Source: Comamonadaceae bacterium (GTDB lineage: Bacteria; Pseudomonadota; Gammaproteobacteria; Burkholderiales; Burkholderiaceae_C). Taken from it: a stretch of 64,000 bases of DNA. Below are positions 1 through 64,000 of this stretch, piece by piece. Numbering within the stretch: position 1 is the first letter of the stretch; every line of letters starts with the position of its first letter. The notes beneath the pieces were generated by a model, which searched no databases, was not told the DNA's origin, and saw only the letters and a program-made list of their open reading frames with translations. The translations under genes were made by a program, and so were the position numbers. The stretch lies in the NCBI GenBank assembly GCA_947373185.1, contig CANBWP010000007.1, positions 37,365 to 101,364 on the forward strand, read 5' to 3'.

Positions 1-1
1 C

Positions 2-1333
2 AACATGGCCAGCATTCCATGGCGCGGCCCCTTGGCGGCCAACACAGTGGCTGGCACCATTTCAGGCTGGGGCGCTGCCTTTGCCTACAGCCAAGCCCAT
101 TGGGGCGGCAAACTTCCTTTTGCCAGATTATTGGACAGTGCCATTGAATATGCCCGCAGCGGCTTTCCTGTGACGCACAGCCAGGAAGCCAATACGCGAA
201 ACAAATTGCCTGAGTTGCAAATGCAGCCGGGGTTTGCCAAAGCGTTTTTAAATGAGCAGGCACAAGTTCCGAAGTATGGCGACTGGCATTCATTTCCCAG
301 CTTGGCCGCTACTTTGGCGCAACTGGCCAAAGCGGGGGCCGATGATTTTTATCGCGGTGAATTGGCGCAGCAAATCGCCAAAGATTTGTCTGCTGTCGGC
401 AGCCCCATCACCTTGTCGGATTTGAATCATCATCAGGCTCAAATCAAGGCGCCATTGTCTTTGCGTTTGTCGGATGCCACTGTTTACAACATGGCCCCCC
501 CGACACAAGGCTTGGCGTCTTTGCTCATCTTAGGTGTCTTCGATCGCATCCGCCAAAAGGGCTGGAATCCAGACAATTTGGAAGGCATTCACGCCTTGGT
601 CGAAGCGACCAAACAAGCGTTCATGGTGCGGGATCGGTATGTGACCGATCCAGACGCCATGGGCAAAGACCCTCTTGAATTGTTGACACAAGAAGTGGTC
701 GATCGATTGGCAAGCCATGTGCCCCTCGACAAAGCCAGCCCCTGGCCTGCGCCAAATTCTGACGGCGATACAACATGGATGGGCGTGGTGGACCAGCAGG
801 GCAGGGCCGTCAGCATGATTCAAAGCATCTACTTTGAGTTTGGCAGTGGCGTGGTTCTACCAGAAAGTGGCTTTTGGTGGCAAAACCGCGGTTGTTCATT
901 TGATTTGCAGCCAGGAAAACTGCGCAGCTTGGTGCCTGGCCGTAAACCTTTTCACACCTTGAATCCTGCCATGGCGCAGTTGGACGATGGCCGTTTGTTG
1001 GTCTACGGCACCATGGGCGGTGAAGGCCAACCGCAAACCCAAGCCGCCGTCTTTTCTCGATACGTCTGGGGTGGGCACAACGTGCGCTCTGCCGTGGCAG
1101 CGCCAAGGTGGCTGTTGGGACGAACTTGGGCTGAGCAAAGCACCAGCTTGAAACTCGAGTCGAGATTTTCTGCCGATATTGTGCAAGGCCTCAAAACCAT
1201 GGGGCACCCTGTTGAAGTGGTGTCCGATTTTGACGAACGCATGGGTCATGCTGGTGCCCTGGTGCTTCACCCTGGCGGTTTGATTGAGGGCGGCGAAGAT
1301 CCTCGAAGTGATGGATCGGTCGCCGCCTGGTGA
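2..1333 (+). CDS. Gamma-glutamyltransferase family protein, 5' truncated by window edge
   Basis: Open frame runs from the window start; GGT-like sequence (GPLAANTVAGTISGW..., GDTTWMGVVDQQGRAVSMIQSI..., GTMGGEGQPQ). Confidence 0.85.
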   Translation, partial: NMASIPWRGPLAANTVAGTISGWGAAFAYSQAHWGGKLPFARLLDSAIEYARSGFPVTHSQEANTRNKLPELQMQPGFAKAFLNEQAQVPKYGDWHSFPSLAATLAQLAKAGADDFYRGELAQQIAKDLSAVGSPITLSDLNHHQAQIKAPLSLRLSDATVYNMAPPTQGLASLLILGVFDRIRQKGWNPDNLEGIHALVEATKQAFMVRDRYVTDPDAMGKDPLELLTQEVVDRLASHVPLDKASPWPAPNSDGDTTWMGVVDQQGRAVSMIQSIYFEFGSGVVLPESGFWWQNRGCSFDLQPGKLRSLVPGRKPFHTLNPAMAQLDDGRLLVYGTMGGEGQPQTQAAVFSRYVWGGHNVRSAVAAPRWLLGRTWAEQSTSLKLESRFSADIVQGLKTMGHPVEVVSDFDERMGHAGALVLHPGGLIEGGEDPRSDGSVAAW

Positions 1334-1365
1334 GTGAAGATCTTTGGCATCAAAGATCTTCTGAG

Positions 1366-4122
1366 TTACTTTTTGGCCGCAGCGGCAAAGTCGCCCGCAT
1401 AGACATTCAGAAACTTGGCTGGGTCCAATGTTTTGCGAATGACGGCATTCACTTCTTCCAAGGTGGTGGCCTCAATTTGCGCATCGACCTTCTCTACAAA
1501 TGCCAGTGTGCGATTGGCGGCCGTTTGTGCCACATGGCCTGCAGCCAAGGCACGGTCTTGTGCGCGGCTGATCTTGCGTTCTTCTTGCCAGCCTTTCTTG
1601 GCGTCGGCCAATTCTTCTGCCGTGATGCCATCCTTCACAAAGCGCGCCAATTCTTCTTCTACGCCGGCTTTGAGTTTGGCCAGATTTTGGGGGGCATAAA
1701 TGGCATAGAGAACCCACATGCCGGACGGCTCAAACGAGCTGGCGCTGAGCTGGCTGCCCGCGCCGTAGCTCAAGCCATCTTTTTGACGCAGACGGTCTAG
1801 CAGGCGTGATTTCACGCCGCCGCCCAGCACACGGTTGGCCAATTGCAAAGGCACAAATTCTGTTTGAGTGTCTTGCAAAGCCAATGGCAGGCCGCTTAAG
1901 AAAAATGCATTGGCTTTGTCAGGTGCTTCCAACTGAACGGCGCCTGGTTTGGCGAGCTTGGTTTCAGCCTTCAAGCGGGTATAGGGTTTTGTGCTTTTCC
2001 AATCACCAAAGAGTTGTGTCAATTGTGTTTGAACAGCGTTGCTGTCGAAGTCGCCAACCAACGCAAATTCACTGTGGTTCGCGCCGTAGTAAATGCTGTG
2101 GAATTGCTTTATTTGCTCCAGCTTGGCCGCTTTGATTGCCGCAATCGATTCGTCCAGGCTGCGTGCAGCGCGAATGTCGCCTTTCTTGTACACATCCAAA
2201 GCCAGTGACATGGCTTGTGAGCCCATCGCGTTGGGTTCGCTGCGCTGGCTCTCTAGGCTGGCAGTACTTTCCTGGACCAAGAGGTCAAACTCTTTGGCGG
2301 CCAATGTGGGCTTGCGCAAAATGTCTCGAATCAAGTTCAGCACATCGGGCAAATTCTTGCGCAGAGAGTCGAAGCGAACGGTCACGGTTTGACCGCCACC
2401 ACTGACTTCTATCTGGGTTTTCAATTCATCCAATTTGGCTGAAATTTCAGAGCGTTGCAAATTGCCTGCTCCGCGCATCAACAAATTGGCAGTGAGGTTT
2501 GATGGGGTGGCTTGGTTGAACAAGGATGCTTCGTCGCCAAAGCGCAGGGTGAAGTAGCCGCTGACGGTTTCGCCGCGCGTTTTCTTCGGCGTGAAAATGA
2601 GTTTCATGCCATTGGCCAGAGTCAAACGCTGCGTGCGCTTTTCAATGTTGGCGGGGCTGATGTCAAATACTTCGCCTTCACTGGCCGCCGCTTTGCCTTT
2701 GTAGTTGGCCACCAGCTTGGCGACATCGACGGCTTCCGGTAATTTGCTGCGATCAGGGGTGGTGGTTGGGATAAATTGTCCCAAGGTGCGATTGCTTTCT
2801 TTGAAGTAGTTGGCAGCCACATTTTGCAGGTCGGCCACTGTGAGATTTTCAATGCGATCACGTTGCAAAAAGAACAAGCGCCAGTCGCCGTTGGCAATGG
2901 ACTCGGACAGTTGAATGGCCAATTTTTGCGGGTCATTGATGGTCTTGTCGATGTCGCTTAACTGGCTGGCTTTGGCGCGTTTGAGTTCTTCCTCGGTCAC
3001 AGGTTTCTTGGCAAGTCCTTCGATTTCTTGCAGCATCACCTTGCGAGCTTCAGCCAAGTTCTGGGTTTTGCTCAGCTCAGCCATGAAGACCACGTAGCCG
3101 CGCTCGGCTAAGTCAAAGTTCCATGGGCTGACATTGACCGCCAACTTTTTTTCAACCAAATTTTTGTGCAGTCGGCCGTTGGGTGTGCCCGCTAAAACTT
3201 CACTCAGTGCCGCCATGGCGGCCGAGTCAAGGTGGCTGCCAGCCGCCGTGTGATACAGAACCGCAGACAACTGAGTGTCGCCTGTGCGGCGCACCGTGAC
3301 TTCACGCGTGCCATCTTGGGCCGGGTCTTGTGTGTAGGTGGGCGCGATGATGCGACTGGGTTTGGGCAGGGCGCCAAACACTTGCTGAATCAAAGCCAGC
3401 GTATTGCCCGCTTCAAATTTACCGGCGACCAACAAGACGGCATTGTCGGGTTGGTAGTACTTGCGATAAAAGTTTTGCAAGTTTTCGATCTTGACATTTT
3501 CAACGTCGGTGCGGGCGCCAATGGTGCTCTTGCCGTAGTTGTGCCAGTCAAAGGCCGCGGCGGCCATGCGCTGCCAAAGCGACATGTGGGGGTTGTTTTC
3601 GCCACTCTCCATTTCATTGCGCACCACTGAAAATTCAGTGTCCAAATCTTTGCGTGCAATGGTGCTGTTGACCATGCGATCGGCTTCCATTTCCAGCGCC
3701 CATTTCAGGTTCTCTGGATTGGCTGGAAAGGTTTCGAAATAATTGGTACGGTCGTAAAAAGTGGTGCCATTGAAGTTCATGCCGCGCTTGCCCAGCTCTT
3801 GCATGATGTTGCCGCGGGAGGGCGTACCTTTGAACACCATGTGCTCTAGCAGGTGGGCCATGCCCGTCTCGCCATAGTTTTCATGGCGACTGCCTACCAA
3901 GTACGTGATGTTGACGGTTGTGGTTGGCTTGGAGGCATCGGGTGCCAGCAAAACCCGAAGGCCATTGGGCAATCGAAATTCTGAAATGCCTTCTACGGTG
4001 CTGCTTGCTTGAAGTCCTGCCAAGCTGTTGATGCTTTGGGGCGCTGCGGTTTGTGCTTGCCCCCATGTGGGAAGGAGCAGCGCAGCGCAAATGATTGAAA
4101 TTTGAAAATAGCGTGGTCGCAT
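1366..4122 (-). CDS. M16 family zinc metallopeptidase, two-domain (pitrilysin-like), secreted
   Basis: 918 aa; signal peptide; HLLEH (HxxEH) zinc motif; repeated M16 domain architecture. Confidence 0.9.
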   Translation of the reverse strand: MRPRYFQISIICAALLLPTWGQAQTAAPQSINSLAGLQASSTVEGISEFRLPNGLRVLLAPDASKPTTTVNITYLVGSRHENYGETGMAHLLEHMVFKGTPSRGNIMQELGKRGMNFNGTTFYDRTNYFETFPANPENLKWALEMEADRMVNSTIARKDLDTEFSVVRNEMESGENNPHMSLWQRMAAAAFDWHNYGKSTIGARTDVENVKIENLQNFYRKYYQPDNAVLLVAGKFEAGNTLALIQQVFGALPKPSRIIAPTYTQDPAQDGTREVTVRRTGDTQLSAVLYHTAAGSHLDSAAMAALSEVLAGTPNGRLHKNLVEKKLAVNVSPWNFDLAERGYVVFMAELSKTQNLAEARKVMLQEIEGLAKKPVTEEELKRAKASQLSDIDKTINDPQKLAIQLSESIANGDWRLFFLQRDRIENLTVADLQNVAANYFKESNRTLGQFIPTTTPDRSKLPEAVDVAKLVANYKGKAAASEGEVFDISPANIEKRTQRLTLANGMKLIFTPKKTRGETVSGYFTLRFGDEASLFNQATPSNLTANLLMRGAGNLQRSEISAKLDELKTQIEVSGGGQTVTVRFDSLRKNLPDVLNLIRDILRKPTLAAKEFDLLVQESTASLESQRSEPNAMGSQAMSLALDVYKKGDIRAARSLDESIAAIKAAKLEQIKQFHSIYYGANHSEFALVGDFDSNAVQTQLTQLFGDWKSTKPYTRLKAETKLAKPGAVQLEAPDKANAFFLSGLPLALQDTQTEFVPLQLANRVLGGGVKSRLLDRLRQKDGLSYGAGSQLSASSFEPSGMWVLYAIYAPQNLAKLKAGVEEELARFVKDGITAEELADAKKGWQEERKISRAQDRALAAGHVAQTAANRTLAFVEKVDAQIEATTLEEVNAVIRKTLDPAKFLNVYAGDFAAAAKK

Positions 4123-4239
4123 AAAACTTCTTTGAAGGGAAGAAAAGGAACTTTATACACCTGCTTTAGAATACCGTCCGAATGCCCGCGTACCGGAGGG
4201 TGTTTATTTTTTCAACCCGGTGCCATGTAGAGGACTACC

Positions 4240-5385
4240 ATGTACAAAAACCTCGCAGCCGTGCTCGCGGCCGCTTGTTTATTCACGCCCTTTCATTTGC
4301 TTGCTGCTGATGCTGCACAGTCAAATCTTAAAACGCACAACCCAATAACGTCCAACCCAATAACGTCCAACCCATTCGCCACGGCCCCTGCCAAAGCTGC
4401 TTTTGTGTATGTGACGCCAGTCTTTGATGCGGGCTGGACGCATCAACACGATGAGGGTAGAAAGGCCGTCGAAAAAGCCTTGGGAAGCAGCGTCAAAACC
4501 ACCGTGGTTGACAACGTGGCCGAGGGTGCCGACGCAGAGCGTGTGGTGCGCGATTTGGCGCAGCAAGGCCATGACATCATTTTCACGACCAGCTTTGGCT
4601 ACATGGAGCCCACCCTCAAGGTGGCCAAAGAGTTTCCGAATGTGAAGTTTGAGTCCATCACGGGTTACAAGACCGATGTCAACGTGGCCGTGGCCAACGC
4701 CCGTTATTACGAGGGTCGTTTTTTGGCCGGTGTGGCGGCAGGTCGCATGACGCAAACCAATGTGGCAGGCTATGTGGCAGGCTTTCCCATTCCCGAGGTG
4801 CTTCAAGGCTTGAATGCGTTCACCTTGGGCATGCGCTCGGTCAATCCCAAAGCGCAAGTCAAAGTGGTTTGGCTCAATGCCTGGTTTGATCCAGCCAAGG
4901 AACGAGACGCAGCCATGACCTTGTTCAATCAGTCGGTGGATGTCATCACCTTTCACAGTGCGACCAATGCGGTCATGGTGGCCGCCCAAGAGCGCGGCAA
5001 GATGGCCATTGCGTATCACTCTGACATGCGCAAAGTGGCACCCGATGCACAGCTCTTGGCTGTGACCCACGAATGGGGCAGCTATTACACCCAGCGCGTG
5101 CAAGCCTTGCAAAAAGGGCAGTGGCGCGCTGGCACTGTGTGGGGCGGCCTCAAAGAGGGCATGGTCCGAGTCGGCAGTTTTGGCCCCAAGCTTTCACCCA
5201 AAGTGAAAGCCGAAATAATGCAATTGCAAAAGGACTTGGTGCTAGGCAGAAAGCAAGTCTTTGAAGGCCCCCTGTCAGACAATGAAGGCAAGGAAGTCGT
5301 GGCGGCAGGTCAAAAAATGAGCGACCCTCAAATTTTGAACATGAACTTCCTGGCGGCGGGTGTTATGGGCAAGATCAACCCCTGA
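4240..5385 (+). CDS. BMP family ABC transporter substrate-binding protein
   Basis: Signal peptide; KAAFVYVTPVFDAGWTHQHDEGRKAVE and GHDIIFTTSFGYMEPTLKVAKEFPNVKFESITGYKT typical of the Bmp/PnrA family. Confidence 0.88.
   Translation: MYKNLAAVLAAACLFTPFHLLAADAAQSNLKTHNPITSNPITSNPFATAPAKAAFVYVTPVFDAGWTHQHDEGRKAVEKALGSSVKTTVVDNVAEGADAERVVRDLAQQGHDIIFTTSFGYMEPTLKVAKEFPNVKFESITGYKTDVNVAVANARYYEGRFLAGVAAGRMTQTNVAGYVAGFPIPEVLQGLNAFTLGMRSVNPKAQVKVVWLNAWFDPAKERDAAMTLFNQSVDVITFHSATNAVMVAAQERGKMAIAYHSDMRKVAPDAQLLAVTHEWGSYYTQRVQALQKGQWRAGTVWGGLKEGMVRVGSFGPKLSPKVKAEIMQLQKDLVLGRKQVFEGPLSDNEGKEVVAAGQKMSDPQILNMNFLAAGVMGKINP
4339..4374 (+). repeat. Short tandem repeat: 15-nt unit AACCCAATAACGTCC x2 plus partial third copy
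   Basis: Read directly; encodes NPITSNPITSNP just after the signal peptide. Confidence 0.95.
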
Positions 5386-5408
5386 AGCGGGCAGGCCTGG
5401 TGCTGTCA

Positions 5409-5454
5409 ACAAAAGTGCAGGGAGAGGCTCAGGCTGAGCCAGCCTCCCTTTTGT
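5409..5454. terminator. Bidirectional intrinsic terminator between convergent genes
   Basis: ACAAAAG..GGGAG..CTCCCTTTTGT paired arms between the + BMP gene and the - Bug gene. Confidence 0.65.
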
Positions 5455-5461
5455 GGCGGTC

Positions 5462-6433
5462 TCAGGTATCGAGCTGAATGTTGCGCGCTTTGGCCAGTTG
5501 CGACCAACGGGCCAAGTCGGCTTTCATGTAGGCCGCAAACTCCGCTGGTTTCATGGGCATCAACTCAACGGCTTCAGAGCTCAGTTTTTCTTTGAAGTCG
5601 GCTTGAGCCAACACATTCAGCAAGGCATCGTTGAGGGTTTTCACAATGGGCGCAGGCATGTTGGCTGGGCCGACAATGCCGTACCACTGCTGCGCATCAA
5701 AACCCTTCAGACCCGCTTCTTCCAAGGTGGGAATGTCTTTGACTTGGGGGTGACGTTTGGCACCCGTGACAGCGATGGCTCGAATACGCCCGCTGCGAAT
5801 GTGCGGCAGGGCTGCAGCCAAGCCGGGGAACATCATTTGGGTTTGCCCACCAATCAAGTCGGTGATGGCCGGTGCAATGCCGCGGTAGGGGATGTGCACC
5901 ATGAAGCTGTTGGTCTGTAATTTGAACAACTCTGCCGTCAAGTGCGTCAAGGAACCAGCGCCGGCAGAGCCGTAAGACAGCCGACCAGGATTTTGCTTCA
6001 CGTACTCCAGAAACGCCTTGATGTTTTGCGGTGGCAAGCTGGTGTTGATGCACAGCACATTGGGCGTCGAGCCAATCATGCCGATGGGGGTGAAATCTTT
6101 CTCGGCGTCATAGGGTAATTTGCGCGTGGCTGGGGCTGTGCCGTGGGTGGCCACATACCCTTGCATGAGGGTGTAGCCGTCGGGGGCAGAACGTGCCGTA
6201 TTTTGGGACGCAATCACGCCGCCGCCGCCGCCCACGTTATCGACCACCACCGGTTGACCCAATACTTTGGCCAAACGCTCGCAGACAGCGCGGCCCACCA
6301 TGTCGGAGCCCCCACCTGCAGCGACGGGCACAATGAAGCGAATGGGCTTGTTGGGATAGGCAGTCTGAGCCAAACTCAGGCCAGGCAGGCCCAGTAAGGC
6401 AGGGGTGGCTTGGAGCAGGGTGCGTCTTTTCAT
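5462..6433 (-). CDS. Tripartite tricarboxylate transporter (Bug family) substrate-binding protein
   Basis: YPNKPIRFIVPVAAGGGSDMVGR... and DNVGGGGGVIASQNTARSAPDGYT typical of TctC/Bug. Confidence 0.92.
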   Translation of the reverse strand: MKRRTLLQATPALLGLPGLSLAQTAYPNKPIRFIVPVAAGGGSDMVGRAVCERLAKVLGQPVVVDNVGGGGGVIASQNTARSAPDGYTLMQGYVATHGTAPATRKLPYDAEKDFTPIGMIGSTPNVLCINTSLPPQNIKAFLEYVKQNPGRLSYGSAGAGSLTHLTAELFKLQTNSFMVHIPYRGIAPAITDLIGGQTQMMFPGLAAALPHIRSGRIRAIAVTGAKRHPQVKDIPTLEEAGLKGFDAQQWYGIVGPANMPAPIVKTLNDALLNVLAQADFKEKLSSEAVELMPMKPAEFAAYMKADLARWSQLAKARNIQLDT

Positions 6434-6609
6434 GGGGTCTCTCTCAGAGGTCTTGTTCGGGGAAAGTTTAGCCCAGACCCTGGTCGTTGGTGGTCAAGGT
6501 CGGCACTTAAGCCTTGAATTCTTCTCACAATCCCCATGATTTGTCCCTTTCGAGGCAGAGCACTTTACAATGCCAAGCTGAATTCAAAGACTGTTGGAGA
6601 GACTGAGCG

Positions 6610-7179
6610 ATGAGCATCAAAAGCGACAAATGGATCCGCCGCATGGCCCAAGATCACGGCATGATCGAGCCCTTTGAGCCCGGCCAGGTGCGCAAAAACG
6701 CCGCCGGTGAAAAAATTGTGAGCTACGGCACCAGCAGCTATGGCTACGACATTCGCTGCGCGCCCGAGTTCAAAGTGTTTACCAACATCTACAGCACGGT
6801 GGTCGACCCCAAGAATTTCGACGAAAAAAGCTTTGTCGACATCCAATCAGATGTTTGCGTGATCCCCCCCAACAGTTTTGCCTTGGCCCGTACGATGGAA
6901 TACTTCCGTATTCCTCGCAATGTGCTCACCATCTGTTTGGGCAAAAGCACCTACGCCCGCTGCGGCATCATTGTCAACGTGACTCCCTTTGAGCCCGAAT
7001 GGGAAGGCTATGTGACCCTGGAATTCAGCAACACCACCCCTTTGCCGGCCAAGATCTACGCAGGGGAGGGCTGTGCCCAAGTGTTGTTCTTTGAAAGCGA
7101 CGAGGTGTGTGAGACCAGCTACAAAGATCGGGGTGGAAAATACCAGGGTCAAGTGGGTGTCACATTGCCCAAGACTTAA
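6610..7179 (+). CDS. dcd: dCTP deaminase
   Basis: [28 protein letters not shown]...[13 protein letters not shown]...; 189 aa. Confidence 0.96.
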
Positions 7180-7199
7180 AGTGCGACAATAGCGGGTTA

Positions 7200-8693
7200 A
7201 TGACCGCCTCTTTTTCAAATCTATCGCTGGCTGAACCGCTGGCACGTGCCGTAGCCGAAATGGGCTACGAATCCATGACCCCCATTCAAGCCCAGGCCAT
7301 TCCTGTGGTCTTGACCGGGAAAGACGTGATGGGCGCTGCGCAAACAGGCACAGGTAAAACTGCTGCCTTTTCGCTGCCGCTGCTGCAACGTCTGCTCAAG
7401 CACGAAAATACATCCACCTCACCCGCGCGCCATCCTGTGCGGGCCTTGGTGCTCTTGCCCACGCGCGAATTGGCCGATCAGGTGGCGCAGCAAATCAAGC
7501 TGTACGCCAAGTACACCCAGATGCGCAGCGCTGTGGTGTTTGGTGGCATGGACATGAAGCCCCAAACCCTCGAGCTCAAACGAGGCGTCGAAATTCTGGT
7601 GGCCACACCGGGCCGTTTGCTCGATCACATCGAAGCCAAGAACGCAGTCTTGAACCAAGTTGAATATGTGGTGCTCGACGAAGCCGACCGAATGCTCGAC
7701 ATTGGCTTCCTGCCCGATTTGCAACGCATTTTGAGTTTCTTGCCCAAGCAGCGAACCACGCTCTTGTTCTCGGCCACCTTCTCGCCTGAAATCAAGCGCT
7801 TGGCGGGCAGTTATTTGCAAGACCCCATCACCATTGAAGTGGCCCGCCCCAACGAAACAGCCTCCACTGTGGAGCAACGTTTTTACGCGGCCCAAGACGA
7901 CGACAAGCGCCGTGTGGTCAAGGCCGTGCTCAACCAACGCGGCATCAAGCAAGCCTTTATTTTTGTGAACAGCAAATTGGGTTGCGGCCGTTTGGCGCGA
8001 TCGCTTGAGCGAGAAGGTTTGAAAACCGCTGCCTTGCATGGTGACAAATCCCAGGATGAGCGTTTGAAAGCGCTGGAGGCCTTCAAAAAAGGTGAAGTCG
8101 ATTTGTTGGTCTGTACCGATGTAGCCGCTCGCGGACTGGACATCAAAGATGTGCCGGCTGTCTTCAACTTTGATGTGCCCTTCAATGCAGAAGACTATGT
8201 CCACCGCATTGGCCGTACGGGCCGTGCCGGTGCGTCGGGTTTGGCCGTGACCTTGGTGTCACCGTCCGACATGCGTTTGGTCGCCGACATTGAAAAACTC
8301 ATCAAAACCAAGTTGGAAGTAGAAACTTACCCCTTGGAAGATGAGCGTTCACGCGGCCATTTCAGTGAAGGCCGACCTGATAGCCGGGGCGATGGCCGCG
8401 GCGAACGCCGCACTGACGAGCGCCGGCCAGAACGACGCCCCGAGCGTGGTTTTGAGCGTCGCCGCGATGAAGAAGATCCGCGCGATCGACGCAGCAGTTT
8501 CCGGCCTGCTCAGGTGTCTCGCGATCCCTTCTTTGAGAAGCCTTATGAAGCTCCCACGGCGGAGCAAGCCAGCGCCGCTTCTTGGGAAGCCAGTGCCAAA
8601 ACGGTGGCATCTCGGCCAGGTCTTTCTGCCAACATCAAGCCCAAACGCAAAGTGGCTGCATTGTTCAAAGCAGACGAATCACTCAAGCCTTAA
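7200..8693 (+). CDS. DEAD/DEAH-box RNA helicase (RhlE-like)
   Basis: AQTGTGKT, DEAD, SAT and HRIGRTGR motifs; Arg-rich C-terminal tail. Confidence 0.93.
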   Translation: MTASFSNLSLAEPLARAVAEMGYESMTPIQAQAIPVVLTGKDVMGAAQTGTGKTAAFSLPLLQRLLKHENTSTSPARHPVRALVLLPTRELADQVAQQIKLYAKYTQMRSAVVFGGMDMKPQTLELKRGVEILVATPGRLLDHIEAKNAVLNQVEYVVLDEADRMLDIGFLPDLQRILSFLPKQRTTLLFSATFSPEIKRLAGSYLQDPITIEVARPNETASTVEQRFYAAQDDDKRRVVKAVLNQRGIKQAFIFVNSKLGCGRLARSLEREGLKTAALHGDKSQDERLKALEAFKKGEVDLLVCTDVAARGLDIKDVPAVFNFDVPFNAEDYVHRIGRTGRAGASGLAVTLVSPSDMRLVADIEKLIKTKLEVETYPLEDERSRGHFSEGRPDSRGDGRGERRTDERRPERRPERGFERRRDEEDPRDRRSSFRPAQVSRDPFFEKPYEAPTAEQASAASWEASAKTVASRPGLSANIKPKRKVAALFKADESLKP

Positions 8694-8761
8694 CCCGACG
8701 CCTGGTCGGGTGAGGTGCTTTCCTACACAGAAGCTTGACATTCCCCTGTCAAAATAGGGGC

Positions 8762-10960
8762 ATGAATTTCACTGCCCCCACCGTTCTGGCGCTTTCCGCC
8801 TTGTCCGCCACCTTGGCGTGGTCGCAAAACCTGCCTCCTGCCAATGCGCCCGTGCAAGACATGGGCCGTGTCGAGATCAAAAGCAACAGGGACAACGACA
8901 GCGAAGAGCGCCGCCAATCCACCGCGGCCAAAATTGTCATTGGCCGTGAAGAGCTAGACAGGCAGGGCGACAGCACTTTGGGTGAAGTGCTCAAACGATT
9001 GCCAGGTATCACCATTCAAGGTGCACCCGGCCGAGGTGGCCCCATTCGCATGCGTGGCTTGGGTTCGGGCTACACCCAAATTTTGTTGGACGGTCAAAGG
9101 GTGCCTCCGGGTTTTTCGATTGAATCGCTCACGCCAGAAATGGTTGAAAAAGTGGAGATCATGCGCGCCCCCACTGCAGAAACAGGTGCCCGTGCCATTG
9201 CAGGCACCATCAACATCGTGTTGCGTGAAGGACAAAGAACCAATCCAGACGATTTGAAGTTGGGCAACGCTTTTGAGCACGGCCATCGCTCCGATGCGCT
9301 CAATTGGGTGCATCACCTGAAGACCGAACCCTTGAACGGGACGTTCACGCTGTCTGCCATGAATTCTTGGCGGCCTGAAGACAATAGCACCCTCACTGAT
9401 TCGGACGTGCAGGCCAACGGCGCGATGCCTGCTGGGTCCTCTCACCGAGCGCGCAACACCCTGAGCTTGGGGCACCGTGAAGGCATGAATGCCAATGCCC
9501 GTTTGATGTGGCGGGGCGAGGAGGGCAAGGCCTTGATTTTGATGCCCTTCGTGGTGTACTCAGAGTTCAGCAGTGCGGGGCACACAGACCTTTCAGAAAA
9601 TAAATCGATCAATGGCATCTCGCAAGCGCTGGCCACCGACAGTTCTCACGCCGCCACCCTCAGTCGCTTTGTGATGACACGCCTCAACGGTCAGTGGAGC
9701 CAAAGGTTCTCCGCCGACACACGGTTTGAGTTCAAGTTTGGTTTGGGTGAATCACATTACAAATCGGTGTTTAACCAAACCGAGTTAGGCCAATCGGGAC
9801 TGCTCAACACCTTGCAAGAATCGCAAGCTTTTAAAGACTTGTCGCAATCTTGGAATGGCAAGCTCACGCAGGTTTTGAAAAATGGCCACCAAATGGTCAG
9901 TGGCGTAGAGTTGGAAGGTGTGAGGCGAGCCGAAGAAGCCGTTGCCGAAGTGGCCGATGACGTCAGCAACATGCGCGCACGAACCCAGCGCTGGGCCCTC
10001 TATGCGCAAGACGAATGGGCCCTCAATCCCCAATGGAATGCGCACGCAGGGGTTCGGTACGAAAACATTTTGACAGAGGGCCATAACGAAGATGGCGCCA
10101 AGCGCAACCAAAGCGGCGTTTTCACACCTTTGTTGCATGCAGTTTGGAAACCCCTCCCAGACAGTCGCGATCAAATTCGGATGAGCCTGACCAAAAGCTA
10201 CAAATCTCCCACGCTCATCAACTTGGTTGCCAAAACAGCCTTGTCACGTGAGACCAACAGCCCCACCCGTCCTGACCGGATCAGTAACCCGGGCTTGAAA
10301 CCAGAACTGGCCACTGGCATTGACCTTGCCGTTGAGCGCTATTTGTCAGAGGGCGGCGTTCTCAGCGCCAATGTGTTCAGGCGCAACATCAGTGATTTGA
10401 TTCGGTACGTGACCAGCGAACGCTACGACACCGTCTGGGCGCCAGGTCAAAGAAGGTTTGTCTCTAGCCCACAAAACGTGGGCAATGCCATCACGCAAGG
10501 ACTGGAGTTGGAAGCCAAGTTTGCCTTGAGCAAAGCTTGGGCTGATGCACCGCCCGTGGACATCAGAAGCAATCTGAGTTTCTTTCATTCGAAAGTCTTG
10601 GATGTGATGGGGCCTGACAACCGCCTCGACCAGCAGCCCAACATGACGGCCAACATGGGTGCTGATTACCGAATTCGCAGCTTGCCTTTGACCCTGGGTG
10701 GCAACGTCAACATCAACCCCGACTACAGCACACGCCAAACCGAACAGCAATGGGTTTACCAGGGCTCAAAACGTGTGGTCGATGTGTATGGTTTATGGAA
10801 GTTCAATCCTTCAACAGCATTGCGAATGACGCTCAGTAACTTGGTGCCACGTGATTACTTGACGGGCACGACTTACATGGGCAGTGGTTTTGCTGAAACG
10901 GCCAGAACCAACACACGCAATTGGCAGACGGTGCAATTGCGATTGGAAATGAAAATTTAA
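8762..10960 (+). CDS. TonB-dependent receptor
   Basis: Plug domain (GEVLKRLPGITIQGAPGRGGPIRMRGLGSGYTQILLDGQRV) and beta-barrel C-terminus ending in an aromatic/hydrophobic strand; likely ATG at 8762 rather than the ORF-track start. Confidence 0.9.
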   Translation: MNFTAPTVLALSALSATLAWSQNLPPANAPVQDMGRVEIKSNRDNDSEERRQSTAAKIVIGREELDRQGDSTLGEVLKRLPGITIQGAPGRGGPIRMRGLGSGYTQILLDGQRVPPGFSIESLTPEMVEKVEIMRAPTAETGARAIAGTINIVLREGQRTNPDDLKLGNAFEHGHRSDALNWVHHLKTEPLNGTFTLSAMNSWRPEDNSTLTDSDVQANGAMPAGSSHRARNTLSLGHREGMNANARLMWRGEEGKALILMPFVVYSEFSSAGHTDLSENKSINGISQALATDSSHAATLSRFVMTRLNGQWSQRFSADTRFEFKFGLGESHYKSVFNQTELGQSGLLNTLQESQAFKDLSQSWNGKLTQVLKNGHQMVSGVELEGVRRAEEAVAEVADDVSNMRARTQRWALYAQDEWALNPQWNAHAGVRYENILTEGHNEDGAKRNQSGVFTPLLHAVWKPLPDSRDQIRMSLTKSYKSPTLINLVAKTALSRETNSPTRPDRISNPGLKPELATGIDLAVERYLSEGGVLSANVFRRNISDLIRYVTSERYDTVWAPGQRRFVSSPQNVGNAITQGLELEAKFALSKAWADAPPVDIRSNLSFFHSKVLDVMGPDNRLDQQPNMTANMGADYRIRSLPLTLGGNVNINPDYSTRQTEQQWVYQGSKRVVDVYGLWKFNPSTALRMTLSNLVPRDYLTGTTYMGSGFAETARTNTRNWQTVQLRLEMKI

Positions 10961-10973
10961 CCAAGGAAGTCAA

Positions 10974-11840
10974 ATGGTCACTCAAAATTCTGCATGGCAT
11001 GACAGCATGTACAACAACCGTGCGTTGGTTCCCAACTTCGCCACCCACTTCGAACATTGGCTAGACGGATCGAAATCTGCACGTGCAAATCTAAAGTGCA
11101 CATTGGACATGGTGTATGGCGATGGGCCCCATGAAACCCTGGATATTTTTCCTGCCAAAAAATCGAATGCACCCGTTGTGGTTTTCATTCACGGCGGCTA
11201 CTGGCGCAGTCTGGACAAATCAGACCATTCCTTTGTCGCGCCGGCATTGCATGACATGGGTGCTTGTGTGGTGGTGGTCAATTACGCGCTGTGTCCCGGC
11301 ACACCTGACATGCCTGTCACCATTCCAGACATTGCGTATCAAATGACCAAGGCCTTGGCTTGGGTCTGGCGTCATATTGCGCAGCACGGTGGCAACCCAA
11401 AGGACGTGACCGTGGCAGGCCATTCAGCCGGTGGGCATTTGGCCGCCATGCTGTTGGCGTGTGATTGGAAGGCCGTTGACAAAAGCATGCCCACTCACTG
11501 GGTTCAAAAGGCCTTGTCGATTTCGGGCTTGTACGATCTCACGCCTTTGTGCAAAACCCCGTTCTTGCAAGACTCACTCAAGCTGACGGCTGCGCATGCG
11601 CGCATGGCGAGTCCTGCATTCTGGCCGCGGCCCACTCGGGGTATTTTGTACACCGTGGCCGGGGGCGATGAAAGCGCAGAGTTTTTAAGGCACAACCGTT
11701 TGATTCATCAAACTTGGGGCCCCCAAACCGTTCCGGTTTGTGAGGCTTTGCCAGGATTGAACCATTTCAGCATCGTGACCGATCTGACAAAAAAAGGCAC
11801 TCGTTTGAATGCCTTGATGAAGCAGCTGATTCAAGCCTGA
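10974..11840 (+). CDS. Alpha/beta hydrolase (esterase / kynurenine-formamidase-like)
   Basis: VVFIHGGYWRSLDK and VAGHSAGGHLA nucleophile elbow. Confidence 0.85.
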   Translation: MVTQNSAWHDSMYNNRALVPNFATHFEHWLDGSKSARANLKCTLDMVYGDGPHETLDIFPAKKSNAPVVVFIHGGYWRSLDKSDHSFVAPALHDMGACVVVVNYALCPGTPDMPVTIPDIAYQMTKALAWVWRHIAQHGGNPKDVTVAGHSAGGHLAAMLLACDWKAVDKSMPTHWVQKALSISGLYDLTPLCKTPFLQDSLKLTAAHARMASPAFWPRPTRGILYTVAGGDESAEFLRHNRLIHQTWGPQTVPVCEALPGLNHFSIVTDLTKKGTRLNALMKQLIQA

Positions 11841-11857
11841 TGCGCATGAGATGCGCC

Positions 11858-11880
11858 TAAGCCTGTGGATGCAGGCTTTA
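11858..11880. terminator. Hairpin AAGCCTG-N6-CAGGCTT between convergent genes
   Basis: Perfect 7-bp arms, T/A flanks. Confidence 0.55.
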
Positions 11881-12861
11881 TTCGGGTTCGATTTTGGCGT
11901 CTCGAACCACTTTGCCCCAGCGGGGTGATTCTGATTTGATCAGGGCTGCAAATTGCTCAGGTGTGCCGCCGCCCATTTCATTGCCCTGACTCAGAATCTT
12001 TTCTTTGACTTCAGGGTCTTGCAGTGCTTTGTTCAGGGCGGCATTGAGCAACTTGATCAAATCGGCAGACAGGCCTTTGGGCGCGACCAAGCCTTGCCAG
12101 TTTTGCACTTCCACGGCTGGAAAGCCTTGTTCTGCCATGGTGGGCAGATCGGGCAGCAGCGGTGAGCGAGTTTTGCTGGTGATGGCCAGTGCACGCAGGC
12201 GGCCCCCTTTGATGGACGGCATGGCGGCATACATTTGCTCAAACATCATCTGCACTTGGCCACCCATGAGGTCGGTGGCACCTGCGGCGCCGCTCTTGTA
12301 GGGTGCATGAATCAAATCTATGCCAGCAGCATTTTCGAGCAGCGCGCCGCTCAAATGGTGGGATCCACCAATACCGCCTGAGGCATAGCTGAGCTTGCCT
12401 GGCGCGGCTTTGGCCGCTGCCACAATGTCTTTGACAGACTTGTAGGGCGAGTCATTGCGGACCATCAAAATGAGGGGGCCTTTTTCAATCAAGCCAATGG
12501 GTACGAGGTCATTGAAGGGGTCGAAGTTCAATTTTTTGAACAAGGCGTGGTTGACCGCCAGCGGGGCAAAGTTGCCCATGCCAATGGTGTACCCATCAGG
12601 TTTGGCACGGGCAATGGCCTCGGTGCCAATGTTGCCCCCAGCACCGGCTTTGTTGTCAATGATGATGGGCTGACCCAAGATCGCGCCCATGGCCTTGGCC
12701 ACTTGCCGTGAGCGAGAGTCGGCATTGCCGCCAGCCGCATAGGGGCAGATCCATGTGATGGGTTTGCTGGGGTATTTGTCTTGTGCCTGGGCCTGCGCTG
12801 GAATGAGGCTGGGCAAAAGGGCTGCACTGAAAGCAGACTGAATGAGTTCGCGGCGTTTCAT
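11878..12861 (-). CDS. Tripartite tricarboxylate transporter (Bug family) substrate-binding protein
   Basis: YPSKPITWICPYAAGGNADSRSRQ... DNKAGAGGNIGTEAIARAKPDGYT. Confidence 0.92.
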   Translation of the reverse strand: MKRRELIQSAFSAALLPSLIPAQAQAQDKYPSKPITWICPYAAGGNADSRSRQVAKAMGAILGQPIIIDNKAGAGGNIGTEAIARAKPDGYTIGMGNFAPLAVNHALFKKLNFDPFNDLVPIGLIEKGPLILMVRNDSPYKSVKDIVAAAKAAPGKLSYASGGIGGSHHLSGALLENAAGIDLIHAPYKSGAAGATDLMGGQVQMMFEQMYAAMPSIKGGRLRALAITSKTRSPLLPDLPTMAEQGFPAVEVQNWQGLVAPKGLSADLIKLLNAALNKALQDPEVKEKILSQGNEMGGGTPEQFAALIKSESPRWGKVVRDAKIEPE

Positions 12862-12912
12862 GGGGGCTTCTCGGTAAACCTGGAAGCCCCCATTGTGCCA
12901 GCGCTCAGGGGC

Positions 12913-13890
12913 TTACATCAATAAGTGTTCGCCCGCGTTGTCACCACCCAAAATCACGTAGTTGACTTTGCGGATGTCCATGAGTTTGGTGCCGCCCGCA
13001 TAGCTGATGGAGCTTTGGGTGTCCTGCTCCATCTCGATGAGGGTGTTGGCCAAGTTGCCTTTGATCGGCTCCAAAATGCGCTTACCTTCAACGTGCTTGT
13101 ACTCGCCTTTGTTGAAGTCAGACGCAGAACCGTAATATTCTTTGTACAACTTGCCATCGACTTCGACGGTGGCCCCTGGCGACTCTTCGTGGCCGGCCAA
13201 CATGGAGCCAATCATGATCATGGTGGCGCCAAAGCGAATGCTCTTGGCAATGTCGCCGTGCTCGCGAATGCCGCCGTCGGCAATGATGGGTTTGGTGGCC
13301 ACACGGGCACACCATTTGAGCGCCGACAACTGCCAGCCGCCCGTGCCAAAACCCGTTTTGAGCTTGGTGATGCACACCTTGCCGGGACCAATGCCCACTT
13401 TGGTAGCGTCCGCGCCCCAGTTTTCCAAATCGATGATGGCTTCGGGGGTGCCCACGTTGCCAGCAATGATGAAAGACTTGGGCAGTTTTTCCTTCAGGGT
13501 CTGAATCATCTTTTGCACGCTGTCGGCATGGCCGTGTGCAATGTCGATGGTGATGTATTCAGGCGTCAACCCTTCGGTGACCAATTTGTTGACCGTCTCG
13601 TAGTCTGGGGCTTTCACGCCCAAAGAGATGGAGGCGTACAGACCCTTGGCGTGCATGTCGCGAACGAATTGAACATTGTCCAAGTCGAAGCGGTGCATGA
13701 CATAAAAGTAACCGTTTTGCGCCATCCAGGTGCAAATCTGCTCATTCACCACCGTCTTCATGTTGGCCGGGACAACCGGCAGACGGAATTTGCGGCCGCC
13801 CAGTTCTACACCGGCGTCGCACTCAGAACGGCTTTCCACTCGGCATTTGCGGGGAAGCAGCAAGACATTGTCGTAATCAAAAATTTCCAT
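12913..13890 (-). CDS. guaC: GMP reductase
   Basis: IMPDH/GMPR fold, [25 protein letters not shown]...; [11 protein letters not shown] catalytic loop; 325 aa. Confidence 0.9.
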
Positions 13891-14004
13891 TTAACCAAGC
13901 TCCAGAAGGATCGTTGACAGAACGAGTGAGCGCTTGGCTTGGCCGGTTTTGACTTGGCTAAAGTTCTGGATCAAGATTTAAACCAAGATCTGAAAAATTT
14001 AGGC

Positions 14005-14038
14005 AAAAAAAACCGGGCGCAAGAATCTTGGGCCCGGT
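14005..14038 (-). terminator. Intrinsic-terminator-like hairpin reading on the minus strand, upstream of guaC
   Basis: ACCGGGC(14012-14018)/GCCCGGT(14032-14038) with inner CAAG/CTTG; minus-strand product followed by a run of T (plus-strand A-run 14005-14012). Confidence 0.6.
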
Positions 14039-14104
14039 GTCTGATTCTACTCGTTTTGTTTTGCATTTTCAAAACATCGCTTCAGGAGTTCCTACAATTG
14101 GGGG

Positions 14105-16402
14105 ATGTATGACCAAACGCCCCTCTTGAACAACCTGAACCCTGAGCAGTTGCGGGCGGTGACGCTGCCTTCTGAGTCGGCCCTGATCCTGGCTGGCGCG
14201 GGTTCGGGCAAAACCCGCGTATTGACCACCCGAATTGCTTGGTTATTGCAAACCTCCCAAGTGGGCTCGGGGGGTATTTTGGCCGTCACCTTTACCAACA
14301 AGGCGGCCAAGGAGATGATGCTGAGGTTGCAGGCCATGTTGCCCGTCAACGTGCGCGGCATGTGGATTGGCACTTTTCATGGTTTGTGCAATCGGTTTTT
14401 GCGGGCTCATTACAAAATGGCCAACCTGCCGCAGACCTTTCAAATTCTGGACACCCAAGACCAACTGTCGGCCATCAAACGTCTGTGCAAGCAGCACAGC
14501 GTCGACGATGAGCGCTTTCCCCCCAAGCAACTTCAGTGGTTCATTGCCGGTTGCAAAGAAGATGGCTTGCGGCCCAAAGATGTCGATGTACGGGACGACG
14601 AAACACGCCGCAAAGTCGATATTTACCAGTTGTATGAAGACCAATGCCAACGCGAAGGTGTGGTGGACTTTGGTGAATTGATGCTGCGCTCATTTGAGCT
14701 GTTGAGGGACAACGAAGCCATTCGTTTGCATTACAGATCACGCTTCAAACATGTGCTGATCGACGAGTTTCAAGACACCAACAAACTGCAATATGCCTGG
14801 ATCAAAATGATTGCCGGTTTGCCCGCTGAGCATGGCAGTGCTGTGTTGGCTGTGGGTGATGATGATCAAAGCATTTATGCTTTCCGTGGCGCGCGTGTGG
14901 GCAACATGGCCGACTTTGTGCGCGAGTTTGGCGTCCAACATCAAATCAAGTTGGAACAAAACTACCGCAGTTACAGCAACATTTTGGACTCTGCCAATGC
15001 CCTGATCGGCAACAACAAAAATCGCTTAGGCAAGAATCTGAGGACCGATCAAGGCGCAGGCGAACCTGTGCGTGTGTACGAGTCCACCAGCGATTTTGCC
15101 GAAGCGCAATGGTTGGTCGATGAGATTCGTCAGTTGGTCAAAGGCGATGGTTTCACGCGCAAAGAGGTGGCCGTCTTGTATCGCAGCAATGCACAAAGCC
15201 GGGTGATGGAAACGGCCTTGTTCAACGCCGGCGTACCCTACAAGGTGTATGGCGGTCTGCGCTTCTTTGAACGCGCCGAGATCAAGCACGCCTTGGCTTA
15301 TTTGCGCATTTTGGAAAACCCCAACGACGACACCAGCTTCTTGCGGATCGTCAATTTTCCACCGCGCGGCATTGGTGCGCGCAGTGTGGAGCAATTGCAA
15401 GATGCAGCCAAAGGTTTGGGTTGCTCTTTGCACGATGCCGTCAGCACCACCGCGGGTAAAGCGGGTGCCAAGTTGGCAGGCTTTGTGGCCATGATCGATG
15501 TGATGCGCGAGCAAACGCCTGGCATGACCTTGCGCGAGATCATCGAATTGGTGCTGGACAAAACAGGTTTGATCGAGCACTACAAAACAGAAAAAGAAGG
15601 CGCTGATCGCGTCGAAAACTTGGAAGAATTGGTCAATGCTGCCGAAAGTTTTGTGACCCAAGAAGGCTTTGGCCGCGACGCCGAAGCCACCGCGCAAGAA
15701 ATGGCCCCCATTGCCGAAGACGGCGAAGTGATGTCGCCCTTGGCGGCCTTCCTAACGCATGCAGCCCTTGAGGCCGGTGACAACCAAGCGCAAGCGGGCG
15801 AAGACGCGGTTCAACTCATGACCGTTCATGCCAGCAAAGGATTGGAGTTTGATGCGGTGTTCATCAGTGGCTTGGAAGAGGGCTTGTTCCCTCACGAAAA
15901 TTCCATGAACGATTACGATGGCTTGGAAGAGGAACGCCGTTTGATGTACGTGGCCATTACGCGCGCGCGCAAGCGTTTGTACCTGAGCCATTCGCAAACG
16001 CGCATGTTGCATGGTCAAACGCGCTATAACCTTAAAAGCCGTTTCTTGGACGAACTGCCTGAGGAATGCTTGAAGTGGATTACGCCCAAAAATCCTGGCT
16101 TTGCCACAGGCTTGGGCGGCGGTTGGACATCGCCAGCACAGGCTTTTCAGGCCAAGCCGGCTTGGGGACACAGCAGTTTGGGTTCGGCGGAGACTTACAA
16201 GAGCCCGCCCGTGCCTGTGCAAAAATCGGAACCTTCGCATGGCATCAAGGCCAGCATGAAAGTGTTTCACACCAAGTTTGGTGAAGGCAAAGTTTTGGCT
16301 GTGGAAGGTGCTGGCGCTGATGCGCGGGCGCAAGTGAATTTTCCAAGGCACGGCGTGAAGTGGTTGGCCTTGTCGGTGGCCAAGTTGACCCCCGTGGAAT
16401 GA
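14105..16402 (+). CDS. uvrD: UvrD/Rep-family ATP-dependent DNA helicase
   Basis: AGAGSGKTRVLTTRIAWLL, DEFQDTN, VGDDDQSIYAFRGA, LMTVHASKGLEF, VAITRARKRL motifs. Confidence 0.92.
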   Translation: MYDQTPLLNNLNPEQLRAVTLPSESALILAGAGSGKTRVLTTRIAWLLQTSQVGSGGILAVTFTNKAAKEMMLRLQAMLPVNVRGMWIGTFHGLCNRFLRAHYKMANLPQTFQILDTQDQLSAIKRLCKQHSVDDERFPPKQLQWFIAGCKEDGLRPKDVDVRDDETRRKVDIYQLYEDQCQREGVVDFGELMLRSFELLRDNEAIRLHYRSRFKHVLIDEFQDTNKLQYAWIKMIAGLPAEHGSAVLAVGDDDQSIYAFRGARVGNMADFVREFGVQHQIKLEQNYRSYSNILDSANALIGNNKNRLGKNLRTDQGAGEPVRVYESTSDFAEAQWLVDEIRQLVKGDGFTRKEVAVLYRSNAQSRVMETALFNAGVPYKVYGGLRFFERAEIKHALAYLRILENPNDDTSFLRIVNFPPRGIGARSVEQLQDAAKGLGCSLHDAVSTTAGKAGAKLAGFVAMIDVMREQTPGMTLREIIELVLDKTGLIEHYKTEKEGADRVENLEELVNAAESFVTQEGFGRDAEATAQEMAPIAEDGEVMSPLAAFLTHAALEAGDNQAQAGEDAVQLMTVHASKGLEFDAVFISGLEEGLFPHENSMNDYDGLEEERRLMYVAITRARKRLYLSHSQTRMLHGQTRYNLKSRFLDELPEECLKWITPKNPGFATGLGGGWTSPAQAFQAKPAWGHSSLGSAETYKSPPVPVQKSEPSHGIKASMKVFHTKFGEGKVLAVEGAGADARAQVNFPRHGVKWLALSVAKLTPVE

Positions 16403-16463
16403 ATCGCTACATAGAGAGCCATCGTGTGCAAATTTTTTGAGAGAAAGTTTTAGGAAAAGAACT

Positions 16464-16940
16464 ATGAAAATTGAAAAAGATACCGTCGTCACCTTGAAAT
16501 ACAAAGTGTCCGACGCACAAGGTAAATTGTTGGAAGCCGCTGAAGAGCCCATGGCCTATTTGCATGGCGGCTATGAAAACACATTGCCCAAAATAGAAGA
16601 GGCATTGGATGGCAAAGAAAAAGGCTATCAAACCACCTTGGTTTTATCCCCTGAAGATTCATTTGGCGAACGAGATGAAAGCCTCTTGCAAACTATGCCC
16701 AAAAAAGACTTTCCGCCTGGCGTGAAAGTGGGTGGCCAATTGCGCGGGCGCACGCCAGATGGGCGGGAAGCCATTTTCAATGTGGTCAAAATCAAGGGTG
16801 ACACCGTGATGCTGGACGGTAACCACCCTTGGGCCGGTCAAACATTGCGCTTTCAATTGAATGTGACTGAGGTGCGTGCGGCCATTCAAGAAGAAATTGA
16901 CCACCGTCATGTGCATGGCGCGCATGGACATCACCATTGA
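16464..16940 (+). CDS. slyD: FKBP-type peptidyl-prolyl isomerase, SlyD-like
   Basis: MKIEKDTVVTLKYKVSDAQGKLLE...; His-rich C-terminus HRHVHGAHGHHH. Confidence 0.9.
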   Translation: MKIEKDTVVTLKYKVSDAQGKLLEAAEEPMAYLHGGYENTLPKIEEALDGKEKGYQTTLVLSPEDSFGERDESLLQTMPKKDFPPGVKVGGQLRGRTPDGREAIFNVVKIKGDTVMLDGNHPWAGQTLRFQLNVTEVRAAIQEEIDHRHVHGAHGHHH

Positions 16941-16956
16941 GCTTGAACCTTCAAAG

Positions 16957-16984
16957 AAAAAAGCCTGCTGATGCAGGCTTTTTT
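16957..16984. terminator. Bidirectional intrinsic terminator
   Basis: AAAAAAGCCTGC-TGAT-GCAGGCTTTTTT perfect 12-bp stem between convergent genes. Confidence 0.85.
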
Positions 16985-17778
16985 TAAGCTTGTGTTTCGC
17001 CGCCCGGTAAGGGCAAATCAAAGCAGTCTTTGACGCTGAAATAAACAGAGGTGAAAAACATGGCGCTCATTAAAAGTGCGCCAGGCATTAAAACAGCTGC
17101 CGTTAAATCGCTGCCACCGATGGCGCTGCTGATGGTCAAAATGATGGCAGCACCGGCCACAAAGACACCCGCCCATGCCAACAGGTACACCGCAAATGCG
17201 CCTAGGTTGCGCCAACAGGCCACTGCGCTGAAAAACATGCTTTTGACTGGCGGTATGCCGTGCCAATGAACCAAGGCCGGTGCGTGCCAAAACATCATGG
17301 ACATGGGGATGTAGAGCACCGTACTTAGCCAAATGGCCATTTGAAAATCTGCGGCTTCAACCACTTCGGGGGTGATGGGGGCATTGGCCAAATAAACTTT
17401 GGCAAAGCTGCCGCCGTCCACCAAAGTGGTGAGCGCCATGACGGCCAAAAAACTGATGGCATACAAACCACCCAAAACCAGCATGGCTTTGAAACGCTGT
17501 TGGCCTGCCCGAAAGGCCACCATCAAAACCGTGGGCATTGGAAATTTGCCGCCTGCAGCTTGCTCAGTGGCCACCATGAGTCCGAGGGTCACAGCCGGCA
17601 AAATGAGCAGGGCAATGACAGAACCAATGACCGGGACCATGGACAAAACAGACACCCAGGCCATGAACAAGAAGAACAGGCCGGTAAAAGCCAAGGGTTG
17701 CCGCCAAAAAGTTCGAATGCCTTGTTTGACCCAAACCAGGCCTTGTTTAGCGGGAACAATGTTCAGTTTCATGCCCAA
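16984..17778 (-). CDS. Multi-pass membrane protein (BPSS1780-like)
   Basis: WVKQGIRTFWRQPLAFTGLFFLFMAWVSVLSMVPVIG and several hydrophobic helices. Confidence 0.7.
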   Translation of the reverse strand: MGMKLNIVPAKQGLVWVKQGIRTFWRQPLAFTGLFFLFMAWVSVLSMVPVIGSVIALLILPAVTLGLMVATEQAAGGKFPMPTVLMVAFRAGQQRFKAMLVLGGLYAISFLAVMALTTLVDGGSFAKVYLANAPITPEVVEAADFQMAIWLSTVLYIPMSMMFWHAPALVHWHGIPPVKSMFFSAVACWRNLGAFAVYLLAWAGVFVAGAAIILTISSAIGGSDLTAAVLMPGALLMSAMFFTSVYFSVKDCFDLPLPGGETQA

Positions 17779-18725
17779 AGCTTAAGCTGGCAGGACTGGC
17801 GCATGCGCAATACCCGTTCGAAGTGAGTGGGATCGTGAGGCACCAACATGGCCGCGTCACGGGGTAAATAGAAATCCCAGAGTCTTGAGATCCAGAAACG
17901 TAAGGCGCCTGCGCGCAGCATGGCCGGTAACAGTTGCCGTTCGGCGCTTCGCAAAGGCCTAACGGACTGGTAGGCCTCAAGCAGTGCGTTGGCACGAGCA
18001 GAGGCATGTAAGCCCGTTGGCAGGTCGATGCACCAATCATTCAGGCAAACGGCCAAATCGAAAAGCCATGTATCGACGCCAGCAAAATAAAAATCAAAAA
18101 AACCGGTGAGGGCTTCACCTTCGAACATCACATTGTCTCGGAACAAGTCGGCATGCACCGGTCCTTTGGGGAGTCCTTGATAGGCCGCACTTTGAGCGAT
18201 GTGATTTTGATAGGCCAGTTCTGTTTGCAACAGTGCAGATTGCGCTTCGTCTAAAAACGGCATCACAACAGGTGCCGTTTCGTTCCACCATGGCAGGCTG
18301 CGCAAGTTGGGTTGGCTGCGGTTGTAGTCTTCACCCGCCAAATGCATCCGGGCCAACATGACCCCCACTTGCGCGCAGTGAATCACCTCAGGGCTTAATT
18401 GGCTTTTGCCATTCAAGCGATTGACCACAGCCGCTGGTTTGCCAGCCACCGTGTGCAGGATGTTGCCGTCTGCGTTGGCTGCAGGGTTGGGAACCGGTAT
18501 GCCTTTTTCTGCCAAATGTTTCATCAAAAACAGATAGAAGGGCAGTTGTTCGTGGGTCAGCCGCTCAAACAAGGTTAAGACGTAGGCGCCTTGATCGGTT
18601 GTGGCGAAATAATTGGTGTTTTCAATGCCGCCCTCAATGCCTTTCAGTTCGGTCAGTTGTCCCAAATTGAGTTCTGTTAGGAGGGAGGCTGCAAGCTCCT
18701 CGGAAACGGGCGTAAAAACAGCCAT
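17769..18725 (-). CDS. thrB: Homoserine kinase (ThrB, aminoglycoside-phosphotransferase-like fold)
   Basis: GIEGGIENTNYFATTDQGAYVLTLFERL; GPVHADLFRDNVMFEG; 318 aa. Confidence 0.9.
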   Translation of the reverse strand: MAVFTPVSEELAASLLTELNLGQLTELKGIEGGIENTNYFATTDQGAYVLTLFERLTHEQLPFYLFLMKHLAEKGIPVPNPAANADGNILHTVAGKPAAVVNRLNGKSQLSPEVIHCAQVGVMLARMHLAGEDYNRSQPNLRSLPWWNETAPVVMPFLDEAQSALLQTELAYQNHIAQSAAYQGLPKGPVHADLFRDNVMFEGEALTGFFDFYFAGVDTWLFDLAVCLNDWCIDLPTGLHASARANALLEAYQSVRPLRSAERQLLPAMLRAGALRFWISRLWDFYLPRDAAMLVPHDPTHFERVLRMRQSCQLKLWA

Positions 18726-18864
18726 GGCTTAGAGGGTGCTTTGAGGGGTGAAATAGATGCGATGAGGCATGGCGGAATTCATCTGCTGATTGTAGTGGGT
18801 GTTGTTGACACTTTTGCAAGGGCGGACATGCGCAAAACGCCGTTTGGACAGGCACAATTGGGGC

Positions 18865-21651
18865 ATGAGCGACAAGAAAACCCTGCTGTTGGTGGATGGC
18901 TCCAGCTATCTGTACCGTGCCTTCCATGCCATGCCCGATTTGCGTGCAGTTCCGGGCGACCCTGCCAGTCCTGCCACCGGCGCCATTCGCGGCATGATCA
19001 ACATGATGGAGCGTTTGCGCAAAGACATTCCTGCCGAGTATGCGGTGTGTGTGTTTGACGCCAAAGGCCCCACCTTCCGGGACGAAATTTATCCAGAGTA
19101 CAAACAAAATCGCAGCCCCATGCCCGACGATTTGCGCTCGCAAATTGAACCCATCCATGAGTTGGTGCGTTTGATGGGTTGGAAAGTGTTGGATGTGCCT
19201 GGCGTAGAGGCTGACGACGTGATTGGCACATTGGCCGCTGTGGGTTCTTCTCACGGCATCGAAGTGATTGTGTCTAGCGGCGACAAAGACTTGGCCCAGT
19301 TGGTCAACGAACACATCACCATCATCGACACCATGAACGGCAAGCGACGAGACTTGGCTGGGGTGCAAGAAGAGTTTGGTGTGCCTGCCAGCCTGATGCT
19401 GGACTACCAAATTTTGGTAGGCGACACCGTGGACAACGTGCCGGGTGTGCAAAAGGTGGGTCCTAAAACCGCCGCCAAATTGTTGCTGGAATACGGTTCG
19501 CTCGACAACTTGATGGCGCATGCTAATGAAGTGAAGGGTGTGGTGGGTGAGAACTTGCGCAAGGCCGTCGATTGGTTGCCCACCGGACGTCAGCTTTTGA
19601 AAATTCGAACCGATTGCGATTTAAACGGCTATGTGCCCGAGTTGCCATCGCTGGAAACCATTCGCTTGGGTCAGCCCAACGAGGCCGACTTGTTGGCCTT
19701 CTACGAAAAGTATGGTTTCAAAGGCTTGGTCCGAAGCCGGGGTGCTGGTGCATCTGAATCCTCCGGTGAAAGCAAGCCAAGCAAGGCTGCATTTGTGCCG
19801 CAGGATGATTTGTTCGCAGAACCCGAGCCTGTTTTGACAGTGACGGGTGACAAGCAATACGAAACCATTTTGACGTGGGACCAATTCAATGCATGGCTGC
19901 CCAAGTTGGAAGCGGCTGAATGCGTGGCCATTGACACTGAAACCACCTCTCTAGACGCCATGCGCGCCGACTTGGTGGGCATCAGCTGGAGCGTGAAGCC
20001 TGGCGAAGCAGCCTACTTGCCCCTGCGCCATGATGGCCCCGATGCACCCGCGCAATTGCCAATGAATGAGGTACTTGCCAAACTCAAAGCTTGGCTCGAA
20101 AACCCACTCAAACTCAAAGTAGGTCAGCACATTAAATATGACCGCCATGTGTTTGCCAATGTGGGCATTGAAGTGCGCGGCTATGCGCACGACACCATGC
20201 TGCAGAGTTATGTGCTGGAAGTTCACAAGCCGCACAGCTTGGCCAGTTTGGCTTTGCGACACGTGGGTCGCACGGGCATCACCTACGAAGATTTGTGTGG
20301 CAAGGGTGCGCATCAAATTTCGTTTGCACAAGTCGATGTAGAAAAAGCCTCCGAGTATTCTTGTGAAGACTCCGATCAATGCTTAGATGTGCACAGTGTG
20401 CTGTGGCCACGCATTCAAGCCGATGCCAAATTACGCGCCATCTACGACATTGAAATTGCCACCAGCGAAGCCTTGTTTCGCATTGAGCGCAATGGCGTGT
20501 TGATTGATGGCCCCACGCTGGCTGCGCAAAGCCAAGCTTTGGGTCAGCGCATCTTGCAACTCGAAACCGAAGCTTACGAAATTGCAGGTCAGCCTTTCAA
20601 CTTGAGCAGTCCAAAGCAGTTAGGCGAAATCTTTTTTGACAAACTGGGTTTGCCAGTCATTAAAAAAACCGCCACAGGTGCACGCAGTACCGATGAAGAA
20701 GTGCTGGAGAAGTTGGCCGAGGACTATCCTTTGCCCGCGCGCATTTTGGAGCACCGCAGCCTGTCCAAACTCAAAGGCACTTACACCGACAAGCTGGCGC
20801 AGATGGCCTTACCTAGAACGGGCAGGGTCCACACGCACTATGCGCAAGCCGTTGCGGTCACAGGACGTTTGTCTAGCAACGATCCCAACTTGCAAAACAT
20901 TCCCATTCGTACTGCAGAGGGTCGCAAAGTGCGCGAAGCTTTTGTGGCACCCGCCGGCAGCTTGATTGCCAGCGCCGACTATTCTCAAATTGAATTGCGC
21001 ATCATGGCGCACCTCAGTGGCGATGAAGCATTGCTCAGAGCATTTCATCAAGGTTTGGATGTGCACAAAGCCACAGCGGCTGAAGTGTTTGGTTTAACGT
21101 CAGACCAAGTGTCAAGTGAACAGCGCCGTTATGCGAAGACCATTAACTTCGGTTTGATTTACGGCATGAGCGCATTTGGTTTGGCCAAAGCCTTGAGCAT
21201 CGACAACGGGGCTGCCAAAAATTACATTGAACGTTACTTCCAGCGCTTCGCTGGTGTAAAGCGTTATATGGACGAAACGCGCGAGCAAGCCAAGTCACAA
21301 GGCTATGTCGAGACTGTGTTTGGCCGTCGTTTGTATTTGCCAGAAATTAATTCACCCAATGGCCCAAGACGCGCTGGCGCTGAACGTGCGGCCATCAATG
21401 CGCCCATGCAAGGCACAGCGGCCGATTTGATCAAGCTGTCCATGATTGCCGTCCAAGAAGGCATAGACCGTGAGCAGCGCAAAACCAAAGTGATCATGCA
21501 AGTGCACGATGAATTGGTGTTTGAAGTGCCAGAGGACGAGGTGGAATGGCTCAAAGTGGCCGTGCCGAAATGGATGGCAGATGTAGCCGTTCTCAAGGTG
21601 CCTTTGCTGGCAGAAGTGGGTGTCGGTGTGAATTGGGATCAGGCGCATTGA
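18865..21651 (+). CDS. polA: DNA polymerase I
   Basis: MSDKKTLLLVDGSSYLYRAFHA (5' nuclease), CVAIDTETTSLD (exonuclease), SADYSQIELRIMAHLS and QVHDELVFEV (polymerase). Confidence 0.97.
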   Translation: MSDKKTLLLVDGSSYLYRAFHAMPDLRAVPGDPASPATGAIRGMINMMERLRKDIPAEYAVCVFDAKGPTFRDEIYPEYKQNRSPMPDDLRSQIEPIHELVRLMGWKVLDVPGVEADDVIGTLAAVGSSHGIEVIVSSGDKDLAQLVNEHITIIDTMNGKRRDLAGVQEEFGVPASLMLDYQILVGDTVDNVPGVQKVGPKTAAKLLLEYGSLDNLMAHANEVKGVVGENLRKAVDWLPTGRQLLKIRTDCDLNGYVPELPSLETIRLGQPNEADLLAFYEKYGFKGLVRSRGAGASESSGESKPSKAAFVPQDDLFAEPEPVLTVTGDKQYETILTWDQFNAWLPKLEAAECVAIDTETTSLDAMRADLVGISWSVKPGEAAYLPLRHDGPDAPAQLPMNEVLAKLKAWLENPLKLKVGQHIKYDRHVFANVGIEVRGYAHDTMLQSYVLEVHKPHSLASLALRHVGRTGITYEDLCGKGAHQISFAQVDVEKASEYSCEDSDQCLDVHSVLWPRIQADAKLRAIYDIEIATSEALFRIERNGVLIDGPTLAAQSQALGQRILQLETEAYEIAGQPFNLSSPKQLGEIFFDKLGLPVIKKTATGARSTDEEVLEKLAEDYPLPARILEHRSLSKLKGTYTDKLAQMALPRTGRVHTHYAQAVAVTGRLSSNDPNLQNIPIRTAEGRKVREAFVAPAGSLIASADYSQIELRIMAHLSGDEALLRAFHQGLDVHKATAAEVFGLTSDQVSSEQRRYAKTINFGLIYGMSAFGLAKALSIDNGAAKNYIERYFQRFAGVKRYMDETREQAKSQGYVETVFGRRLYLPEINSPNGPRRAGAERAAINAPMQGTAADLIKLSMIAVQEGIDREQRKTKVIMQVHDELVFEVPEDEVEWLKVAVPKWMADVAVLKVPLLAEVGVGVNWDQAH

Positions 21652-21694
21652 TTCTGCAGTCAACTGGATCCAAGCAAACATTGAGTTTGAATCG

Positions 21695-22570
21695 ATGAAG
21701 AACAGCATTCAAAAATTTCAAAATGCCTTAGGTGAAGCCGATAGGCAAGTGTTGCAGTCATGCTTGAAACAAGCCATGCAGCCGCTGCCCGAAGAAGCCA
21801 TGCCTTGGTATTTGGGAGAAGCTCATTCTCCAACCGGCTACCTCACGCCAGAGCATGCCAAGGTGCTTTTGAGTTTGCGACAAGACTGGCACACAGTGCC
21901 GCATGGCCTACGCTGGGACACCCCTGAAAAAACACACGACTCTAGAAGTTTGGCGCTTGCAAATTTGGCCGCTGAGTTGCGTGACCTTGGCCATGTGACA
22001 GGCTGGCGCAATGAAAAGTTCAGCTGTTGGCCCGATGCCGTCATTTTGGACAATGGCCATCCCATAGAGCCTACAGCCACGCTGGCCGCCGCATTTGAAA
22101 TGGAACGCGCGGCGTATCGGTTCTTTGGGTTGCGTGCACATGCTGTGCATGTCAACGGATTTACCGAGGATGGTTTTTTGTGGTGTGGACGCCGCGCATT
22201 GACCAAGGCCACCGACCCCGGCATGTTGGACAACGTTGCTGCGGGAGGCTTGCCGGCGGGCGAGTCTTTGCAAACCTGTGGCGTGCGCGAAATGGCAGAA
22301 GAAGCAGGCTTATCTGAGGCGCTAGCGTTAACAGCTGTAGCCCAAGGCCAAGTGACCACTTGCCGATCAGTTCCAAGAGGATGGCACCACGAAACCCTGT
22401 GGGTTTACAACTTGTTGATGCCAGCCGATGTGCAACCGGTGAACCAAGACGGTGAGGTGGCTGAGTTCAGTTTGCTATCACCTGCGCAAGTGGTGCAGGC
22501 CATTGCATCAAAGCGCATGACGGTGGACGCTGCTTGCGTGCTGGCCCATGCGGTTTTACATGCCGATTGA
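21695..22570 (+). CDS. NUDIX hydrolase (DUF4743-like N-terminus)
   Basis: NUDIX box GGLPAGESLQTCGVREMAEEAGL. Confidence 0.85.
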   Translation: MKNSIQKFQNALGEADRQVLQSCLKQAMQPLPEEAMPWYLGEAHSPTGYLTPEHAKVLLSLRQDWHTVPHGLRWDTPEKTHDSRSLALANLAAELRDLGHVTGWRNEKFSCWPDAVILDNGHPIEPTATLAAAFEMERAAYRFFGLRAHAVHVNGFTEDGFLWCGRRALTKATDPGMLDNVAAGGLPAGESLQTCGVREMAEEAGLSEALALTAVAQGQVTTCRSVPRGWHHETLWVYNLLMPADVQPVNQDGEVAEFSLLSPAQVVQAIASKRMTVDAACVLAHAVLHAD

Positions 22571-23318
22571 CTTTGATTTTTTTGCCATGGCCGTGGTGCT
22601 ATTAGGCTACTTTGTTTTAGGCATTGCAGGATTTGGTTCAGCCCTGATCATCGTGCCATTGTTGGCCTGGAATTGGCCACTGGCATTTGTCGTGCCCTTG
22701 GTGTTGTTGATCGATGTGCCCGCCGCTGTTCTACACACGGGCTTGAATTTTCGTCAGGTGATTTGGCGCGAATTGCCATCACTCCTGCCTTCCGTTGTTC
22801 TTGGCGCTTTGGTGGGCATTGGCTTGATTCAATGGACCGATGGCGACGGTTTGCTTTTGGTCTTGGGCTTCTATGTTATTTACATCGGATGGCAAGGGTT
22901 AAAGGGCGCGGTAACTGCCATTCGATTCAAGGTCACGTCTTCTCACCCCTATGGTTTTGCAATGGGCTTGGTCGAGACGATGTTTGGCACGGCCGGGCCA
23001 TTGGTCATGTCGTGGCTGTCTAAGCGAGTTTCAGATCCATTTGTGATCAGGGCAACCATGCCGATGACCATCATTGGCTTGTCGTCCATTGCTCTTGGCA
23101 CGGTAGGTGTGTCAGGGGGCTTAAACGATTTGTCGCTTTGGCAAAATTTTGCATTTTTGCTACCATTTGCGCTAGCAGGTGTTTGGCTTGGTCACCAATT
23201 CTCCAAAAGAATTTCTGCAGCGGTACTCAGGCCTTTTATTTATGGGTTTTTGTGTCTAAGTGGTTGTGTCTTGTGCGCAAGGGCGTTTCGCGGTTTATTT
23301 TCATTCATTATCAATTAA
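22560..23318 (+). CDS. TauE/SafE family sulfite exporter-like membrane protein
   Basis: Multi-TM; GIAGFGSALIIVPLLAW signature; overlaps the end of the NUDIX gene. Confidence 0.85.
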   Translation: MPIDFDFFAMAVVLLGYFVLGIAGFGSALIIVPLLAWNWPLAFVVPLVLLIDVPAAVLHTGLNFRQVIWRELPSLLPSVVLGALVGIGLIQWTDGDGLLLVLGFYVIYIGWQGLKGAVTAIRFKVTSSHPYGFAMGLVETMFGTAGPLVMSWLSKRVSDPFVIRATMPMTIIGLSSIALGTVGVSGGLNDLSLWQNFAFLLPFALAGVWLGHQFSKRISAAVLRPFIYGFLCLSGCVLCARAFRGLFSFIIN

Positions 23319-23327
23319 GTGAGTCAG

Positions 23328-24032
23328 ATGATTCCTATTCATGTCGAATCCGCTTGGAAAGGCACTTCCGATTGCCGCTCGTGTGGCATTCGAGATTTAG
23401 TTTTGTTCGCCGATCTGAATGAAGACGATTTTGGTCTGATTCACGCACCCATCGACGACATGGCCTACCCGGTGGGTGGTTTGCTTTACTCAGAAGGTGA
23501 CAAAGCCCTGGGGGTGTTCACGCTGCGTCAAGGCATGGTCAAGTTGATTCGATCTACAGCAGACGGTCGTGAACGCATTATTCGTGTCTTGCGCGCCGGC
23601 GATGTGGTGGGTATTGAAGCATTGGCCACAGGGCATTTCGATTCAGAAGCAGTGGCTCTCAATGATGTGAAGGTATGCCGCATACCCTTAGGTGTGATGC
23701 ACAACCTTAGTACACAATCCCCCAGACTTCACAACCGCTTGATGCAGAAGTGGCAGCAGGCTTTAAAAGGCGCAGATGATTGGCTGGCCGATTTAAATTT
23801 TGGAACCGCTCGCCAACGGGTTTCTAAATTTATTCTGAAAATGCGCCATGACAATTTGCCAGATCAAAGCAGCATGTTTTCACGTGAAGACATGGGCGCC
23901 ATGATGGACCTCAAACTGGAGACTGTCAGCCGCGAAGTCAGTGGCTTGGTGCGCGAACAAGTCATAGTGCCCCTTGATAAAGCTGGGCGGCTATATCGAA
24001 TTCAAAACGCGAAAGCTTTGAATTCCGCCTGA
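23328..24032 (+). CDS. Crp/Fnr family transcriptional regulator
   Basis: cNMP-binding-like domain, HTH with LETVSREVSGL (E-x-x-S-R); N-terminal CRSCGIR. Confidence 0.9.
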   Translation: MIPIHVESAWKGTSDCRSCGIRDLVLFADLNEDDFGLIHAPIDDMAYPVGGLLYSEGDKALGVFTLRQGMVKLIRSTADGRERIIRVLRAGDVVGIEALATGHFDSEAVALNDVKVCRIPLGVMHNLSTQSPRLHNRLMQKWQQALKGADDWLADLNFGTARQRVSKFILKMRHDNLPDQSSMFSREDMGAMMDLKLETVSREVSGLVREQVIVPLDKAGRLYRIQNAKALNSA

Positions 24033-24067
24033 ATGCATCAGCGTGCAGTAAGTGGATGCACTTCTGT

Positions 24068-24196
24068 TTAGGGTTTGGGTGCACTACCCGATAAAAATAA
24101 ACGCAGAAAAAAAACGCCCATGCCGAGCATGAACATGATGCCGATAAAACTCATGAGACCATAGTCTGTGAAAAACAAGTCGTGGAACAGTTTCAT
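24068..24196 (-). CDS. Small membrane protein, DUF3149-like (42 aa)
   Basis: Manual translation MKLFHDLFFTDYGLMSFIGIMFMLGMGVFFLRLFLSGSAPKP*, preceded by GAAGGAGAAAATC; absent from the ORF track because it is below 60 aa. Confidence 0.8.
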   Translation of the reverse strand: MKLFHDLFFTDYGLMSFIGIMFMLGMGVFFLRLFLSGSAPKP

Positions 24197-24382
24197 GATT
24201 TTCTCCTTCAGTGTGTTGATGAATTAGCAAACTCAACGATTGCATCTTGACAGCGAAACAACAAGTTCAGTTTGATCTGCATTAAGTTTTGTGGAGATTT
24301 GATCCACAAAAAGTGCTGAACATACGTATACTTTGGAGGGGTATATTTAGAAGTACTTGAATTGATAGAAATGGTTCGCACA

Positions 24383-24763
24383 ATGAAAACACCACACGAC
24401 TTGGTAGCAGCCGCCAAACAAACAGTCCTTGAAGTCCCAATCGACAAAGCGCCTGCTGTGATTGCTCAAAATGACGTGTTGATCGACGTTCGTGAGGCTG
24501 AGGAGTTTCAGTCTGGCCATCTACCTGGTGCTATTCACATGTCACGCGGCATGTTGGAGTTCAAGCTTGCAGCCAATCCGCAATATCAATCGCGCGATCT
24601 CAAAATCACCCTGTATTGCAAAACCAGTGGCAGGGCTGCACTGTGTGCTCAGTCATTGAAAGAAATGGGCTATTCAAATGTAAGTTCAATCGCGGGCGGC
24701 TTTGATGCATGGCAAGCTGCAGGCTTTCATGTTGAAAAACCAGTTGCCCCATCCTTTGACTAA
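24383..24763 (+). CDS. Rhodanese-like domain protein
   Basis: VLIDVREAEEFQSGHLPGAIHMSRG; LYCKTSGRAALCAQSLKEMGY (active Cys loop). Confidence 0.9.
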   Translation: MKTPHDLVAAAKQTVLEVPIDKAPAVIAQNDVLIDVREAEEFQSGHLPGAIHMSRGMLEFKLAANPQYQSRDLKITLYCKTSGRAALCAQSLKEMGYSNVSSIAGGFDAWQAAGFHVEKPVAPSFD

Positions 24764-24786
24764 GACTTGCTAGAAAGACTGATCTC

Positions 24787-25131
24787 ATGAGTACCTTTGA
24801 GCACGCTGAGCTGATTCAAAACATCAATGAAAGCCTCACACCTTTTCGTAAATCTCAGCCCGATGCCATGCAAGGCTTTGGGCAATTGGCACGCAGTGCC
24901 ATGGCTGAAGGTGAAGTCAGTACCAAGCACAAAGAATTGATTGCTTTGGCGATTGGTATCACGCAGCATTGCTCTGGCTGCATCGGCTTTCATGTGAAAG
25001 CACTTTTGAAGTTGAGTTGTACACGCCAGGAGCTTGAAGAGATGTTGGCCGTTTGCGTCTACATGGGCGGTGGCCCTGCATTGATGTACGCTGCAGAAGC
25101 GCTCAAAGCTTGGGATTCTTTGGCCAGTTAA
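24787..25131 (+). CDS. Carboxymuconolactone decarboxylase / AhpD-like protein
   Basis: CSGCIGFHVKALLK CxxC-xxx-H motif. Confidence 0.88.
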   Translation: MSTFEHAELIQNINESLTPFRKSQPDAMQGFGQLARSAMAEGEVSTKHKELIALAIGITQHCSGCIGFHVKALLKLSCTRQELEEMLAVCVYMGGGPALMYAAEALKAWDSLAS

Positions 25132-25157
25132 GTAACTCTATTGAGTGCAATGCATCA

Positions 25158-25355
25158 CTAAGATGAGTTGCAACTGTTGGTTTGATATTTTTTTTGATAG
25201 CCATTCAAAATTTTTTTGATGGCTTTGAGTGGCAAATTCCGGATCCACATAGGTAAAAAGCCCTGAGTCTTAAATGCAAAAAGGGCAGACCATTTGGTCA
25301 GGGGGCGAATCCAGGCAGTCTCTTGAAGAAACTCTTTTTGCTGCTCACTGTTCAT
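25158..25355 (-). CDS. Small hypothetical protein, 65 aa
   Basis: ATGA start/stop overlap with the upstream methyltransferase gene (25352-25355). Confidence 0.45.
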   Translation of the reverse strand: MNSEQQKEFLQETAWIRPLTKWSALFAFKTQGFLPMWIRNLPLKAIKKILNGYQKKYQTNSCNSS

Positions 25356-25984
25356 GGCTTTTGCCCAATATAACCCACCAGTGCCGACATGCCACTGTGC
25401 CCTGGACCTTCGTCGACCACTACAGTGTAGGTCTGAAGATCGATGATTTTGTAGCCTTTGAATGCGCTCAGCAGCAGTTCTTCGTCGTACAGGTTTTCGA
25501 GAATGCCAGGCCCACCTGTTTTGTATTGCATCTGGTCTTTGCCATAACCTTGAATGATCAAAGTGCCACCGGGTTTAAGTGCAAAGTTCAATTTTTCAAA
25601 TATTTTTGTGCGAGCTTCTGGATCGGCAAATTGAAAAAAGATGCCTGCAATGGTGTCGTATTGGTTGGCTGGCCAATCAAAACTTTGCCAGTCGCTGCAA
25701 TGAAAGTGGACCGCTACCTGATGTTTTGCTGCCAATTGCTTAGCTTTTGCAATGGCAATGGGTGAGAAGTCGAATGCGTCAACCTCAAAACCTTGCGAGG
25801 CAAGCCAAACGCTGTTACGGCCTTCACCATCGGCAATGCACAAGGCCTTGCCTCTTTGAAGCAAGGGTGTTTTGTCAGCCAAGTACTGATTGGGTTTTTC
25901 ACCAAAAAGGTAATCGTCCGAGGAGAAGCGTTCATTCCAACGTGCTAATGGGTTAGAAAATTGAGTCATGCCAGGTTGCTCCAA
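25352..25984 (-). CDS. Class I SAM-dependent methyltransferase (TehB/thiopurine MT-like)
   Basis: ALCIADGEGRNSVWLASQGFEVDAFDFSPIAIAKAKQLA. Confidence 0.85.
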   Translation of the reverse strand: MEQPGMTQFSNPLARWNERFSSDDYLFGEKPNQYLADKTPLLQRGKALCIADGEGRNSVWLASQGFEVDAFDFSPIAIAKAKQLAAKHQVAVHFHCSDWQSFDWPANQYDTIAGIFFQFADPEARTKIFEKLNFALKPGGTLIIQGYGKDQMQYKTGGPGILENLYDEELLLSAFKGYKIIDLQTYTVVVDEGPGHSGMSALVGYIGQKP

Positions 25985-26316
25985 TTGCCTATGTTATGAA
26001 CTTGGCGGTATCCGTTTTTGAGCAGCAGAAGTTTAGCCATGCCGCTCCGGGTGCCGCTGGCACAGCACACCACCACTGGCTTGTCTTTGGGTATTTCATT
26101 CAATCGGCTGCTTAATTCAGACAGAGGGATGTTGACAGTGCCCGCTGCATTGGCATTGGCAAACTCGCCTACGGAGCGAACATCGACAAGTGTGGCGCCT
26201 GCACTCTTCAGAACTGGAAGCTCTGACTTCACTTGTTTGGCGCGCCACCATTTGTAAGTCCACCACAGAATTAAGAGTACAAACGGCCAATACTCTTTGA
26301 TCAATTGTTGCATCAA
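25966..26316 (-). CDS. Membrane-anchored rhodanese-like protein
   Basis: N-terminal TM helix; TLVDVRSVGEFANANAAGTVNIPLSEL; VVCCASGTRS. Confidence 0.88.
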   Translation of the reverse strand: MMQQLIKEYWPFVLLILWWTYKWWRAKQVKSELPVLKSAGATLVDVRSVGEFANANAAGTVNIPLSELSSRLNEIPKDKPVVVCCASGTRSGMAKLLLLKNGYRQVHNIGNWSNLA

Positions 26317-26388
26317 TTACTTTCTAACTTATACGCAATTCGTTGTGACTCATTCAATCTGTCAGCAGCCGATATGTGACCATTCTGT

Positions 26389-27429
26389 TTAGAAAGCTTC
26401 TTTTTCAGCTTCTAAATAAGCAAGGCTGGTGTATTTGCCAATGTTGTTCTCAAAGCCCTGCATGTCGGCGGCACGTTTTTTCACGCGGGGGTCATTGAGA
26501 ACCATCTGTTTGGCTTCAGCATCTGACTTGCCATCTTTGACAGCCTGCAAGCAGGGCTCCCAAATGCCCGCCAAAAACTGACCATAGGTCTCGAGTAAAT
26601 TTTTGGCTGGTTGGCCATGACCCGGCAGCCACAATTGCTGGCCTGCGTTGTCGTTGAGCGCTTTGAAATACTTGAAGGTGCCAGGGTAGGAGCCGTCGTC
26701 GATGTTGGCAATGCGGTTTGCCATGGCAATGTCGCCCACGCTGGTCACTTTGTCTTGAACCACTTCAACACATAAGTCGGCATCGGTGTGGGCGCGTCCA
26801 TAGTGATGCATGACCAAATCGACGTCGCCAAATTTGAACTTTTGGCCGTGTGTGACCACCTTGTTGGGCGGAACAGCCTTGGTGCCCGCCGAAGATTGAT
26901 TGGTCCAACGCTCCATCAAAATACGCCAAGTATTGCCTTCGATGCCCTTGATGGTTTCTTGTGTTTTGGCCAGTGCGTAAATGGGCAATTGTGCGCCGTA
27001 CTCTTCGGCAAACGCGTGGTTGCCAAGCCAATGATCGCCATGGAAATGGCTGTTGAACACGGCAACCACTGGCAAAGGCGTGACTTTTTTGATCATGCGA
27101 ATGGCCATCTGGCCAATTTGCAAAGAGCTGCCGGAATCCAAAATGATGACGCCCGCTGTGGTGACCACAAAGGTGACGTTGGACATCATGCCGCGATTCT
27201 CGGGCGTGGGAAACCCATCGGGTGCAAAGATCATCCACACATGCTTTGACAGTTGGATGGGCGGAATGTCTTTAACAGGTGGTCCCACCAAAAAGTCTTG
27301 CACATCGGCCGCAAAAGTTTGCAGCTCTGGCCACATGCCCACCAGCGCCGCGCCGATGGCGGATGCCCCCAAAAAAGTGCGACGCGGTAAGACCGGCGTT
27401 GCGTGCTGTTTCGTTTTGAAGTGGGTCAT
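26389..27429 (-). CDS. MBL-fold metallo-hydrolase, SoxH-like
   Basis: NSHFHGDHWLGNHAF metallo-beta-lactamase motif; secretion signal; directly downstream of soxB. Confidence 0.85.
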   Translation of the reverse strand: MTHFKTKQHATPVLPRRTFLGASAIGAALVGMWPELQTFAADVQDFLVGPPVKDIPPIQLSKHVWMIFAPDGFPTPENRGMMSNVTFVVTTAGVIILDSGSSLQIGQMAIRMIKKVTPLPVVAVFNSHFHGDHWLGNHAFAEEYGAQLPIYALAKTQETIKGIEGNTWRILMERWTNQSSAGTKAVPPNKVVTHGQKFKFGDVDLVMHHYGRAHTDADLCVEVVQDKVTSVGDIAMANRIANIDDGSYPGTFKYFKALNDNAGQQLWLPGHGQPAKNLLETYGQFLAGIWEPCLQAVKDGKSDAEAKQMVLNDPRVKKRAADMQGFENNIGKYTSLAYLEAEKEAF

Positions 27430-27442
27430 GCGAAGACTCCTG

Positions 27443-29179
27443 TTAGGCCACGTAGCCTGGGTTGGGCAAGCCGCCCGTGATCTTGGGTGCATTCAGTTGA
27501 CGGGGCTTGATGCGGCCATTGGGTTGGGTTTTGAGCCACTGTTCAACCACTTCCCACACTTGCTTGTTTCCTTGCGTGCGGGCTTCTTCGGCAACGGGTG
27601 CCCAACCCGCCACTTTGTATTTTTTACCAGACTCAATGAGCTTACCGTTCAGGCGCATCTCTTCAATTCGCTTGCCCATGCCTGCTGTTGGATTGCATTG
27701 GTATTGCAAGCCGCCCACACGCACCATGTCACCACCTTGTTGGTAGTAGGGGTCTGGGTTGAATAGGTTGTCGCAAACGTCTTCTAGAACCGTTTTGATG
27801 GTCTCGCCGGTCATTTCTGTGACGGTGGCGAATGAGTAAGTGGTGGCGGTCATGTCCAGTAGCCATTCGCGCGTAATGGCTTGACCTGGCAAAAGAGTTG
27901 TGCCCCAGCGGAAGCCAGGTGAGAAAGCAATCTCCGCACCTTGAACATCCATCAAAGCATCGACCAACAATTGGTCGCCTGTGCCGTTGAAGTTGCCACG
28001 GCGATACAAGAGACCTTCAGAGATGCCCAACTTTTCGTTTAACTTGCTCTCATAGGGGGCGCGAATTTTGGTGATGAGCGCATCCATCTCTTTGTCGGCT
28101 GGCAACATGTTGGAGAACACGGGGAGCAACTTGTAACGGAAATCGGTGACGCGTTTTTCTTTGACTTCAAAGTCGAGCACACCCAAGAACTTGCCATTCG
28201 AGCCCGCGTTGGTCACGATGGTTTTGCCGCCTTTGTTGCTGACCAACGTAGCGACAGGCATACCGTCGTGGGTGTGGCCGCCCATGATGGCGTCGATGCC
28301 AGAAACTCTGCTGGCCATTTTTAAATCGACGTCCATGCCGTTGTGGCTCAAAACCACCACCACCTGCGCACCTTTGCCACGGGCTTCGTTGACCATGGCT
28401 TGCATGTTTTCGTCTTGAATGCCAAAAGCCCAGTCGGCCACCATGTAACGTGGGTTGGCGATGGGGGTGTAGGGGAAAGCTTGCCCAATGATGGCGCATG
28501 GCACGCCATTCATTTCTTTGATGACGTAGGGCTTGAAGACGGGATCGCCAAAGTCTTGTGTTTTGATGTTTTGCGCCACAAAGTCAACTTTGCCAGCAAA
28601 GTCTTTCTCGACAATTTCTTTCACGCGGTCCATGCCCAGTGTGAACTCCCAGTGGCCCGTCATCACATCCACGCCCAGCAATTTACAGGCGTCCACCATG
28701 TCTTGGCCGTTTGTCCAAAGGCATGTGCCTGAACCTTGCCATGTGTCACCGCCATCGAGCAATAAGGCACCCGGGCGGCTGGCTTTCATGCGCTTGACCA
28801 AGGTGGCCAAGTGCGCAAAGCCCCCGACCTTGCCATAGCGTGCTGCCGCTTTTTCGTAGTTCAGATAGGTGAGGGCGTGGGCTTCGGAAGTGCCAGGCCG
28901 GATGTTGGCAAACTTAAGCAAATGCTCACCGACCAAATGGGGCAGGTTGCCCTTCATGCTGCCCAAACCCAGATTGATGCTGGGTTCGCGGAAATAAATG
29001 GGCTTGAGCTGTGCGTGGCAGTCGGTCATGTGCAAGAAGGACACATTGCCAAACTTTGGAATGTCGTACAAACCATTTGCCGCCGTTGCGGCATCGGCAT
29101 CGGCATAGATGCCCATGCCCAAACCGGCCATGGTGCCTGCGCCCATGACCTGCATAAATTCACGTTTAGAGAGGTTCAT
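27443..29179 (-). CDS. soxB: Thiosulfohydrolase SoxB
   Basis: 5'-nucleotidase fold (FLHMTDCHAQLKP, LDGGDTWQGSG, GGHTHDGMP); Tat-like signal; inside sox operon. Confidence 0.95.
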   Translation of the reverse strand: MNLSKREFMQVMGAGTMAGLGMGIYADADAATAANGLYDIPKFGNVSFLHMTDCHAQLKPIYFREPSINLGLGSMKGNLPHLVGEHLLKFANIRPGTSEAHALTYLNYEKAAARYGKVGGFAHLATLVKRMKASRPGALLLDGGDTWQGSGTCLWTNGQDMVDACKLLGVDVMTGHWEFTLGMDRVKEIVEKDFAGKVDFVAQNIKTQDFGDPVFKPYVIKEMNGVPCAIIGQAFPYTPIANPRYMVADWAFGIQDENMQAMVNEARGKGAQVVVVLSHNGMDVDLKMASRVSGIDAIMGGHTHDGMPVATLVSNKGGKTIVTNAGSNGKFLGVLDFEVKEKRVTDFRYKLLPVFSNMLPADKEMDALITKIRAPYESKLNEKLGISEGLLYRRGNFNGTGDQLLVDALMDVQGAEIAFSPGFRWGTTLLPGQAITREWLLDMTATTYSFATVTEMTGETIKTVLEDVCDNLFNPDPYYQQGGDMVRVGGLQYQCNPTAGMGKRIEEMRLNGKLIESGKKYKVAGWAPVAEEARTQGNKQVWEVVEQWLKTQPNGRIKPRQLNAPKITGGLPNPGYVA

Positions 29180-29208
29180 ACTTTTGTCTTCGCTAATATA
29201 TATGGACA

Positions 29209-29237
29209 TTTAAAACCCGGATCGACCGGGTTTTAAA
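29209..29237. other. Perfect 12-bp-arm hairpin between soxX and soxB
   Basis: TTTAAAACCCGG-ATCGA-CCGGGTTTTAAA read directly. Confidence 0.9.
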
Positions 29238-29243
29238 TCTGCT

Positions 29244-29909
29244 TTATTTGTTGACAGGGGATTGAGGGTCCAGCAGCAATGCCACCAAGTGACGCACTTG
29301 ATCTTCGGACAAGATGCCGTTGTGACCCGCGCGTGGCATGTTGGAGCAAGCGTTGTAGGCTTTGGAATTCCAAATTTTGCCCCAGGTGTATTCCACAATC
29401 AGTTTGACATCTGGGCTGTCGGGATTGCTGACGCTGCGAATTTTTCCGTAGTTGTAGAGGCTGGGGCCAATGGTGCCGTAGGAAATTTCCTTGGGGTCCA
29501 TTTGGTGGCAGTTGTAGCAATTGCCGCCGCTCACAGTTTTTTCATCATCCGTGAAGGTGAGGCCGCGACCGTTTTGAGCGATTTTTTCGCCTTCCTTCCA
29601 ATCGCCCAGGAACTTGCCGTTGCTGGGCCACTTGATGGTTTTTAAGTTGGCCGCTTCTAGGGCTTGAGCCGTTTTTTCATCCAGAGGTTTGCCGCTGGCA
29701 TCGGCTTCGCTGCAAGCCTGATTGGTTTCATCGATGTTGGCCAAGATGCTGGCTTTGACAATGCCTTCATCGCGGAATGATGCTTTCACTATCTGCTGTG
29801 TGAGCGCCTTCAGGTCTGAGGCGCTGGGCACAGAAGCGCAACCAACAGCCAGCAATGCTACCGCTGCGAGGGCCAGGCTGGTACGAAGTTTTGAATTCAT
29901 TTTGTTCAT
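29244..29909 (-). CDS. soxX: Sulfur oxidation c-type cytochrome SoxX
   Basis: GGNCYNCHQMDPKEISYGTIGPSL; position between soxA and soxB. Confidence 0.92.
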   Translation of the reverse strand: MNKMNSKLRTSLALAAVALLAVGCASVPSASDLKALTQQIVKASFRDEGIVKASILANIDETNQACSEADASGKPLDEKTAQALEAANLKTIKWPSNGKFLGDWKEGEKIAQNGRGLTFTDDEKTVSGGNCYNCHQMDPKEISYGTIGPSLYNYGKIRSVSNPDSPDVKLIVEYTWGKIWNSKAYNACSNMPRAGHNGILSEDQVRHLVALLLDPQSPVNK

Positions 29910-29924
29910 GGCATAGACTCCGAT

Positions 29925-30734
29925 TTAGCGCTTGATGGCAGGGGCAATGGACGCAGAGCCTTGGGAATTCACACCCAAGTACACGCCCAAGGCAATGGTG
30001 GCATCACTGCCAAAACCAGGGTAGGGGAAGCGCTGCTGACGGTAGCAATCGTTGAGGCGTTGTTGCATGCCCCACATCTGACCATTCGAGACACGATAGG
30101 CCGGCCATGCGGCAAAGCCAATGCCATCACCCGGATTCTTGGTGAGGTTGGGCAAGTCTTGCAGGCGAATGCGTTTGCCATCTTCTGCATGGCAAGAGGC
30201 GCAGGCAAAGTCATGCGGGCCACCGCGTTGTAAGAACAGTCGTTTGCCGACTTCGTAAAAAGTTTTCTCGGACGCGTGGGCTTGCGACAGGTTGAATTTC
30301 ATGCCTTTGGATTCGGCTGCCAACCAAGTGGCCAAGGCCGTGACATTGACTTGTTCGCCTTTGCCAAAGGGCGTCTTGGCAATTTCGGCGGCATTGAAGC
30401 CCTGCAAGGTTTCCATGCAGGTGAGCAGCCTGGACTCCATGTCTTGCACACGCCCAGTGTCTGCAAAGTATTTGGGCAACTCGACAAAGACGCCTTTATA
30501 GACACCTGGGCCTTTGCCTAAATCACATTTTTCAAGAGACGCATTTTTGGGGCCGCGTTTTTGAGTCCACAAACCTTCGCCTTTGGCTTCGAACAGGTCG
30601 GCGGGGTTGCCGTCTTGCAACATCGCGCGGTATTCGTCAATGCCTTGACTGGCAGTTTTTTGGGCGGCGCTGCTAAAGCTGAGGGTGATCAGGCTAGCAG
30701 CCAATAGGGCGGTGAGTATAGGCTTCATGGGCAC
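29925..30734 (-). CDS. soxA: Sulfur oxidation c-type cytochrome SoxA
   Basis: CASCHAEDGKRIRLQDLPNL, NDCYRQQRFPYPGFGSDATIAL; sox operon context. Confidence 0.93.
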   Translation of the reverse strand: MPMKPILTALLAASLITLSFSSAAQKTASQGIDEYRAMLQDGNPADLFEAKGEGLWTQKRGPKNASLEKCDLGKGPGVYKGVFVELPKYFADTGRVQDMESRLLTCMETLQGFNAAEIAKTPFGKGEQVNVTALATWLAAESKGMKFNLSQAHASEKTFYEVGKRLFLQRGGPHDFACASCHAEDGKRIRLQDLPNLTKNPGDGIGFAAWPAYRVSNGQMWGMQQRLNDCYRQQRFPYPGFGSDATIALGVYLGVNSQGSASIAPAIKR

Positions 30735-30806
30735 CTCAATGGATCGACTTCAAAAACGGAAAAAGGGTGAAGAACATGCTCCACCCTTGCTGTACCTTGG
30801 CGTGGA

Positions 30807-31118
30807 TTAAGACACCGTGGCTTCGTCAGTGCGTGTATCGCCTTTGTTGTCTTTCCATGTGATCGCAATCTTGTCACCGGCTTTGGCGCCCTTGACGACA
30901 AATTGCAAAAATGGATTTTTTGACACGGCAGGGCCCCATTCGGCTGACAACACAGGTTTGCCGTTGAGGTTGGCTGTGACTTCTTGAATGAACCATGCAG
31001 GCACGGTTTTGCCAGCGGCGTCTTTGCGCTGACCGGATTCCATTTCGTGACTCATCAGAACACGAACAGTTGCTTTGTCGCCAGCGGCTTGGGCGCGAAT
31101 GCGCATTGGATCTGCCAT
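30807..31118 (-). CDS. soxZ: Thiosulfate oxidation carrier complex protein SoxZ
   Basis: MADPMRIRAQAAGDKATVRVLMSHEMESGQRKDAAGKTVPAWFIQEV. Confidence 0.95.
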   Translation of the reverse strand: MADPMRIRAQAAGDKATVRVLMSHEMESGQRKDAAGKTVPAWFIQEVTANLNGKPVLSAEWGPAVSKNPFLQFVVKGAKAGDKIAITWKDNKGDTRTDEATVS

Positions 31119-31162
31119 TTTTTTCTCCTGAATATGTGTGAATGAACTAAGAGGTGAGGGGC

Positions 31163-31618
31163 TTAACCGCCACAGCCACCCAAAGTTACTTTGACTTCTT
31201 TCTTAGCGAACAAGGCCTTGCCGTCGGCCATGATGGCCACTGCATAAACATCGGATGATTGGCCCATCTTGGCTCGCGTTGAAAAGTTAGATTCAACTGC
31301 GTCGCTCACATTGAACATGGCGACCAATGCGGCAGGGTTCTTCTCAACCAAGACCAACAGTTGTTTGACTCCTGGCAGTGTGGTGCTTGCGCCCAAAGGA
31401 ACAACCGCACCGTTCTCTGCAATGTCTGGACCTGTGATGGCAACGTCCTTGCTTTCGGCGATGGTGCCGCCACCGTAAGCTTTGACAGCGTCTTGAACAG
31501 ACTTTGCATCAAAGCCAACTTTGTTGAATGCGGCCTGCGCAAATTGTGGGAAACCAGCTGTTGCCAGCAAGCCTGCAACCACCATGCTCTGTTTAATTGT
31601 CTCGCGACGAGTTTGCAT
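31163..31618 (-). CDS. soxY: Thiosulfate oxidation carrier protein SoxY
   Basis: C-terminal GGCGG carrier motif (VTLGGCGG*). Confidence 0.96.
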   Translation of the reverse strand: MQTRRETIKQSMVVAGLLATAGFPQFAQAAFNKVGFDAKSVQDAVKAYGGGTIAESKDVAITGPDIAENGAVVPLGASTTLPGVKQLLVLVEKNPAALVAMFNVSDAVESNFSTRAKMGQSSDVYAVAIMADGKALFAKKEVKVTLGGCGG

Positions 31619-31702
31619 CTGAATTCTCCTTGTGAATAAGTTGATGCTATTGAAATCTACGTCAAAGTCAATTCAGTCAAACCTGAATAACTTCAACCAC
31701 TT

Positions 31703-32803
31703 TTATTTATTGCTACCGTTGGCAATCCATTCTGCAATCAGCCGTGCATCTGCATCACTTAAGTTTTGCGCTGGCATGGGGATGGCACCCCAAACACCTG
31801 AACCGCCTGACTTGATTTTGCCTGCAATGTAATCGACTTTGCCTGGATATTTTTTTGCAATGTCGTTAAAGCCTGGACCCACAATTTTCTTGTCGACGCC
31901 GTGGCATGCTGTACAGACGTTTTTGCTCAACAGGGCCATGACGGCTTTGTTGTCAGCTTTGCCATCTGCTGCTTTGGCTGGTGTGGCTGGCGATGGACTT
32001 GGGGCGGGAGCGCTGGTACCTGTTTTGCCAGCACTGCCTTCTGCCTTGGAGGTGTCGGCGCCCTTTTGCTGGCCGACCATGCGATTTTGTTCACTCAAGT
32101 TGCCATGGGCATTGCGTGCAAAGTCGGGTAAGAAAGAGGCCACTTTGGCTTCTGGTTTGCAATCCTTCATGCAAATTGTATTTTGCGTGTCGGGTTTGCT
32201 GGTGCCGCCAAATTCTTTGCCTGGCCACATGGCGTGAGATGTGGTCATGCCATTGCGGTTAGGCATGCGTTTTTGCACCTCTGCAATGTTTTTGTCAGAC
32301 AACACAAAGTCATCGGGCACCACGCCTGCCAAGTTCAATAAGAACCCAGTGACTGCGTAGACTTCTTCTGTGGTGAGTGTCTTGGGATTGGTCCAAGGCA
32401 TGGCACGGTTGATGTAGTCCCACAAGGTTGACACCGTCGCCACCTTCATGATGGTGGTGCGGCCAGGGAAGTCTGTGCGCGTTAGATTGGCCACACGTCC
32501 AGTTTTGATGTCTTCTGCGGTGGTGCCACCAATCAAGGGGCTGAAGACCTCGTTGGATTCACCAAAAATACCGTGACATTGCGCACATTTGGCTTCCCAC
32601 ACATCTTGGCCTTTGGCCACAGAACCAGAGCCTAAAGGCAAGCCTTTAAAGTCGGGGCGAACATCAATGTCCCAAGCCGCAACTTCCTTGGGGGTGGCGT
32701 CTCGACCTACGCCTGGGTATTTGGTGCTTTGCGCAAATGCAGGTGCAGATACAAAGGACAGGCCAATGGCGATGGCCAGCAAAATCTTAGGAAACTTGAA
32801 CAT
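31703..32803 (-). CDS. soxD: Sulfane dehydrogenase cytochrome subunit SoxD
   Basis: Two CxxCH motifs (CAQCHG, CTACHG); follows soxC. Confidence 0.92.
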   Translation of the reverse strand: MFKFPKILLAIAIGLSFVSAPAFAQSTKYPGVGRDATPKEVAAWDIDVRPDFKGLPLGSGSVAKGQDVWEAKCAQCHGIFGESNEVFSPLIGGTTAEDIKTGRVANLTRTDFPGRTTIMKVATVSTLWDYINRAMPWTNPKTLTTEEVYAVTGFLLNLAGVVPDDFVLSDKNIAEVQKRMPNRNGMTTSHAMWPGKEFGGTSKPDTQNTICMKDCKPEAKVASFLPDFARNAHGNLSEQNRMVGQQKGADTSKAEGSAGKTGTSAPAPSPSPATPAKAADGKADNKAVMALLSKNVCTACHGVDKKIVGPGFNDIAKKYPGKVDYIAGKIKSGGSGVWGAIPMPAQNLSDADARLIAEWIANGSNK

Positions 32804-34175
32804 TTTTCACCTCGCCATTTTCTTGCACCAACCATGACTGAATGGCATTGTTGTGATAGATCGAACGTGTACCGCGCACATCGCGCAGTTGTTTGTACAT
32901 GGGCTGGACATAACCTGTTTCATCTTGTGCGCGGCTTTGGATGATGGCGGGCTTGCCATCCCAGACCCAATCTAAGTTGAAGCGGGTGAGCGCTTTTGAC
33001 AACACCGGTGTTTCAAGCCTTGCTTGACGCCAGTTGCGACCGCCATCGGTTGACACGTCGACACGTTTGATCTTTCCTTTGCCCGACCAAGCCAAGCCAG
33101 TGATGTTGTAAAAACCTTTGTCCAACAAAACTTGGCCGCCCGAGGGTGTGGTGACCACGCTCTTGCATTCTTGAATGTTGGTGTACTGACGGTGCAAACC
33201 ACCGGGTTGCAAATCGATGTAGTGCACGGCTTCGTCTTTGGCAGCGTAAGGCTGATCACCTACTTCAACGCGGCGCAAATATTTGACCCAACTTACACCT
33301 TGAACACCCGGTACCACCAAGCGCAAGGGATAGCCATTTTCTGGCCGCAGCATTTCGCCGTTTTGGCCATAGGCCACCAACACTTCACCTGATGTGATCA
33401 GGCTCATGGGAATGGTGCGTGTCATGGCTGAGCCGTCGCCGCCTTCGGCCAAAACAAACTTGCCATTTTTCAAATCGGCACCCGCCAACTCAAGCAGGGT
33501 GATGAGCGGCACGCCTGTGAATTCACTGCAAGACAACATGCCGTGTGTGTATTGCACTGTGGGCACCGCCACATTGCCCCAATCGACCGCCGTATTGGCG
33601 CCGCATTCAATGAAGTGAAAGCGTGAGACGGAGGGCAAGCGCATGATTTCGTCCATGGTGAAAACCTTGGGTGCTTTCACCATGCCATTGATCATGAAGC
33701 GATGTTTGGAGGGATCGATGTCCCACCAGCCTTGGTGGTGACGCTCAAAGTGCAGGCCGCTGGGCGTGATGATGCCAAACAAAGATTGCAAGGGTGCAAA
33801 AGAAACAGATGCCTGTGTGGTTTGTGTCAAACCAGGGCTTTGGCGTCGTTGCAAATTGGATTCGAACTTGGAGGGTTTGCCGTAACCTTCCGTGGCGACG
33901 CCTTGACCCAAGCCAGTGGCATGCTCTGGCAATTTCAAAATGTTGGGGTCGCCACCTTCCGTTGGGATGGGATTACTTTGCGCCCATGCAGCGGGGGCAG
34001 AAACTGCCGCAACTCCGGCTGCAGTCGCCGTGGAGGCTGCAGCAAATGCACGTCGGATGAAATCGCGACGGCCTTGTTTGCCCTCTGTAAAAACCGTTTT
34101 CACATCGGCGGGTGTGAGGAAGTTTTCTGGTGCCTTGAGCACCCGACCTGAGGCGTTGAGTTGTTCTTTCACCAT
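32787..34175 (-). CDS. soxC: Sulfane dehydrogenase molybdopterin subunit SoxC
   Basis: Sulfite-oxidase fold, Tat signal, SRFHFIECGANTAVDW... and SCSEFTGVPL. Confidence 0.94.
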   Translation of the reverse strand: MVKEQLNASGRVLKAPENFLTPADVKTVFTEGKQGRRDFIRRAFAAASTATAAGVAAVSAPAAWAQSNPIPTEGGDPNILKLPEHATGLGQGVATEGYGKPSKFESNLQRRQSPGLTQTTQASVSFAPLQSLFGIITPSGLHFERHHQGWWDIDPSKHRFMINGMVKAPKVFTMDEIMRLPSVSRFHFIECGANTAVDWGNVAVPTVQYTHGMLSCSEFTGVPLITLLELAGADLKNGKFVLAEGGDGSAMTRTIPMSLITSGEVLVAYGQNGEMLRPENGYPLRLVVPGVQGVSWVKYLRRVEVGDQPYAAKDEAVHYIDLQPGGLHRQYTNIQECKSVVTTPSGGQVLLDKGFYNITGLAWSGKGKIKRVDVSTDGGRNWRQARLETPVLSKALTRFNLDWVWDGKPAIIQSRAQDETGYVQPMYKQLRDVRGTRSIYHNNAIQSWLVQENGEVKNVQVS

Positions 34176-34220
34176 ATCTCCTGGTTGCGCTATTGCTGCC
34201 GCTCTGATGACAAAGTTTAT

Positions 34221-34236
34221 ATAAGTCTTCGCTTAT
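34221..34236. promoter_or_regulatory. Inverted repeat ATAAG-N6-CTTAT upstream of soxC (candidate operator)
   Basis: Read directly; 46 nt upstream of the soxC ATG. Confidence 0.45.
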
Positions 34237-34311
34237 TTATTTCTTTGAATTGTCTTTGCAGTGGCTGAACTCAAAATTACAAATAAAGACGTTGATTGTG
34301 TTTGGCCTGTG

Positions 34312-34345
34312 CTTGGCTAAATTGATTTAAATCAATTCAGCCAAG
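34312..34345. promoter_or_regulatory. 34-bp near-perfect dyad containing a consensus FNR/FixK-type box TTGATTTAAATCAA (34322-34335)
   Basis: CTTGGCT-A-AATTGATTTAAATCAATT-C-AGCCAAG read directly; matches known consensus TTGAT-N4-ATCAA. Confidence 0.65.
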
Positions 34346-34474
34346 TTTTATGACTTTTTGGCCAATGATTGGCCGCATTCACAGGTCTTCATTGACGCTG
34401 TGATCTTCAAGGGAAATCAAATCTTGAGATATTAGAAAATACCCTAGGGGGTAAAGTAAGTTGGGCGTCAGCCT

Positions 34475-34795
34475 TTATTTGAATTTGTAATGGTCGCGAT
34501 TGAGTACAGCTGCTATCGCTGTGACCTCTTCAGGAAAAAATCCCAAATTAAGTTCTGTGTTGCACTGCTCTACCATGCCTCTTAAAAACCCTGGGGTATT
34601 GATGCGGCCTTGGGGCTTGTAGATGGCACTGCCATTGCCCCCCACGCGGCGTTGGTGACAGGCGTCGCAGTTGTTTTGTTCAATCAACTGCTGACCCAAT
34701 TTGAGATCTGCATCTTTGAAGACGACGGGTTGAGCCGTGGCCTCAAGGGTCAGAACAAAACCAAATAGTGCAAATTTTAGAAATTTCATATTCAT
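34475..34795 (-). CDS. Small mono-heme c-type cytochrome
   Basis: Signal peptide and CDACH heme motif. Confidence 0.75.
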   Translation of the reverse strand: MNMKFLKFALFGFVLTLEATAQPVVFKDADLKLGQQLIEQNNCDACHQRRVGGNGSAIYKPQGRINTPGFLRGMVEQCNTELNLGFFPEEVTAIAAVLNRDHYKFK

Positions 34796-34884
34796 CTCAG
34801 CGGAGTCATTGATAACAGTTTGGTCAAGCAGTCGTTCGGGGGTTCTAGGCGCTCATGCAAGCTAAATGGCATCTGCTATTTGAC

Positions 34885-35394
34885 TTAGCTTCGCAAAGCC
34901 TTCCTGGCCATGCCAATGCGTTCGTCTAAGTAGGCACCATAAAAATCTGGCAAATAACCACCTTCCATGCGTTCGACCAGTTCTTGTCCTTTGGGACCTA
35001 GGAAGATCAGGGTGGGTGCAATGCTGACACGCCATTGTTTGACCAATTGGTCATGCGTTTGCATTTGACCCGACAGACCTCTGACTTGCATGTCGCTTTT
35101 CATGTCGACTTGAACAATCGGAAAACCCTGCTTTTGCATGGGGCCGAGGTAACTTTCACGGGCCATTTTGCAAAATGGGCAGCCCGCTAAGCTGACCATC
35201 ACGATCAAAGGTTCTTTGGCTTTCAGGGCTTTTTCGAGCTCATCTGGCAAAGAGGAAGCCGCCGGCAGTTGAGCGGGGGCCGCTTGAATTGCAAGTGGCG
35301 TGATTGCGAGTCCACTGATCAGGCTCAAGCCCAGCTGCGACAGACAGGCTCTGCGAGTTATCTGTAACTCTGTGGTGGCATTGAAATTTTGCAT
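34885..35394 (-). CDS. Thioredoxin-fold protein (SoxW-like), secreted
   Basis: MVSLAGCPFCKMARESYL CxxC motif and signal sequence; sox context. Confidence 0.75.
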   Translation of the reverse strand: MQNFNATTELQITRRACLSQLGLSLISGLAITPLAIQAAPAQLPAASSLPDELEKALKAKEPLIVMVSLAGCPFCKMARESYLGPMQKQGFPIVQVDMKSDMQVRGLSGQMQTHDQLVKQWRVSIAPTLIFLGPKGQELVERMEGGYLPDFYGAYLDERIGMARKALRS

Positions 35395-35496
35395 GTTCTG
35401 GGAGCAGAAAAAAAGAGACAATGGTGGGATTGTTTGCTTTAGGCTGGTGTGCGAATTTGCCCCACAAGCCAGTGGTCATCTTTTTTTATATCAGCG

Positions 35497-36585
35497 ATGA
35501 ATGAATTATTGGGGAACTTTGTGAATCTCGCAAGTCTTTTGGAAACCTATGGAGATCATTCGATCTTGGCCATGGGTGGGGCTGCAATTGGACTGTTGTT
35601 TGGCTTCAGTGCGCAACGCTCTAAATTCTGCGCCAGGGCCGCCGTGATTGAATGCTGTGAAGGGCAGTGGCGGCAAAGATTTGCAGGGTGGATGCTGGCT
35701 TTTGCTGTAGCCATGCTGATGGTTCAATTTGCCATCTCATTGGGATTTTTGAAACCTGAAAGTTCCAGACATTTGGGATCACAAGGCAGCATCTCTGGTG
35801 CTGTGTTGGGGGGGCTGATGTTTGGCATGGGCATGATCATGACGCGCGGTTGTGCAAGCCGATTGATCATTCTTTCGGGTAATGGCAATTTACGCGCATT
35901 GCTTTCCGGCTTGGTGTTTGCAGTGACTGTGCAAGCCACCATCTCTGGTGCCTTGGCACCGGCGCGCCAATTTATTGCATCTTGGTGGTTGGTCGATGGG
36001 GGGCCTCAGCGCAATATCCTCAACGCATTAGGCACATCCTCCTGGATGGGGTTGGCCATTGGCTTGCTTTTTTTGGGCGTCGCCATTTGGCGTTTCCGAA
36101 CCACGGCAGGTGGGCCCAAACCTTTGATACTGGGTAACGTATTTGTTGGGGTGGCCATTGCACTGGGTTGGTTTTTCACGCAATTGATTGCCAGTGCCTC
36201 TTTTGAACCGATTCCGCTTCAAAGTCTTTCCTTCAGCAGTTCTTCTGCCGAGTGGTTAACCCGTGTTCTCTACACCGATACGGCCCCGCGGTTTGGTTTT
36301 GACGCAGGCCTGTTGCCCAGTGTTTTTGTGGGCTCTTTCATTGCTGCTTTCTTGTTTGGCGAGTTTAAATTTGAAGGCTTTCAAACCGAAAACAAATTGG
36401 GTCACTACCTCACGGGTGCTGTGTTGATGGGCTTTGGCGCTGTGTTGGCAGGCGGTTGCACGGTGGGTGCCGGCATGTCGGGCGGTGTGGTGTTTTCCAA
36501 CACCGCATGGTTGACGCTGCTGTCGATCATGGCGGGTGCTGCCTTGACCTATCGCTTTCTCAAGTCGATTGGCGCACCGACATAA
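35497..36585 (+). CDS. YeeE/YedE family (TsuA-like) transporter, paralogue 1
   Basis: Multi-TM; AQRSKFCARAAVIE, TRGCASRLIILSGNGNLRALLSG, LAGGCTVGAGMSG. Confidence 0.9.
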   Translation: MNELLGNFVNLASLLETYGDHSILAMGGAAIGLLFGFSAQRSKFCARAAVIECCEGQWRQRFAGWMLAFAVAMLMVQFAISLGFLKPESSRHLGSQGSISGAVLGGLMFGMGMIMTRGCASRLIILSGNGNLRALLSGLVFAVTVQATISGALAPARQFIASWWLVDGGPQRNILNALGTSSWMGLAIGLLFLGVAIWRFRTTAGGPKPLILGNVFVGVAIALGWFFTQLIASASFEPIPLQSLSFSSSSAEWLTRVLYTDTAPRFGFDAGLLPSVFVGSFIAAFLFGEFKFEGFQTENKLGHYLTGAVLMGFGAVLAGGCTVGAGMSGGVVFSNTAWLTLLSIMAGAALTYRFLKSIGAPT

Positions 36586-36612
36586 ACACGCCCTGCAAAG
36601 TCAGCTGGGCCA

Positions 36613-36626
36613 TTGACGCATGTCAA
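36613..36626. promoter_or_regulatory. TTGACGCATGTCAA, FNR/FixK-type box (TTGA-N6-TCAA) between the two YeeE paralogues
   Basis: Read directly; about 64 nt upstream of the second paralogue start. Confidence 0.5.
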
Positions 36627-36689
36627 TTCAAACTGGCAGCTTGTTGGTAGCATCTTGATCAGTCCATGCTGATTTGAAGAGGGTTGCCC

Positions 36690-37763
36690 GTGAGTTTTGC
36701 ACTGAATGAAGTGATTGAAATATATGGCGAAGGCACCGTCCTAGCCATCGGTGGCGCCGTGATTGGTGTGCTCTTCGGATTTTTTGCGCAACGGTCCAAG
36801 TTTTGTTTGCGTGCCGCTGTCATTGATTTTTGGCATGGGCATTTCAAAGACAAACTCTCCATTTGGTTGCTGGCTTTTTCTGCTGCCGTCATCGGCACAC
36901 AAGCTTTGGTGTTGTGGGGTGGATTGGACAGCAGTGGTGCACGCCAAATTGCAGCGCGCGGCAGTTTGTCGGGTGCCATTGTGGGTGGCTTGATGTTTGG
37001 CGTTGGCATGATCTTGACGCGGGGTTGTGCCAGTCGCTTGCTCATTTTGTCGGCCAATGGCAATTTACGCGCCTTACTCTCTGGATTGATTTTTGCCGTG
37101 GTTGCGCAGTCGAGTTTGTCGGGGGCACTCATGCCCGCAAGGCTAGCCATCAGTGAATGGTCAACCTTGGATGGCGGACCAGGCCGTGACCTGTTGGCCA
37201 TGGCAGGGGTAGGTCATGCCACTGGCTTGGCCATGGGTGTGGTGTGTTTGGTCATGGCCATTTATTTTGTCAGCCGCAGCAGCAGCAAGCCTGTGATGTT
37301 GTGGGTGGGCGGCATTGGCACTGGTTTGTCAGTGGCTGCTGCATGGGGCTTCACGCAATGGGTGGCTAAAAATTCATTTGAACCGATTCAAATTCAAGGA
37401 CTGACCTTCAGTGGTCCCTCCGCTGAGTGGTTGATGCGGGTGTTGCAATCGCCTGCACCGAAAATTGGTTTTGAATTTGGCTTATTGCCTGGCGTGTTTT
37501 TAGGATCCTTCTTGGGTGCCTTGGTCGGGAAGGAGTTTCAACTCGAAGGATTTAAAGATGGCTACAGCATGCGCCGTTATATTGTGGGCGCCGTGCTGAT
37601 GGGCTTTGGCTCGATGCTGGCTGGCGGCTGTGCCATTGGGGCAGGGGTCACGGGTGGCGCTATTTTTGCGCTGACCGCATGGGTGACCTTGGTGGGCATG
37701 TGGTTGGGTGCTGGTATCACCGATCGGTGGTTGGATTCCCCCGCCAACCACCGGCACCCTTAG
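36690..37763 (+). CDS. YeeE/YedE family (TsuA-like) transporter, paralogue 2
   Basis: FAQRSKFCLRAAVIDFW, TRGCASRLLILSANGNLRALLSG, LAGGCAIGAGVTGG; likely GTG start. Confidence 0.9.
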   Translation: MSFALNEVIEIYGEGTVLAIGGAVIGVLFGFFAQRSKFCLRAAVIDFWHGHFKDKLSIWLLAFSAAVIGTQALVLWGGLDSSGARQIAARGSLSGAIVGGLMFGVGMILTRGCASRLLILSANGNLRALLSGLIFAVVAQSSLSGALMPARLAISEWSTLDGGPGRDLLAMAGVGHATGLAMGVVCLVMAIYFVSRSSSKPVMLWVGGIGTGLSVAAAWGFTQWVAKNSFEPIQIQGLTFSGPSAEWLMRVLQSPAPKIGFEFGLLPGVFLGSFLGALVGKEFQLEGFKDGYSMRRYIVGAVLMGFGSMLAGGCAIGAGVTGGAIFALTAWVTLVGMWLGAGITDRWLDSPANHRHP

Positions 37764-37772
37764 GCGATTGGC

Positions 37773-38390
37773 TTATTTGCCGCTGAGGTATTCCGCAACC
37801 GCGGCCATTTCAAGAGGCGTCATTTTGGCCACGATGGCGTGCATCACAGCGTTGTCGTTGTTGCGCTCACGCGTGTTGAATTGCTTCAATTGCGTTTCAA
37901 TGTAAACAGCATATTGACTGGCCAAACGTGGCAATGACGCCGTGCCATTGGCTTCTGCGCCGTGACAGCTGGCGCATGCTGGCACACCACTGAACTTGTT
38001 GCCATTGTGAAAAACATAGTTGCCAACTGCAGCCAAGCTTGCATCTTTGGGCGCTTCTACGGGCACACTTTGTTTTTCAAAAAACTTGCCAATGGCCAAC
38101 ATTTCGTCTGGCGTGAGCTTGGCCACCATGTCGCGCATGGCAGTGCTTTTACGTGCGCCGCTTTTAAAGTTAGACAGTTGTTTGGCAATGTATTCAGAGT
38201 GTTGTCCAGCCAGTCGAGGAAAGACCTCGCTCGACGAGTCACCCTGTGCACCATGGCACAAAAAGCATGAGCCAGAAATGATCTTTTTGGCGCGTGCTTC
38301 GTCAGCTTGTCCCCATGCAATTGAGCAGGAGCCCAACGCCAACCATGCAATGGCCAGCGCTTTTGTCAATGCAGTCTTCTTCATGCCCAA
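37773..38390 (-). CDS. Di-heme c-type cytochrome (c4-like)
   Basis: CFLCHG and CASCHG motifs; signal peptide. Confidence 0.88.
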   Translation of the reverse strand: MGMKKTALTKALAIAWLALGSCSIAWGQADEARAKKIISGSCFLCHGAQGDSSSEVFPRLAGQHSEYIAKQLSNFKSGARKSTAMRDMVAKLTPDEMLAIGKFFEKQSVPVEAPKDASLAAVGNYVFHNGNKFSGVPACASCHGAEANGTASLPRLASQYAVYIETQLKQFNTRERNNDNAVMHAIVAKMTPLEMAAVAEYLSGK

Positions 38391-38393
38391 TGC

Positions 38394-39677
38394 TTACGCC
38401 AAGGTGTCTGCCCAAATGTTGCGTGCCCATGCCATGGCATAGCGGCCTTCCAATTCGTTGGCCGCGCTTGACACGCCACCGGAGCCTGGGACTGCCAACA
38501 TGGTTTTCTTGTCGGCGTCGTAAGCATGCACGCTGGCCACGTGAACCACATCTTCAGAGCTGACAAAGCTGTAGCAGGTGTTGTTGTAGATGGGCATGTT
38601 GTTGGGCGTTTTGCCGCTCAACAAGGCAACCACTGCTGCTGCACAAGTTTTGCCGTGCTGATTGGCCATGTGGCCTGATTTGGGCATGGCGGGTGCAATT
38701 TGAATAGAGTCGCCCAACACATGAATGTTTTTGGCAGCCTTCGATTCAAAGGTGAGGAAGTCGACTTCGCACCAGCGTTTGTTGGCCGTGGCCAAGCCGG
38801 ATTTGACAGCAATTTCGCCGGCGCGCATGGGAGGAATGACGTTCAATACATTGGCTTTGACGTCGTCGTTGAATTCAAATTTCAAGGTGTTGGTGGCGGC
38901 ATCAACATCGATGGCGTTGTGTTTGCTGCGGTATTCCACAATGCCTTTGTAACGTTCAGCCCAAGCTTTTTTGAACAACGGGCCTTTGGAGGTGACATCG
39001 TCGTTGGCATCTAAAATCAGAACCTTGCTTTTGGGCTTGGCTTTGCTGAAGTACTCGGCCACTTGGCAGGCACGCTCGTAAGGTCCTGGAGGGCAGCGAT
39101 AGGGTGCCAAGGGAATGGACAAGGCGTAGACGCCGCCATCGGGCATGGCTTCCAATTGTTTGCGCAATGCCACAGTTTGAGCGCCTGCTTTCCAAGCGTG
39201 CAGCACTTTTTCCTGTGCACCCGCTTTGTTCAGGCCAGGGATTGCATCAAACATGAAGTCAACGCCAGGCGACAGAATCAATCGGTCGTAGGGCACTTCG
39301 GAGCCGCCCGCCAATTTAACGATGCGTTTGTCAGGATCAATTTGCGTGACGTAGTCTTTGACTAAATTAACGCCATGGCGTTTGACCAAATTGTCGTAGG
39401 ACGTGGTGATGTCGGCCATGGTTTTGCTGCCGCCAATGACCAAATTGGAAATAGGGCAGGAGATGAAACTGGCGTTGGGCTCAATCAAGGTGACTTGAAT
39501 GCCGTAGTCGGACCACATGCGGACATATTTGGCAGCGGTGGCACCGCCGTAGCCACCGCCCACCACCACCACCTTGGGGCCATTGGTGCCGCCCGTGGTT
39601 GCGCAGCCACTCATGAGGCCCATTGCGCCTAATGCTGAAGTTGCAGAAGCGCTTTGAATAAATTGACGACGTTTCAT
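38394..39677 (-). CDS. Flavocytochrome c sulfide dehydrogenase flavoprotein (FccB/SoxF-like)
   Basis: Tat signal MKRRQFIQSASATSALG; VVVVGGGYGGATAAKYVRMW Rossmann motif; ICPISN-like FCSD signature (FISCPISNLVIGG). Confidence 0.9.
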   Translation of the reverse strand: MKRRQFIQSASATSALGAMGLMSGCATTGGTNGPKVVVVGGGYGGATAAKYVRMWSDYGIQVTLIEPNASFISCPISNLVIGGSKTMADITTSYDNLVKRHGVNLVKDYVTQIDPDKRIVKLAGGSEVPYDRLILSPGVDFMFDAIPGLNKAGAQEKVLHAWKAGAQTVALRKQLEAMPDGGVYALSIPLAPYRCPPGPYERACQVAEYFSKAKPKSKVLILDANDDVTSKGPLFKKAWAERYKGIVEYRSKHNAIDVDAATNTLKFEFNDDVKANVLNVIPPMRAGEIAVKSGLATANKRWCEVDFLTFESKAAKNIHVLGDSIQIAPAMPKSGHMANQHGKTCAAAVVALLSGKTPNNMPIYNNTCYSFVSSEDVVHVASVHAYDADKKTMLAVPGSGGVSSAANELEGRYAMAWARNIWADTLA

Positions 39678-39686
39678 GACAACTCC

Positions 39687-40010
39687 TTATTTTTTCTGTG
39701 CTGCAAAGTAGCCAGCAATGGCAACAATTTGCTCGTCGCTGTAACCTTTGGCCAACTGATGCATGATGGTGGCAGGCTTGCGGCCTGCTTTGAAATCCAT
39801 CATCTTCTTCACGATGTCGTCTTTGTTGGCGCCTGCCAATGCTTCATTGCCAGCCTCGGCGCGGCCGTTGGTGCCATGGCAATTGGAACAACCCGCAGCC
39901 CAACTGCGAACTTGCATGGGGTCGGGGGCATTGGTTTGCGCCTGAGCGCTGGAGGCAAGGCAAACAAGCGCTGCGCCGAAGTAAAGCCAGTTTTTCATAA
40001 TTTTTGACAT
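39687..40010 (-). CDS. Mono-heme cytochrome c (FccA/SoxE-like)
   Basis: WAAGCSNCHGTNGRAE; adjacent to the fccB-like gene. Confidence 0.85.
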   Translation of the reverse strand: MSKIMKNWLYFGAALVCLASSAQAQTNAPDPMQVRSWAAGCSNCHGTNGRAEAGNEALAGANKDDIVKKMMDFKAGRKPATIMHQLAKGYSDEQIVAIAGYFAAQKK

Positions 40011-40049
40011 GTTTGATGGAAGTTAAAAATGAACGGTTCAACTGAAGGT

Positions 40050-40475
40050 TCAAGGACGGATGTAAACAAAGCCAGACTTGGCTTGCAGGTTGGCAACCTC
40101 AGCAACGCCAGAAGGCACAACAGAAGCTTCCATCACCACTTTTTCTTTTGGAATTTTGCGGGTTTCAAGCGTGTTGTTGCAGACATCGAACTTCACGCCT
40201 TTGGAGGCCAGGTCACCGATGGTGCCTGCAAAGGGTTGACCTGACGGTGTCATGGCGCCCTCCAATAAAAAATCAATGCCAGGACCGTGCGTAACCACCG
40301 TAATTTTGGCGTTGGGGTCGGCGGCCAAATGATTGCGAATGTTGCCCATGGCGCGAGCTGCTTGAGCCAAGCCTTCGTTGAGGTGGTAAACCACTTTGGT
40401 TTGGGCATGTGCTGCTGCGGTGAAGCACAAAGCAAGAGTCAGTCCGCATGTACGGATCAAAGACAGGGTATTCAT
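40050..40475 (-). CDS. Secreted DsrE/DsrF-like family protein
   Basis: Signal peptide; KVVYHLNEGLAQAARAMGNIRNHLAADPNAKITVVTHGPGIDFLLEGA and VKFDVCNNTL. Confidence 0.85.
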   Translation of the reverse strand: MNTLSLIRTCGLTLALCFTAAAHAQTKVVYHLNEGLAQAARAMGNIRNHLAADPNAKITVVTHGPGIDFLLEGAMTPSGQPFAGTIGDLASKGVKFDVCNNTLETRKIPKEKVVMEASVVPSGVAEVANLQAKSGFVYIRP

Positions 40476-40543
40476 TAGCCATTCCTTATTTATCTAGATG
40501 TTAATCTGGCACGAAGGTGCATGGGCACAGTACTAACCCGACT

Positions 40544-40888
40544 TCAAACTGACTCGAGACTTTCAGTGGCGATTTGGGTGCAGACCGCGCGGCAAAGGTC
40601 TACAAAGCTTGGGTTGGCAATGCTGTAATAAATTTGAACGCCATCGCGGCGTTTTTGAAGAATGCCAGCTTGGTACAAAGTACTTAAATGCTGCGACATG
40701 TTGGATTGCGTGGTGTCGACTTCTTCCAGCAACTCACTGACATTTTTTTCACCCGCACACAAGCAACTCATGATTCGCAAACGCATGGGTGCCGACATCA
40801 CACGAAAGATTTCAGCGGCACGGTTGAAGGTGGCGTCGTCTTTTTCGAGTTTTTCGAATTGAATGTTTTTGGTTTTGCTGGCTCGCAT
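40544..40888 (-). CDS. ArsR-family transcriptional regulator, SoxR/BigR/SqrR-like
   Basis: wHTH MSAPMRLRIMSCLCAGEKNVSELLEEVDTTQSNMSQHLSTLYQAGILQKRRDGVQIYYS; sox context; ATG at 40888. Confidence 0.85.
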   Translation of the reverse strand: MRASKTKNIQFEKLEKDDATFNRAAEIFRVMSAPMRLRIMSCLCAGEKNVSELLEEVDTTQSNMSQHLSTLYQAGILQKRRDGVQIYYSIANPSFVDLCRAVCTQIATESLESV

Positions 40889-40977
40889 GAACTCAAATAT
40901 AGCTTGAAAACCCTCAATCTGTAGCCCCTTGCGAACCAACAAAGGGCTAGGAACAGCGAGAGACGGATTGAATCGTC

Positions 40978-41412
40978 TTATTTTCCAATTTCCGCCCGAA
41001 CCCATTTGGCCAAATCTGCAGCAGATCTAGCCCCAGAAATTCTGGCAACTTCCTTGCCCCCTTTAAAAATTGCCAATGTGGGAATGCTGCGAATATTGTG
41101 TTGTGCCCCCGCTGCTTGGTGCGCCTCTGTGTCTACTTTCACAAAACGAGCGTGGGGCTCCAACATGGCGCAGGCCTTTTCATATTCGGGTGCCATCATG
41201 CGACATGGGCCGCACCAAGGGGCCCAGAAGTCGACGACCACAGGCACTTCGCTTTTGGCAATTTGAGCTGCCAAGCCCGTGGCTGTGAGGCTGGCGGGGT
41301 GCTTGTCAAACAGAGCCTTGTGACAGCTGCCACATGACAACTCAGCTTCCAATTGCGCTGTGGCAACTCGGTTGGTGCTGTTGCAGTGGGGGCAAACCAA
41401 GTGTGTTTTCAT
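40978..41412 (-). CDS. trxC: Thioredoxin 2 (TrxC) with N-terminal zinc motif
   Basis: CPHCNSTNRV...CGSCHK zinc site; WAPWCGPCRMMAP active site. Confidence 0.93.
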   Translation of the reverse strand: MKTHLVCPHCNSTNRVATAQLEAELSCGSCHKALFDKHPASLTATGLAAQIAKSEVPVVVDFWAPWCGPCRMMAPEYEKACAMLEPHARFVKVDTEAHQAAGAQHNIRSIPTLAIFKGGKEVARISGARSAADLAKWVRAEIGK

Positions 41413-41595
41413 GAGGATTCCTTTTAAGGTCGTCTGTTTCAAGTGGCGCTTGTTTGTTGCTTTTCAAGGCCATCATCATGCATTCTTCACGGCAGGAATT
41501 GATCTAAGTTAAATCTCAATGGGCTGGAATCCCTAAGAATGGCGGTGTGCATTGTTGTTTCTGCAAGCAGCCACATCTTATGGAGACGTTCATTC

Positions 41596-42048
41596 ATGTC
41601 AGAAAAAACCATTACCGTTGAACTTCGTCAACGCTCAAAATACCAATTTGACATTGAATTCAGCGAAGGCATGCCGCAGCTGATGACAGATGAGCCGGTA
41701 CCTTTGGGTGAAGGCAAGGGGCCAACACCCGTTCATTTACTGGCCGCTGCTGTAGGCAATTGCCTGAGCGATGCTTTGTATTTTGCGCTGGCCAAGTTCA
41801 AGCAATCGCCAGAACCCATTCATACCGCGGTGCATGCAGAAGTGGGGCGCAATGCAGAAGGGCGCATGCGTGTTCTGCGCATAGAGGCCAAATTGCATTT
41901 GGGCGTGGAGGCACACCAGCTTGAGTACCTGGATCGGGTCTTGTCGCAATTCGAAGATTTTTGTACTGTGACGCAAAGTGTGGGGCAGGGCATTCCCATT
42001 CACACGCGTGTTTTGGATTCGAAGGGTGTCATTTTGAAAGGCCCTTGA
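41596..42048 (+). CDS. OsmC family protein
   Basis: GPTPVHLLAAAVGNCLSDALYFALAKF OsmC signature. Confidence 0.85.
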   Translation: MSEKTITVELRQRSKYQFDIEFSEGMPQLMTDEPVPLGEGKGPTPVHLLAAAVGNCLSDALYFALAKFKQSPEPIHTAVHAEVGRNAEGRMRVLRIEAKLHLGVEAHQLEYLDRVLSQFEDFCTVTQSVGQGIPIHTRVLDSKGVILKGP

Positions 42049-42101
42049 CGTTTCATTCAATCGGCGCAAAATGAATTCATTCACTTCTAAGGAGAATTTT
42101 G

Positions 42102-42311
42102 ATGCTTAAAAACGTAGGCGGAATTGATCGCATCTTGCGAATTGTGGCGGGACTTGCATTGATGGCTTTGGCTGCAACAGGCCAAGTGGGGCCTTGGGGT
42201 TGGGTGGGCATTGTGGTGTTGGCCACAGGCTTGTTCAGCTTTTGTGGCGCGTATACCTTGTTTGGATTCAGTACCTGTCCAATGCCCAAAGACCAAGAGC
42301 CCTCTACCTGA
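42102..42311 (+). CDS. DUF2892 / YgaP-type small membrane protein
   Basis: MLKNVGGIDRILRIVAGLALMALAATGQVGPWGW...GAYTLFGFSTCPM. Confidence 0.85.
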   Translation: MLKNVGGIDRILRIVAGLALMALAATGQVGPWGWVGIVVLATGLFSFCGAYTLFGFSTCPMPKDQEPST

Positions 42312-42322
42312 TTCAGTGCTGA

Positions 42323-43447
42323 TCAAAAGAGCAGGAATTTCAAAGCGAAGGATGCGATCAATGTGGGCAGCAATGCCCCGCCCAATAAGCCTAGCGCACT
42401 GATGCTTGCATTTTGAAATCCACTCTTTAGCAAGGTAGCGCCTGCGGGGTTGGGTGCGTTGGCGATCACCGTGAGGCCACCGCCTGCAACGGTGCCTGCC
42501 ATGAGGTTGTATTTGGCTTCGTCTGAAAGGCCTTCAATCAAAGAGCCCAAGTAGGTCAGGGCCGCATTGTCTGTGATGGCAGTCAGCCCCAATGCGCTGC
42601 CAAACAAAGCGTTGGGTGAAAGCTGGGTGAGCAAGGGCTGCAACCACCACTGTTGCATGCCACCAATCACCACCAAGCCCGCTAGGAAAAATGCAACCAG
42701 CAGCGCTTCTTTGAGGACCAAAGGGTTTTGGTGTTTGGGGTAGGCATGCGTGACACCCAGAAACAATAAAAACAAACCTAAAAACGCCACAGGGTAATGA
42801 CCCAACACCACCACGCCTGCCAATAAAGCCAGATGGCTCAAGACCAATGAGAAAGGCACGGGGGCGATGCTTGAATTTTTGATATCAAGCGGCTCTTTTT
42901 GCAGGTAAGGCTTGAGTGCAAAAGCTGCCAGGCTGGCATTGATCACCACAGCCACAGCCGATTTCCAACCAAAATTCAACAGCATCCATGTGGAGTCCCA
43001 TTGCCAAGTGCTGGCCACCATCAGCACTGGCGATGCGGCAAATGACGTGAGCGTGCCGCCAATGGAGACGTTCACGAACAACACACCCAGTGTGAAATAT
43101 TTCAAACGCTCTGGCACATCAGCTTGAAACACCAGCGGTGCCAGCATCAGGGCTGCGAGTGTCATGGCCGCAGGCTCTGTGATCAAAGAACCAATCAAAG
43201 GCACGATGGCCAGGCCCATCCAAGTGCGAACCAAGCTGGTGGGCAAGGGAACGCGTGATGCCATGGCACCGACCAAGATAAAAGCCCAAAAGCCGAAGAC
43301 AACCTCAACTTCGCTCAGCTAATGAAGAAGACCAGAATGCTTGGGATAACTTTTGGCCAGAGCCGCAAAATAACTGACGGAGAAAGTATGGAGTAGTGCC
43401 AGCGCAAAGATGAGCGCAGCGATGAGTTCAATGCTGAGGTGGAACAT
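42323..43447 (-). pseudogene. Putative Na+/H+ antiporter (PF07399-like) with an in-frame TAG at codon 43
   Basis: Conserved-looking reading frame continues across TAG (43319-43321): MFHLSIELIAALIFALALLHTFSVSYFAALAKSYPKHSGLLH*LSEVEVVFGFWAFILVGAMASRVPLPTSL... Confidence 0.65.
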
Positions 43448-43657
43448 GAGCGTTTAGGGCGTAAGAAGTCCGCGAGGCGGCCCGACCATCGCATGAACCT
43501 GCCAGTTCGAATAACTGACACCCAGCACCGATTTTAGGGGGCTTAATAACCTAATCATTTAAACGGGTATGTCGAGATTTTTCCCGATAGATAGGGCGAG
43601 GCATAATCAACCTTTTAAAAAATCCACTCGGTTGATTGAGCTTCTGTGGAAATCGGC

Positions 43658-44437
43658 ATGACCCTTATTGCTATTTTGTTAGGTACATTGGCCGCTGGCA
43701 TTGGCAGCGTGTGGCTGGCCGCTTGGCTGAGTTTTGGCATTGTGAGCCGTTACACGCAACACATGCTAAGCCTAGCTGCGGGCGCCTTGTTGGCCACCGC
43801 GTTTTTGCATTTGTTGCCTGAAGCTTTTGAATCAGGGGTTGAGCCACACAATTTATTTGCCACTTTGTTGGTGGGCTTGTTGTTCTTCTTTTTGCTCGAC
43901 AAAGCTGAACTTTGGCACCATGGTCATGAGCACCATCATGAACACAACCATGAACACAACCACCATCATCATCATCCAGTGTCCGGCGGTTGGGCCATCC
44001 TGGCTGGCGACAGCGTTCACTGCTTTGGCGATGGTGTCCTGATTGCCTCCGCGTTCATGGTGGATTTGCGATTAGGCATCGTGGCTGCTATGGCTGTTTT
44101 GGCCCACGAAGTGCCGCACCACATGGGTGATTTGGTGGTCCTGCGTGAAAGCTCTGGCAATCGTCAGGCCGCAGTCTTGAAGGTCTCTTTGGCAGGCGCC
44201 ATCACTGCCTTGGGCGGTGTTGCAGGCTTCTTGCTTTTGGAACAATTGAATGGCATCTTGCCCTACATGTTGACCATTGCCAGCAGCAGTTTCATTTATG
44301 TGGCCTTGGCCGATCTCATCCCCCAACTTCAAAAACGTTTGAGTTCTAGCGAAACAGCGGCGCAAATTGTTTGGTTGGTGTCTGGCATTGCACTGGTCAG
44401 TTTGGTGAGCTACTTTTCGCACACCCAATTTAACTGA
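43658..44437 (+). CDS. ZIP family metal transporter
   Basis: His-rich loop HHGHEHHHEHNHEHNHHHHHP; HEVPHHMGDLVVL metal-site helix. Confidence 0.88.
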   Translation: MTLIAILLGTLAAGIGSVWLAAWLSFGIVSRYTQHMLSLAAGALLATAFLHLLPEAFESGVEPHNLFATLLVGLLFFFLLDKAELWHHGHEHHHEHNHEHNHHHHHPVSGGWAILAGDSVHCFGDGVLIASAFMVDLRLGIVAAMAVLAHEVPHHMGDLVVLRESSGNRQAAVLKVSLAGAITALGGVAGFLLLEQLNGILPYMLTIASSSFIYVALADLIPQLQKRLSSSETAAQIVWLVSGIALVSLVSYFSHTQFN

Positions 44438-44438
44438 C

Positions 44439-45314
44439 TTAGCCTTTGGCGCAAGTCATTCCGGGGGTGTTACACCACTCGCTCCAACTGCCAGGATAAA
44501 GTCGGGTCACGCCTAAGCCTGCCAACTCCATGGCCAAAATGTTGGGCACAGCACTCACACCGCTGCCGCAGTGGTGAACCACTGTTTGAGGATTCCGTCC
44601 TGCCAACAGTTTGTCAAATTCTGCTCGCAATTGCTCGGGCGATTTGAAAAATCCTTCAGCGTTTAAATTGTCTGTGAAGGGCCTGTTCAGCGCGCCTGGA
44701 ATGTGTCCTGCGACCGGATCGATGGGCTCGACTTCGCCGCGGTAACGCGCCGCACCACGGGCATCAATAAGGGTAAGAGAAGGGTGGCCCACTTGGGGTG
44801 CCAGCTCTGAAGTACTGACCCATTCTCTGAGAGCGGGCTTCAGTTCAAACGCATCAGTAGCGCTTTGTGATGGGGGTTTTGCAAGGGGTTCACCAGAATC
44901 CAAGGCGCCGCCCGCTGCTTCCCAAGCTTGAAGGCCGCCATCCAAAACAGCCACCGCATCATGGCCTAACCATTTCAGCATCCACCAAAGGCGGCCGCAG
45001 TAGTTGGCGCCGTTGCGGTCATAAACCACAACTTGCGACTTGTTTGTCATGCCAAGGCTTTGAAGCCATGCAGCCACAGATTCGCGCGCAGGCAATGGGT
45101 GCCGCCCACCATTCACAGCGGAAGCTTCGTGGGTGCTTAAGTGGCGATCCAGATGGGCTTGGTTGGCGCCTTGAATGCGTTTGCTTGCAAACATGACATC
45201 AGCCATTTCTGGCTTCATCAAGTCGCAGCTGCAATCAAACATCATGAAGTCTTGTCCAGAAGATTGCAGGGTTTTGAGTTGTTCAACAGAAATTAAGGTG
45301 GTGTACATGGTCAT
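44439..45314 (-). CDS. Tandem-rhodanese sulfurtransferase (thiosulfate / 3-mercaptopyruvate sulfurtransferase-like)
   Basis: Two rhodanese domains; HHCGSGVSAVPNILAMELAG active loop. Confidence 0.9.
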   Translation of the reverse strand: MTMYTTLISVEQLKTLQSSGQDFMMFDCSCDLMKPEMADVMFASKRIQGANQAHLDRHLSTHEASAVNGGRHPLPARESVAAWLQSLGMTNKSQVVVYDRNGANYCGRLWWMLKWLGHDAVAVLDGGLQAWEAAGGALDSGEPLAKPPSQSATDAFELKPALREWVSTSELAPQVGHPSLTLIDARGAARYRGEVEPIDPVAGHIPGALNRPFTDNLNAEGFFKSPEQLRAEFDKLLAGRNPQTVVHHCGSGVSAVPNILAMELAGLGVTRLYPGSWSEWCNTPGMTCAKG

Positions 45315-45327
45315 GCGCCTTTCCGAT

Positions 45328-46215
45328 TCAATGCTCTTCAGCGGGAATATTTTTCAGACTTCTGTCTCTCAGGGCTGTGGCTGCAATGCCACTGAGCACA
45401 ATCAAACACATGCCAGCCCAGCCTATCAAAGGGATGAGATCACCAAACAAAAACAATCCAAACAAAGCAGAAAAAACGATGCCGGCATATTGCAAGTTGG
45501 CCACCACCATGGTGGCACCATCAAGGTACGCACGTGTCATGCACCATTGACCTAAAGCGGCCAAGATGCCGATTGGCAAGAGCCAAAGCGCTTGTGGCCA
45601 AACCCAATCACTGACACCCACGACCCCCATGCAGATGGCCCCTGCGATGGCTGCACCCAATGAAAAATAAAACACTGTGCGCTCAACGGGTTCTCCCACT
45701 TTACCCAGGGCAGCCACTTGCAAATATGCCATGGCGGCAATCATGCCGGAAGCCACACCGATAAGTCCCGCTGCCATTTGGTTTTGTTCAAAGGTGGGGC
45801 GCAAGGTCATGACCACACCTGCAAAGCCGGTCAACACCGTGAGAGCAACTGGAATTTGACGCGTGGCATTTTGAAAAGAACCGACCCAAATGGTACTGCC
45901 CACCAAAAATGCAGCCACCCAAACGCCACTCATGTAGTTGAGTGTCATGGCTGTGGCCAAGGGCAGTTGGGCAATGGCATAGAACCAAGCGGCCAGTGAT
46001 GTGACACCGACAAAGGAGCGATAAATGTGCATCTTCGCCACCGGAGTTTTGAGCGAAATCCCCTGACGTTGGCAGACCCAAGCCATGATGAGTGTGCCGA
46101 TGGCACCACGGTAACAAACCAGCTCAAAGGTGTTGAAGTGGTTGGCCGCAAATTTCACACACACACTCATGGATGAAAAAAACAGCGACGCTAAAACCAT
46201 CCAGAGTGCTTGCAT
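45328..46215 (-). CDS. DMT family (EamA) transporter
   Basis: Ten-TM-like hydrophobic profile; MVLASLFFSSMSVCVKFAANHFNTFELVCYRGAIG. Confidence 0.88.
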   Translation of the reverse strand: MQALWMVLASLFFSSMSVCVKFAANHFNTFELVCYRGAIGTLIMAWVCQRQGISLKTPVAKMHIYRSFVGVTSLAAWFYAIAQLPLATAMTLNYMSGVWVAAFLVGSTIWVGSFQNATRQIPVALTVLTGFAGVVMTLRPTFEQNQMAAGLIGVASGMIAAMAYLQVAALGKVGEPVERTVFYFSLGAAIAGAICMGVVGVSDWVWPQALWLLPIGILAALGQWCMTRAYLDGATMVVANLQYAGIVFSALFGLFLFGDLIPLIGWAGMCLIVLSGIAATALRDRSLKNIPAEEH

Positions 46216-46220
46216 TCAGC

Positions 46221-47342
46221 TCAGAGGTCCATCTTGCTGCGGTACCACTCGTGGAAATGTTGCATGCCATCTTCCATAGGGCTTTGGTAGGGGCCCACTT
46301 CGTTGTCGCCACGTTGCAAAAGTGCTTTGCGGCCAGCATCCATGCGCTCTGCAATTTCGTCGTCTTCGATGCAGGTTTCCATGTAAGCGGCTTTTTGCGC
46401 CTCTACAAACTCTCGCTCGAAAGCCACGATTTCTTCGGGGTAGTAAAACTCCACCATGTTCAGCGTCTTTTCGGGGCTGATAGGGTGCAAAGTAGACACC
46501 GTCAGGACATGGGGGTACCACTCCACCATGATGTGGGGGTAGTAGGTGAGCCAAATGGCGCCAAACTCGGGCACGGCACCTTGGCGGTATTGCATGAGTT
46601 GCTCTTGCCAGCGCTTGTAAACAGGGCTGCCCGCTTTGCCTAGTTTGTTGGCAATGCCCACGGTTTGAACGGAATATTCTTTTTGAAATTGCCAGTTCAA
46701 ATCGTCGCAGGTGACGAAGTTGCCAAGGCCGGGGTGGAAGGGTTCAACGTGGTAGTCCTCGAGGTAGACCTCAATGAAGGTTTTCCAGTTGTAGTTGCAT
46801 TCGTGCATCTCAACATGATCGAGCTTGAAGCCTGTGAAATCCAATGCGGCTCTGGGGCCCATGCCGGCCAAGTCGGCGGCAATGTCACGGCCATTGTCTT
46901 CAAATAACAAACCGTTCCACTCTTGGAGGGGGTAGTTTTTGAGATTCAGGCAGGGGTCTTGGGCAAAGTGGGGGGCGCCCAGCAGTTGGCCTTCTGCCGA
47001 ATAAGTCCAGCGGTGCAAGGGGCAAACGATGTTGCCGCCGGCGCTGCCTTTTTGTTGGTTGTTTAAGGAGCCACGGCCTTGCAACATGACCGCTTGACGG
47101 TGCCTGCAAATGTTGGAGATGAGCTCGATGCCCTTGCTGGAGCGCACCAAGGCTCTGCCGCCCGCTTCTTGGGGCAGGGCATGGTAGTCCCCGATTTCGG
47201 GAACAGACAATTGATGACCCACATACTTGGGGCCGTGCTGAAAAATGGTTTTCAGCTCGCGCTGAAACAGCGCATCATCAAAATAGCTTGAAACTGGAAG
47301 TTGGCTTGCGGCCTGCTGCAGTTGAAGACTTAAATCAGACAT
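46221..47342 (-). CDS. Aromatic ring-hydroxylating (Rieske) dioxygenase alpha-subunit-like protein
   Basis: Rieske CRHRQ...CPLHRWTY; NWKTFIEVYLEDYHVEPFHPG iron site. Confidence 0.9.
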   Translation of the reverse strand: MSDLSLQLQQAASQLPVSSYFDDALFQRELKTIFQHGPKYVGHQLSVPEIGDYHALPQEAGGRALVRSSKGIELISNICRHRQAVMLQGRGSLNNQQKGSAGGNIVCPLHRWTYSAEGQLLGAPHFAQDPCLNLKNYPLQEWNGLLFEDNGRDIAADLAGMGPRAALDFTGFKLDHVEMHECNYNWKTFIEVYLEDYHVEPFHPGLGNFVTCDDLNWQFQKEYSVQTVGIANKLGKAGSPVYKRWQEQLMQYRQGAVPEFGAIWLTYYPHIMVEWYPHVLTVSTLHPISPEKTLNMVEFYYPEEIVAFEREFVEAQKAAYMETCIEDDEIAERMDAGRKALLQRGDNEVGPYQSPMEDGMQHFHEWYRSKMDL

Positions 47343-47413
47343 GGGTGACCTGACCTAGAGACTCCCCCTATGAAGGGGCAGGAACAACGCGGGGGCCCGG
47401 GGGCTCTCTCGCG

Positions 47414-47435
47414 AAAAAAGCGGACCTGAGTCCGC
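47414..47435 (-). terminator. Minus-strand intrinsic-terminator-like hairpin upstream of the Rieske gene
   Basis: GCGGAC-CTGA-GTCCGC (47420-47435) with plus-strand A6 at 47414-47419, i.e. a U-run on minus. Confidence 0.6.
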
Positions 47436-47518
47436 CGATGAAGGGGCATTGTAGCCTCAGGTCAGCAATTTTGGGGTGAAGTCGACCTAAAATGCCCATC
47501 TTTAGATCATTTATTGCC

Positions 47519-47773
47519 ATGCCCAAAGCCAATTCCACCCCAGCCAATGCACAGGCCGAGCAGGCACTTCCTTCGAGCTACGAAGAGGCCGTGCAGGAGC
47601 TGGAGCAACTGTTGGCCAAATTGGAATCGGGTCAACTTCCTTTAGATAAGTTACTGACACACTACCAAAGAGGCGCCGCTCTTTTGGCATATTGCCGTGA
47701 GCGTTTGGCTGCCATTGAAAACCAAATCAGCGTGTTGGACGAGGGTACCTTAAAGCCATGGGACGGCGCATGA
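47519..47773 (+). CDS. xseB: Exodeoxyribonuclease VII small subunit
   Basis: [44 protein letters not shown]. Confidence 0.93.
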
Positions 47774-48717
47774 CAGCCCATTTTTCAAACGAATTTAATT
47801 TCACCGAGTGGGCCGACGAACGCTTGGCGCAAGTTGAGCAAAGTCTGAAGCACGGCATTGACGCCCATGCGCCCGCGCAATTGGGCGAGGCCATGCGATA
47901 TGCCGTGTTAGATGGCGGCAAACGACTCCGCCCCTTGTTGGTGTTGGCCGCAGCGCAAGCCGTAGGCGTAGACCTTGAAGCGGCCAATGTGTCGGACCAA
48001 CCCAGTTCATTGGCAGCGCTTCGGGCTGCGTGCGCCATTGAACTCATTCATGCTTACTCTTTGGTTCATGACGACATGCCTTGCATGGACAACGACGTGC
48101 TGCGTCGTGGCAAGCCCACTGTGCATGTCAAATACGGAGAGGCTCAAGCGCTATTGGCTGGCGATGCCTTGCAGGCCTTGGCCTTCGAATTTTTAACGCC
48201 GCAAGATGGCAGTACAGATTTGTCTGTGCAAGCGGTTCAAGTCGGCTTATTGGCGCGTGCATCAGGCTACCAAGGCATGGCGGGTGGCCAAGCCATCGAT
48301 TTGGCCAGCGTGGGTTTGCCATTGACTGAATCTCAGTTGCGTCAAATGCACAAACTCAAAACCGGTGCCTTGTTGCTTTGCAGCGTACAGATGGGTGCCG
48401 TGTCAGCGGGCAAACCATCGTCATTGGTTTTTGATGCCTTCACCCGGTATGCAGAAGCCTTGGGCTTGGCTTTTCAAGTGGTGGACGACATTTTGGACGT
48501 CACATCAGACTCTGCCACCTTGGGCAAAACTGCCGGCAAAGATGCTGCGGCAGACAAGCCAACCTATGTTTCCTTGTTGGGACTTGCGCAAGCGCAACAA
48601 CTGGCAGAAAAACTCTACAAAGATTCGCTGGGCGCCTTGGATGCCAGCGGTTTGAACACCACAGCCACTGCGGCATTGCGCGCATTGGCCGGTCTTGTGG
48701 TGCAACGGAAAAATTAA
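47770..48717 (+). CDS. ispA: Polyprenyl (farnesyl) diphosphate synthase
   Basis: [30 protein letters not shown] motifs; ATGA overlap with xseB. Confidence 0.94.
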
Positions 48718-48719
48718 TC

Positions 48720-50564
48720 ATGCTTGAATCGATTCACTCTCCCGCTGATTTAAGAAAATTGCAGCGCGGTGATCTACCCCGCTTGGCCGCCGATGTGCGC
48801 CAGTGTGTGCTCGACAATGTGTCGCAAACCGGTGGCCACTTAAGTTCCAACTTGGGCACGGTCGAATTGACGGTTGCGCTTCACTATGTGTTCAACACGC
48901 CAGAAGATCGCATTGTTTGGGATGTGGGTCATCAAACGTATCCTCACAAAATTTTGACGGGACGCCGTGAGCGCATGCCCACGCTGCGCCAGTTGGGTGG
49001 TTTGTCTGGTTTTCCCAGGCGCGACGAAAGTGAATACGACACATTCGGTACGGCACATTCTTCCACCAGCATTTCTGCAGCTTTGGGCATGGCCATTGCG
49101 GCCCGCCAAAAGGGCGAATCGCGTCACGCCATTGCTGTCATAGGCGATGGTGCCATGACGGCGGGCATGGCCTTTGAAGCCATGAACAATGCGGGCATTG
49201 AAGACTGCAAATTGTTGGTCATCTTGAACGACAACGACATGTCGATCAGTCCACCGGTGGGCGCTTTGAATCGCTACCTGGCGCAACTCATGAGCGGCAG
49301 TTTTTACTCAACCGCCAAGAACATGGGCAAGAACGTGTTGAAAGGTGCGCCGCCGCTGTTTGAGTTGGCCAAGCGCTTTGAACAACATGCCAAAGGCATG
49401 GTGGTGCCTGCCACCATGTTTGAACAATTTGGTTTCAACTACATTGGCCCTATCGATGGCCACGATTTGGATTCGCTCATTCCTACGCTTGAAAACATCA
49501 AGCACCTCAAGGGCCCGCAGTTTCTGCATGTGATTACCAAAAAAGGGCAGGGTTACAAACTGGCCGAAGACGATCCCGTCAACTATCACGGCCCTGGCAA
49601 ATTCGATCCTAAAGTGGGCTTGGTGCCTGCGGCCACGCCCCCAAAACCTTCTTTTATGCACATCTTTGGCCAATGGCTTTGCGACATGGCCGCCAAAGAC
49701 ACCCGTTTGGTGGGCATCACGCCGGCCATGCGTGAGGGCTCGGGCATGGTGGAATTTCACAAGCGCTTTCCGGATCGTTATTACGATGTGGGCATTGCCG
49801 AGCAACACGCCGTCACGTTTGCGGCGGGTTTGGCCTGCGAAGGCTTGAAACCAGTCGTGGCCATTTATTCCACCTTCTTGCAGCGCGGTTACGACCAATT
49901 GATTCACGATGTGGCCTTGCAGAACTTGCCCGTGGTGTTTGCGTTGGACCGTGCCGGTTTAGTGGGCGCCGACGGTGCCACCCACGCAGGTGCCTACGAC
50001 ATTGCTTACTTGCGTTGCATTCCCAACATGTCGGTGGCATGCCCCAGCGATGAACGTGAGTGTCGCTTGCTGCTCAGCACCGCTTATGCGCAAAACCATC
50101 CCGTGGCCGTGCGTTATCCGCGTGGGGCGGGTGTGGGTGTTGATGCAGGTCAAGACCTTGACACGCTCGAGTTGGGCAAAGCAGAAATCAGGCGAGAGGG
50201 TGAAGGCCTGTGTATTTTGGCTTTTGGGACCCTGTTGTATCCCGCTTTGCAAGTGGCCAAAAAGCTCAATGCCACCGTGGTCAACATGCGCTGGGCCAAG
50301 CCCTTGGACCTTGACATGATTTTGCGGATGGCGGCTGGCCACGACCGCATGGTGACGGTTGAGGATGCTTGCGTGATGGGGGGGGCTGGTAGTGCGGTGT
50401 GTGAAGCCCTTCAAAAAGCGGATGTTCTAAAATCTGTCTTGAACTTGGGTCTTTCTGACGAGTTCATTGAACATGGCGACCCTGCCAAATTGATGGCTTT
50501 ACAGGGTCTGGATGCGGCTGGCATTGAAGCCGCGATCGCCAAAAAGTGGCCCTTGTCAGTCTGA
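48720..50564 (+). CDS. dxs: 1-deoxy-D-xylulose-5-phosphate synthase
   Basis: [63 protein letters not shown]. Confidence 0.97.
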
Positions 50565-50635
50565 AGGGTAAACCCCTTCGCTTGTGGCTTAAATTTTTTT
50601 TACAATCAACGGTTGTTACTTTTCCTGGAGTCTTT

Positions 50636-51253
50636 ATGGAATCCCTGTTAGCGCTGTCCAAACGGATAGACAAATTCAGTGAGTGGGTGGGGCGTTGGGT
50701 GGCTTGGCTGGTCTTGGCCGCCGTGCTGATTAGCGCCGGCAATGCGGTGGTTCGGAAGGCCTTCAACTTCAGCTCCAATGCCTTTTTGGAAATTCAGTGG
50801 TATTTGTTTGCTGCTGTGTTCATGTTGGCGGCTGGCTACACCTTGCTCCGCCAAGAGCACGTCAAGATTGACGTTGTGTCAGGTCGCTTTTCCAAGCGCA
50901 CCCAAATCTGGATCGACATCGTCGGCATTTGCTGCTTCTTGTTGCCCTTCGTTTTCTACATCATCAAGTTGGCAATGCCTTTGGTGATCAATGCTTTTGT
51001 CACGCACGAAATGTCTTCCAATTCAGGCGGTCTGATTCGTTGGCCCGTGTTTGCTTTGTTGCCTTTGGGTATGCTGCTGTTGGGAATTCAAGCCATTTCA
51101 GAACTCATCAAGCGCGTGGCGTTCTTGAAGGGCATGATTCCCGACCCTAGTAAAAAACAAGGTGCCAAAACACCAGAAGAAGAGTTCGCAGAATTCTTGT
51201 TGCAAAAAGAAGTGGCTGCCCGTGAAGCTGCACAAATGGGAGCTGCCAAATGA
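50636..51253 (+). CDS. TRAP transporter small permease (DctQ-like)
   Basis: Four-TM profile, FLEIQWYLFAAVFMLAAGYTLLRQEHVKIDVV. Confidence 0.9.
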   Translation: MESLLALSKRIDKFSEWVGRWVAWLVLAAVLISAGNAVVRKAFNFSSNAFLEIQWYLFAAVFMLAAGYTLLRQEHVKIDVVSGRFSKRTQIWIDIVGICCFLLPFVFYIIKLAMPLVINAFVTHEMSSNSGGLIRWPVFALLPLGMLLLGIQAISELIKRVAFLKGMIPDPSKKQGAKTPEEEFAEFLLQKEVAAREAAQMGAAK

Positions 51254-52971
51254 CCGAGTTCTTGATCGCCAACATGGCGCCCATCATGTTCGCGTCGCTC
51301 ATCATGTTTTTGATGTTTGGCTACGCAGTCACCTTTTCTTTGGCCGCTTGCGGTTTGTTCTTTGGTTTTGTCGGTGTTGAATTGGGTGTCATTCAAGCCA
51401 CCTTCTTGCAAAGCTTGCCGCTTCGCATGTTCGGCATCATGCAAAACGACACCTTGCTGGCCATTCCCTTTTTCACCTTCATGGGATTGATCTTGGAACG
51501 CTCGGGCATGGCGGAAGACTTGCTCGACACCATTGGTCAGTTGTTCGGTCCTATCCGCGGTGGCTTGGCTTATGCCGTCATTTTGGTGGGTGCCATGCTG
51601 GCAGCGACCACCGGTGTGGTGGCGGCTTCCGTCATTTCCATGGGCCTCATTTCCTTGCCCATCATGCTGCGCTACGGCTATGACCGCCGCGTGGCGGGTG
51701 GTGTGATTGCCGCCTCAGGCACCTTGGCTCAGATCATTCCCCCTTCCTTGGTGCTGATTGTGTTGGCCGACCAGTTGGGCAAGAGCGTGGGCGACCTGTA
51801 CAAAGGCGCTTTCATTCCAGGCTTTGTGCTCACAGGTTTGTATGTGGGCTACATTTTGCTGATCAGCTTCATTCGTCCACATTGGGTGCCTGCGTTGCCT
51901 TTGGAGGCGCGAACCATCAAAGAAAATGACGGCAGCTCAGGCTTGCGCTCATTGTCTATCTTGACCCTCATCTCCGTGGCCATGTCCATTGGTTTTGCCA
52001 AGTGGTTGCCAGACACAACACCCTTGGATGAAACCATTGTGGTCTCGATGTGCGTGGGTGTGGGCTTTGCCTTCGTTGCATCCTTGATCAATAAAATCGC
52101 CAAGCTGGGTCTTTTGTCCAACATGGCCGAGCGTGTCACCTTTGTGTTGATTCCTCCCTTGGCCCTGATTTTCTTGGTGCTGGGTACCATTTTCTTGGGC
52201 ATTGCCACCCCCACCGAAGGCGGTGCCATGGGTGCGGTGGGCGCTTTGGTGATGGCCTTGGCGCGCAATCGCATTGACATGAAACTGATTCGTCAAGCCA
52301 TGGACTCCACCATGAAGCTGTCGTGCTTCGTGTTGTTCATCCTGATTGGCGCCACTGTGTTCAGCTTGGCATTCCAAGGTGTGGACGGCCCTGTGTGGGT
52401 GGAGCACTTGCTGTCTGGTTTACCAGGCGGTCAGTTGGGCTTCCTCATTGTGGTGAACATCTTGGTGTTCGTGTTGGCCTTCTTCTTGGACTTCTTTGAA
52501 CTGGCCTTCATCATCATCCCGCTCATTGGCCCTGTGGCTGAAAAACTGGGCATCGATTTGGTGTGGTTTGGTGTCTTGTTGGCGGTGAACATGCAGACGT
52601 CCTTCATGCACCCGCCCTTTGGTTTTGCCCTGTTCTATTTGCGCAGCGTTGCGCCGGTTGAAGACTACATCGACCGCGTGACCAAAAAGACCATCAAGAA
52701 AGTCACCATTGAAGACATCTACTGGGGTGCTGTGCCTTTCGTGATCATTCAAATCATGATGGTTGCTTTGATCATTGCCTTCCCAGGCTTGGTGTCCAGT
52801 GGCCTCACCAAAGAGCCTACGGTGGATGCTGAAGCCGTTCTCATGCAAATGCGTGCAGACACGGCTTCGGATGCCGCAGAGGCTGAGAAGACAGCCGCTG
52901 AGGGTGAAGCCGTCGATCCGGTCAAAGCCTTGATGGAATCCATGAAAGAAGATCAAGCCAAGAAGCCTTGA
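51250..52971 (+). CDS. TRAP transporter large permease (DctM-like)
   Basis: GLILERSGMAEDLLDTIGQLFGPIRGGLAYAVILVGAMLAATTGVVAAS; ATGA overlap with dctQ. Confidence 0.93.
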   Translation: MTEFLIANMAPIMFASLIMFLMFGYAVTFSLAACGLFFGFVGVELGVIQATFLQSLPLRMFGIMQNDTLLAIPFFTFMGLILERSGMAEDLLDTIGQLFGPIRGGLAYAVILVGAMLAATTGVVAASVISMGLISLPIMLRYGYDRRVAGGVIAASGTLAQIIPPSLVLIVLADQLGKSVGDLYKGAFIPGFVLTGLYVGYILLISFIRPHWVPALPLEARTIKENDGSSGLRSLSILTLISVAMSIGFAKWLPDTTPLDETIVVSMCVGVGFAFVASLINKIAKLGLLSNMAERVTFVLIPPLALIFLVLGTIFLGIATPTEGGAMGAVGALVMALARNRIDMKLIRQAMDSTMKLSCFVLFILIGATVFSLAFQGVDGPVWVEHLLSGLPGGQLGFLIVVNILVFVLAFFLDFFELAFIIIPLIGPVAEKLGIDLVWFGVLLAVNMQTSFMHPPFGFALFYLRSVAPVEDYIDRVTKKTIKKVTIEDIYWGAVPFVIIQIMMVALIIAFPGLVSSGLTKEPTVDAEAVLMQMRADTASDAAEAEKTAAEGEAVDPVKALMESMKEDQAKKP

Positions 52972-53018
52972 TTCAAGGACGAAATATCGCCAGACAGTAT
53001 TTGGCGATATTCTCTAGA

Positions 53019-53052
53019 CAACAAAAAACCCGCCTCGGCGGGTTTTTTGTTG
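53019..53052. terminator. Strong bidirectional intrinsic terminator
   Basis: CAACAAAAAACCCGCC-TC-GGCGGGTTTTTTGTTG, 16-bp perfect arms; preceded by a second hairpin AATATCGCCA/TGGCGATATT (52983-53011). Confidence 0.9.
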
Positions 53053-53086
53053 GGGCCATGCATTGCCCCAGGCCGAGAACTGTGGC

Positions 53087-54166
53087 TTACAGCTTTTGGC
53101 TTTCCATGAAGTTGTTCATGCTGCCTTCTGCCAAGCTGAACCATTGGTTGGCTTCGCGGCGGAAGTTGGCGTAGTCTGAGTAGATTTTCTTCCAAGCGGG
53201 ATTGGTGTTGTTCAGGTCTTCATAGACTTGTTGTGAAGACTTGAACGCAGCGTTCATCACGTCTTTGGGGAAGACGCGCAATTTGGCGCCTTGACCAATC
53301 AGTGCCTTGAGGGCTGCTGGGTTTTTGTAGTCGTACTTGGCTTGCATGTCGGTGTGGGCAAAAGCTGCAGCGCACTCCACAATGGCTTTGTACTCGCTGG
53401 ACAAACCTTCGTAGGCCTTTTGGTTGACGTACAAGGCCAACTGTGGACCCACTTCCCAGAAACCGGGGAAGTAGTAGTTGGGTGCCACTTTGTTCAGACC
53501 CAATTTGAGGTCGTCATAAGGGCCAACCCATTCGGCTGCGTCGATGGTGCCTTTTTCCAGGGATTGGTAAATCTCGCCACCAGGAATGTTTTGGGGCACA
53601 ACGCCCAGGGGTTCCAGCACTTTGCCGCCGAAACCGCCCACGCGGAATTTCAAGCCTTTCATATCGGCCAAAGATTTGATCTCTTTGCGATACCAGCCGC
53701 CCATTTGAACGCCTGTGTTGCCCATTGGGAAGTTGACGATGCCCACTTTGGCGTAGAACTCACGGAACAGCTTCAAGCCATTGCCTTCGTACATCCAAGC
53801 AGTCATTTGACGGCTGTTCAGGCCGAAAGGGATGGCGCAATCCAACGCATAAGTTGGGTCTTTGCCGAAGAAGTAGTAAGGCGCAGTGTTGGCCATTTCG
53901 ACGGTGCCGTTGGACACGCCGTCGAGCACGCCGAACGCGGGCATCAATTCGCCAGCTGCGTGGGTGGTGATGGTGAACTTGCCGCCAGACAATTCGCCAA
54001 CTTTCTTGGCAAACACGTCGCAAACACCGAACAAGGTGTCCAAAGACTTGGGGAAGCTTGAGGCAATGCGCCAGCGCAATGCGGCTTGCGCATGAACCGC
54101 AGGGGCGACGCCTGCGGCCAAGACGCCAGCAATACCGGCATTTTTAATAAGGGAACGACGATCCAT
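53087..54166 (-). CDS. TRAP transporter substrate-binding protein (DctP-like)
   Basis: Tat signal MDRRSLIKNAGIAGVLAAG; RWRIASSFPKSLDTLFGVCDVFAKKV; AAEWVGPYDDLKLGL. Confidence 0.92.
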   Translation of the reverse strand: MDRRSLIKNAGIAGVLAAGVAPAVHAQAALRWRIASSFPKSLDTLFGVCDVFAKKVGELSGGKFTITTHAAGELMPAFGVLDGVSNGTVEMANTAPYYFFGKDPTYALDCAIPFGLNSRQMTAWMYEGNGLKLFREFYAKVGIVNFPMGNTGVQMGGWYRKEIKSLADMKGLKFRVGGFGGKVLEPLGVVPQNIPGGEIYQSLEKGTIDAAEWVGPYDDLKLGLNKVAPNYYFPGFWEVGPQLALYVNQKAYEGLSSEYKAIVECAAAFAHTDMQAKYDYKNPAALKALIGQGAKLRVFPKDVMNAAFKSSQQVYEDLNNTNPAWKKIYSDYANFRREANQWFSLAEGSMNNFMESQKL

Positions 54167-54259
54167 GGGGTTCACTCCGGAAGTCTAGGTTGATGAATTC
54201 AGGACGCCGAGGCGACACCGAAGACTGCTTACAGTCATACGCTTATTGTAGAAAATTTG

Positions 54260-54282
54260 AAACCCCTCTAAGCGGGGGTTTT
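54260..54282. terminator. Hairpin AAACCCC-N8-GGGGTTTT
   Basis: Downstream of the minus-strand regulator gene; T-run on both strands. Confidence 0.65.
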
Positions 54283-54305
54283 CCCTGCGATGGATCAAGC
54301 TTTGG

Positions 54306-55397
54306 TCAAACGGGTTTTCTGGGCCTCAAGTTCCACCATGGCAGCTCTTTTTTAAGAGATTGGACCAAGCCGGATTGGTGGGCCGCGTAGCCATTCATGG
54401 CGCCCAATGCCGTTTGCCATTGCACAGTTTCGAGTTGCAGGCGAAGGGCTTTGACCTGTGGTGAGTCAATGGCGCTTTTGAGGCAAGCCAGCCAATAGTT
54501 CTCTGTGACCAAGGGCACAAAGTCTAAACCTGCGGCAAGGGCTGCGCTTTCGATGGCCAGGCCTGTGTCCGCTTGACCAGATGCGATGCAGGTGGCAACG
54601 GCGCTGTGAGACAACTCTTGATGGTCGTAGCCTGACATTTGATGGGCTTGAATGCCCTGGTTGCGCAACAGCTCATCCAACAAAAGTCGCGTGCCAGTGC
54701 CCATGCCTCGGTTGACATACCTGAGTCTTTTTGTCACGACATCCTGAAGCGAATGAATGTTCAAGGGATTGCCCGGTTGCACCAACAGCCCTTGTGATCG
54801 TTTTGCAAACCCAATGAGTTTGTGTTGCCCTGGTTGTAGCAAAGGTTTGTAGGTGAGTGCAGAAAGACTTTGAGGATGAGGTTCGCAGAGGGTGTGAAAG
54901 CCTGCAATTTCACACCGTCCCTCGTTCAGTGCGCGAATGGCGTCCACGCTGCCACAAAAACGAATGTCCAAATGCAAACCTTCCCGGGCGCTTGTTTCAC
55001 GAAGGCGAATCAGGGCGTCATCATGGCTGGCATACAACGTGAGCAAGTGCACATCAGGATCAAATGCAACAGCAAAGGTGCGTTCAAGTTCGGCCATCAA
55101 GGACTCGATGGGCGCTGCCAGACGGGCTTGTGCCTGCCTTTCAGCCCAGAGCAATTTACTGGCGAATTCTGACAATTCGGCCGGCATGCCCTTTTCCCAA
55201 ACGATCAGGTTTTGTTGCAGTCGAAGCTCCCATTTTTTCAACTCACCCCATACATGGCGGTAGGACAAGTTCAAAGATTTGGCTGCGCCAGCAATAGAGC
55301 CTTGCTCGCGCACGGCTTGCAGCAGGTCCATGAGAGGATTGCGCAGCAAAGCTTGGGGGCGCTGCTGAGGCGCATCGGTTTCGCTGGGCGGCGACAT
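54306..55397 (-). CDS. ModE-type wHTH plus periplasmic-binding-protein-like domain regulator, likely of the tup locus
   Basis: MDLLQAVREQGSIAGAAKSLNLSYRHVWGELKKWE HTH; PBP-like C-terminus; divergent from tup genes. Confidence 0.82.
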   Translation of the reverse strand: MSPPSETDAPQQRPQALLRNPLMDLLQAVREQGSIAGAAKSLNLSYRHVWGELKKWELRLQQNLIVWEKGMPAELSEFASKLLWAERQAQARLAAPIESLMAELERTFAVAFDPDVHLLTLYASHDDALIRLRETSAREGLHLDIRFCGSVDAIRALNEGRCEIAGFHTLCEPHPQSLSALTYKPLLQPGQHKLIGFAKRSQGLLVQPGNPLNIHSLQDVVTKRLRYVNRGMGTGTRLLLDELLRNQGIQAHQMSGYDHQELSHSAVATCIASGQADTGLAIESAALAAGLDFVPLVTENYWLACLKSAIDSPQVKALRLQLETVQWQTALGAMNGYAAHQSGLVQSLKKELPWWNLRPRKPV

Positions 55398-55564
55398 GTC
55401 GGGGCCCCAGCTGTAAGAAAGGTCAATTTTTGGCACGGCTTGAGTGTGCCTCATTTATGCATGTTTCATGACGCGAGCTTGGATGGCCTATGCACGCCAT
55501 TTCATAGCGGAAGACCCATGGGGTTGAGGGTATTCAAAACGATTAGGATCGGCACACACTTTTT

Positions 55565-56305
55565 ATGATGAATACGTTCTCCAACAGCGTCACCACCGCA
55601 ATTCAATTGATCACCAGCTTGGATCCAGGTCTTTGGTCCATCGCCGGACGGTCCCTGGCCGTCAGCGCTTCAGCCTGTTTCATCGGGTGCGTGATGGGTC
55701 TGTTCCTAGGGGCCATTCTGGGGGTGACCAGATTCTCGGGCCGAGGGGGCGTTTTGACGCTTTTGAATACCTTTTTGGCCTTGCCTTCTGTGGTGGTGGG
55801 CTTGGTGGTTTACTTGGTGTTGTCGCGCACGGGCCCATTGGGCTTTTTGGGTTGGCTCTTCAGTTTCAAAGCCATGGTGCTGGCGCAGGTTTTGCTGGTG
55901 GTCCCGGTGGCTGCAGCGCTCAGTCGCCAAGTGGTCGAGGATGCTGAGCTGATGCATGGTGAGCAATGGCGATCCTTGGGTGCAGGCCCCTTTTTGCGAT
56001 GTGGATTGCTGGCCTGGCATGAACGATTTGCACTCCTAACCATCGTGGTCGCTTGTTTTGGTCGCGCGATCTCAGAGGTCGGTGCTGTCATGATTGTGGG
56101 CGGCAACATGGAAGGCTTCACACGGGTCATGACCACGGCCATTGCACTTGAAACCAGCAAAGGTGACTTGCCTTTGGCGCTGGCCTTGGGCTTGGTCTTG
56201 CTGGCCATTGTTGGGTGCTTGAATGCTTTGTTGGCGGTGTTCAACGCGTGGCAAGCGCGTCATCAGCAAGTCGGTCAAAACAGCCTGCGGGGGTGGGTGG
56301 CATGA
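55565..56305 (+). CDS. tupB: Tungstate/molybdate ABC transporter permease
   Basis: ABC permease loop EQWRSLGAGPFLRCGLLAWHERFALLTIVVACFGRAISEVGAVMIVGGN; upstream of TupA-like gene. Confidence 0.85.
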   Translation: MMNTFSNSVTTAIQLITSLDPGLWSIAGRSLAVSASACFIGCVMGLFLGAILGVTRFSGRGGVLTLLNTFLALPSVVVGLVVYLVLSRTGPLGFLGWLFSFKAMVLAQVLLVVPVAAALSRQVVEDAELMHGEQWRSLGAGPFLRCGLLAWHERFALLTIVVACFGRAISEVGAVMIVGGNMEGFTRVMTTAIALETSKGDLPLALALGLVLLAIVGCLNALLAVFNAWQARHQQVGQNSLRGWVA

Positions 56306-57024
56306 AGGCCTTGCTGTCCCTGTCTCATGTGAGTTTGAAGCTGGGGGGTGTTCAGGCCCTGAGCGACATCAGCTTGTCGATCGAGCCAGGCGAGCAAGTG
56401 GCCCTCATCGGTTCCAACGGTTCAGGCAAAAGTTGCCTGCTGCGAATGCTTCATGGTTTGCATGAGCCCTCAGATGGGCAAATGCACGGCGCCGCCTGCG
56501 GCCAAGCCATGTTGTTTCAACGGCCGCACATGCTGCGCACCAGCAGTTTGAACAATGTGGCCTTGGGCTTGTGGCTAGACCGAAGCCGTTCGCTGAGTTG
56601 GAAGGTGGCCAAACAACTGGCACATGATGCGCTGTCGCGGGTGGGCTTGTCGGGGGTGACCACGCAACATGCGGTGACCTTGTCGGGTGGCCAGCAGCAG
56701 CGATTGGCGTTGGCCCGTGCTTGGTCACGCGAACCTGAATTGTTGTTTCTGGATGAACCCACCGCCAGTTTGGACCCGCCTGCCAAACGTGAAATTGAAG
56801 CCTTGGTGCATCAATGGATCAAGCCTGAAGACGCCCCAAAAATTCGAACTTTGGTGTTTGCCAGTCACAACTTGGGGCAAGTCAAACGTTGGGCCAGCCG
56901 CGTGATTTATTTAGAACAGGGCCGCATTTTGGCCGACTTGCCTACCCCTGATTTTTTCAATGCCGACTGTTTGAAGCAACACAGTCTGCAGGCTTTTTTA
57001 TTTTTGCAAGGAGAAACACCATGA
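56302..57024 (+). CDS. tupC: Tungstate/molybdate ABC transporter ATP-binding protein
   Basis: GSNGSGKSCLLRML Walker A, LSGGQQQRLALARAW signature, LLFLDEPTASLD; ATGA overlaps on both sides. Confidence 0.87.
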   Translation: MKALLSLSHVSLKLGGVQALSDISLSIEPGEQVALIGSNGSGKSCLLRMLHGLHEPSDGQMHGAACGQAMLFQRPHMLRTSSLNNVALGLWLDRSRSLSWKVAKQLAHDALSRVGLSGVTTQHAVTLSGGQQQRLALARAWSREPELLFLDEPTASLDPPAKREIEALVHQWIKPEDAPKIRTLVFASHNLGQVKRWASRVIYLEQGRILADLPTPDFFNADCLKQHSLQAFLFLQGETP

Positions 57025-57854
57025 GTTTTTTCGGTTCACGCAATCCTGCCGTGCGAATCGCGGGTCGCAGCTTGTGGTGGGTCGTCATGGCCGGCATGAG
57101 TGCCCATGCCATGGCGCAATCGATTGTGATGTCCTCGACCACGTCGACTGAGCAGTCGGGCTTGTTTGCTGTCTTGTTGCCAGAGTTCAAAAAAGCCACA
57201 GGCATTGAGATCAAGGTGGTGGCATTGGGGACGGGGCAAGCGCTGGACATGGCGCGCCGCGGTGATGCCGATGTGGTGTTTGTCCACGATCAACCCGCAG
57301 AGGAAAAGTTTGTGGCCGAAGGCTTTGGCATCAAACGATTTCCAGTCATGTACAACGACTTTGTGGTGGTCGGACCGCAAGCAGATCCCGCCAATGTCAA
57401 GGGCCATGACATCGTGACGGCCTTGCGAAAAATTGCAGCCGGCAATGCACCCTTTATTTCACGCGGTGACAAGAGCGGCACGCATGCCGCAGAGTTGCGC
57501 TTTTGGACTCAAGCCGGACTCACCGACAAGAAGGGTGGCGGCTACAAAGAGTGTGGCTGCGGCATGGGGCCTGCGTTGAATATTGGAGCCTCTTCTGACG
57601 CTTATGTGTTGACAGACCGTGGCACGTGGCTGAATTTTAAAAATCGCGCCGATCTCAAAGTTTTGGTCGAAGGCGACACCAAAATGTTCAATCAATATGG
57701 TGTGATGGTGGTCAACCCTGCCAAACATGCTCATGTCAAGCAAGCACCAGCGCAAAAGTTCGTGGATTGGATCGTGTCGGCTTCTGGCCAAGCCACGATT
57801 GCCGCTTACAAAATTGGCGGCGAGTCGGTCTTTTTCCCCAACGCCAACAAATGA
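57021..57854 (+). CDS. tupA: Tungstate-type substrate-binding protein TupA
   Basis: SSTTSTEQSGLFAVLLPEFKKATGIEIKVVALGTGQAL...GDADVVFVHDQPAEEKFV. Confidence 0.92.
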   Translation: MSFFGSRNPAVRIAGRSLWWVVMAGMSAHAMAQSIVMSSTTSTEQSGLFAVLLPEFKKATGIEIKVVALGTGQALDMARRGDADVVFVHDQPAEEKFVAEGFGIKRFPVMYNDFVVVGPQADPANVKGHDIVTALRKIAAGNAPFISRGDKSGTHAAELRFWTQAGLTDKKGGGYKECGCGMGPALNIGASSDAYVLTDRGTWLNFKNRADLKVLVEGDTKMFNQYGVMVVNPAKHAHVKQAPAQKFVDWIVSASGQATIAAYKIGGESVFFPNANK

Positions 57855-57855
57855 C

Positions 57856-58896
57856 TCAACGGCCCGTGAAGCAGACGGGTGCCGTGGGGTCGATGGGCGG
57901 GCCTTCGTGTGAGTTCTTGGCGAAGGCGACATCCATGTCACGCGGCAAGGGCACGCCATTTTTAACGGCCAAGACTTCGGCCATGATGCTGACTGCAATT
58001 TCTGCGGGGGTTTTACTGCCAATGTAGATGCCGATGGGGCCACGCAGGCGCGCGAGAGAACTTTCCGTTTGTTCGAAGTGCTCCATCATGCGTTGTTGCC
58101 TCAGCAAGTTGTTGCGCCTTGAGCCTATGGCGCCAATGTAAAAGGCTTCCGTTGCCAGCGCAGCCAGCAAAGCCAGGTCATCGAGCTTGGGGTCGTGGGT
58201 CAGGGCAATCACACAACTGCGACGGTCGGGTTTGAAGCTCTCGACCAAATCATCGGGCATGTCGTGTTTGACCTGAACGCCGGCCACTGACCAAGCACCT
58301 CGGTATTCTTCGCGAGGATCGCAAACCGTCACAGCAAAGCCATTGAACAACGCCATGGTGGCCAAGTACTCGGTCATTTGGCCTGCGCCAATCAGAAGCA
58401 TGCGGTACTCAGGGCCGAAAGTGTTGATCAGTTGCGTGTCATCGATTTGAAGTTCGCTGGGCGCATCGGTGGACTTGAGGGTGATGGCGCCAGTGGCCAA
58501 GTGGGTGATGCGTTGGGTCAGTTGACCTTTTGAAAGTGAGTCAATGAGATCGTTCAAACACTTGGTATCGGGGTTGAATTCCAGCAGCAACTCAAGTGTG
58601 CCGCCGCAGGGCAAACCAAAGCGGTGTGCTTCATCGGCGCTGATGCCGTACTTCAAGCGAAGCGGCGGGGCGTTTTGAATGGCATGGGCTTTGCTGTACT
58701 GAGCAATCAGATCGTCTTCAATGCAACCGCCCGACACAGAGCCCACCACCGCACCAGTCTCGCACAGCGCCATGATAGAGCCAACAGGACGCGGGGAAGA
58801 ACCCCAGGTGCGGACCACGGTGGTCAGGAGTGCTTGATGCCCCGCTTCACGCCACGCTTTGAGCGTTCGAAGCACGACAATGTCTAAGTTTTCCAT
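57856..58896 (-). CDS. XdhC/CoxI family molybdenum-enzyme maturation protein
   Basis: TWGSSPRPVGSIMALCETGAVVGSVSGGCIEDDL; YIGAIGSRRN. Confidence 0.92.
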   Translation of the reverse strand: MENLDIVVLRTLKAWREAGHQALLTTVVRTWGSSPRPVGSIMALCETGAVVGSVSGGCIEDDLIAQYSKAHAIQNAPPLRLKYGISADEAHRFGLPCGGTLELLLEFNPDTKCLNDLIDSLSKGQLTQRITHLATGAITLKSTDAPSELQIDDTQLINTFGPEYRMLLIGAGQMTEYLATMALFNGFAVTVCDPREEYRGAWSVAGVQVKHDMPDDLVESFKPDRRSCVIALTHDPKLDDLALLAALATEAFYIGAIGSRRNNLLRQQRMMEHFEQTESSLARLRGPIGIYIGSKTPAEIAVSIMAEVLAVKNGVPLPRDMDVAFAKNSHEGPPIDPTAPVCFTGR

Positions 58897-58927
58897 ATGC
58901 AGTCGTTCGATGATTTCGGTGGGGTCA

Positions 58928-59503
58928 TCAGCGAACCATGGACCACACGGCCACAGCGCCTACCAACAAGGCCAACCAGACCCATGTTGGCACGGGTGCA
59001 CTGGCCGCTTCGTGCGAGGGTGTTGCAAGCGAAGCCTCGCTGCTTGTCAGCGCGCTGGGGTATTTGGCTTGCAAGGCCTCATCAAACCGCTTGAAGAAGT
59101 CTTCGGCCAATGATTTGGCGGCGCCATCGATCAAACGCTGGCCCAGTTGCGCCAACTTACCACCCACAGTGGAATGAACGGTGTATTGCAATTCACAACC
59201 CTGCGCATTCGGGTGCAAAGACACTTTGGACTCGCCTTTGCCAAAGCCCGCCACGCCGCCTTGGGCTTCAAAGTTCAATGAATAGGCGTTGGGCGCTTGA
59301 ATGTCAGACAGCGTCACTTTGCCTGTGAATTTGGCAGAGACCGGCCCGATCTTGATGGCCACGCCCACGTTGTAAGTTTGTGCATCGGTGGCCTCAAACT
59401 TGTCGCAACCGGGAATGCAGGCTTTCAAGATGGCGGGGTCGTTCAGTGCGTCCCAAGCCTGCGCCTGTGTCACGTGTAAAACGCGTTGTCCTTGCATGTC
59501 CAT
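58928..59503 (-). CDS. CoxG-like SRPBCC protein with C-terminal TM anchor
   Basis: VTQAQAWDALNDPAILKACIPGCDKFEATD; C-terminal hydrophobic helix. Confidence 0.88.
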   Translation of the reverse strand: MDMQGQRVLHVTQAQAWDALNDPAILKACIPGCDKFEATDAQTYNVGVAIKIGPVSAKFTGKVTLSDIQAPNAYSLNFEAQGGVAGFGKGESKVSLHPNAQGCELQYTVHSTVGGKLAQLGQRLIDGAAKSLAEDFFKRFDEALQAKYPSALTSSEASLATPSHEAASAPVPTWVWLALLVGAVAVWSMVR

Positions 59504-59521
59504 GGTGGAAGTCCTGTTTTT

Positions 59522-60703
59522 TTATGTGTGCAGCTTGAATAACTTGGTCATGGCACTTGCCAGTTCTTCCAAGCGAGATAAATTGTGGATGGCCAACATG
59601 CCATCGACATGTTGATTCAAAACACGCGCACCGGTTGCCAAGGGAGCGTAGCCCTCAAATCGGAGCAAAGGGTTGAGCCAAAGCAAAGAGCGGGTGTGCC
59701 GATTGAGCCAAACAAGTTCTGAGTCTAGCGCCTGCGCAGTGCCAGTGTCCAAGCCATCGCTGATTAACAACACCACCGTGCGCTTGCCTGTGAGTTTTTG
59801 GGCATGCGCAGTGCGCAATTGGGTGAGTGATTTTCCAAGCTGTGTGCCACCTGCAAAATCTTGAATTTGCTGGCTGGCCATGTTCAGCATGTCATCGGTG
59901 TCGCGCAGTTTGAAGGCGGCGTTCAAGTCGGTCAGGTCGGTGCCAAACGCAAAAATTTGACGGGGTGAACCGCGGGTGGCTTGGTGTAAAAAGGCGAGGA
60001 GCAATCGGGCATAGCGCTCCATCGAGCCAGAAATGTCCACCAAGATTAAAAGCGGTAAAGCTTGGTCGCTGCGTTGTCGGCGTGGCATGCTCCAAATTTC
60101 ACCCTCATGGCGGGCCGCCAGTTGCATGGTTTTGGCCCAGTCAATGCGCGCACCCTTGCCGCCCAGACGTGTGCGGCGGCCTTGAATGCGGGGCAGTGGC
60201 AGTTTGACTTGGCGGGCTAGTTTTTCGACCAAGTTGAACTCGCTGGCGCTCAAAGATTGAAAATCTGCATGCTGCAAGCGTTCACGGTCGCTGGCGCTCA
60301 TGGCAGCATCCAATTTCAGCGCGTCTTCTTTGGCCTTGTGCGGATCATTGAGTTTGGTTTTGGCCGCCAACGCTTCTTGCACCCGCGATTTGCGCGGAAC
60401 ACCTGGCGTGCCGGTAGGTGCCTTGGGCAGCAACTGAGACAACAATTGGCGCGTCAGTTCGGGGTCTTTGAAGAAGGCGGCAAACATTTGCTCAAACACC
60501 ACCAAGTCTTCTTGACGGCTCACCAAGCAAGCCTGAAGCGCCGCCGAAAAGTCGTTTTTGCGTTGGACGCCAATCAACTGTGTTGCCGCCAGTGCCAAGC
60601 TGATGCGGGCAGCGTCTATCGGCAAGCCTGCTCTGCGCAAGGCCCTGGCAAAACCCGTGATGTTGTCACTGAGTTTGCCGCTGCGTGCGTCACCTAACAG
60701 CAT
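59522..60703 (-). CDS. CoxE-like VWA domain protein
   Basis: LILVDISGSMERYARLLLAFLHQ MIDAS motif; adjacent to MoxR ATPase. Confidence 0.9.
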   Translation of the reverse strand: MLLGDARSGKLSDNITGFARALRRAGLPIDAARISLALAATQLIGVQRKNDFSAALQACLVSRQEDLVVFEQMFAAFFKDPELTRQLLSQLLPKAPTGTPGVPRKSRVQEALAAKTKLNDPHKAKEDALKLDAAMSASDRERLQHADFQSLSASEFNLVEKLARQVKLPLPRIQGRRTRLGGKGARIDWAKTMQLAARHEGEIWSMPRRQRSDQALPLLILVDISGSMERYARLLLAFLHQATRGSPRQIFAFGTDLTDLNAAFKLRDTDDMLNMASQQIQDFAGGTQLGKSLTQLRTAHAQKLTGKRTVVLLISDGLDTGTAQALDSELVWLNRHTRSLLWLNPLLRFEGYAPLATGARVLNQHVDGMLAIHNLSRLEELASAMTKLFKLHT

Positions 60704-60721
60704 GTTGCCTTGCGCCGCGTC

Positions 60722-61636
60722 TTAAATGGCTGGCGGAGCGGGTGCCAACAAATCGTTCAGCAAGGGCGTGATGGCCGCAATGTCTTCTCGTTGCTTGAAC
60801 AAAATGCCCACGGTATCTTGAACCACCTCGGGGTCCAAGGTGAGCGTGTCCAAGGCGACCAAGGCCTTGGCCCATTCGACACTTTCGGCAATGCCAGGTG
60901 CGCGTTGAAATGCGCTGGCAAATGGCTGACTGCGCAAGCGGCCCACAAACTCTGCAACTTGTTCTGTGAGTTGGGCGCTGGCCTCTGGCACCTGTGATCG
61001 AACCACGGCCAACTCACGTTCCCGGTCGGGGTAGTCCATCCATTGGTACAAGCAACGGCGTTTGACGGCATCGTTCAAGTCGCGCGTGCGGTTGCTGGTG
61101 AGAAGGGTGACGGGCGCCACATCAGCCTGGATGGTGCCCAGTTCTGGGATGCTGACTTGGTATTCACCCAAGTACTCGAGCAAGAAAGCTTCAAAGGGTT
61201 CGTCCGCACGGTCCACTTCATCGATCAGGAGCAGTGCACCCGGCGCTGGTGTTTGCAATGCTTGAAGGAGAGGGCGTTTGACCAAGAAGCGTTGTTGATA
61301 CAGCTCGCGCTCCATGTCATGTCCTAGTGCGCCTGAATCGCTTGCCGCAGCGCGCATGTGCAGCAATTGTGCCGCATGGTTCCATTCGTAAAGGGCCTCG
61401 CGCTGCTCCATGCCGTCATAGCATTGCAGGCGAATGAGCGGGCGTCCCAAGACTTTGGCCAAGGCTTTGGCCAGCTCGGTTTTGCCAACGCCGGGTTCAC
61501 CTTCTAGGAGAAGAGGGCGCTCTAATTTGAGGCTCAAAAAAACGGCGGTGATGAGCCGCCGTTCCGCGAAATAGCCCACGCCTTCTAAGGCCTGGGCAAG
61601 TTCGTCGATGCTTTTGAAAGTGTCTTTTGCGGTCAT
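60722..61636 (-). CDS. MoxR-type AAA ATPase (CoxD-like)
   Basis: LLLEGEPGVGKTELAKALAKVLG Walker A; LLIDEVDRADEPFEAFLLE Walker B. Confidence 0.92.
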   Translation of the reverse strand: MTAKDTFKSIDELAQALEGVGYFAERRLITAVFLSLKLERPLLLEGEPGVGKTELAKALAKVLGRPLIRLQCYDGMEQREALYEWNHAAQLLHMRAAASDSGALGHDMERELYQQRFLVKRPLLQALQTPAPGALLLIDEVDRADEPFEAFLLEYLGEYQVSIPELGTIQADVAPVTLLTSNRTRDLNDAVKRRCLYQWMDYPDRERELAVVRSQVPEASAQLTEQVAEFVGRLRSQPFASAFQRAPGIAESVEWAKALVALDTLTLDPEVVQDTVGILFKQREDIAAITPLLNDLLAPAPPAI

Positions 61637-62424
61637 CCGTTCGCCTGTTTCACCGCCCTTTGGGTTTGCACGGTGATCAGGTGAGCGCGATAGGCCTTTG
61701 AAGCGTGCAGGTCGGCATTGAGATCCGTAGAGTCTACCGCGACACCGGCAACTGCTTCGGGTGTGAAGCTTTTGCTCAAAGCAGCTTCAAGGCCAGCATG
61801 ACGGAACACGCCATTGCCTGCGCCTGTAATGGCCACGCGAGCGCCACCAGCGGTTTGCGCAACAAACACGCCGACCAAGGCAAAGCGTGAGGCGGGTTGG
61901 TTGAATTTGGCGTACGCCGCTTTGCTGGGAATGGGGAAACTGACCGAGGTGATGATTTCACCGGCATCCAATGCGGTGGTGTACAGGCCTTGGAAAAAGT
62001 CGTCGGCCTTGATGGCACGCTTGTCAGTGTTGACCGTGGCACCCAAAGCCAACAAGGCGCTGGGGTAGCAAGCTGCGGGGTCGTTGTTGGCCACAGAGCC
62101 ACCGATGGTGCCCATGGAGCGAACTTGCTTGTCGCCAATGTTGTTGGCCAAAGCTGCCAAGCCAGGAATGTGCTGTTTGACGTCTGCGTTGTCGGCCACG
62201 TCTTGGTGACGCGTCATGGCGCCAATGACGATGTTGTTGCCGTCTTTTTTGACACCGGCCAAACCGCTGATGGCCGCCAAGTCAACCAAGGTTTCGGGTT
62301 GCTGCAGGCGTTGCTTCATGGCAGCAATCATGGTTTGACCACCGGCCAAAACTTGGCCACCGGTTTGTGCCAGTTTTTGTGCGTCTGCCAGTGCAGTGGG
62401 GCGCTCGTAGTTGAATGCGTACAT
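61633..62424 (-). CDS. FAD-binding subunit of xanthine dehydrogenase/CoxM family
   Basis: MYAFNYERPTALADAQKLAQTGGQVLAGGQTMIAAMKQRL; VRSMGTIGGSVANNDPAACYP. Confidence 0.93.
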   Translation of the reverse strand: MYAFNYERPTALADAQKLAQTGGQVLAGGQTMIAAMKQRLQQPETLVDLAAISGLAGVKKDGNNIVIGAMTRHQDVADNADVKQHIPGLAALANNIGDKQVRSMGTIGGSVANNDPAACYPSALLALGATVNTDKRAIKADDFFQGLYTTALDAGEIITSVSFPIPSKAAYAKFNQPASRFALVGVFVAQTAGGARVAITGAGNGVFRHAGLEAALSKSFTPEAVAGVAVDSTDLNADLHASKAYRAHLITVQTQRAVKQANG

Positions 62425-62446
62425 GGTAAATACTCCGAATTTTGAA

Positions 62447-64000
62447 TTAGGCCTTGGCGGCTTGAATGGCTTCCCACACGCGGTGCGGGGTGGCAGGCAT
62501 GTCAAAGTCTTTGACGCCCACAGGGGCCAGTGCGTCTAGCACGGCGTTGATCACGGCTGGGGGTGAGCCAATGGCGCCGGCTTCGCCGCAACCTTTGGTG
62601 CCCAAAGGATTGGTGGTGCAAGGGGTGCACTCGTGACCGATGGCGAAATCGGGGAAGTCGTCGGCGCGGGGCATGGTGTAGTCCATGAAAGAGCCGGTTA
62701 AGAGTTGACCGGTTTCTTTGTCGTAGACACAGTTTTCCATCAGGGCTTGGCCAATGCCTTGCACCAAACCGCCGTGCACTTGACCTTCCACAATCATGGG
62801 GTTGATGATGGTGCCGAAGTCGTCAACGGCCGTGAACTTGTCCACTTTGGTGACGCCTGTTTCGGGGTCGATTTCCACTTCACAAATGTAAGTGCCTGCA
62901 GGGAAGGTGAAGTTGGTGGGGTCGTAGAACGCAGTTTCGTTCAGGCCTGGCTCCAACTTGTCCAAGGGGTAGTTGTGGGGCACATAGGCCGTGAGCGCAA
63001 CAGTACCAAACGGAATCTTTTTGTCGGTGCCTTTCACGCTGAATTCGCCGTTGGCAAAGTCAATGTCAGCATCGCCAGCTTCCATGAGGTGGGCTGCAAT
63101 TTTCTTGGCCTTGGCTTCAATTTTGTCGAGCGCGCGCATCAGTGCCGCACCACCCACAGAAATGGAACGTGAGCCGTAAGTGCCCATGCCGAAAGGCACG
63201 CGGCCGGTGTCGCCGTGAACGATGTCAACGTTTTCAACCGGGATGCCCAAGCGTGCGGCCACCACCTGTGCAAAGGTGGTTTCGTGACCTTGGCCATGGC
63301 TGTGCGAGCCGGTGAACACCGTGACGCTGCCAGTGGGGTGCACGCGAACTTCGCCGCACTCAAACAAGCCAGCGCGAGCGCCCAAAGCGCCTGCTACGTT
63401 GCTGGGGGCCAAGCCGCAAGCTTCGATGTAGCTGGAGTAACCAATGCCGCGCAGCAAGCCTTTGGCGGCACTTGCCGCTTTTCGGGCAGGGAAGCCCGCC
63501 AAGTCGCCCAGTTTGTTGGCGTGGTTCATAAGGGCGTGGAAATCGCCCGTGTCGTACTGCAAAGCCACAGGCGTTTGGTACGGGAACTGCGTGATGAAGT
63601 TCTTGCTGCGAATGGCGTCTTGCGTCATGCCCAACTCGAAGGCGGCGCGGGACACAATGCGTTCGAGCAAGTAAGTGGCTTCTGGTCGACCTGCGCCGCG
63701 ATATGCGTCTACAGGGGCTGTGTTGGTGAACCAAGCGTCCACTTCCACATAAACCTGCGGTGTGGCGTATTGGCCAGCCAACAAAGTGGCGTACAAAATG
63801 GTGGGCACCGCTGTAGAGAACGTCGACAGGTACGCGCCCAAGTTGGCATCGGTGTGCACGCGCAAAGCCAAGAACTTGCCGTCTTTGTCGATGGCCAATT
63901 CGGCGTGGCTGGAATGGTCACGGCCGTGCGCATCGCTTAAGAAAGCTTCTGAGCGATCGCAGTTCCACTTGATGTTGCGGTTGAGCTTTTTAGAAGCCCA
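62447..64000 (-). CDS. Xanthine dehydrogenase/CoxL-family molybdopterin large subunit, form II type, truncated at window edge
   Basis: Frame open to 64000; [56 protein letters not shown]. Confidence 0.92.

Follow-up and report, generated by a model that had tools for sequence, protein, structure and literature searches.

The gap upstream of soxC in the analysed DNA (the window, a stretch of 64,000 nucleotides) lies in a genome of 2.79 Mb, the named relatives of which belong to freshwater Limnohabitans. On balance, this gap probably comprises a two-promoter control region for the soxCDYZAXB operon of thiosulfate oxidation and the remnant of another promoter, with an FNR-type box lying inside a hairpin. 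The best-supported reading is layered control of soxC, with a putative FNR-type activator at a distal promoter (P1) and a putative ArsR-type repressor at a proximal one (P2), since dyad 2 has the properties of an FNR-type box and dyad 1 occupies the place of an ArsR/SoxR operator. Such layering of redox and sulfur control had been suggested in the initial annotation. It is favoured by the conserved core of dyad 2, the class II -10-like hexamer, the co-occurrence of the box with the regulator P0001 and the position of dyad 1.

From these features we infer binding, promoter activity with its transcription starts, the sign of regulation and an RNA role, as follows. At P1, an FNR/CRP-type dimer on TTGATTTAAATCAA at about -41.5 would activate the weak -10 hexamer CACAAT in a class II manner; its likeliest binder would be the sox-linked P0001, although the genome's canonical FNR (G000:C6:21536) is an alternative. 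At P2, an ArsR-type SoxR would block the TATATA within dyad 1 and leave it in response to sulfane sulfur. In transcripts that come in from upstream, the outer arms of dyad 2 would place the operator at the tip of an RNA hairpin, originally one at the 3' terminus of the lipoprotein-fadL message. The deletion of that operon (about 2 kb), which the sequences show, as they do the conservation pattern, the covariation, the synteny and the co-occurrence, brought dyad 4 and the junction palindrome, dyad 3, beside the soxC control region. The coordinates of all features are given in Table 1.

Table 1. Genes, inverted repeats and promoter elements considered in this work (window positions).
Feature	Position	Strand	Remarks
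soxC	32787-34175	minus	NCBIfam TIGR04555, 587 bits; first gene of soxCDYZAXB
Small CxxCH cytochrome-like gene	34475-34795	minus
Dyad 1, inner, ATAAG-N6-CTTAT	34221-34236
Dyad 1, extended, TAAATAAG-N6-CTTATATA	34218-34239	minus	candidate ArsR/SoxR operator over -10 TATATA of P2
TGTAAT-N6-TTCA element	34266-34281	minus	conserved, in 26/30 Limnohabitans soxC loci
CACAAT	34295-34300	minus	proposed -10 of distal promoter P1; fixed offset +29 to +34 in six lineages
Dyad 2, 17+17	34312-34345	minus	94% complementary, one imperfect pair
18-bp conserved core of dyad 2, AATTGATTTAAATCAATT	34320-34337	minus	from lineage comparison
FNR-type core of dyad 2, TTGATTTAAATCAA	34322-34335	minus	exact match to TTGAT-N4-ATCAA
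Dyad 3, GGCCAAT-G-ATTGGCC, GGCCAATCATTGGCC	34360-34374		at deletion junction between two homology blocks
Dyad 4, TACCC-N4-GGGTA, TACCCCCTAGGGTA	34440-34453	minus	resembles CsoR/CstR-type operators
P0001, FNR-like regulator	23319-24032	plus	CxxC, third cluster cysteine missing, C120, ETVSR recognition helix
FNR-like site before rhodanese gene, TTGATCTGCATTAA	24272-24285	plus	right half departs from FNR consensus
CAAAAA	24307-24312	plus	-10-like hexamer of rhodanese promoter
ArsR-family regulator	40544-40888	minus	conserved cysteines; SoxR-type candidate for dyad 1

Origin of the soxC gap and its distal repeats

No plus-strand gene is present in the gap between soxC and the cytochrome-like gene (34176-34474). 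Both flanking genes are on the minus strand, which is therefore the strand that matters. The four inverted repeats of the initial annotation were all recovered at the positions it had given, by direct reading of the sequence and with a repeat finder. The locus was compared with 90 Limnohabitans genomes. In relatives whose soxC is 97% identical, the cytochrome gene is followed in turn by genes for a DUF302 lipoprotein and a fadL-like outer membrane protein, then by the gap and soxC. In the sense direction, bases 1-100 of the window's gap match the sequence directly 3' of the cytochrome gene in a relative, while bases 134-299 match the sequence directly 3' of fadL, about 2 kb further on. These two separated blocks of homology indicate that the lipoprotein and fadL genes were lost from the window's genome and that the 300-bp gap is the fusion left by a deletion of about 2 kb. 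The order that includes both genes is also found in more distant Limnohabitans (G054, G020, and G060) and is on this ground regarded as ancestral.

It follows that dyad 4 and dyads 2 and 1 stem from two different control regions. Synteny assigns dyads 1 and 2 to soxC and dyad 4 to the cytochrome or lipoprotein-fadL side, with dyad 3 at the junction, so that the grouping of all four as one soxC cluster is not retained. Conservation upstream of soxC is observed within the clade for dyads 1 and 2; dyad 4 is kept on the cytochrome side, and dyad 3 was not found in the relatives. By itself dyad 3 is not significant: about 4 occurrences of GGCCAAN3TTGGCC are expected per genome, and the window contains 2.

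TACCCN4GGGTA, the motif of dyad 4, occurs once in the window, against about 0.5 expected per whole genome. The sequence TTACCCCCTAGGGTAT, including its loop, is conserved downstream of the cytochrome gene in G003, G031, G035, and G019 and in the second soxC locus of G031, in relatives both with and without fadL. Type 2 CsoR operators have a consensus of TAC, C/G tracts and GTA (PMC3902906); dyad 4 reads TAC-X8-GTA with a C tract, compared with TAC-X9-GTA with G/C tracts. If an operator, it would act on the cytochrome side or on the operon that was lost. The single CsoR-family protein of the genome (G000:C8:61563-61733; L137) has two cysteines and no histidine, a CstR-like pattern, and adjoins rhodanese and two YeeE/YedE-type genes.

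Dyad 4 may instead be the terminator of the cytochrome gene, which we regard as possible but not probable. Its 5-bp stem, 4-base loop and following TTTTC on the minus strand fit this function, as does a second ACCCCTACGGGTTTTTTT that follows in G003. However, the loop CCTA and the flanks are exactly conserved while the T run is not (TATATAAGG and TATAATATT in relatives), and a similar motif stands before the rhodanese gene, where ATACCTAAGGGGGTATA of the relatives resembles CsoR-type operators.

The FNR-type box, P0001 and a proposed distal promoter

The initial annotation was correct in describing the core of dyad 2 as an exact match to the FNR/ANR consensus. The 34-bp dyad is far beyond chance expectation, and the window contains 3 matches to TTGAYN4RTCAA where 0.36 would be expected. 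The 18-mer AATTGATTTAAATCAATT was detected in 6/90 genomes of the genus, all seven copies coming from the site upstream of soxC or from a contig end there. Each genome carries one copy, at a single place, which rules out a dispersed repeat or mobile element; the exception is G050, with two contig ends. Both of these contigs (L131 and L136) begin with the 18-mer, one running into soxC and the other back into fadL, and because of this shared start they probably abut, the assembly having broken at the palindrome. Variants of the core occur at the same spot in G076 (GATTGATTTAAATCAATT) and G030 (TTGACATAAGTCAA).

When six lineages were lined up on the centre of dyad 2, all 18 core positions proved conserved in at least five of the six, none of the 19 positions at offsets 10-28 was conserved, and all six at offsets 29-34 were, reading CACAAT in five lineages and CATAAT in G030; these lineages belong to one clade with few evolutionary events and a poorly resolved internal tree. 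Constant spacing over 19 free bases would be expected of a class II FNR promoter with its site at about -41.5 and the hexamer as its -10. The hexamer CACAAT is a weak -10, matching TATAAT at 4/6 positions, and a generic promoter scan, which found no sigma-70 promoter, did not detect it. The TGTAAT hexamer was considered as the -10 of a class I FNR promoter, for which a distance of about -60 to -62 would fit; it is not preferred, because this distance differs by 2 bases among lineages and because the element is found throughout the genus without an FNR site. Among 80 named loci examined in other genera, none outside the same clade had the box before soxC.

A candidate ligand of the box is encoded in the window by P0001, the regulator already named in the initial annotation, which adjoins tauE and rhodanese genes. 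The iron-sulfur cluster of Escherichia coli FNR is held by C20, C23, C29, and C122. In P0001 the first two N-terminal cysteines and the central one are present, and the third is missing in all orthologues, for which reason it is not a canonical FNR; its NCBIfam Fnr score is 80.6 against a cut-off of 228. The canonical FNR (G000:C6:21536) has CxxCx5C plus the central cysteine (CSNCNLRELC and VC). The helix that reads TTGAT (E-x-x-S-R) is ETVSR in both proteins.

Orthologues of P0001, 92-94% identical, are encoded in exactly seven genomes (G000, G003, G006, G030, G031, G070, and G076), every one of which has the box or the TTGACATAAGTCAA variant. Four genomes with close soxC genes (G035, G019, G033, and G041) have neither the orthologue nor the box. 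The box without a P0001 match is found in G050, a fragmented genome that is 82% complete. Since the window's genome (G000) lost fadL and kept both box and P0001, the occurrence of the box tracks that of the regulator, not that of fadL. The co-occurrence is a correlation with few events, as this small clade has an uncertain branching order.

Exact TTGATN4ATCAA sites number 19 in the genome, about twofold more than the approximately 9 expected. Intergenic boxes lie before rquA, between genes for a CopA-like P-type ATPase and a universal stress protein, and before c-type cytochromes; such genes are expected of an FNR regulon. At L003, L010, and L006, boxes are found before rquA (rhodoquinone synthesis), in the interval between the copper-type P-ATPase and universal stress genes, and between rpoH and a CIRCE-like element. 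The sequence TTGACGCATGTCAA (36613-36626) is located between a convergent tsuA-like gene and the ORF at 36659-37201, and L154, L155, and L157 have TTGAC/GTCAA-type motifs in a comparable position.

The second FNR-like site, near P0001, has a comparable arrangement. In 6/7 clade genomes TTTGATCTNNRTTAAG precedes the rhodanese operon, with C-A-(A/T)-A-A-A at +28/29 from its centre, the same spacing as at the soxC box. The rhodanese promoter (24261-24365) also contains a CsoR-type pseudopalindrome, TACTTTGGAGGGGTA, which reads TACCCCTTGGGGTA in G076.

The covarying arms of dyad 2

On the soxC strand, the outer arms of dyad 2 read CTTGGCTG/TAGCCAAG in the window and, among other lineages, AGCAGCAG/CTGCTGCT, CACAGAGG/CCTCTGTG and TGACAGCC/GGCTGTCA. 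Eight outer positions differ between lineages and yet pair within each, giving 46/48 standard pairs across the six lineages, compared with an average of 3.6/8 when arms are paired between species. Only 1 of 720 permutations of the arms, the true one, reaches 46 pairs. These counts were made on centre-anchored sequences, MAFFT alignment having misplaced the divergent arms. The standard pairs that are not Watson-Crick, four in number and including one at offset 9, are all G.U on the soxC strand and none A.C. In two lineages the minus-strand fold is the stronger because of these G.U pairs (-20.4 vs. -17.6 and -31.0 vs. -17.9 kcal/mol). The maintained complementarity of the arms and the G.U pairs on the soxC strand suggest that an RNA hairpin is formed by the same bases as well. 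The initial annotation had offered such a hairpin as an alternative; its existence is supported, but on the minus rather than the plus strand, because the imperfect pairs are G.U on the former and A.C on the latter.

In relatives the hairpin starts 10-20 bases 3' of the fadL stop codon. Hairpins of unrelated sequence occupy the same place in fadL-bearing lineages that lack the FNR core, a hairpin after fadL being found in 7/7 lineages tested (z -2.7 to -7.0). The presence of hairpins in lineages without the core suggests that the hairpin is probably older than the FNR site. No T run follows it in relatives, and the window's minus strand continues with CACAGGCC; with no T run on the transcribed strand, dyad 2 differs from a classical intrinsic terminator. 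Its likeliest function is to mark an mRNA 3' end or to stabilise the mRNA.

Taken together, one sequence may be used twice, as the hairpin ending an upstream mRNA and as an FNR-type operator, which would place sox under oxygen (FNR-type) and sulfur (ArsR-type) control; we hold this reading tentatively, somewhat short of an even chance. With similar reserve, the top of the hairpin may be held by protein recognition and the base of its stem by pairing alone.

According to a simpler explanation, dyad 2 is an FNR-type operator only, its arms having grown by template-switch (quasi-palindrome) mutations with no RNA role. Perfect short palindromes are hot spots for quasi-palindrome correction, and some lineages do have perfect palindromes of 34-36 bp. 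This explanation appears unlikely, as it accounts neither for the restriction of all four imperfect but pairing positions to G.U on the soxC strand nor for hairpins after fadL where the FNR core is absent, small though the numbers are in both cases.

The converse, that dyad 2 is only an RNA hairpin (an mRNA 3' end, a stabiliser or a tail-less terminator) with incidental likeness to FNR sites, is slightly less likely still. It is consistent with the covarying arms and their G.U pairs, with the position shortly after the fadL stop codon and its occupation by other hairpins in other lineages, and with the TTGACN4GTCAA motif between convergent genes at window position 36613. A hairpin, however, requires neither that the 18 bp at its top be kept to the letter while its arms change nor that a hexamer lie at a constant distance beyond it; the box, moreover, is kept in the genome without fadL and co-occurs with P0001. 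Finally, a plus-strand intrinsic terminator is highly improbable: the TTTTATGACTTTTT tail noted after dyad 2 does exist, yet on the plus strand, where no gene lies upstream, no T run is found on that side in relatives, and the plus strand has the A.C mismatch.

A proposed proximal promoter and comparison with known systems

For extended dyad 1, 0.02 occurrences are expected per window even with 3 mismatches. Its arms, TAAATAAG-N6-CTTATATA, recur upstream of soxC in most of the clade, also where the FNR box is absent, and the six-base middle is free. Other Limnohabitans have ATATTCG-N6-CGAATAT at the same place, before the soxR gene (ArsR family) that precedes soxC and downstream of the conserved TGTAAT-N6-TTCA element. 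The window's ArsR protein has the same conserved cysteines as those SoxR proteins. Dyad 1 is thus most likely the operator of an ArsR-type SoxR over the proximal promoter: like a SoxR operator, it is an inverted repeat over the core promoter with a free spacer and conservation in relatives, its assignment to ArsR being by position. A sequence search for another ArsR operator in the window gave only a half-good match with 3 mismatches (40471-40492, minus strand). This partial match, TAAATAAGGAATGGCTAATGAA, is located at the start of dsrE, which leads a flavocytochrome c cluster. The TGTAAT-N6/7-TTCA element lies upstream of the sox operator with or without an adjacent soxR, at a larger distance in the window's clade.

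The coupling of sox genes to oxygen supply is poorly known, the published regulators being sulfur-sensing repressors (ArsR-type SoxR and CsoR-type TTHA1953). The locus predicts a specific oxygen/redox input and names both regulator and promoter, and relatives with and without both box and regulator constitute a natural experiment. An operator and a 3' hairpin on the same bases would also be a clear case of two kinds of constraint separable by position.

In Thermus, sox genes are controlled by the CsoR-family regulator TTHA1953 (PMC10318464). With CsoR-family control of sulfur genes (TTHA1953, CstR) and with type 2 CsoR operators, the locus has in common a TAC-C/G tract-GTA pseudopalindrome, and the genome has a single CstR-like protein beside rhodanese and YeeE/YedE genes. 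In contrast to these systems, TAC and GTA are separated by 8 bases in dyad 4 instead of 9, and the dyad belongs to the cytochrome/fadL side rather than to soxC.

In Hyphomicrobium denitrificans, sox genes are repressed by the sulfane-sulfur-responsive ArsR-type SoxR (PMC10451225). The window's locus is similar in having an ArsR protein with conserved cysteines and a dyad overlapping the proximal soxC -10. It differs in the location of the regulator gene, 6-7 kb away, and in the second, FNR-type promoter predicted upstream. The arms of dyad 1 (ATAAG/CTTAT) also differ from those of other Limnohabitans (ATATTCG/CGAATAT).

Within the literature searched, no paper connected FNR with a sox operon. 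With class II FNR/ANR promoters, in which TTGAT-N4-ATCAA lies at about -41.5, the soxC site shares the exact consensus, an unconserved spacer and a -10-like hexamer 21 bases past the site, and like them it precedes a respiratory electron-donor operon. It is distinguished from them by the genes that it would control, those of the sox operon, and by an operator that forms the top of a covarying hairpin.
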